In this document: in pieces, positions 1 through 36,455 of the stretch
Numbering within the stretch: position 1 is the first letter of the stretch
How the letters are laid out: every line of letters begins with the position of its first letter
Origin: Deltaproteobacteria bacterium
Lineage (GTDB): Bacteria; Desulfobacterota; Desulfomonilia; UBA1062
Length of the DNA stretch: 36,455 nucleotides
Reading direction: 5' to 3'
Assembly: GCA_011372875.1 (NCBI GenBank)
Contig: DSAD01000177.1
Location: forward strand, 1 to 36,455
Position numbers and translations under genes: made by a program
Notes under the pieces: generated by a model
Seen by the model: only the letters and a program-made list of their open reading frames with translations
Told to the model about the DNA's origin: nothing
Databases searched by the model: none

Positions 1-2
1 AT

Positions 3-707
3 TATAAAGTTCTTACTGCCGAGGAAGAACTGGATCTGGCTTACAGATACAGGGATGGAGACGAAAAAGCCGGACACATGATCATTTTATCCAATATGCG
101 CTTTGCACGCAAGATTGCTCATCGCTATTTTCATCTGGTCGACGATCCTTCCGAGATCATCCAGAACGCGAATCTTGGACTGGTAAAGGCTTTAACCCGT
201 TTTGACCCGGATGTGGGGGTGCGATTCATCTCCTATGCAATCTGGTGGGTTAAGGCTTATATTAAAAACCATATCAACAAGAGCTACAAGGTCCATACAG
301 GGAGTCTTGCAGATTCCAACAATCTTGTCTCCCTCGACTGCAGCATCTCCCATGATACAGACACAGAAGAGACGATGCTTGACTCTCTTTCTTATGATGG
401 GCCCGACCAGAATGAATTGTATACCTACAAAGAACGGGGGGCTTTTCTCAGAAACCTCTTGAGGTCCGACCCCCCCATACTTACAGACAGAGAAGCCTTC
501 ATTATTGAATGCCGTTTTCTGAACGAACCTCCGGCCACACTCAAGGACATCTCTTCGAAGATCGGTGTGACACGGGAACGCGTGAGACAGATCCAGGTGC
601 GATCTCTTGAGAAGATCAGGAATGCGATCTTGAAATGTGGCTCCATCAAAACAGAAGACATCACTATTAATCAGGGTTACTCCATAAGAAGAAGGGTGTC
701 ATTTTAG
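3..707 (+). CDS. rpoH: RNA polymerase sigma-32-like factor (RpoH family), 5' end outside window
   Basis: Reading frame is open from base 3 (YKVLTAEEELDLAYRYRDGDEKAGHMIILSNMRFARKIA...). Region 2 (GLVKALTRFDPDVGVRFISYAIWWVKAYIKNHI) and region 4 HTH (LKDISSKIGVTRERVRQIQVRSLEKIRNAI) are both present. Confidence 0.88.
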   Translation, partial: YKVLTAEEELDLAYRYRDGDEKAGHMIILSNMRFARKIAHRYFHLVDDPSEIIQNANLGLVKALTRFDPDVGVRFISYAIWWVKAYIKNHINKSYKVHTGSLADSNNLVSLDCSISHDTDTEETMLDSLSYDGPDQNELYTYKERGAFLRNLLRSDPPILTDREAFIIECRFLNEPPATLKDISSKIGVTRERVRQIQVRSLEKIRNAILKCGSIKTEDITINQGYSIRRRVSF

Positions 708-2612
708 ATTACTGTATTTCTCAGCCAGCTTCTCCAGTTCGTCCCAGCGCTGATAGGCCGAATCGATTTCCGTTATAAGCGTCTCGAGTCTTTCATTGGT
801 TTCTATGACCGTCTTCGCATCATTTCTCACATGAAACTCCGGATCTCCCAGGGTAGTCGAAAGTATTGACCTGGCCTGTTCCATTTTTTCGATCCGTGCT
901 GGAAGCTCTTCCAGATCCCGCGACTCTTTATATGAGAGCCTGGTCTTTTCCCTGGGCGATCTTTGTTTTCTGTTATTATCGCATCTTGATGTATCGGGAC
1001 TCGAAAAAGCCTTATCAGGTCTCTGTCGCAGCCAGTCATCGTAACCTCCCACATATTCAGCAAGATGTCCGTTTCCTTCAAAAACAATTGTAGAGGTTGC
1101 AACATTGTTCAGAAAGGACCGGTCATGACTTACCATGAGAACTGTTCCAGCATATTTCAGCAGTCTGTATTCCAGTATCTCCAGGGTCTCGGCATCAAGG
1201 TCGTTGGTCGGCTCATCGAGAATCAGAACATTTGACGGCACGGAAAAAAGCTTTGCCAGGAGTACACGGTTGCGTTCTCCACCGGACAGGGCTCTCACAG
1301 GCGACATGATCTGATCACGGGAAAAAAGGAAATCCTGCAAATACCCAAAAACATGCCTGGGCACATCACCCAACATGACATGGTCGTTTGACCCTGCTAC
1401 ATTCTCCTTGAGTGTCTTGTTTTCATCGAGTTGACCCCTGAGTTGATCGAAATAGGCTATCTGAACCCTGCTCCCCAGACGTATTCTGCCGTTTTCCGGT
1501 TTCAGTTCTCCAATCAGGAGCCTTACCAGTGTGGTCTTTCCACAACCGTTTGGGCCCATTATGCCCACCTTGTCGCCACGGACAATTGTGGTTGAAAACG
1601 ACTCGATAATCCTGTTATTCCCGTAAGAGAAGCTGATGGTCTCGGCATCGGCCACAAGTCGGCCGCTTCGCTGGGCCTCCTGAATAACCAGCCTGACAGT
1701 CCCTGCCTGGTCGCGCCTGAGGGCTCTTTCCTGCCTCAACTGCATTAATGCCCTTACCCTGCCTTCGTTTCTGGTGCGACGAGCCTTTACCCCACGCCTG
1801 ACCCAGGCCTCCTCTTTGGTGAGCTTCTTGTTGAAATCCTGCATGTTCTTTTCTTCGATCTCCAGCATTGCCTGTCTTCGTTCAATGTAGGTACTGTAGT
1901 CGCAGGAAAAGGACAAGATCCTTCCCCTGTCGATCTCAACGATACGTGTGGAGAGTTTCCCGAGAAAAGAACGGTCATGGGATACAAACATGATCGTATG
2001 TTCATACCTCATTAGGAATTCTTCGAGCCAGAGTATGGAATTCATATCCAGATGGTTTGTAGGCTCATCAAGCAGCAGAATATCCGGTTCACCTACCAGT
2101 GCCCTTGCCAGAAAGACCCTGCGTTTCAAACCCGCAGACAGATATCTGAACTCTGAATGCTCATCCAGTTCTGTCTTACCGATGATCATCTCAACATCCT
2201 TATGGTAATTCCATGCACCTGAGACCTCAAGCATGCGTTGAACCTTTCCAAGCTTTCCGAAAAGGTCAGCAGCGGTATTCTTTTCAGCCACCAGCCTTGT
2301 AATCTTCCGATATTCCCTCAGCAGATCCATATGTTCCCGGCAGCCTGAGGCGACGATGTCGTATACCGTCCCCGGCAGATCATCAGGCACTTCCTGTGGA
2401 AGCACCGCAATTCTTACATTGCTGTTACTTACAACACTCCCCTCATCCGGAGCAAGATCGCCATTTATGATCTTCATAAGGGTAGTCTTACCTGAGCCGT
2501 TGCGGCCCATGAGACCTATCCTTTCACCTGCTGATATTTTCAGACATGCCCTGTCAAGCACAGCGGACCCCCCGAAACTCACAGAGACATCATTGATGGC
2601 CAGCAGTTCCAT
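699..2612 (-). CDS. uup: ABC-F family ATPase, Uup-like with C-terminal coiled-coil domain
   Basis: Two ABC domains (GRNGSGKTTLMK / GPNGCGKTTLVR; LSAGLKRRVFLARAL / LSGGERNRVLLAKL; LLLDEPTNHLD / LILDEPTNDLD), no TM segments, and a C-terminal LSYKESRDLEELPARIEKME coiled coil typical of Uup. Confidence 0.9.
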   Translation of the reverse strand: MELLAINDVSVSFGGSAVLDRACLKISAGERIGLMGRNGSGKTTLMKIINGDLAPDEGSVVSNSNVRIAVLPQEVPDDLPGTVYDIVASGCREHMDLLREYRKITRLVAEKNTAADLFGKLGKVQRMLEVSGAWNYHKDVEMIIGKTELDEHSEFRYLSAGLKRRVFLARALVGEPDILLLDEPTNHLDMNSILWLEEFLMRYEHTIMFVSHDRSFLGKLSTRIVEIDRGRILSFSCDYSTYIERRQAMLEIEEKNMQDFNKKLTKEEAWVRRGVKARRTRNEGRVRALMQLRQERALRRDQAGTVRLVIQEAQRSGRLVADAETISFSYGNNRIIESFSTTIVRGDKVGIMGPNGCGKTTLVRLLIGELKPENGRIRLGSRVQIAYFDQLRGQLDENKTLKENVAGSNDHVMLGDVPRHVFGYLQDFLFSRDQIMSPVRALSGGERNRVLLAKLFSVPSNVLILDEPTNDLDAETLEILEYRLLKYAGTVLMVSHDRSFLNNVATSTIVFEGNGHLAEYVGGYDDWLRQRPDKAFSSPDTSRCDNNRKQRSPREKTRLSYKESRDLEELPARIEKMEQARSILSTTLGDPEFHVRNDAKTVIETNERLETLITEIDSAYQRWDELEKLAEKYSNLK

Positions 2613-2702
2613 ATATTCCTCTCGTTGAGACAGCCTTTTCCGAATTTATATCTGAAATGCCGGCACTCGCATAAGAGACCTCTCACACGCTGGACAGTCC
2701 GG

Positions 2703-3431
2703 CTAGAACAGGCCCTGCAATACCGTTGTGCGTCCCTGTTCGTAATTGGTATCAATTGGAAGATCTTTCCTTGCAGATGCTTGCCTTGCAAGCTCATCGC
2801 AGCGTTCGTTTTCCACATGCCCTGCATGCCCTTTGAGCCATTCAAAGATTACATGGTGAATTTCTGTAAGCTCAATAAGCTGCTCCCAGAGATCATAGTT
2901 TTCAGCTGGCTCGTTTTTCGCACGCATCCAGCCATTCTCCCGCCACCTTCGTGCCCAGCCTTTCATAATGCCATTAACTACATACTGGGAATCGGTTCTC
3001 AGCAATGCCTTTACCGGTTTCTTAAACTTACGCAGTGCAACGATAGTCCCCATAAGTTCCATTCTGTTATTGGTGGTTTTCCGAAAGCCCCCTGAGATCT
3101 CCAGGCGATCATCTCCGTCGATAATAACAATACCATATCCTCCTGGGCCTGGATTGTTGATACTTCCCCCATCGGTATATATTTCCACATATCCCTGCAG
3201 GTCTCGCGATTCCAGGGGGGCATCTTGAATACGGGATGTTTTCTGTCTTTTAGCAGTGTTGGGATCTGCAATCCAGGCCTGAGCCTGTTCCAGGCAAGCA
3301 AAACCTTTAAACCTGGCCCCGTGAAAACCCATGACCTGAATCTGTGCACCATCAGGACCATACCACTGGGTATAGATGCCGGGTTTACGCCCCGACGCTA
3401 CAGCATAAAATTTATTCCTTGCCTTTGCCAC
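2703..3431 (-). CDS. rnhA: Ribonuclease HI with N-terminal viroplasmin-like/hybrid-binding domain
   Basis: N-terminal KFYAVASGRKPGIYTQW...VMGFHGARFKGF (HBD). RNase H core YTDGGSINNPGPGGYGIVI...NNRMELMGTIVAL...TDSQYVVNGI...WLKGHAGHVENERCDELAR. Confidence 0.93.
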   Translation of the reverse strand: MAKARNKFYAVASGRKPGIYTQWYGPDGAQIQVMGFHGARFKGFACLEQAQAWIADPNTAKRQKTSRIQDAPLESRDLQGYVEIYTDGGSINNPGPGGYGIVIIDGDDRLEISGGFRKTTNNRMELMGTIVALRKFKKPVKALLRTDSQYVVNGIMKGWARRWRENGWMRAKNEPAENYDLWEQLIELTEIHHVIFEWLKGHAGHVENERCDELARQASARKDLPIDTNYEQGRTTVLQGLF

Positions 3432-3633
3432 TTCGTCTTCACCTGGAATCAGACTTACCGTCCGTAACGCTTCACAAAGAGATCAGGGTTCCCTTCCGAG
3501 AGAAAAAATGCACAGCAGGACCCAAGGCCTGCCCCGGGATTCATACCGTCTGTTGTGAAGCGACTCTACGAATGCAGTGCAGCCAAGTCAAGATGAAAAC
3601 ATCATCCATCTACAAAAATACAGCTTGGAATAG

Positions 3634-3670
3634 GCCGGAGCGCAAGACTTTCATTGTCCTGCGCTCCGGC
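3634..3670. repeat. Strong hairpin (gccggagcgcaagac / gtcctgcgctccggc)
   Basis: 15-bp arms at 3634-3648 and 3656-3670 with one mismatch and a 7-nt loop, in the gap between rnhA and the csp gene. Confidence 0.7.
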
Positions 3671-3764
3671 AAATCGGCACTATTGTACAGGCCCATTGCT
3701 TACAAGAGAATGGGGCTGTTTCGAACAGTGTTTTGAGCAGGGGCTGCCCTGCCCTGATCCTTTT

Positions 3765-3968
3765 CTATTCTTTACAAACGTTAGCTGCCTGAGGACCCTT
3801 CGGACCGCTGACAATGTCAAATGTCACTCGCTGACCCTCATCGAGTGATCTGAACCCATCTTGTGTAATGGAGGTGTGATGAACAAAAACATCATCGCCG
3901 CCACCGTCAACCGTTATAAAACCAAACCCCTTTGAATCATTAAACCATTTTACTGTTCCTGTTGCCAT
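3765..3968 (-). CDS. Cold-shock domain protein (CspA family)
   Basis: [34 protein letters not shown]...[13 protein letters not shown]1/RNP2 motifs present. ATG at 3968 preferred over the longer ORF start at 4052. Confidence 0.95.
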
Positions 3969-4269
3969 GAATGACCTCTTGTTCCAGACCCCTGCACTTA
4001 AAGGCATTGGGGCCCTGCAGATAAATTTCTGAAAATATAAAAGTATCGTCAATGAATTTGTACTCGTTGAAGGTATCCGTTGGTATCATTCGCAAAGCAT
4101 TCTTCAGGTCAGATATATTCATATTTCAGATCTAAAATACGCTTTAAAGGACAACGTCCTGTGTGTCAAGCGCAAATATATCCTTGTCGGACATACCCTC
4201 TTACCATTTCTTTATTGCACATTGCGTTGCCTTATTGACTTTTTGATTCAATTGTTCTAATCATACTCC

Positions 4270-4875
4270 ATGTTTGAAACCAAAGAGCACAAGAATAAAA
4301 AGATCTTCGACGTTTCCCTGAAACTGTTTGCCCGATACGGTTACAAAAAGACCACTCTGGAAGATGTTGCATCGAAATTGGACATGACAAAGAGCAACAT
4401 CTATTTTTACGTGAAGAACAAGCGTGATCTCTACGAAAAGACAGTGAGCCATGCACTGGAAAACTGGCGTGATTCAGTGGCAGAGGCCGTTTCAGAGGTG
4501 GATGATGTTGTAGAGAAATTCTCTGTTATGGCTAAGAAATCTTTCGATTACCTGGCAATCGATGAAGATCTCCGGGCCATCTTGATGAAAGACCCGGGCA
4601 TCTTTTCACTGTCCCCGAGGGAAGACCGTTTCTATGAAATAAACATGGGCGCGATGCACCTGATAAAGAGCATCCTGATACAGGGGATCGAGGAAGGACG
4701 TTTCCATCCTGTGGACGTTAACCATACAACCGAGCTTTTCTTTTCTATCTACATAATGTTTCTGATCAAGACCTATGTGAAGTCTGAAGGAATATCATCT
4801 GTTCTCATGTACGATGAAGGGCTGAAGATCGTTTTAAGGGGATTGCGCAAAGACCAGTCGGTCTCGCCGGTATAA
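4270..4875 (+). CDS. TetR/AcrR family transcriptional regulator
   Basis: N-terminal HTH KKIFDVSLKLFARYGYKKTTLEDVASKLDMTKSNIYFYVKNKRDLYEK; helical C-terminal domain. Confidence 0.92.
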   Translation: MFETKEHKNKKIFDVSLKLFARYGYKKTTLEDVASKLDMTKSNIYFYVKNKRDLYEKTVSHALENWRDSVAEAVSEVDDVVEKFSVMAKKSFDYLAIDEDLRAILMKDPGIFSLSPREDRFYEINMGAMHLIKSILIQGIEEGRFHPVDVNHTTELFFSIYIMFLIKTYVKSEGISSVLMYDEGLKIVLRGLRKDQSVSPV

Positions 4876-4917
4876 TACCCGGCAACGATCTGCAATACAA
4901 AAAAGAGGAGGTGTTTC

Positions 4918-5571
4918 ATGACAGAAGCGACATTACAGGCGCTCGACGGGCTCAGGGACCTTTCCATGGTCAAATGGTACATTATCCCGCTATTGGCAAT
5001 CGTGTTCTATGTCTATGCAAAAGAAATCAGGCTGGCCAGACAGACAAACAACTGGGATGCCGTCTTTGCCGGACTAACCATCTTCGGCATCGACTTCTTC
5101 AATGAAACCTGGAACGGATGGGTACTGCACTTTTCGCAGAGATCCGCATTCTGGACAACACCTGGAGATACCGCACTGCGCACCATGGTTGGGTGGAACA
5201 TCGAGATCATGTTCATGTTCCTGCTCGTAGGGATAATCTTCTATTATACCCTATCCGAGAGCACTACCGAGAAGATCCTGGGCCTGCCCGAGAAATGGTT
5301 CTGGGCCATAGGTTATTCGGTCTTCTGTGTCTTTGTCGAATGTCTGCTGAACTTAGGAGGCCACCTGGTCTGGGAATATCCCTTCTGGTATCTTTCCTTT
5401 GGCGGGGTCTGGCTCATCTTCCTTATTGGATACTTTCACTTCTTCTGCGGTGCTATCTGGGTCATTACACGCAAGACAATGAAAGCAAAGATAAGCATCC
5501 TGGTGTTTATCTACTCGGTGCCGGCCATCATGAACATTCTGGCCTTCGGCTTCTTTGGATGGAATTACTGA
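4918..5571 (+). CDS. Polytopic membrane protein of unknown function
   Basis: 217 aa with about six hydrophobic segments and an RBS (gaggagg) just upstream of ATG 4918. 42 bp downstream of the TetR gene on the same strand. Confidence 0.85.
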   Translation: MTEATLQALDGLRDLSMVKWYIIPLLAIVFYVYAKEIRLARQTNNWDAVFAGLTIFGIDFFNETWNGWVLHFSQRSAFWTTPGDTALRTMVGWNIEIMFMFLLVGIIFYYTLSESTTEKILGLPEKWFWAIGYSVFCVFVECLLNLGGHLVWEYPFWYLSFGGVWLIFLIGYFHFFCGAIWVITRKTMKAKISILVFIYSVPAIMNILAFGFFGWNY

Positions 5572-5609
5572 CAAGTTAACTGCCGGATACATATTTTACA
5601 ATGCTGCAT

Positions 5610-5658
5610 GGATTCCAGGACCCAAGATGAAACTACTATCATTTAAGGTCCTGGATCC
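5610..5658. repeat. Intergenic inverted repeat (ggattccaggacc ... ggtcctggatcc)
   Basis: Arms 5610-5622 and 5647-5658, one base unpaired, downstream of the membrane protein gene; possible transcript-end structure. Confidence 0.5.
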
Positions 5659-5670
5659 AAATTTCCGTAA

Positions 5671-5799
5671 ATGAAATACCTCGCCGCAAGCTTTAGAGGT
5701 ATCAACGGCTCTTTTTTACTGTTTCCACCTCACCTTTATCCTCTCCCTTAAGGGTCGAGGATAAATTCGTGCCCGATTACAAGCAGCTAACCTATCATC
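5671..5799. repeat. Interspersed intergenic repeat, copy A
   Basis: Aligns across ~129 bp with 25956-26083: shared tacctcg[c/g]c/ggcaagct..gaggtatc, ttttttact, ctcacctttatcctctccc, and aagcagct[a/t]ac[c/g]tatcatc. Confidence 0.75.
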
Positions 5800-5938
5800 A
5801 GAATGAATGTCTGCCATAACACCAGCAGGGCTTTGTTTGGTATGTCGCAGTTTTCTTGTCTGCATACCTTGACTCTTGATACCACGGGCTACATATTGAA
5901 ATCAGACCGAAATAAAATTTAAACTAAGGGGTATTTCT

Positions 5939-6478
5939 ATGACTAAGGCGACCAGAGAGAATCGTAGAAAGAATGTAATTGAAGCGTTGAACAAGGCACG
6001 CGCCATGGAACTGCAGGCTATTCACCAGTACATGAACCAGCATTATAACATCGACGACATGGATTATGGTGATCTCGCAGCCAAGGTCAAGCTCATTGCC
6101 ATCGACGAGATGCGGCATGCCGAGATGTTTGCTGAAAGGATCAAGGAACTGGGGGGAGAGCCCACAACCGAACTTGCAGGAAAGGTTGTACTCGGTCAAA
6201 AGATTGAAGGTATCTTTCCCTTCGATGCGAAACAGGAAGACGATACCATGGATACATACAACGAGTTTATCCAGGTGTGCCGGGATAACGGCGACAGCAC
6301 CAGCATGAAACTCTTTGAAGCCATCATTGACGAAGAACAGATACATTACAATTATTTCGACAACGTAAGCGAACACATAAAAAACCTGGGCGCATCATAC
6401 CTGTCACAGATAGCTGGAACCCCGGCAGATACCGGGGCTGCTTCACGGGGCTTTGCAGCTGCTTCCGGAGAAGCCTGA
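5939..6478 (+). CDS. Bacterioferritin / ferritin-like diiron protein
   Basis: NKARAMELQAIHQYMNQHY...LIAIDEMRHAEMFAERIKELGG...LFEAIIDEEQIHYNYFDN: E / ExxH diiron motifs in a four-helix pattern. Confidence 0.88.
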   Translation: MTKATRENRRKNVIEALNKARAMELQAIHQYMNQHYNIDDMDYGDLAAKVKLIAIDEMRHAEMFAERIKELGGEPTTELAGKVVLGQKIEGIFPFDAKQEDDTMDTYNEFIQVCRDNGDSTSMKLFEAIIDEEQIHYNYFDNVSEHIKNLGASYLSQIAGTPADTGAASRGFAAASGEA

Positions 6479-6487
6479 CAGGGGCTG

Positions 6488-7492
6488 TCATCCCCCGAAA
6501 AATCTTCCCTCTTCCCAGGCCACCTTGTGTTCCATGATGACCTGAAACTGGTGCTTGAGGTCTGCGATCTCGCGCTGCCAGAAGATCTCTCCTCCCCAGT
6601 CGGGATGATTGGATCTGAAGGCGTAGTCATTCACCTGCCTGGCGCACCAGGAAAGAAAATATATGATCCGCATAAACCGGAGAGGTTCTATCAGCCGCAG
6701 AGACGAGTAGTCGAATTCCCGGAACTGTTCGTACCCATCGAGCAGGAGGTCTATTTCACGGCGTGAGCGGCCGGCATGGTCGCTCAGGAGCATCCACAGA
6801 TCATGGACCGGGGGACCTGTCATCATATCGTCAAAATCAATGGCCATCAAACCTTCTCCCGGACGGTCCAGCAGATTGCCCCGGTGACAGTCTCCGTGAA
6901 TACGGATAAAATCGACATCGTCAAAAAGAGGAGAAATGGTTTTCACAATACCGGAGGTAAGTCTCTCAAAGGATTCCCGGTACTTGTCTATAACAAAACC
7001 CCCACTTACAAGCAGGTCCAGATCGTTCCTTGTAGATTTCTCAGGATGCAGGGTAATCCGGTCTTTCGGGCTGCGTTTTTCACCTGCAAGATGAATACGC
7101 CCGATCAGGCTGCCCACCCTTTTGAGATCGTCATCGGAATTAAGTTCCAAAGCACGGCCCGATTTCCTGGGAAAAAGGGCAAAAAACAGCCCGCCGTCAT
7201 TCCCCAGTGTGTTGCCGTCAGGCAGCCTTAACGGGCAGACAACAGGTATCTCGTCATCAGCACAGTCCAAAAGGAACTCGTGCTCATCCTCGAGGGCCTT
7301 CTTGCTCCACCGGTTCGGGCGGTAGAACTTGACGATGAGACGATCTCCGCCTTTGCTCTGCAGCTCGTATACCCTGTTGATATAACTGGGCAGCGGCATG
7401 GTAAGCCCGGTCATGGAAATGCCGGCAGCCTTTTCCACTATGTCAAGCAGCACCTCAGGGGTGAGATGTTCGTAATCGGAAACCCTGCTCAT
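6488..7492 (-). CDS. srkA: SrkA/YihE-like stress response protein kinase (APH fold)
   Basis: RVYELQSKGGDRLIVKFYRPNRWSKKALEDEHEFL; catalytic IRIHGDCHRGNLL and MAIDFDDMMTGPPVHDLWML. ATG 7492 (MSRVSDYEHL) preferred. Confidence 0.85.
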   Translation of the reverse strand: MSRVSDYEHLTPEVLLDIVEKAAGISMTGLTMPLPSYINRVYELQSKGGDRLIVKFYRPNRWSKKALEDEHEFLLDCADDEIPVVCPLRLPDGNTLGNDGGLFFALFPRKSGRALELNSDDDLKRVGSLIGRIHLAGEKRSPKDRITLHPEKSTRNDLDLLVSGGFVIDKYRESFERLTSGIVKTISPLFDDVDFIRIHGDCHRGNLLDRPGEGLMAIDFDDMMTGPPVHDLWMLLSDHAGRSRREIDLLLDGYEQFREFDYSSLRLIEPLRFMRIIYFLSWCARQVNDYAFRSNHPDWGGEIFWQREIADLKHQFQVIMEHKVAWEEGRFFGG

Positions 7493-7503
7493 AATGCCCC
7501 TGC

Positions 7504-9108
7504 CTAGGTATGCTCCCGCGTTTTCAGAAATGTCACGGCAGGCCAATCCTCCATCGCAGTCTTCAGCCTCCAGTTGTTCGGCGCCAGATAGGTAAGATAT
7601 CCTTCCGCATCCCTGGCAAGATACCCCTGATAGCTTTTCTCAAAATCCCTCATAACCTTGGGGTCATCACAGACAACCCACCGTGCGGCAGAATATTCGA
7701 CCGTCTCGTAGATGGCGTCCGCACCATATTCCGCCTTCAGTCTTTCCATGACTACGTCAAACTGAAGAACCCCCACAGCACCGAGGATATAGTTATTTCC
7801 GACAAGGGGTCTGAAGACCTGGACTGCGCCCTCTTCGCTCAACTGGACCAGTCCTTTCTGCAACTGCTTGAACCTGATGGGATTCTTCAGAATGACCCTT
7901 CTGAAATGTTCAGGGGCAAAGTGAGGAATACCCAGATATTTGAGCTCCTCCTTTTCGGTAAAGGTGTCCCCGATCCTGATTGTCCCGTGGTTGTGGATAC
8001 CGATGATATCTCCAGGATATGCCTCATCCACATTCGTCCTGTCCTGCGCCATGAAAATGGTTGCCTTTGAAAGGGTCACCTCTTTGCCTATCCTGTGGTG
8101 CATCACCTTCATGCCCCGGGTGAACTTGCCCGAGCAGATCCTGAAGAATGCGATCCTGTCACGGTGAGCAGGGTCCATGTTTGCCTGAATCTTGAATGTA
8201 AAGCCGGAAAAAGCCTGCTCAAAAGGGGATACCTTGCGGCTCAGAGCAGGCCTCAGCCCGGGACACGGCGACAACTCTACGAAGGCATCCAGAAGCTCTT
8301 TCACCCCGAAATTGTTTATCGCGCTGCCGAAGAAGATCGGGGTCTGTGTTCCATTGAGATAATCCTGCCGGTCAAAGGCAGGGAGTACTCCTTCAATGAG
8401 CTCCACATCATCACGAAGCTGCCCTGCCCTGCTGCCCAGGAGTTCATCCAGCCTGGAATCATACAGGTCGGTAATCACGATTCCGTCCTGCTCCCTGGTG
8501 GCCTTTCCCGGAGTGAAGAAATGAATCTCCCTGCGGTAAAGATTATAAACCCCCATAAAGCCACTGCCCATACCGATAGGCCAGCTCATAGGAACACATT
8601 CGATCTGCAGCTTGTCTTCGATATCGCTCAGCAGTTCCACAGGGGTGAGTCCTTCCCGGTCAAGCTTGTTGATAAAGGTCATTATGGGGGTATTGCGCAT
8701 CCGGCATACTTCCATAAGCTTCTCGGTCTGAGGTTCAACACCCTTTGTACTGTCTATCACCATGACAGCGGAATCCACGGCAGTGAGAACACGGTAGGTG
8801 TCTTCTGAAAAGTCCTGATGCCCCGGTGTGTCAAGGAGATTGATCTCATAGTCCTGATAGCAGAACTTCATAACCGATGTGGTTACGGAAATACCGCGCT
8901 CCTGTTCTATCTTCATCCAGTCGCTGGTGGCATGACGTGTTGCCTTACGTGCCTTTACCGTGCCGGCAAGTTGGATAGCCCCCCCGAAAAGGAGCAACTT
9001 CTCGGTCAGAGTAGTCTTGCCTGCATCCGGATGGCTGATTATGCCGAAGGTGCGGTGGCGTTCCACCTCTTTCTCTAAATATTTATCCGTTTCTTCAATC
9101 TTACACAT
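7504..9108 (-). CDS. prfC: Peptide chain release factor 3 (RF3)
   Basis: Translational GTPase: [78 protein letters not shown]3-specific C-terminal region. Confidence 0.96.
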
Positions 9109-9464
9109 TCCTTATCCTTATATTCTCCAGTGCTCCTGTGGTTTGCCATGAAAGAATTTCTATCAATCCAGCATCGTTAGAACACAACCGGAACTTGATT
9201 CTCATGCGTCCTGTCCGGCAAAGCCCTTGAATAAAACAGGAAACTTCAGGCAAAGCTTCGAAGCAGAATTGAACCAATCTGTTTCCGGGCTGATTCAGCT
9301 GTGCCCTACGCTCTAATATGCAAACTTCCCCCTGTCAATTACAAAGTAGACCCTAAATAAAATGTTCAGGATAATACTTGCGTCACTCAAAGGGCAGCTC
9401 GTATGCATATCATGCTTCTCCTGAGCCCGGTTTTTGTGATAGTTATATGGGAAAGGAGAAGCTC

Positions 9465-10535
9465 ATGAACGAAGACATCTTCCGGACACTGCAGAAACGT
9501 CTCGACACCTATTCTCTCGGGTTCCCGCAAACACAATCAGGAGTGGAGATTGAGATCCTGAGAAAGCTGTTCACGAAAGAAGATGCGGAACTTTTCCTTG
9601 CTCTTACACCGTTACTGGAACCCCCTCAGGCCATTGCCGGGCGTCTCGGCATGCCTGTTGCCGACATATCCGCCCGACTCGAGGATATGGCGAACAGGGG
9701 GCTTCTGTTTCGCCTGAAAAAGTATGATTCCGTCAAATACGGGGCTGTTCCATTCATGCACGGGCTCCTTGAATTCCAGATCAAGAGGCTTGACAAGGAA
9801 ATGGCTGAACTCTTCGAGAGGTATTACCACGAGGGGTTTTACAAGGCAATTGTCGGGAGCTCCGACATATTCCTGCGGACCATCCCTGTCAATCAGTCGA
9901 TCGATGTCCGGACTCAGGTAGCACCATTCGACGATGCATGCGAAATACTCAGAAACACAACACTGATTGCAGTTGCACAATGCATATGCAGAAAAGAGAA
10001 AGGCATGATCGGGAATGCCTGCGGCAGACCTGTAGAGGTCTGTTTCATGTTCGGGAGCATGGCACAATACTATCTTGACAACAAAATGGGCCGCAAGGTC
10101 GATACGGATGAGGCCATATCGATCCTCAAAGACGCACAGGATGCCGGGCTGGTGACTCAACCGGCGACATCACAGAATCCATCAGGCATGTGCAACTGCT
10201 GCGGAGACTGCTGCGGGATCCTTACCGCGGTCAAGAAATTCCCGGAACCTGCGAAATATATATTTTCCAATCATTATGCTGTAGTCGATGCAGATGCATG
10301 TTCAAGCTGCGGGATATGTACGGACCGATGCCCCATGGGTGCTGTTCAGATGGATGATGATGAGATTGCATGCATGGATCTGGATCGCTGTATCGGCTGC
10401 GGTTTGTGTGTGACTACCTGCCCGGCACAGGCGATTTCCCTTTTCAGGAAATCCGATAAATGCTATCGCACACCCCCTGTTACCAGTGCAGAACAGATGA
10501 TGCTTATGGCACACAAGCGGGGCATTGAATTCTAA
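9465..10535 (+). CDS. 4Fe-4S dicluster-binding protein with N-terminal winged-helix-like region
   Basis: Two CxxCxxCxxxC motifs (CSSCGICTDRCP, CIGCGLCVTTCP) plus extra Cys clusters CICRKEKGMIGNACGRPVEVC and CNCCGDCC. ATG 9465 has RBS aaaggag; the ORF track start 9378 is longer. Confidence 0.85.
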   Translation: MNEDIFRTLQKRLDTYSLGFPQTQSGVEIEILRKLFTKEDAELFLALTPLLEPPQAIAGRLGMPVADISARLEDMANRGLLFRLKKYDSVKYGAVPFMHGLLEFQIKRLDKEMAELFERYYHEGFYKAIVGSSDIFLRTIPVNQSIDVRTQVAPFDDACEILRNTTLIAVAQCICRKEKGMIGNACGRPVEVCFMFGSMAQYYLDNKMGRKVDTDEAISILKDAQDAGLVTQPATSQNPSGMCNCCGDCCGILTAVKKFPEPAKYIFSNHYAVVDADACSSCGICTDRCPMGAVQMDDDEIACMDLDRCIGCGLCVTTCPAQAISLFRKSDKCYRTPPVTSAEQMMLMAHKRGIEF

Positions 10536-10972
10536 ATGAACTCAACACACCATATGATCGAGATGAGCTTCATCCTCCATTATGTTTTATTCATCTTGCT
10601 ACCACTCTCAGAAAAAAACCCGGCCTTTTGTTCATATTCTCGGCCCCAATCCCTGATGCAATAAAAAAACTGACACACAGATTCAAGATGGAAGGTTTCG
10701 GGATATCATTATTCGAACATATTGCAATCAGAGGTACTGTCTAAGCCCTCATTGGCTGCAACTGTTTGGAACAGGGCAAGATCTCAAGTCATGAACACAT
10801 CCCCTTCGGTCTTCACGAATATTTCTGAGTTTCCCTGATAATACTTTGACATGGAGGGCAAATCCTCTTATATTCCCGTTCAAGAAACCGGGATTTATAA
10901 GTTTCAAATACATTATGATTGATTTTTTATGCCTTCGAACAGCTAAGGCAGCCACGATGAAAGGGGAGGATC

Positions 10973-11623
10973 ATGAAAGACGGATATTGGTTAGTGGGTT
11001 TTCAATATGAATTGACCGGGTATTTATACTCTCTGGGGCGGATACCGCGGTGCAAATCCGCCATGCTCAAGCACCTGAAACCGGGCGACAAGGTGCTTGT
11101 TGCGGGTGTGGGCCATGGAACCGAAGCCATAGAAGCAAGCAGGCTCGGAGCCGATGTTACAGCGGTTGACCTGTCCGAAACCATGCTCAGTCATTTTAGA
11201 CGGCGCATCGAAAAGGAGAAACCGCCAAAAGAGATTCGTGTCATCCATGATGACATCTTCAATATCAAAGACACCGGGCACTATGATATGGTCATTGCCA
11301 ATTTTTTCCTCAATGTCTTTTCTGAAACAAGGGTTGTGGAAGTGGCAAATCATCTCGGTTCCCTCACAAAACCTGACGGGTATTTTGTCGTGGGAGAATT
11401 CGTCCTGCCGGTAGAAAAAGGATGGCGGGGTGTCCTTCAGAAGATCAACTGGTACCTTGCAATCTCGTTTTACAGCGCTACAACCGAGGCGGTGTTCCAT
11501 CCTGTGTGGAACTATCCTGCGCTTGTCGAGGGATCGGGCTGCAAAATCGAGGATATCGAATATTTCAAGATCTTTGACACCAACCTGTACTGGTCGATCC
11601 TGGGAAAAAAGACCGGAAGATGA
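10973..11623 (+). CDS. Class I SAM-dependent methyltransferase
   Basis: KPGDKVLVAGVGHGTEAIEASRLGADVTAVDLSETMLSHFRRR...YDMVIANFFLNVFSE; Rossmann motif I and acidic motif II. RBS aggggagg upstream of ATG 10973. Confidence 0.88.
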   Translation: MKDGYWLVGFQYELTGYLYSLGRIPRCKSAMLKHLKPGDKVLVAGVGHGTEAIEASRLGADVTAVDLSETMLSHFRRRIEKEKPPKEIRVIHDDIFNIKDTGHYDMVIANFFLNVFSETRVVEVANHLGSLTKPDGYFVVGEFVLPVEKGWRGVLQKINWYLAISFYSATTEAVFHPVWNYPALVEGSGCKIEDIEYFKIFDTNLYWSILGKKTGR

Positions 11624-11681
11624 GTCTTTAAGTCTTTTCATCCTTGAATAATTCGCTCGCAACCTGCACAATGGCTGGGCT

Positions 11682-12695
11682 GTGAAGACTTACCTGACCT
11701 TGACTATGCGGGTGCTCCGCTTCCTGGAATACGGGCTCAAGCTCGTGCCGGCACTTATTATCATCTTCCTGGCAGGGTGTTCGTCTGGAAGCGACGATAC
11801 CATACTGATAATAAACCGGGAGTCCTTCAGTCTGGACATTCCGGCATTATATACCACGGTGGATTCAATTATCGTTTATGTTGCCTATGAATCCGATGCA
11901 GCGCCATTTACCGGCACGGTACTCAATGATACCGGGTGCTGGGAACTGCTCCAAACAAATATTGCTGCCCTTTTCCTGGGACGCGTGCCTGAACCCGATG
12001 TGTTTGTGCCGGAAGATCTTTCCGAGATGGTCGAATTTGCCACACAAGACGAACAGACCTGGACTGCCACCGAGATTATAGACCTTGCGGAAAGCATCTG
12101 GGAACAGGAAGAATCTTCCTTTTCTCAGGAGTTCTTCATTCTCTATCTCAATGGTTATCTTGACGATGAAGGTGAGCCCAACTACTCGGTGCTCGGCGTA
12201 TCTATTGTGGACACCCCGGTTATTGCCGTGTTCAAGGATGTCGTCCTGAATTCGAGTTCTCAGATGGCGGTTCGCAGATTTGTGGAACAGGCGACCCTGG
12301 TCCATGAATTCGGGCACATCATGGGACTCGTGGACAATGGAGTGCCCATGGTGACGGATCATCTCGATCCTGAGCATGAACGCCACTGCATCAATGAGGA
12401 TTGCGTCATGTACTGGCTCAACGAAGGCGCTTCAGACCTGAGGGACTTTGCCGAGCAGTTGATCTCCACCGATTCTGCAATCATGTACTGCGCAGAATGC
12501 CTTGATGACACGCGGGGTTATATCCCTGCAGCCTCAGTCCATTATACCACCGCCCCAACTGATACTTGTATTCGGAGAGACATCCCGGATCAAGAACCAA
12601 AGATCCATCGAAAAGCTCTTTTCTCTCTATCCTGGCGCTCAGATTTTGGGATGCTCGACTGCAGGGGAGATCTCCGGTGCACAGGTTCTGGATGA
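11682..12695 (+). CDS. Predicted lipoprotein with metzincin-like zinc protease motif; C-terminus probably aberrant
   Basis: Lipobox-like VPALIIIFLAGC; HExxH in LVHEFGHIMGLVDNGVPMVTDHLDPEHERHCINEDCVMYW. The last ~65 codons overlap the FIST ORF out of frame. Start GTG 11682 or ATG 11706 is uncertain. Confidence 0.7.
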   Translation: MKTYLTLTMRVLRFLEYGLKLVPALIIIFLAGCSSGSDDTILIINRESFSLDIPALYTTVDSIIVYVAYESDAAPFTGTVLNDTGCWELLQTNIAALFLGRVPEPDVFVPEDLSEMVEFATQDEQTWTATEIIDLAESIWEQEESSFSQEFFILYLNGYLDDEGEPNYSVLGVSIVDTPVIAVFKDVVLNSSSQMAVRRFVEQATLVHEFGHIMGLVDNGVPMVTDHLDPEHERHCINEDCVMYWLNEGASDLRDFAEQLISTDSAIMYCAECLDDTRGYIPAASVHYTTAPTDTCIRRDIPDQEPKIHRKALFSLSWRSDFGMLDCRGDLRCTGSG

Positions 12696-13617
12696 TACAC
12701 TGGTGGCAACTGCAATCCATTTTGAATCGTCCTCCATCAAGATATCCTGTGAGGATATCAGTTGCGTGGCAGACAGTATGGATGTAGGCCGCAGACTTGC
12801 CGGGTCCCTGGATAAAGAAGGCCTGGTTCATGCCTTTGTGCTTTCCGACGGGCTCACGGTTAACGGAAGCGCCCTTGTAGAAGGTATGCTCAAGGAACTT
12901 CCCGCAAACGTAACCATTACAGGAGGTCTCTCAGGGGACAAGGACCGTTTTCAGGAAACTCTGGTGTTCTGCAATGGCAGACCTGAGAAGAACAAGGTGA
13001 CCATACTCGGCTTGTATGGCGATAAACTGAAGGTTGGATACGGTTCTTTCGGCGGATGGGATCCGTTCGGTCCGGAAAGACTCGTGACCCGGTCAGACGG
13101 GAATATTCTCTATGAGTTGGACGGCAAATCCTGCCTTGGCCTTTACAAGACCTATCTGGGAGACCATGCAAAAGGGCTTCCCGCAACAGCACTGCTGTTC
13201 CCGTTGAGTATACGCTCGGCAAAGAGGCCTTCCAGACTTGTCCGCACGATACTGTCCGTAAATGAGGACGATCAGAGCATGATCTTTGCCGGAGATATCC
13301 CTGAGGGTTCCTATGCACAGTTCATGAAGGCCAACTTCAACCGTCTCATCGATGGTGCGATGGAGGCTGCCAAGATGAGCTGCAGCAGTATGAACAATGT
13401 CCCGGCTCAATTGGCTGTCCTTATCAGCTGTGTGGGAAGAAAGATGGTCCTGAAACAGCGTATTGAAGAAGAAGTTGAAAGTGTCCAGGAAATACTGGGA
13501 GAACAGACCGTACTTTCAGGATTCTATTCCTATGGAGAAATATCGCCTTCATCCATAGGCGGCACCTGCGAACTTCACAACCAGACCATGACCATAACAA
13601 CCTTTACAGAAGACTGA
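12502..13617 (+). CDS. FIST-domain sensor protein (FIST_N + FIST_C); N-terminus possibly truncated
   Basis: PQLILVFGE...YPGAQILGCSTAGEISG...ITGGLSGDKDRF...LKVGYGSFGGWDPFGPERLVTRSDGNILYELDGKSCLGLYKTYLG...SGFYSYGEISP. Start TTG 12502 lies inside the upstream ORF and lacks a clear RBS. Confidence 0.82.
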   Translation: MMTRGVISLQPQSIIPPPQLILVFGETSRIKNQRSIEKLFSLYPGAQILGCSTAGEISGAQVLDDTLVATAIHFESSSIKISCEDISCVADSMDVGRRLAGSLDKEGLVHAFVLSDGLTVNGSALVEGMLKELPANVTITGGLSGDKDRFQETLVFCNGRPEKNKVTILGLYGDKLKVGYGSFGGWDPFGPERLVTRSDGNILYELDGKSCLGLYKTYLGDHAKGLPATALLFPLSIRSAKRPSRLVRTILSVNEDDQSMIFAGDIPEGSYAQFMKANFNRLIDGAMEAAKMSCSSMNNVPAQLAVLISCVGRKMVLKQRIEEEVESVQEILGEQTVLSGFYSYGEISPSSIGGTCELHNQTMTITTFTED

Positions 13618-13622
13618 CAATC

Positions 13623-15674
13623 ATGAAAGATATTCACAGCCTTTTACAAAGGCAGTTGAAGCGTTTTTTCGGCGGGACTGAGAATATTCCCGAAGAGCTG
13701 CAGGAGTTCATGAACGCTGTCAACATTGCCTACCGCGAGTTCGATATCGACAGGGAAATGCTCGAACGATCCCTGGAACTGAGCTCCAAAGAGATGCTTC
13801 AGACAAATGCCGAGATGAGGGCAATATTTCATGCACTTCCGGATATTCTCTTTGTGATCGATGAACAGGGAATGATTCTTGACCATAAGATGCACGATGA
13901 TTCAGATGCATATTTCAAACAGGACGACAATCTCATAGGCAAACGCATCCAGGACATTCCGGAACCGGATGTAAGCAAGGTGTTTCAGGATGCACTACTA
14001 AGGGTCAGAAGTACTGAAAAGGTCATATCCTTCGAATACAGCCTTAACATAGAGACCAGCATCAATCATTATGAGGCCAGGATGACACCTGTCATTGACA
14101 ACCGTTTTATCGTGATTGTGCGCAACATCACACAGAGAAAGATTGCAGAGGAAAACCTCAGGGCTGAACGCGACTTTACCGGAACTCTTGTCCAGAGTTC
14201 TCCAGTATTCTATGTGGCCCTTAATCCTGACGGCAAGGTAATAATGATGAACCACGCCATGCTCGATGCCCTTGATTATACCTTGAGCGAGGTTGCAGGC
14301 ATTGACTTCATCTCAACATTCCTACCCTCAGCTGATCGTGCCGAGATTTCCAAGATCCTTATGCAGAATGTATGGAACAGTGATTCCCTGCCGACAGAAT
14401 CCAGGCTGCTTGCAAAAAACGGCCAGGAGATTCTCGTCGAGTGGTATGGAAGACCGATATTGAAAAAGGACGGCAAGCCGGATTTCTTCTTTGGCATCGG
14501 CATAGACATAACAGGGAAAAGACACCTGGAAGAGCAGCTCAATCAGGCCCGCAAACTCGAGGCAGTGGGCACTCTTGCCGGAGGTGTTGCCCATGATTTC
14601 AACAACCTGCTGATGGGCATTCAGGGCAGAACTTCCCTGATGCTCATTGATACAGAGCAGGCCCACCCTCATCATGAACATCTGCAGGGGATCGAAGAGT
14701 ATGTCAAGAGTGCGGCAATGCTGACCAGACAGCTCCTCGGCTTTGCCAAGGGCGGAAAATACGATGCGAAACCTACCAATCTCAATGATCTCCTTGTCAA
14801 AACATCTGAAATGTTCGGCAGGACAAAAAAGGAATTGATGATTAAACGGACACTGGATGAAAACCTCCTGGCAGTGGACGTCGATCAGGGCCAGATAGAG
14901 CAGGTAATGCTGAATCTCTTTGTAAACGCCGGCCAGGCAATGCCATATGGTGGAGAACTTCACATACTGACCGGAAACGTCATTCTCGATCAGGACTATG
15001 TCAAGCCCTATGGCCTTTATCCGGGAGATTATGTAAAGATATCCGTTACCGATACCGGCGTGGGCATGGACGAGGAGACGCGGGCAAGGATATTCGAGCC
15101 CTTTTTCACCACAAAGATAATGGGTCGTGGAACCGGCCTTGGTCTTGCTTCAGCCTACGGGATCATAAAAAACCATGAAGGCATAATCAATGTGTACAGC
15201 AGCAAGGGACAGGGAACCACATTCACAATATACCTTCCCGCCTCAGCCAGGGCTGTCATCAGAGAGGTCAAACCCCAGGAACATATTCTACAGGGCAATG
15301 AAACGATTCTTATCGTAGACGATGAACAGATCGTTCTGGATGTCGGCATCAAGATGCTGACATCCCTGGGATACAGGGTCTTCAGCGCTGGTGGCGGAAA
15401 CGATGCTGTAGAACTGTATAAAAACGAACGTGATGCAATTGATATGATTATCCTGGATATGATCATGCCCGAACTAAGCGGTGGCGAAACATTCATCAAA
15501 CTCAAGGAGATCAATCCTCATGTCAAGGTGCTGCTCTCGAGCGGGTACAGTCTGAACGGACAGGCCGAGGAAATACTCAGCAACGGATGCATGGGCTTCA
15601 TACAGAAACCTTTCACCATAAAGGATCTCTCCATACGCCTTAAGGAAATACTCAACAAGGATCAAAAACCCTGA
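13623..15674 (+). CDS. PAS-PAS hybrid histidine kinase with C-terminal receiver domain
   Basis: H-box [19 protein letters not shown] box [33 protein letters not shown]; receiver [10 protein letters not shown]...MIILDMIMP...GFIQKPF. No TM segments, so likely cytosolic. Confidence 0.93.
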
Positions 15675-15831
15675 GCACTGAGCAGGAATACAGACATGAT
15701 GACCTTGTGTCATTGAAATCTGTGTGGCTATTCCGATAGGCGGACTCCATTAAGCAGCCATTGACAAACCCGGCGGCATTTACTACGAGTCCTATAGAGC
15801 TGATATGATAAAAGGTAAGAGATAAACATAT

Positions 15832-17628
15832 ATGGAAAATATCCGCAACTTCAGTATCATTGCCCATATCGACCACGGCAAGTCCACACTTGCCGATCGT
15901 CTGATACAGCATACAGGGGTCTGTGACGCCCGGAACTACAAAGACCAGATGCTCGACAATATGGATATCGAGCGTGAACGGGGAATCACGATCAAGAGCC
16001 AGGCCATCACGCTGCCCTATACAGCCAGTGATGGAAAGACATACAGTCTGAATCTCATTGATACGCCCGGGCATGTGGACTTCTCTTATGAGGTCTCCCG
16101 GTCACTGGCCTCCTGCGAGGGTGTTTTGCTGCTGATCGATGCCGCGCAGGGTGTTCAGGCCCAGACACTTGCCAATCTCTACCTTGCCATGGAACATGAT
16201 CTTGAGATAATCCCGGTCATCAACAAGATCGATCTCCCCTCTGCTGATGTCGAGCGCGTGCTCGAACAGATAGATTCGGAACTGGGGCTCGACCCGGACA
16301 CTCACCTGAAATGCTCTGCAAAAGACGGGACAGGGATCAGCGAGATCCTGGAGGCCATTGTGCAGCGAATACCGGCACCAAACGGAGACGAGAACAAGAG
16401 GCTTGCAGCCCTGATCTTCGATGCCCATTACGATGCCTTCCGCGGCACGGTCGTCAACTGCCGGCTCTTCGACGGCACGCTCAAGGCAGGAGATGTCATC
16501 CGTTTCATGTTCAACGATTCCGTATACCGCGTCGAAGAAGTCGGGCACTTCCTCATGACCCGCCAGAAGTGCAGTCAGCTCTCGGCAGGCGAAGTCGGCT
16601 ATATCATCGCAGGCATAAAGACCGTCTCGGATGTCAGCATAGGCGACACGATCACGCTGAATGAAAAACCCTGTGAGAAACCCCTTTCCGGGTTCAAAGA
16701 GGTCAAACCTGTCGTCTTCGCATCTATTTACCCTATTTCCTCTGACGATTACGAAGACCTTGCAGAGGCACTGGACAAGTACAAGCTCAACGACGCTGCC
16801 TTTATTTATGAAAAGGATTCCTCGGCAGCTCTGGGCCTTGGATTCCGATGCGGGTTCCTCGGCCTTCTGCATCTCGACATCGTCCAGGAGCGTCTGGAGC
16901 GGGAATATGACCTTTCCATAATCCTTTCCGTGCCGAGTGTACGCTACCGGTTCACCCTGAAGAACGGGAACGTGGTCTATGTGGACAACCCTTCTCATTA
17001 TCCGGGCGTCATGGCCATAGAGAAGTCCGAAGAGCCATATATCCGGGCATCCATGATGCTTCCGGAACGTTACATCGGGGCGGTGATGAACCTGTGTGTG
17101 GAAAGGCGCGGAGTGAACTCCACCATGAACTACCCGAGCCCCGGACGCGCGGAACTAGTATTCGAGATGCCCCTGGCAGAGGTCATCTACGACTTCTACG
17201 ACCGCTTCAAATCCGTCACGCAGGGCTACGGCTCATACGATTATGACCTGATCGACTACCGGGAAAGCCCACTTGTCCTTCTGGATATTCTTGTCAATGG
17301 CGAAAAGGTCGATGCACTCTCCCAGATCGTACACCGCGACCGGGCACGCTCCCGCGGGGTTCAGGCATGTGACCGGCTCAAGGATGAGATCCCCAGGCAG
17401 ATGTACAGAATAGCCATTCAGGGCGCCATAGGGGGCGAGATCATCTCCCGGTCAACAATATCGGCTTTCCGTAAGGATGTGACGGCCAAATGCTACGGCG
17501 GAGACATAACGCGCAAGCGCAAGCTGCTGGAAAAGCAGAAGAAAGGCAAGAAAAGGATGAAGATGATCGGGTCTGTCAGCATCCCGCAGAGCGCCTTCCT
17601 GGCGGTTTTGAAATCAGATTCGGATTGA
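15832..17628 (+). CDS. lepA: Elongation factor 4 (LepA)
   Basis: MENIRNFSIIAHIDHGKSTLADRLIQHTG...MDIERERGITIKSQ...DTPGHVDFSYEVSRSLA; LepA-specific C-terminus GGDITRKRKLLEKQKKGKKRMKMIGSVSIPQSAFLAVLK. Confidence 0.98.
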   Translation: MENIRNFSIIAHIDHGKSTLADRLIQHTGVCDARNYKDQMLDNMDIERERGITIKSQAITLPYTASDGKTYSLNLIDTPGHVDFSYEVSRSLASCEGVLLLIDAAQGVQAQTLANLYLAMEHDLEIIPVINKIDLPSADVERVLEQIDSELGLDPDTHLKCSAKDGTGISEILEAIVQRIPAPNGDENKRLAALIFDAHYDAFRGTVVNCRLFDGTLKAGDVIRFMFNDSVYRVEEVGHFLMTRQKCSQLSAGEVGYIIAGIKTVSDVSIGDTITLNEKPCEKPLSGFKEVKPVVFASIYPISSDDYEDLAEALDKYKLNDAAFIYEKDSSAALGLGFRCGFLGLLHLDIVQERLEREYDLSIILSVPSVRYRFTLKNGNVVYVDNPSHYPGVMAIEKSEEPYIRASMMLPERYIGAVMNLCVERRGVNSTMNYPSPGRAELVFEMPLAEVIYDFYDRFKSVTQGYGSYDYDLIDYRESPLVLLDILVNGEKVDALSQIVHRDRARSRGVQACDRLKDEIPRQMYRIAIQGAIGGEIISRSTISAFRKDVTAKCYGGDITRKRKLLEKQKKGKKRMKMIGSVSIPQSAFLAVLKSDSD

Positions 17629-18758
17629 TGGCCACAAAAGCCGTACCAGGGCTGTATATCCATATCCCGTTCTGCAGAGTACGCTGCGCATACTGCGACT
17701 TTTGTTCCACTACCGATATCGCGCTCATAACAGACTATCTCCATGCCCTGTCCAAGGAAATCGAGCTTTACAGAGATGATTTTCCTACATTCGACACAGT
17801 CTATCTGGGCGGAGGTACGCCTTCTCTGCTTTCATTGAACCAGATCGAGGCCATTATGGAAAAGATTCACAATGTCTTTTCCATACAACACTCTTCGGAG
17901 ATCACCATAGAGGTTAATCCGGCCGATCTGGATCTGGTTGACCTTGAAAGATTGCGAGGTCTCGGCATAAACCGGATCAACATCGGCGTTCAGTCTCTTG
18001 AGGAGCGCGAGCTGATACTTCTTGGACGCAGACACAACTCGTGCCTGGCGCTTGTGGCAATAGAAGAAGCCCTCAAAGCCGGATTCGAGAATATCGGCAT
18101 CGATCTTATCTACGGTCTGCCCGGCCAGAGATTGAGCAGATGGCACAACACCCTTGCAAAAGCGATATCGCTCAATCCATCACACCTGTCATGTTACGAA
18201 CTGGAACTCAAACCCGGCACACCCCTAGGACGAAAATGCCTGACCAGGGAACTCCCTGTCCACTCTCAGGAAATCTTGCGAGACTTTTTCATGAGCACAT
18301 CCGAGATCCTTGAAGATTCAGGGTACGTCCACTATGAGATCTCCAATTTTGCAAAAGGCATGGAAAAGGCTTCCAGGCATAACCAAAAATACTGGGATCA
18401 TACCCCCTATCTCGGACTGGGGCCATCCGCCCATTCCTTCAAGGCGAACAACCGCTGGTGGAATCACGAATCTCTGGCTGAATATATTCAAGACCTCCGG
18501 GACAACAAGCACCCTGTTAGCGCCTCGGAGACACTGGGCCTCGGGGAATTGCTCATGGAGGCATGGTTTCTCGGCCTTCGAACCAAAAGAGGAATAGACC
18601 TTGATGTGTTTCAGCAGCGCTATGGATGCGATCTCATGAAGGAGAAAGGCCCTGCCCTTATTGACCTGGCCAAAGCGGGACTCATAATTATTGAGAGCGG
18701 ATCTGTGCGCCCCACACGCTCCGGCATGGCTGTGTGCGATGCCCTTGCCCTTATCTGA
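17628..18758 (+). CDS. hemW: HemW-like radical SAM heme chaperone (HemN-like family)
   Basis: GLYIHIPFCRVRCAYCDFCS (CxxxCxxC), YLGGGTPSLLS, INRINIGVQSLEERELILLGRRHN, DLIYGLPGQ. ATG 17628 overlaps the lepA stop (TGATG). Confidence 0.93.
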   Translation: MATKAVPGLYIHIPFCRVRCAYCDFCSTTDIALITDYLHALSKEIELYRDDFPTFDTVYLGGGTPSLLSLNQIEAIMEKIHNVFSIQHSSEITIEVNPADLDLVDLERLRGLGINRINIGVQSLEERELILLGRRHNSCLALVAIEEALKAGFENIGIDLIYGLPGQRLSRWHNTLAKAISLNPSHLSCYELELKPGTPLGRKCLTRELPVHSQEILRDFFMSTSEILEDSGYVHYEISNFAKGMEKASRHNQKYWDHTPYLGLGPSAHSFKANNRWWNHESLAEYIQDLRDNKHPVSASETLGLGELLMEAWFLGLRTKRGIDLDVFQQRYGCDLMKEKGPALIDLAKAGLIIIESGSVRPTRSGMAVCDALALI

Positions 18759-18872
18759 TCCGCATGAAGACAGCGGTCATGAAATGCCAACTTGCATGAC
18801 CTGTTCTATTGCACTGAAGAAATACAAGGTTACTATAATTAGTATGTCTCCACAAGACAGCCTAGAGAAAAT

Positions 18873-21458
18873 ATGCCTGCTACGCTGTTGAAGGAGATAT
18901 CCTATAATGCTATGAGCTGCTTGAGAACATATCTTCACCGGTGTGTTACTTTAATGCATATTGATACAATGTGCATCTGTTCAGCCCTTATCATGGCCGG
19001 ACTCTGCAGTCTCGTATTCCCTGCATACACAGATACCAGGGAGATTCCCTCAGCGGAAGAAGTGATCCTCGTGGGCGGCGATCATGCATTTCCGCCCTAT
19101 GAATTCCTGGACAGCAAGGGCAGACCTGCGGGTTACAATGTAGATCTCATCAGGGCTGTTGCCGAGATAATGGACCTGAAGATAGAGATCCGGCTCGGCC
19201 CATGGTCCCAGGCAAGAAGGGCCCTCGAAAACAGAGAAATAGATGTGCTGATGGGCATATTCTATTCAGAGGAAAGGGGCAGGCTCATCGATTTTTCCGT
19301 GCCGCATTCAATAGTTCACCATGCCATATTTATCCGCAAAGAATATGAAGACATCAAGTCTCTCGAAGATCTCAAAGGAAAAGAGATAATCGTGCAGAAA
19401 GGCGACATAATGCATGATTATGCAATTCAGCAAGATCTTTCGGAAAAGCTCATCCTGGTGGATTCTCCAGATGATGCGCTGCGTCTGCTGGCTTCAGGGA
19501 AAAACCATTGTACGCTTCTGCTGGAAAGGCAGGGGCTGTTTCTGGCACGCAAATTCAGACTTACAAACATAATCACAGCCGGACCTCCATTCTACCCGAA
19601 TGAATATTGCTTTGCCGTGCCAAAAGGCGATCATGAGCTGCTTGTCAGATTGGATGAAGGGCTAAGGATCATCAAGGCTACCGGATCATACAGGGAAATA
19701 TTCAACAAATGGCTCGGGGGGCTGCATCCGACAGAAATATCCCCAATAATAGTGCTCAGATGGGTATCTATTGTTGCAGGGCTATTGTTCACAGTCCTTA
19801 CAGGCATGTTTTTCTGGTCATGGTCTCTTCGGAAAAATATACGCATTGCTACCAGACGTCTGTCACAGGAACTGATTGATCGCAGACACATACAGGATGC
19901 ATTAGAAAAGGAAACAGCCTTCAGCACAACCCTGGTTCAGACCTCTCCTACATATTATGTCGCCATCGATGCACAGGGAAAGACCATCATGATGAACGAA
20001 ACCCTGCTTCAGGCACTCGGCTATTCACAAGATGAAGTCAAGTGTATGGATTACCTGAAGACCTTTGTTCCTGAACCCGAACAGGAGATGCTTTCAAAGG
20101 TTTTTGAAAACATTGTCCACCTGAGGGACTCGACGGTCAGTGAAAATCACATCCTGACAAAGGATGGACGACATCTCCTGGTAGAATGGCATGGCAGACC
20201 TGTTTTCAAGACAAACGGCGAATTGGAATACTTTTTCGGTGTAGGCATTGACATCACCGAACGCAAGCAGTCTGAAGAAGAAAGGCAGAGGCTCGAAAAC
20301 CGTCTTCAGCAGTCTTACAAGATGGAGGCTCTTGGAACCCTGGCAGGAGGCATTGCCCATGATTTCAACAATATTCTCTCTTCTGTTCTGGGGTTTACCG
20401 AACTCGCCAAGATAAAACTCGCAAAAGGCAAGCGCATTGAAAAGGAACTGGACGAGGTTCTCAATGCAGGCGCCAGGGCCAGAGACCTGGTCAAGCAGAT
20501 ATTGACATTTTCCCGTCAGTCCGGAATCAGGAAGAGTCCGACAGATATGACTTCCATGATAAAAGAGACGCTGAAGTTCCTCAGGGCATCTCTGCCTACA
20601 ACCATTGAGATAAGGCATCATCTTCCTTCTTATGAAACCACGGTAATGGCTGATCCAACGCAGATACATCAGGTGATCATGAACCTGTGCACCAACGCCG
20701 CTTATGCCATGAAAGACAAAGGGGGTGTAATCGATATCCGCATCTCGGAGAAAGAACTGGCCGACAAATCCGAGACAGAGTTCAAGGGTCAGACCCCGGG
20801 CAGATATCTGCAGTTGAGTGTCTCCGATACCGGGAGCGGGATCCCCGAAGACATCATAGACAGAATCTTCGATCCCTTCTTTACCACCAAAGAGCGCGGC
20901 AAAGGTACAGGCATGGGTCTTTCAGTTGTACACGGCATCATACATGACCTTGGCGGCGCCATCTCGGTATACAGCAAACCCGGCAAGGGAACTGCATTTC
21001 ATCTTCTGTTTCCCAGATATGCGGGAAAGCGTTTCGAACAGCTTTCGCCTCATTCGATTCTCACCATGGGCAAAGGCAGAATACTGTTCGTGGACGATGA
21101 AAAAGGTGTAATAGAATCAGGAAAAGAAATCCTCGAGAGTATAGGATATACGATTACCCCTACAACAAGCGCTTCTGAAGCGCTCGAGATATTCAGATCA
21201 GATCCCGATTCATTCGACCTGGTACTGACGGACATGACCATGCCGAAGATGACGGGAATAGAGCTTTCCAAACAAATGCTGGCAATCAGGCCTGATATTC
21301 CCATAATATTGTGTACCGGTTCCGATATCGGGACAAACCCGGAATTGATCCATGCTGCCGGCATCAAGAAGATGGTAATGAAGCCCCTGACAACCAATGA
21401 ACTGGCCGAAGCGGTTTACAATGCCCTGAATCCCGTTGAAGGACAACCCCGGGACTAG
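18873..21458 (+). CDS. Hybrid histidine kinase with periplasmic SBP_bac_3-type sensor, TM, PAS, HK and receiver domains
   Basis: SBP-like region (VGGDHAFPPYEFLDSKGRPAGYNVDLIRAVAEIM...LKGKEIIVQKGDIMHDYAI), TM WVSIVAGLLFTVLTGMFFW, PAS, GTLAGGIAHDFNNILSSV, receiver ILFVDDEKGV...LVLTDMTMP. ATG 18912 is an alternative start. Confidence 0.92.
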   Translation: MPATLLKEISYNAMSCLRTYLHRCVTLMHIDTMCICSALIMAGLCSLVFPAYTDTREIPSAEEVILVGGDHAFPPYEFLDSKGRPAGYNVDLIRAVAEIMDLKIEIRLGPWSQARRALENREIDVLMGIFYSEERGRLIDFSVPHSIVHHAIFIRKEYEDIKSLEDLKGKEIIVQKGDIMHDYAIQQDLSEKLILVDSPDDALRLLASGKNHCTLLLERQGLFLARKFRLTNIITAGPPFYPNEYCFAVPKGDHELLVRLDEGLRIIKATGSYREIFNKWLGGLHPTEISPIIVLRWVSIVAGLLFTVLTGMFFWSWSLRKNIRIATRRLSQELIDRRHIQDALEKETAFSTTLVQTSPTYYVAIDAQGKTIMMNETLLQALGYSQDEVKCMDYLKTFVPEPEQEMLSKVFENIVHLRDSTVSENHILTKDGRHLLVEWHGRPVFKTNGELEYFFGVGIDITERKQSEEERQRLENRLQQSYKMEALGTLAGGIAHDFNNILSSVLGFTELAKIKLAKGKRIEKELDEVLNAGARARDLVKQILTFSRQSGIRKSPTDMTSMIKETLKFLRASLPTTIEIRHHLPSYETTVMADPTQIHQVIMNLCTNAAYAMKDKGGVIDIRISEKELADKSETEFKGQTPGRYLQLSVSDTGSGIPEDIIDRIFDPFFTTKERGKGTGMGLSVVHGIIHDLGGAISVYSKPGKGTAFHLLFPRYAGKRFEQLSPHSILTMGKGRILFVDDEKGVIESGKEILESIGYTITPTTSASEALEIFRSDPDSFDLVLTDMTMPKMTGIELSKQMLAIRPDIPIILCTGSDIGTNPELIHAAGIKKMVMKPLTTNELAEAVYNALNPVEGQPRD

Positions 21459-21563
21459 CCCCGATCATATATCTTATTTTTAACATTATTCATCAAGCAC
21501 CCCACAGAAAAGCGTTCGAGATATCAGATATTCCCCACCATAGGGTGCATCATGAACATAGGG

Positions 21564-21620
21564 GGCCACCCCTTATCCTCTCCCTCTCGAAAAGAGGACT
21601 GAGAGGCGGCTCACAGCAAA
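21564..21620. repeat. Partial copy (C) of the interspersed intergenic repeat
   Basis: ggccaccccttatcctctccctctcgaaaagaggactgagaggcggctcacag matches the central hairpin block of copy B (ctcacctttatcctctccccggggtgagaggactgagatgtggcccgctgtaag). Confidence 0.55.
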
Positions 21621-21716
21621 ATGTCGGGGAATCTTTTGATTGACGGCGCTACTGACAATTGGATACCATGAAAGCGGATTGGAAATATATCAACATGATT
21701 AAAAAGAGGTGGCGAC

Positions 21717-22652
21717 ATGAAAAGGTTCTCTTATGTCTCGATGGTTCTTCTTATACTCAGTATTGTTACCGGATGCTCATCCTTCAAGAACAGCGTGTAT
21801 GATCTTGCAATCAATGCAGACCGCTCGAGGTCAGACCTTGTACCAGGCTCAATCGAGATCGATGGAGAGGCCATTGCCTACCTGGAACGCAAAGGGGACG
21901 GTGAAATCATCGTACTCATACACGGTTTCGGAGCAAACAAGGACAACTGGATCCGTTTTGTACGCCATATCCCTAAGCAGTATCGGATTGTCGCCTTTGA
22001 TATGGCAGGGCATGGCGACAACAACCGTGCTCTCGAAAAAACCTACAGTATCGACTACATCACCTCGATCTTTGCTCAGGCAGCAGACGCAATGGCCCTT
22101 GAAAAGTTCCACATTGCAGGAAATTCCATGGGGGGATACATATCCATGCTCTATACTTCAAACCATCCGGGACGTGTACATACAATGTGTCTTATAGATG
22201 CAGCAGGTCTCATAGACCAGACACCGCAGCCAAGCGATCTCCTGCTGGCACTGGAGAATGGCCAGAGCCCTTTGACGCCAACTACCCACGAAGATTACTC
22301 TGAACTGCTTGACTATGCCTTCCATAAAAGGCCGTTCATACCCTGGCCCATCATTTCCGTTCTTGCAGACAGGGCTGTTGAATCGGGCGAATTTACGAAA
22401 AAGATGTGGAAGGACTTCCACTCTGACCCTCAAGATGTCTTCGGACTGCTCCCGGGATTCGATCTTCCGGTGCTGGTTATCTGGGGAGACCAAGACAGGA
22501 TCCTCCATGTATCCACAACCGAAGTTCTCGAACGCTTCCTGCCGGATGTTGAGACAATCATCCTGAAGGACTGCGGACACATGCCCATGCTGGAAAGGCC
22601 TGAAGAGACAGCCGGGCACTATGTCTCTTTCCTGATCAGACATACACAGTGA
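21717..22652 (+). CDS. Alpha/beta hydrolase lipoprotein
   Basis: Lipobox VLLILSIVTGCS; VLIHGFGANKDNW; nucleophile elbow GNSMGGY; VIWGDQDRI; catalytic His in DCGHMPMLERPEE. RBS agaggtgg. Confidence 0.92.
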   Translation: MKRFSYVSMVLLILSIVTGCSSFKNSVYDLAINADRSRSDLVPGSIEIDGEAIAYLERKGDGEIIVLIHGFGANKDNWIRFVRHIPKQYRIVAFDMAGHGDNNRALEKTYSIDYITSIFAQAADAMALEKFHIAGNSMGGYISMLYTSNHPGRVHTMCLIDAAGLIDQTPQPSDLLLALENGQSPLTPTTHEDYSELLDYAFHKRPFIPWPIISVLADRAVESGEFTKKMWKDFHSDPQDVFGLLPGFDLPVLVIWGDQDRILHVSTTEVLERFLPDVETIILKDCGHMPMLERPEETAGHYVSFLIRHTQ

Positions 22653-22949
22653 TACTGGTGTCGGGATAAATGTCCCGTAAAGACTACCTATGCACAGGTC
22701 CATAAGCACGTGCCATAACGATCAATCAGTTCACATGGCTGACCAATCTTACACATGTAATGGCATCACCTTGACTCTGGTCCCGGAGATATTAAGCTAT
22801 ACCATATCTCTTTATTATTGTTGCAGTCCATGACATATACTTGGCCGGCCCATCAGGTCGATTAGATCAGATTTCACTGACATCTTGTCATTTGAAGTGA
22901 ATACCGGATACGCGGACATATTCGAGAGTCCGGCCGCCAGGAAAGGAAG

Positions 22950-23741
22950 ATGTCCCATGAAAAACACGATCTGGAAAAATCATACGATCACGGTCTGAAA
23001 GACCTCTGCCCTGAAGAATGGGAGACAACATTTCCCGAAATATGCCAACAGTCATGCACGGATCTTCCGCAAAAAACGGCGCTTGCCTGTAAGGGTATCC
23101 ATCTAAGCTTTGCCGAGCTGGACCGTTATGCAAACAGGTTTTCCAATATGCTCATCCTCAACGGGTTCAAGAAAGGCGATGTGGTGGGGATCAACCTGCC
23201 CAATATCCCGGAACATGTAATAGCCTGGATCGGGACCCTGCGCGCCGGATGCGTTGTCTCCGGGATGTTGATACCGGTGATTAAGAATCCCGAGGTAATG
23301 AAAAATGAGATCCTGAATTTCGCCGTTGAACGTCATGCCACTCATGAGGTTCCCGCATTCATTGAATTCAGAGATGAACTGCCGCTTACCCCTGTAGGCA
23401 AAACAGATAAAGATATATTGAGAAATGAAAACTCCCGGGGCAATGAAAGACGCAGGAATATGCGCAAGAGTGTTGACCTCCCATGTGATGTCAGACTGTC
23501 AATCAATGGCAAGGAAGCCCGGAAGCCCGGAAACATAGTCGATATAAGCACAGAGGGTATCGGTGTAGAAACCAAAGGATCTCCTGAAGCAGAAACAGGC
23601 GAGGATGCGTATATCGATATTATCCAGTTCGGAGAAACCTTCTGGCTTAAGGGTCATGTGCTCGGCCGGAAAGGAAACCGGATAGCAGTGAGGTTTATCG
23701 AAACAATCCCCGGGGAACTCAAAGAAATCCTGAGCCCATAA
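22950..23741 (+). CDS. Internally deleted AMP-dependent acyl-CoA synthetase fused to a C-terminal PilZ domain
   Basis: N-terminus resembles acyl-CoA synthetase (LPQKTALACKGIHLSFAELDRYANRFSNMLILNGFKKGDVVGINLPNIPEHVIAWIGTLRAGCVVSG), then jumps to the synthetase C-terminal end (NPEVMKNEILNFAVERHATHEVPAFIEFRDELPLTPVGKTDKDILRNE), then PilZ (RRRNMRKSVDLPCDVRLSING...NIVDISTEGIGVET...GNRIAVRFIE). Confidence 0.78.
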   Translation: MSHEKHDLEKSYDHGLKDLCPEEWETTFPEICQQSCTDLPQKTALACKGIHLSFAELDRYANRFSNMLILNGFKKGDVVGINLPNIPEHVIAWIGTLRAGCVVSGMLIPVIKNPEVMKNEILNFAVERHATHEVPAFIEFRDELPLTPVGKTDKDILRNENSRGNERRRNMRKSVDLPCDVRLSINGKEARKPGNIVDISTEGIGVETKGSPEAETGEDAYIDIIQFGETFWLKGHVLGRKGNRIAVRFIETIPGELKEILSP

Positions 23742-24024
23742 AATGCAGCAGGGTATGCATTGCAGTGCCCAGGATCCTTTGCAGATTTATGTTCCGGAAA
23801 AAACAGAAGTAGTCCGGTTGTTTGAACAGAGAATGGCAATTTATAAGTGGAGCCTTGCCATTATTCGCCAAGCATTATAATGTATTCTTTTATAAAATAT
23901 CAGGAATACTATTTCCTCATAAATTTAATATCCAAAAGGAAAGATACCGGTGGAGGTAGGGGTCAACACCTTGCATGAAACTGTCTGCAAAGCTTTTCTA
24001 AGGATAGATCCACACAAATAATGT

Positions 24025-25848
24025 ATGAATGAAACTCCTGCACAGAGCCTGAAAACGATCTTCGGATACGATTCTTTCAGGCCCCATCAGAAAGAGATCA
24101 TCGACGGGCTTATCCGGGGAGAAGACGCCTTTGTACTGATGCCCACCGGGGGCGGCAAGTCGCTGTGCTATCAGATACCGGCCCTGCACAGAACGGGGGT
24201 GGGCATTGTGGTGTCCCCGCTCATATCCCTTATGAAAGACCAGGTAGACGCCTTGAATGCCTGCGGGGTAAAAGCGGCTTTTTACAATTCATCCCTGCAG
24301 AGCACCCAGGCCCGCAAAGTCCTGGCAGCGCTCCATGCCAGGGAACTCGACCTTCTGTATGTGGCCCCTGAACGTCTGATGAGCGATGGTTTTATCGAGA
24401 GGCTCAAAGATATCCCCATTGCACTGTTTGCCATTGATGAGGCGCACTGTATTTCTCAGTGGGGACATGATTTCCGGCCGGAATACCGGAAACTGGGCAG
24501 GCTGCGGAGCCTCTTCAGGAATATTCCGATGATTGCCCTGACTGCAACGGCAGAGCCTCATACACGCTCCGATATCCTGGATCGCCTGGGCCTTTCAAAG
24601 GCCACGTGCTATGTATCGGGATTCGACCGGCCCAATATTCACTATTCGGTGATGGAAAAACAAAAACCCTTCGCACAGCTCAAGGCCTTTGTGCAGACCC
24701 GCTCAGGCAGCAGCGGTATCGTCTACTGCCTGAGCCGCAAACGCGTGGACAAGGTTGCAGGACAGCTTGTTGAAGCCGGATTCTCCGCCTCTCCCTATCA
24801 TGCAGGCCTGATAGCAGCACAGCGCAAAAAAACCCAGGACGATTTCCTGCATGATAATGTCCGCATAATTGTCGCCACAGTTGCATTCGGCATGGGCATA
24901 GACAAATCCAATATCCGGTATGTCGTGCATTATGACATTCCGAAAACCATTGAAAGCTACTACCAGGAGACCGGACGTGCAGGCCGAGACGGCCTGGCTG
25001 CCGAAGCACTCCTGCTTTTCGGCTATGGTGACATCGCTGTTGCAAAAAGCCTGATCGAGAAAACAAACAACCCGGAACAAAAGCGTATCGAGCTGCACAA
25101 ACTCGGTTCAATGGTGGGTTTTGCCGAGGCCATGAGCTGCAGGCGCAGGATCCTGCTGGGTTATTTCGGAGAACGCCTGCAAGAAGATTGCGGAAATTGC
25201 GATATCTGCAATCATCCCCCCGAACTGATAGATGTAACCGAAGATGCCCGCAAAGCCCTGTCCTGTGTCTACCGGGTGGGACAGCGGTTCGGTATGGCAC
25301 ACGTGATCGACGTGCTCAGAGGTGCTCAGAAAGAACGTATCTTCCAGCTTGGTCACGACAGGCTCTCCACCTATGGAATCGGTGCGGACAAGAGCAGGGA
25401 TTACTGGACAAGTCTGCTGCGCCACCTTGTGCATCACGGTTTTCTCGAACAGGATGTGGGAGATTACTCAGTATTAAAACTGAAAACGCCTGCAAAACCC
25501 CTGCTGAGTGGTGAACAGACACTGACCATGGCCAAACCTCGTACAGAAACAATCCGTGCAGCCAGAACCGCACGCTCAAAGACCGGGGACATGGACTATG
25601 ATCAGGAGCTCTTTGAAAATCTCAAGGCCCTGCGGAAAAGACTCTCAGAAGAAGCCGGTGTCCCGCCTTTTGTCATATTCAGCGACACGTCTCTGGCGGA
25701 GATGGCAGCATATCTTCCAGAAGACCTCGATGATTTTCGCCGCATCCACGGGGTCGGCACCCATAAACTGAAACGTTACGGCCCGGACTTTCTCGAAGAG
25801 ATTCTGAGATTTACACGCAACAATACAGAACGGACAGGAGAGAGGTAG
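24025..25848 (+). CDS. recQ: ATP-dependent DNA helicase RecQ
   Basis: FRPHQKEIIDGLIRGEDAFVLMPTGGGKSLCYQIPAL, DEAHCISQWGHDFRPEYRKL, TATAEP, QETGRAGRDG, RQC Cys cluster CRRRILLGYFGERLQEDCGNCDIC, C-terminal HRDC. Confidence 0.97.
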   Translation: MNETPAQSLKTIFGYDSFRPHQKEIIDGLIRGEDAFVLMPTGGGKSLCYQIPALHRTGVGIVVSPLISLMKDQVDALNACGVKAAFYNSSLQSTQARKVLAALHARELDLLYVAPERLMSDGFIERLKDIPIALFAIDEAHCISQWGHDFRPEYRKLGRLRSLFRNIPMIALTATAEPHTRSDILDRLGLSKATCYVSGFDRPNIHYSVMEKQKPFAQLKAFVQTRSGSSGIVYCLSRKRVDKVAGQLVEAGFSASPYHAGLIAAQRKKTQDDFLHDNVRIIVATVAFGMGIDKSNIRYVVHYDIPKTIESYYQETGRAGRDGLAAEALLLFGYGDIAVAKSLIEKTNNPEQKRIELHKLGSMVGFAEAMSCRRRILLGYFGERLQEDCGNCDICNHPPELIDVTEDARKALSCVYRVGQRFGMAHVIDVLRGAQKERIFQLGHDRLSTYGIGADKSRDYWTSLLRHLVHHGFLEQDVGDYSVLKLKTPAKPLLSGEQTLTMAKPRTETIRAARTARSKTGDMDYDQELFENLKALRKRLSEEAGVPPFVIFSDTSLAEMAAYLPEDLDDFRRIHGVGTHKLKRYGPDFLEEILRFTRNNTERTGER

Positions 25849-25863
25849 CTGAGCAGATATTGC

Positions 25864-25935
25864 TGTGGGAGCGGCTTCAGCCGCGATAATATTTTGTGCA
25901 TTTTATCTGAAATCGCGGCTGAAGCCGCTCCCACA
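25864..25935. repeat. REPIN-like inverted repeat with 24-bp perfect arms
   Basis: tgtgggagcggcttcagccgcgat (25864-25887) and atcgcggctgaagccgctcccaca (25912-25935) are exact reverse complements around a 24-nt spacer. Confidence 0.88.
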
Positions 25936-25955
25936 AAACAAGGACACATACGGAT

Positions 25956-26083
25956 AATGAACTACCTCGCGGCAAGCTATGAGGTATCCAGGAATCTATT
26001 TTTTTACTCCCCCCTCACCTTTATCCTCTCCCCGGGGTGAGAGGACTGAGATGTGGCCCGCTGTAAGCAGCTTACGTATCATC
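25956..26083. repeat. Interspersed intergenic repeat, copy B
   Basis: See copy A (5671-5799). Ends directly at the stop codon of the minus-strand MBL gene (26084-26086). Confidence 0.75.
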
Positions 26084-27859
26084 TTAATCTTTGCCTTTTA
26101 TAGACTCATACGGAAGCTTTGGGGCCTGCGGTTCAAACATCGTGAGGAATGCAGCAAATGATATTGCGTTGCCTGCTTCATATTCAAACCCGGCAAGAGT
26201 CATTACCGGATTGCGGATCTTTGCGAGCATCTCCTTCCATTTCCTCGAGTCCGCTATCACCTTTATATCCAGTTCTTCTGCGTCAAATACCGACGTGCTG
26301 CACGGCCTGATCTCGGCCACCCCGCGGCGGACATGGATGATATAGGCCTGCTGCGCATCAGGGAACTTCATACCCACACGCTTGTCCGCATCGGCACTTG
26401 CAGCAGGATCCAGGTTCACTGCCAGCAGATCGAAATACCCTTCCAGAGGGAACTTGTGCACCTGGGCCGGTTCCGGCCGGGCATCTGCCATGGCGATAAA
26501 ATGATCCCTGATCTCGAGTGCCTCTGTCAGATAATAATGCCTGGCATTGGGGTTTTCTTCCTTTTCCCCTAGGGCAACAAGGGCCTTCACACGGATATCC
26601 TTTATCTCCGGGCTGTCCGGGTTCAGCTGTGCCAGGCTGGTCGTCAATTGCAGGGCAACCTGGTTTTCCCCTGTTTCCAGTGCCTTTCTGGCGTGCCCCA
26701 GGAGGGCTTCCTCCCCGCCTGCCAGACGCGCCATCAGTTGCGCCTGTTCCTTTCTGGTCAAAGGTGCAAGCATTGCAGAGTCTCCGTTAAACCATCCCAG
26801 ATTTCCTGAGAACACCGAACGTACCGACCAGGAAACCTTGCCGTAAAATGGCTGAAGATAGGGTGCATTAGCCAGGTGAGGCGGAAGTTTGATATATTCC
26901 GCCAGTTCGTCCGGGGTCATACCCATGTTGATAGAGCGAATCGCCTGATCGTGAACAAACTGGATTGCATCGCGGTAGTCCCGCAGTACCATCTCAATCT
27001 TTTCCTCGCCGACAATGGGCCTGGTATGAGAGGGCACCAGATACCGGGCATTTCTGTCGCGTATCATGTCAATACTGCGGTACCACTGCTGCAGACTCCT
27101 GTACGGGGTCCCACGTATCGTATACAGATTGGGAAAGGCCCAGTAAAAGTTGTCTGCGCACAGCAGCACGCGCTGAGAAGGAAGCCACACGAAAAGCTGA
27201 TCATCGGTCTCACCCGGGGCATGGACGAGTTGAAACTCTATGCCGGCTACCTCTGCAGCAAGGGTGTCTGAAAATGTTATGGTAGGTGGCAGATACCCCA
27301 GTGTGCTCTTCGAGTTAAAGTAGAGAAATGGGCCTATTCCGGAGTTGACCAGGGCCTTTTCATCCAGATAATTGCCGAACATGCGCATGGAACGCATATC
27401 GATAACAGTACGCATCTTGCTCAGTAAACGCCCGACATAATATGCAGTTGTTTCATGGGCATAGATTTCAATATCATTACCTCCTGCAAACACCTCTGCA
27501 CCAAAGATATGGTCGGCATGATTATGCGTGTAGATAATGGCCTTTACGGGCTTAGCGCAGATCTTCCGGAATTCGGCGAGTACCTCGGAAGCGGCTTCGC
27601 AGGATTCCATGGTGTCGACGATAATAACCCCGTCATCGCCTTCGATCATGATGGAGTTCGCAAGCCCGAAACCGATGGCGACATACACATTGTCTGTAAC
27701 TTTTTCTATGCCTTTTTCAAAAATACCGGTATGTGCGGCCAGTGTAGGGGCTGTCGCAATACCCTCAAACGACTTTTCCCCCTCAGATGGCCTATGGGCA
27801 CAGGCTGATAACACTATGCAGGCCAGGATTACCAGAAACATTGAATAGTGCTTAGTCAT
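26084..27859 (-). CDS. Alkylsulfatase-like metallo-beta-lactamase-fold lipoprotein
   Basis: Lipobox ILACIVLSACAH; metal motif YTHNHADHIFG; VHAPGETDDQLFVWLP; dimerisation-type helices; SCP2-like C-terminus. ATG 27859 has RBS ggaggga; ORF track start 27946 is longer. Confidence 0.85.
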   Translation of the reverse strand: MTKHYSMFLVILACIVLSACAHRPSEGEKSFEGIATAPTLAAHTGIFEKGIEKVTDNVYVAIGFGLANSIMIEGDDGVIIVDTMESCEAASEVLAEFRKICAKPVKAIIYTHNHADHIFGAEVFAGGNDIEIYAHETTAYYVGRLLSKMRTVIDMRSMRMFGNYLDEKALVNSGIGPFLYFNSKSTLGYLPPTITFSDTLAAEVAGIEFQLVHAPGETDDQLFVWLPSQRVLLCADNFYWAFPNLYTIRGTPYRSLQQWYRSIDMIRDRNARYLVPSHTRPIVGEEKIEMVLRDYRDAIQFVHDQAIRSINMGMTPDELAEYIKLPPHLANAPYLQPFYGKVSWSVRSVFSGNLGWFNGDSAMLAPLTRKEQAQLMARLAGGEEALLGHARKALETGENQVALQLTTSLAQLNPDSPEIKDIRVKALVALGEKEENPNARHYYLTEALEIRDHFIAMADARPEPAQVHKFPLEGYFDLLAVNLDPAASADADKRVGMKFPDAQQAYIIHVRRGVAEIRPCSTSVFDAEELDIKVIADSRKWKEMLAKIRNPVMTLAGFEYEAGNAISFAAFLTMFEPQAPKLPYESIKGKD

Positions 27860-28300
27860 TGATCCCTCCTCACAACTTATCGAAACAGCTCTTTCGTTCC
27901 TGATCTCTTTGACAATTTCAAATAATTCAGGCCTATCATTACCCACATCAAAGATACACGCCTGCTTTCTTATTATTAATACCCTAACACAGCTGTGTCT
28001 ATATATTCGTATGGACGATCGAAGTAAAAGATACTATACAGCCTGTCATTGAAAAGTCCGTCTTTCCACTTTACAAGCCGGCAACCTTTTGTTAATACAA
28101 TCTTATTGAGTCGGTTTATTTTCCTATTGAAATGCAATGAACAGGTACTTTCAAGCAGCCATGCTACAATCAAGGGCAGTGCATGTATGCCTTGCGGGTA
28201 TTGGTCCCATGAAGGCAGGACACATGCACAGCAGCTCTGCTGTTATTGAATGGTTGAATGTATTTTGTGAACAGAAACCATAACCGCTGAAGGGGTCGGA

Positions 28301-28993
28301 ATGGATACATTTACCGGATTCCCTAAGGATCTTTTCGATTTCCTGGGAGAACTCTCTGAAAACAATAACCGCGAGTGGTTCAATGCAAACAAGGACCGCT
28401 ACCGGGAATCCGTTGTAGAGCCGGTGACAATGTTCATCATCGGGATGGGAAGACGGCTGCCGGAGATAAGCAAGAGTTTCATTGCCGACCCGCGACCTTC
28501 CGGCGGCTCCATGTTCCGTATTTACCGGGATACCAGGTTCTCAAAGGATAAACGCCCTTACAAGGAGAACGTGGGATGTCAGTTCCGCCATGTTGCAGGG
28601 AAAGACGCTCATGCACCGGGGTTCTATGTTCACATGGAGCCGGGGGACATATTTGTCGGAGGAGGGATCTGGATGCCCCCTTCAGCGGTGCTTGACAAGA
28701 TCCGCAGCGCCATCGTCAGGAATCCGAAAGCATGGGAAAAGGTTATAACCTGCGCAAAGGTAAAACAAGGCTTCTTTGACATCGAAGGAGAAAGCCTGAA
28801 AAGGGCGCCTGCAGGCTATGACCCGAACCATCCATTCATTGAGGATATCAGGCGCAAATCCTTTTTCTGGATGCACAGCGTAGAACCTTCGCTAGCGGTG
28901 AAGCCTGATTTCATAGAGATTGCACACGATGCATTCAAGGGTGCATCTCCCCTGATGAAATTCATCACCGACTCACTTGGGCTTTCATTTTAG
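28301..28993 (+). CDS. DUF2461 / TIGR02453-like family protein
   Basis: FPKDLFDFLGELSENNNREWFNANKDRYRESVVEP...FRIYRDTRFSKDKRPYKENVGCQFRH...GFYVHMEPGDIFVGGGIWMP. Confidence 0.9.
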   Translation: MDTFTGFPKDLFDFLGELSENNNREWFNANKDRYRESVVEPVTMFIIGMGRRLPEISKSFIADPRPSGGSMFRIYRDTRFSKDKRPYKENVGCQFRHVAGKDAHAPGFYVHMEPGDIFVGGGIWMPPSAVLDKIRSAIVRNPKAWEKVITCAKVKQGFFDIEGESLKRAPAGYDPNHPFIEDIRRKSFFWMHSVEPSLAVKPDFIEIAHDAFKGASPLMKFITDSLGLSF

Positions 28994-29029
28994 ATTTCAC
29001 GTATCATACTACAATAAATGGAGGGATCG

Positions 29030-29416
29030 ATGCCGATTATATACAGCATACACAACAATGGGCATTATATCCATGCTGTTATCAGTGAACCGATCACCAG
29101 TGATGAGTTCATTGAGTATGAGATAGCTCACGCCATCGACAGCCGCATCTCTCCTCCTGTCTTCGAGCTGCTGGAGATCCGCCAGGGCTCATTGAACAAC
29201 ATCACAACCGATGACATCTCCAAGGTGATAAGCCGGCGCAAAGAGATCGAACAGGCCCCGACACCCCATCGTTGTGCTATTGTCCCTTCTATAAATGATA
29301 ACCATGCCTGGAACATGGCAAAATTCTACGAGGGCATGGTACTGCTGCATTATCCGGAGAATGTGATAGTCTTTGGAGACGTCCGCACGGCAAAAATGTG
29401 GCTCGGCGTTGAATAG
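29030..29416 (+). CDS. Small conserved-looking protein, possibly SpoIIAA/STAS-like
   Basis: 128 aa from ATG 29030 behind RBS ggaggga; alternating hydrophobic pattern. Fold assignment is a guess. Confidence 0.65.
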   Translation: MPIIYSIHNNGHYIHAVISEPITSDEFIEYEIAHAIDSRISPPVFELLEIRQGSLNNITTDDISKVISRRKEIEQAPTPHRCAIVPSINDNHAWNMAKFYEGMVLLHYPENVIVFGDVRTAKMWLGVE

Positions 29417-29531
29417 AACCTGTCCGGCACGAGGAGAGCATAAGGAACAAGAAGATATGATCTTTTAGATTTTCTTTGGAGCGAATACGGCATATGAAAA
29501 CAGTCCACACACATGAGAAAGGGGAACAACG

Positions 29532-29909
29532 ATGAAGAAGATCCTCTATGTAGAAAACGATGAACGCCTGCAGTTTCTCATCAGAGAAGAACTCGGCAGT
29601 GACAACTACGAGGTGATCACGGCATCCAACGGGAAAGATGCACTGGACATCCTGTTTAATGGCGGCGAGAACAGTATCGACCTTATTATCATGGATATCC
29701 ACATGCCGAAGATGGATGGAATGGATACCATCGGACACATTCTGAAATCAGAACTCGACAAGCCTTTGATAGTCTATACAGGGTATTCCAGCTACAAAGA
29801 GGATGCACTGGCCATGTCTGCAGATGCGTATATCCTCAAATCTCATGATCTCTCAGAACTCAAAGAAACCATACACAATCTGATAGGCAAACATCAGGGA
29901 AAAGGCTGA
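29532..29909 (+). CDS. Stand-alone response regulator receiver domain
   Basis: KILYVENDERLQFLIREEL...IDLIIMDIHMPKMDGMDTI...PLIVYTGYSSY...DAYILKSHDLSELK; no output domain. RBS aaaggggaa. Confidence 0.93.
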   Translation: MKKILYVENDERLQFLIREELGSDNYEVITASNGKDALDILFNGGENSIDLIIMDIHMPKMDGMDTIGHILKSELDKPLIVYTGYSSYKEDALAMSADAYILKSHDLSELKETIHNLIGKHQGKG

Positions 29910-29982
29910 CCGTCATATTCGGATCTCTGTTACAAGTATCGACACTTTCCTTGGCTTGTCCTCATTTAATACCATGCAGGGG

Positions 29983-30047
29983 TCGCGCCTGAAGGCGCTC
30001 CTACAAAAAGACAAAAGCAAACGCTGTAGGAGCCGGTTTAGCAGCGA
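29983..30047. repeat. Degenerate REP-like inverted pair, opposite arm order to 25864-25935
   Basis: tcgcgcctgaaggcgctcctaca (29983-30005) and tgtaggagccggtttagcagcga (30025-30047) resemble the tgtgggagcggcttcagccgcga arms. Confidence 0.6.
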
Positions 30048-30121
30048 GACGCTTCCCGGCCCTGTTTATCTACAAACACAATCTCCGGAATGAAAGACCC
30101 AGGACCCAGCCAAGCACAGAA

Positions 30122-31000
30122 CTACAAACCCCGTGTGTGTTCGCCTCTCAACATTGACTTGTCTCTTTTTTCCAGAACAGTGTTTATTGTTGAGAGCATC
30201 TGCTCTTTATCCTTCTGCAGGGTCCCGTTGATGGGAAGATAATTCGAGGCATGAATCCCCACAAACCTCAGGTTATCGATTGTGAGGTTTTCAAAGAGGA
30301 CCTTCATCTCCTCCAGCGTCTCGAATGCATCCATAACTTCGAATTCCCCCCTTTTGACCTGGTTGTACAGGACCGTACCCGGAACAGGGGTAACGGTCAG
30401 GGCTGCAAGATATTGAGGCTGCATCTCATTGGTGATCGCAGCTGTTGCTATTGCATGCTCGTATGAGCGCTTCCCCTTCCCTGCAAGGCCCAGCAGGACC
30501 ATGGAGGAAAGGTTGATGCCGGCATCGACCAGATTCCTGCCGGCCTGCAGCATTTCCTGAGCACTCACACCTTTCTTGATATCTTTGAGAAGTTTATCAT
30601 CACCTGTTTCCACACCAAGATATGCCTTGGTAAGCCCAGCAGATCTGAGCTCGGTGAGTTCTGTCATGCTTTTTTCGAGTGTGCTCTGGGGCCCGACATA
30701 GGACCCTACATGGCGCAGAGACGGGAAGGTGCTGTAGAGTTCCTGCAATATCTGCAGGATGATATCGGTCTCCATGGCTATGGCATCCCCGTCACAAAGA
30801 AACACCTTTTCCACATCTCCATGATACTGCTTTGCCATGCCGATATCGGTCTTTATTTCATCGAGGCTTCGCACCCGATATTTCTTGTCCTTGTACATGC
30901 CGCAGAATGTACAGCGGTTGTGGGAACAGCCGATTGTACACTGCAGGAGAAAGCTGTTTGCCTCGCTGAACGGCCTGAAGATGTTGCCCTCATATCTCAT
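30122..31000 (-). CDS. Radical SAM protein (Elp3-like fold)
   Basis: LQCTIGCSHNRCTFCGMYKDKKYRVRSLDEIKTDI (CxxxxxCxxC-type cluster), VFLCDGDAIAM, YLGVETGDDKLLKDIKKGV. ATG 31000 (MRYEGNIFRPF) preferred. Confidence 0.87.
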   Translation of the reverse strand: MRYEGNIFRPFSEANSFLLQCTIGCSHNRCTFCGMYKDKKYRVRSLDEIKTDIGMAKQYHGDVEKVFLCDGDAIAMETDIILQILQELYSTFPSLRHVGSYVGPQSTLEKSMTELTELRSAGLTKAYLGVETGDDKLLKDIKKGVSAQEMLQAGRNLVDAGINLSSMVLLGLAGKGKRSYEHAIATAAITNEMQPQYLAALTVTPVPGTVLYNQVKRGEFEVMDAFETLEEMKVLFENLTIDNLRFVGIHASNYLPINGTLQKDKEQMLSTINTVLEKRDKSMLRGEHTRGL

Positions 31001-31280
31001 GGCGTCACACTCCTTGTTTTCGCCTCCAGAAATTATACATCCTGTATAACGGTCATGGCTGTATCTTATATTCTCATGAAAGCAGTCATGGCTTATCAGA
31101 ATACCGCTCACAAAGCAACGGGTTTGCTTAAGTTTAAACGTTTGAATAAAGAAAAGACATGTTCTTCGGTCATGTCGTATGAAAAAGAACTACATTTGTC
31201 CGAAGCATCAATATTTACTTCATGAATTTATAGTGTTAAGGTCTGTATTATACTATGATCGTGATATGTGCCAATGAATT

Positions 31281-33182
31281 ATGCCGGAGAGAACCATCAA
31301 GGCGGAGTTGCCCGAGATGATTTCAACAAAAAGGCTGCTCGCAAGACTGACCATCAGGCTTGAGCTCTATATCAATCTTATCGTGGTCCCTCTTGCCATG
31401 TATTATGGCAGCTTTGCAGGCAGATACACCGGCGAAAAGTTACACTGTCTTATCACTGCCTCTGTAATAGCTGCCGCACTCGCCACCTTCTTCGGAATGG
31501 CCGTGAGGATCTGGAAACTGACCACGATAATGAACAATCTGAGGGATCGAACTGAAGATGACGTAAGCATCAAGCTCAAGCTCCTGTCGTACCCACGCAC
31601 AGAAAGCACTATCATTACACTCCGGTGGATCTTCGGATTGATTTGCATATATGCGATCATGAGACAGTTTTATGTGCTCAACTGGATCGAGATCCTTCCG
31701 ATATTCTTTATTCTGCTTCTTTGCATACCCATCAACAGCATCATATCATACTGCACGACAGAGCACCTTCTATTCCCGGTTCTCCAGGAAGAAAGGATGA
31801 AAAACGTATATATTCCACGGGAAAGATATAAACTTTTCAGCGTATCATACCGGACCACACTCATCGTCATCTCCATCCTTATAATTCCTCTTATAACCCT
31901 AAGCCATTTTCTTTTCATTTCTCACCTCGAGACGATTCGTCTAACAGACCTGTCCCTTCATGTATTCATTGTCATGTGCCTTTCACTCTCAGCGATATTT
32001 GTCACTGTTTACGAATCAAATGCGGGCATACAGTCCGGTCTTAAGATGACAGTGCAGACATTGGATGCCCTTGAAAAAGGCAACCTCGATGTCGAAGCCA
32101 TCCCTTTGCTGACAAAGGGTGAAATCGGTATCATAAGCCAGTATGTAAATATCCTGGCCCACTCCCTTAAAAACTCCGAAGAGATGTTTTCAAAGGCATT
32201 CAGGTCTTCTCCTGTAGGCATTGCACTGTGGACATTAAACAGCGGGTTGTTTCTCAATGTTAATGAAAGTTTCATAAAGATTACCGGTTATTCCCGTGAA
32301 GAAGTTGTGGCCAATATGCTCCGCGATGTAAATCTGTTTCAACCGTATGAAGAGTATGAAAGGATGGTTCATATTCTCCAGCGACAGGGGCAGGTCAGAA
32401 ACTTCGATACTCGTTTTCATACCAGTTCCGGACATATCAGGCACGTTACAATCTCTGCAGAGAAGATCATGCTCTATGATGAACCCTGCATGATTGCCAC
32501 CATAGAAGATATTACCGAGAAAAAGATACTCGAGAAAGAAGTCCTGCGCATAAGCGAACAGGAACGTCAGATGATCGGTCAGGATCTTCATGACGATCTT
32601 GCCCCGCACCTGATCGGAATAGAGGTAATGAGCGAATTATTGAAGAGAAAGCTGGAAGAGAACATTGTCCCGTCAACCACCGAGGTGGAAAAGATAAGAT
32701 GCCTCATAGAAGAAGCCATCATAAAGACACGGCGGCTTTCAAGGGGTCTTTGCCCGGTATTTCTCGCAGATCATGGTCTGGAATCTCTGCTGCAGGAAAT
32801 GGCATCAAATATCGAAGAAGTCTATGGAATCACCTGTACTTTCGCTTATCAGAAATCTATCATGGTCGATGATATCTCTGTATGTACGCACATCTACTAC
32901 ATCGTACATGAGTCAATTTATAATGCCCTTAAACATGGCAAAGCCAAAAGGATCAATATTGACCTGCTGTACGACAGCAATATAGTAACATTACGCATCA
33001 AAGATGACGGATCAGGGATGCAACATGAGGAAAACCCTCATGGAATGGGATTGAAGATTATGAATTTCCGTGCAAATATGATAGGGGCTGATTTGCATAT
33101 TACAAGCGACCATGATTCTGGAACGCTGGTTACACTATCGTTTAAACACAATGGACAGACGGACAATCAATGTTATGAATGA
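31281..33182 (+). CDS. Membrane sensor histidine kinase with PAS domain, NarX/HisKA_3 type
   Basis: About six TM helices, HAMP-like linker, PAS (FRSSPVGIALWTLNSGLFLNVNESFIKITGYSREEVV), ERQMIGQDLHDDLAPHLIGIE, ATPase DDGSGMQHEENPHGMGLKIMNFRA. Confidence 0.9.
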   Translation: MPERTIKAELPEMISTKRLLARLTIRLELYINLIVVPLAMYYGSFAGRYTGEKLHCLITASVIAAALATFFGMAVRIWKLTTIMNNLRDRTEDDVSIKLKLLSYPRTESTIITLRWIFGLICIYAIMRQFYVLNWIEILPIFFILLLCIPINSIISYCTTEHLLFPVLQEERMKNVYIPRERYKLFSVSYRTTLIVISILIIPLITLSHFLFISHLETIRLTDLSLHVFIVMCLSLSAIFVTVYESNAGIQSGLKMTVQTLDALEKGNLDVEAIPLLTKGEIGIISQYVNILAHSLKNSEEMFSKAFRSSPVGIALWTLNSGLFLNVNESFIKITGYSREEVVANMLRDVNLFQPYEEYERMVHILQRQGQVRNFDTRFHTSSGHIRHVTISAEKIMLYDEPCMIATIEDITEKKILEKEVLRISEQERQMIGQDLHDDLAPHLIGIEVMSELLKRKLEENIVPSTTEVEKIRCLIEEAIIKTRRLSRGLCPVFLADHGLESLLQEMASNIEEVYGITCTFAYQKSIMVDDISVCTHIYYIVHESIYNALKHGKAKRINIDLLYDSNIVTLRIKDDGSGMQHEENPHGMGLKIMNFRANMIGADLHITSDHDSGTLVTLSFKHNGQTDNQCYE

Positions 33183-33834
33183 ACGTGGGAAGATCAGGAT
33201 ACTTATCGTTGAAGACCATGAGGTATTCCGTCTCGGGATCAGGGAACTGATCAATCATGAACCCGATCTGCTGGTCTGCGGCGAGGCCGATGATGTCAAT
33301 ACAGCCAGGAAACTGATTAAAGAGCTGAGTCCTGACATGGCGATCATTGATATAACCCTTAAAAAAAGTAATGGTTTTGAACTGATCAAGGAGATAGAGA
33401 CTTTTCATCGGGACATCTTGATCCTTGTACTTTCCATGCATGACGAACTTCTCTATGCCGAACGCGCTCTGCAGGCAGGCGCACAGGGCTATATAATGAA
33501 GCAGGAAACCTCCCGGTCGATTGTCAAGGCCATACGGCGCATCCTGGACGGCAATGTCTATGTAAGCGAAAACATCATGGGAAATCTTCTGAACAGAGTC
33601 AGAGCTGGCAGGGATTCTTTTGACAGATCCCCTGTAGAGAACCTTTCAGATCGTGAGCTTGCAGTCCTGAGATTAATCGGAGAAGGCAGATCAACAGGCG
33701 AAATAGCTCAGGAGATGACTCTGAGTGTTCGGACAATCAGTACATACAGGGAAAGAATCAAGGAAAAACTCCAGTTGAGGAATGCAACAGAGCTGGTGCG
33801 ATACTCTATCTGCTGGGTAGAGGAAAACAGATAA
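33175..33834 (+). CDS. NarL/LuxR-family response regulator
   Basis: RILIVEDHEVFRLGIRELI...MAIIDITLKKSNG; LuxR HTH LSDRELAVLRLIGEGRSTGEIAQEMTLSVRTISTYRERIKEKLQLRNATELVRY. ATG 33175 overlaps the kinase 3' end. Confidence 0.95.
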   Translation: MNERGKIRILIVEDHEVFRLGIRELINHEPDLLVCGEADDVNTARKLIKELSPDMAIIDITLKKSNGFELIKEIETFHRDILILVLSMHDELLYAERALQAGAQGYIMKQETSRSIVKAIRRILDGNVYVSENIMGNLLNRVRAGRDSFDRSPVENLSDRELAVLRLIGEGRSTGEIAQEMTLSVRTISTYRERIKEKLQLRNATELVRYSICWVEENR

Positions 33835-33970
33835 GAAACCTCGCCGTATATGAATGAACGGCCTTTCTTAGCAGGGCTCTCATGATATTGTCCTCAACAT
33901 AAATAAACGGCATGTAATAGGCCCTCCTACAAGCATTTCCAATATGCCACTACAAAGATTTCCGTCAACC

Positions 33971-33985
33971 CTCAATTGCATTGAG
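33971..33985. promoter_or_regulatory. Palindrome CTCAAT-TGC-ATTGAG upstream of AOR gene (possible operator)
   Basis: Perfect 6-bp arms around TGC, about 57 bp upstream of ATG 34043. Confidence 0.4.
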
Positions 33986-34004
33986 CCGCCCGGATAATAT
34001 ATTA

Positions 34005-34016
34005 AGTTTATAAACT
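34005..34016. promoter_or_regulatory. Perfect palindrome AGTTTATAAACT between putative -10 and the AOR start (possible operator)
   Basis: 12-bp perfect dyad, just downstream of taatatatt. Confidence 0.4.
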
Positions 34017-34042
34017 GCATGAATCATGAAGGAGGATCTTTT

Positions 34043-35908
34043 ATGGGTTATGGATATTCCGGAAAGGTTTTACTCGTCAATCTATCTAACAACTCCTGGA
34101 CAGACCTTGCTCTTGAAGAATCGGACCTTCGAAAATATATCGGCGGGAGCTGTCTTGCAGCAAAGCTTTTTCTCGACAGGTACAACCTGGATGCAGATCC
34201 CCTGTCTGAAGAGAATCCGTTAATGATCATGACAGGCCCCATGGTAGGGAGCGGATTTCCCGGGACATCGAGGTTCTCCATCTGTGCAAAGGCCCCCCAG
34301 ACAGGGATCTGGGGAGAATCAGCATGCGGTGGGACATTCGGCCCGGAACTCAAAAGGGCAGGATACGACGGAATCATATTTGAGGGACAATCGTCTTTAC
34401 CTGTCTATCTTTCCATGACAGAAGGCCAGGTACAGCTCCTGAATGCATCACACCTGTGGGGAAAAGATATATACGAAGCAACAGACATGCTCAAATCCGA
34501 CAATAAATCCCTTAAGGTCCTTACGATCGGGCCTGCAGGCGAAAACATGGTGAAGATATCAGCCATCGGCAACGACAAGGGCCATTTCAGCGGAAGGACC
34601 GGGCTTGGCGCTGTAATGGGCTCTAAACGGCTCAAGGCCATCGTTGTCAAAGGCTCTGGCAAGCCTTCCAAGGCCGATGAGGAAAGATACAAGGCTGTCT
34701 TCAAAACCTCTGTTGCCGAGATAAAGGACTCGGCCCTTGCCGACGGCCTCCACCAGATGGGCTCGGATGCGAATATGGACCTCGGAATGGTAACCGGCGA
34801 TGTCCCGATAAAGAACTGGACCGTGGGACAGGACTTCGATCTCTCCTATAATTTAAGCGGTCCCACCATGCGTGAAAAATATCTGACAAAGGCCCATGCA
34901 TGCGTGAATTGCCCGGTTGCCTGCAAACGGGTGGTAAAGGTCGATGACGGCCCCTTTAAGACAGAAGAAGGCCCGGGTCCGGAATATGAGACCTGCGGAA
35001 CATTCGGCACCATGATGATGAATCCCGATCTCGGTGCTGTGATAAAGGCCAATGAACTCTGCAACAGGTACGGCATGGACACCATAAGCTGCGGATCGGC
35101 AATCGCCCTTGCCATGGAGCTCTTTGACAATGGCACTCTCAGCGCTGACGACGTTGACGGACTGGACCTGAGCTGGGGTAATATGGAAGCGGTAATGATC
35201 CTGATCAGAAAGATGGCATATCGCGAGGGTTTCGGCGATACCCTTGCAGACGGAGCGGTAAAGGCGGCAGAGAAGATAGGCGGTGATGCCATGGACTGTG
35301 TCGTTCATGTCAAGGGCCTCGAGGCACCCATGCACGATCCCAGAGGCTTCCACGGGATGGGGCTTGCCTACATGATGTCCAACCGTGGCGCCTGCCATCT
35401 CCAGCACGCAGTGCTGGCAACCGAACAGGGCATGGCATCCTGGCCAGAGCTCTTCGATATGAAGGACGACTATGAGGGTACCACGAGCGTGGACAAGGCA
35501 GCCCTGGTCTACAATTCTGAAAACTACGGCATCCTCGGAAACTCTCTTGCCATCTGCCACTACCTCGTTGATATCCTGAAACCGGAAACCATTCTGGAGG
35601 CATTCAATGCCATAACAGGCTTCGACATGACAAAGGATGAACTCCTTGAATCCGGGATGCGCGACTGGACACTGAAACGCGGGTTCAACAACCTGCTCGG
35701 CATAACGGCAAAGGATGACAAACTTCCCAGGAGACTGCTTATTGCCCTGGAAGAAGGTGGTGCTGCAGGCTCAGTCCCGGATGTCAAACTGTTGCTCAGT
35801 GAATATTATGCAATCAGGGGACTTGATGAAAAGGGCTTCCCCAGACCGGAAAAGCTCACGGAACTGGGTCTTATTGAATTAAAAAACAGGCTTTATCACA
35901 AAAATTGA
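34043..35908 (+). CDS. aor: Aldehyde:ferredoxin oxidoreductase family tungsten enzyme
   Basis: MGYGYSGKVLLVNLSNNSW...YIGGSCLAAKLF...GPMVGSGFPGTSRFSICAKAPQTGIWGESACGGTFGPELKRAGYDGIIFEG; cluster motif CVNCPVACKR with distal ICHY. RBS ggagga. Confidence 0.95.
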   Translation: MGYGYSGKVLLVNLSNNSWTDLALEESDLRKYIGGSCLAAKLFLDRYNLDADPLSEENPLMIMTGPMVGSGFPGTSRFSICAKAPQTGIWGESACGGTFGPELKRAGYDGIIFEGQSSLPVYLSMTEGQVQLLNASHLWGKDIYEATDMLKSDNKSLKVLTIGPAGENMVKISAIGNDKGHFSGRTGLGAVMGSKRLKAIVVKGSGKPSKADEERYKAVFKTSVAEIKDSALADGLHQMGSDANMDLGMVTGDVPIKNWTVGQDFDLSYNLSGPTMREKYLTKAHACVNCPVACKRVVKVDDGPFKTEEGPGPEYETCGTFGTMMMNPDLGAVIKANELCNRYGMDTISCGSAIALAMELFDNGTLSADDVDGLDLSWGNMEAVMILIRKMAYREGFGDTLADGAVKAAEKIGGDAMDCVVHVKGLEAPMHDPRGFHGMGLAYMMSNRGACHLQHAVLATEQGMASWPELFDMKDDYEGTTSVDKAALVYNSENYGILGNSLAICHYLVDILKPETILEAFNAITGFDMTKDELLESGMRDWTLKRGFNNLLGITAKDDKLPRRLLIALEEGGAAGSVPDVKLLLSEYYAIRGLDEKGFPRPEKLTELGLIELKNRLYHKN

Positions 35909-35935
35909 TAAAAATTATAACAGGAGGTTTAAACT

Positions 35936-36358
35936 ATGGGAGTACCTGCACTTACACAGGAATGGATGGACGCATACAAGGCAGCAATACAGGCAGACCC
36001 GGAATACAGGCAGATAGCCAAAGACTGGGAAGGAAGCGTGTCTCTCGTCGTGCTTGCAGACCCGGACAAGGGTATACCTGAAACGGTTTATCTCTTCCAG
36101 GACTACTGGCACGGAGATGTGGGAGATTTCGTGGTCTGCGACAAGGAAAAGGCTGAGAGTGCCAAATTCGTCATGACCGGCGATTATTCGAGGTGGAAAC
36201 AGATTGCACGCAAGGAACTCGATGCGACAAAGGCACTGCTTCAGGGAAAACTCAAAATGAAAGGTGACCTGCCCTATGTTGTAAGAAACATCAAGACCGT
36301 CAACAAGGTAATCGACATCCTGGGCGGCTTTGAAACCATCTGGCCTGACGAGGTTTAG
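35936..36358 (+). CDS. SCP2 sterol-transfer-like protein
   Basis: KDWEGSVSLVVLADPDKG...KFVMTGDYSRWKQIARKELDATKALLQGKLKMKGDLPYVVRNIK. RBS aggagg, 27 bp downstream of AOR. Confidence 0.78.
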   Translation: MGVPALTQEWMDAYKAAIQADPEYRQIAKDWEGSVSLVVLADPDKGIPETVYLFQDYWHGDVGDFVVCDKEKAESAKFVMTGDYSRWKQIARKELDATKALLQGKLKMKGDLPYVVRNIKTVNKVIDILGGFETIWPDEV

Positions 36359-36455
36359 TCCTGAATATCGACCGGCTGCATAACCTCCTGGAACAGGCAT
36401 CCGGCATTGCGCAGCAAGGATCAAGAAAAAGATTGAAAAGCGGTACGTTTATATA

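Follow-up and report, generated by a model that had tools for sequence, protein, structure and literature searches.

The 36,455-nt stretch of a Deltaproteobacteria genome analyzed here (the window) contains a 263-aa open reading frame, confirmed at positions 22950-23741 of the forward strand, that opens like an AMP-forming acyl-CoA synthetase (ACS), jumps to the C-terminal end of the same family and continues into a PilZ domain. Such a frame raises the question of whether it encodes a reduced protein, derives from an intact synthetase-PilZ fusion that has since lost its core, or was created by assembly.

Domain make-up and extent of the missing core

Pfam searches with the whole protein and with its separate pieces returned the three parts in the order read by the original prediction. 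The AMP-binding profile (PF00501) matched residues 33-104 through profile positions 2-74 of 384 only (E 5e-17), and AMP-binding_C (PF13193) matched residues 112-151 through the profile end only, positions 36-76 of 76 (E 0.006; E 0.001 for the piece alone, a match under the curated cut-off). This second remnant is 81% identical over 47 aa to the C-terminus of the synthetase in G002, a genome of the same genus as the window. The best NCBIfam matches of the synthetase remnant are long-chain-fatty-acid--CoA ligases. The PilZ match (PF07238, residues 166-259; E 6.5e-10) scores 39.7 bits, above the curated cut-off of 22.5, and includes RRNMR (RxxxR, residues 168-172) and DISTEG (DxSxxG, residues 198-203), the motifs by which c-di-GMP-type PilZ domains are defined (PMC10333796, PMC12943098). 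The open frame is not a product of chance, since the other two forward frames across the same stretch contain 17 and 16 stops. A phmmer search of the PilZ piece against the PDB gave no match, and a single-sequence AlphaFold model of the 263-aa ORF was uninformative (mean pLDDT 35.6). The features of the locus are collected in Table 1.

Table 1. Features of the ORF region and its flanking genes in the window
Feature	Position	Strand	Basis
Flanking alpha/beta-hydrolase, synteny anchor common to G002	21717..22652	+	
Shine-Dalgarno-like AGGAAG	22944..22949	+	sequence; conserved in G002
Fortuitous ATG opening the 263-aa frame; G002 has GTG there	22950..22952	+	alignment to G002
Orthologous start and present 13-aa reading (MKNTIWKNHTITV, stop)	22957..22998	+	G002 alignment; translation
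Frameshift lesion: A-run of 5 in the window vs 6 in G002	22975..22979	+	DNA alignment
Synthetase N-terminal remnant (residues 11-105)	22980..23264	+	PF00501 match; 75% identity to G002, 95 aa
Core-deletion junction (residues 106-107), frame preserved	23265..23270	+	alignments to G002, G020
Synthetase C-terminal subdomain remnant, A10 motif at end (residues 107-158)	23268..23423	+	weak PF13193
PilZ domain (residues 166-259), RxxxR and DxSxxG motifs	23445..23726	+	PF07238
Flanking RecQ helicase, synteny anchor common to G002	24025..25848	+	

ANL acyl-CoA synthetases are defined by an adenylation core carrying motifs A3 (YTGGTTGxPKG), A5, A7 and A8, and in the window the profile match stops at position 74 of 384. 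The missing part amounts to 403 residues when compared with the 675-aa protein of G020 and to at least 395 when compared with G002, close to the 350-400 residues that had been expected from the family; it corresponds to ~1.2 kb of catalytic core spanning adenylation motifs A3-A8. The A3 motif is absent from the window protein and was found in G020 and in the second of two copies in G010. The A10 GK is still there (PLTPVGKTD), within a subdomain reduced to its last ~47 residues and bearing the non-conservative changes L129H, P131T, Y132H, K136A and K155D. The window copy resembles FadD-like ANL synthetases (PF00501 and PF13193) in ~95 N-terminal residues and in the A10 end; its intact relatives are complete, whereas nothing of the core is left in the window copy, neither the nucleotide-binding A3 nor A5-A8, and its enzyme activity has presumably been lost. 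A move of the core to another place in the genome was considered and rejected: the best own-genome matches share 33-44% identity and are other synthetases. The same genome yielded no second ACS-PilZ copy.

Full-length ACS-PilZ fusions in related genomes

In the 60 genomes searched as relatives, ACS is joined to PilZ in three besides that of the window, and these include the full-length homologues that the original prediction had proposed to seek. G020 encodes the fusion in one contiguous frame, 675 aa counted from the ATG, and G010 encodes two such genes in tandem, each read contiguously; AMP-binding, AMP-binding_C and PilZ are all complete in the fusions of both genomes. Adenylation motifs and the RxxxR/DxSxxG motifs of PilZ are present in G020 and in the second G010 copy. 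The first G010 copy has an altered A3 (YTQGSAGAPRG) and GR, not GK, at A10, and judging by these residues may be catalytically impaired. The solved structures to which the G020 protein comes closest belong to fatty-acyl-, feruloyl-, malonyl- and 4-coumarate-CoA ligases. The second G010 copy is a 967-codon open frame (L118:5632-8535) with the order ACS-PilZ-SRPBCC(Polyketide_cyc2)-PilZ and lies immediately behind the ACS-PilZ gene with the altered A3 and A10.

The gene order around the G002 ACS-PilZ is that of the window, with a histidine kinase and an alpha/beta hydrolase upstream and RecQ downstream. Contig C211 of G002 carries the kinase, the hydrolase, a Vut_1-like frame and the ACS, which leaves the contig end past the A8 region; contig C132 starts with the ACS C-terminus and PilZ, followed by RecQ. 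Because the flanking genes match and the two contig ends are ~8 codons apart when judged against G020, we infer that C211 and C132 join and that the G002 gene is an intact orthologue split by an assembly gap. The contiguous fusions of G020 and G010 and this syntenic gene with core and PilZ support the earlier proposal that an intact synthetase-PilZ fusion existed, of which the window copy lost the core. The Vut_1-like frame between hydrolase and synthetase in G002 has 180 codons (PF02592, L116:3215-3757); the window has only ~140 bp there (22646-22789). G001, also of this genus, harbors a decayed, PilZ-less relative of the synthetase at another place (L120:4837-5865); it has suffered two internal deletions, and an in-frame TGA replaces a Trp that is otherwise conserved.

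Lesions, rates of change and status of the window copy

The frame was predicted to stay open through PilZ, and it is indeed unbroken from residue 11, but a frameshift follows its native start, a second lesion that had escaped the original prediction, and the start given in the ORF list is a fortuitous one. In G002 the gene begins ATG AAA AAT ACG ATC TGG AAA AAA TCG (MKNTIWKKS). The window A-run, in codons 7-8 counted from the orthologous ATG 22957, is one base short, and translation from this ATG consequently stops after 13 aa. The Shine-Dalgarno-like sequence is spaced 7 nt from ATG 22957 and 0 nt from the listed ATG 22950. The frame from ATG 22950 differs from that of ATG 22957; it opens with MSHEKHDLE, which is the old N-terminus read out of frame, and enters the correct frame by accident past the missing base, so that the open frame from this ATG is partly accidental. 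An open frame is thus not equivalent to an intact gene at this locus, where an accidental upstream ATG masks a frameshift.

Relative-rate tests with G020 as the outgroup assigned 21 amino acid changes in the synthetase remnants to the window and 3 to G002 (binomial p 0.0003). The window lineage is not fast overall, since the corresponding counts in the neighboring genes are 13:16 for RecQ and 13:12 for the hydrolase, from both of which the remnants differ (Fisher p 0.0016 and 0.012, respectively), and the excess on the window branch kept its direction with four other outgroups. Among the window changes, P14H, F39L, I52L, A65S, L117M, L129H and K136A occur where G002, G020 and both G010 copies are invariant, and changes at first and second versus third codon positions of the synthetase parts stand at 26:24 on the window branch versus 5:19 on that of G002. 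PilZ, which is 82% identical to that of G002, is not accelerated, with small window:G002 counts of 3:3, 1:3 or 5:2 depending on the outgroup (the multiple alignment with G020 gave 5:2). The dN/dS comparison proposed for the PilZ part gave 0.22 against G002, with 0.11 for the N-terminal remnant, 0.20 for the A10 remnant and 0.10-0.16 for the neighbors, but these pairwise values average in the time preceding the damage and are less telling than the relative-rate counts.

These observations suggest that the ORF is probably a pseudogene, in which a formerly full-length ACS-PilZ fusion is decaying. Compared with the intact orthologue it carries two disabling lesions, the missing A and the ~403-residue core deletion, and relaxed constraint is seen in its synthetase parts and not in PilZ. 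It shares a near-start frameshift, a core deletion and a relaxed remnant with bacterial pseudogenes that have suffered a large internal deletion, and differs from them in a downstream PilZ that is as yet without detectable relaxation. The frame unbroken from residue 11 to the stop and the unaccelerated PilZ with both its motifs count against a long-dead gene; that PilZ is still recognizable would mean that decay is recent, or that some PilZ is still produced. Also counting against a pseudogene is the uneven dS to G002, which is 1.24 in the N part (22980-23264) and 0.49 in the C part (23283-23738), with neighbors at 0.45-0.83. In principle, each of the two lesions might also stem from an error in the assembly or in its consensus.

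The original prediction had also offered a reduced protein kept as a PilZ effector, in which the synthetase part would be dead weight and PilZ would still be translated as a small stand-alone c-di-GMP effector, from ATG 22950 or from a start farther inside the ORF (ATG 23265 or 23298, for example). We consider this unlikely. The retained RxxxR and DxSxxG motifs, the Pfam score, the identity of PilZ to that of G002, the lack of a window-lineage excess in its changes and the frame open through into PilZ all speak for it; the small PilZ counts, however, also fit a recent loss, and the start region argues the other way. ATG 22950 lies directly against AGGAAG, the well-spaced ATG 22957 leads to the 13-aa dead end, the internal candidates are poorly spaced upstream, and no well-placed start for a PilZ-only product was found. 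Furthermore, the same reduced form was found in no other genome among the 395 searched from the phylum. A 119-codon stand-alone PilZ protein, an example of a PilZ-only product, is encoded elsewhere in the same genome (L172:1477-1833, reverse strand, contig C3).

Even less credible is an assembly or consensus artefact, in which the real gene would be a full-length ACS-PilZ and both the missing core and the missing A would have been made in assembly. The window genome is a draft of 292 contigs, the G002 contigs also break within the gene, and the deletion happens to preserve the frame. Nevertheless, an artefact would require two independent errors within one gene, would not accelerate amino acid change in the remnants while the neighbors are balanced, and is at odds with a core that is not stranded on another contig. 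The notion of an ordinary hypothetical ORF whose N-terminus resembles synthetases by chance has a negligible probability and is refuted by the AMP-binding match (E 8e-18 when the N-terminal piece is searched by itself) and by its identity to the N-terminus of the G002 synthetase in the syntenic place.

Distribution of the fusion and its putative regulation by c-di-GMP

The joined form, searched for with the A10 and PilZ profile, occurs in 4 of 24 family genomes (G002, G010, G020 and, as a relic, that of the window), and was found neither in the rest of the 42-genome class nor in the other genomes of the 395 from the phylum. In 28 related loci of other lineages, four of which have a frame cut by a contig end or by a stop ahead of the C-terminus, no fusion was found and the complete frames end directly at A10. 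Related synthetases in Deltaproteobacteria and Lokiarchaeota records end directly after A10, as do typical ANL members, including close unfused relatives. In G011, which belongs to the same genus as G020, the gene for such a close relative without the fusion likewise stands tail to tail with a thiolase-like gene, and PilZ must therefore have been gained or lost here between G011 and G020. The adenylation-domain tree groups the unfused G011 protein with those of G002 and G020 at 100/99, and is compatible with one gain followed by loss or with several gains. A search of open-licence papers found no description of an ACS-PilZ fusion, and the intact protein is apparently an undescribed enzyme architecture.

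By itself, the window gene represents ordinary genome decay; the greater interest lies in the intact fusion, in which a fatty-acyl-CoA synthetase bears a c-di-GMP receptor domain at its mobile end. Catalysis by ANL enzymes needs rotation of the C-terminal subdomain. PilZ sits directly behind the A10 motif via a short linker in the intact fusions, and its movement could therefore affect this rotation. In the intact relatives, c-di-GMP would be bound by the PilZ attached after the mobile C-terminal (A10) subdomain, the ensuing movement of PilZ would hinder or favor rotation, and the altered subdomain movement would turn acyl-AMP/acyl-CoA formation up or down. Putative c-di-GMP control of acyl activation in these relatives is plausible. 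Were the synthetase gated by PilZ, fatty acids would enter metabolism under direct allosteric control by c-di-GMP, and the intact fusions in a few relatives could tie this messenger directly to lipid metabolism.

Cellulose synthase BcsA is an example of a PilZ-enzyme fusion. As in such effector-enzyme fusions, ACS-PilZ carries a PilZ of the c-di-GMP-binding type on a catalytic domain; the window copy departs from them in that its catalytic partner is destroyed. PilZ is often found within multidomain enzymes, whose catalysis it influences (reviewed in PMC10333796), and is also known from PilZ-DnaK chaperones in Myxococcus (PMC10313047) and PrsW-PilZ in Leptospira (PMC12943098).

Other enzyme-PilZ fusions were detected in the same group, making a regulatory role more credible than it would be from a single fusion. 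Two genes from its ACS-PilZ, G002 encodes an NAD-dependent epimerase/3-beta-HSD-like protein with a C-terminal PilZ (L115:2-1489, forward strand, open at the contig end), and in G001 an acetoacetate-decarboxylase-like domain (PF06314, E 2e-7) is followed by PilZ (L177:1102-2358). Similar-looking PilZ proteins are encoded in G001 (L176:1088-2230), where the decarboxylase-like domain did not score, and in G002 (L178:1973-3115). We tentatively entertain a lineage-specific set of c-di-GMP-gated lipid/CoA enzymes, arisen by repeated attachment of PilZ within this family, in which the second messenger might directly switch fatty-acyl metabolism and of which the window copy would be a decayed member; the partners of PilZ in this speculative set would be acyl-CoA synthetase, the epimerase/3-beta-HSD-like dehydrogenase, the acetoacetate-decarboxylase-like domain and SRPBCC (in ACS-PilZ-SRPBCC-PilZ). 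Contig C42 of the window genome also holds a 494-codon frame (L175:358-1839, reverse strand) with an N-terminal PilZ match and a putative C-terminal SAM-dependent methyltransferase.
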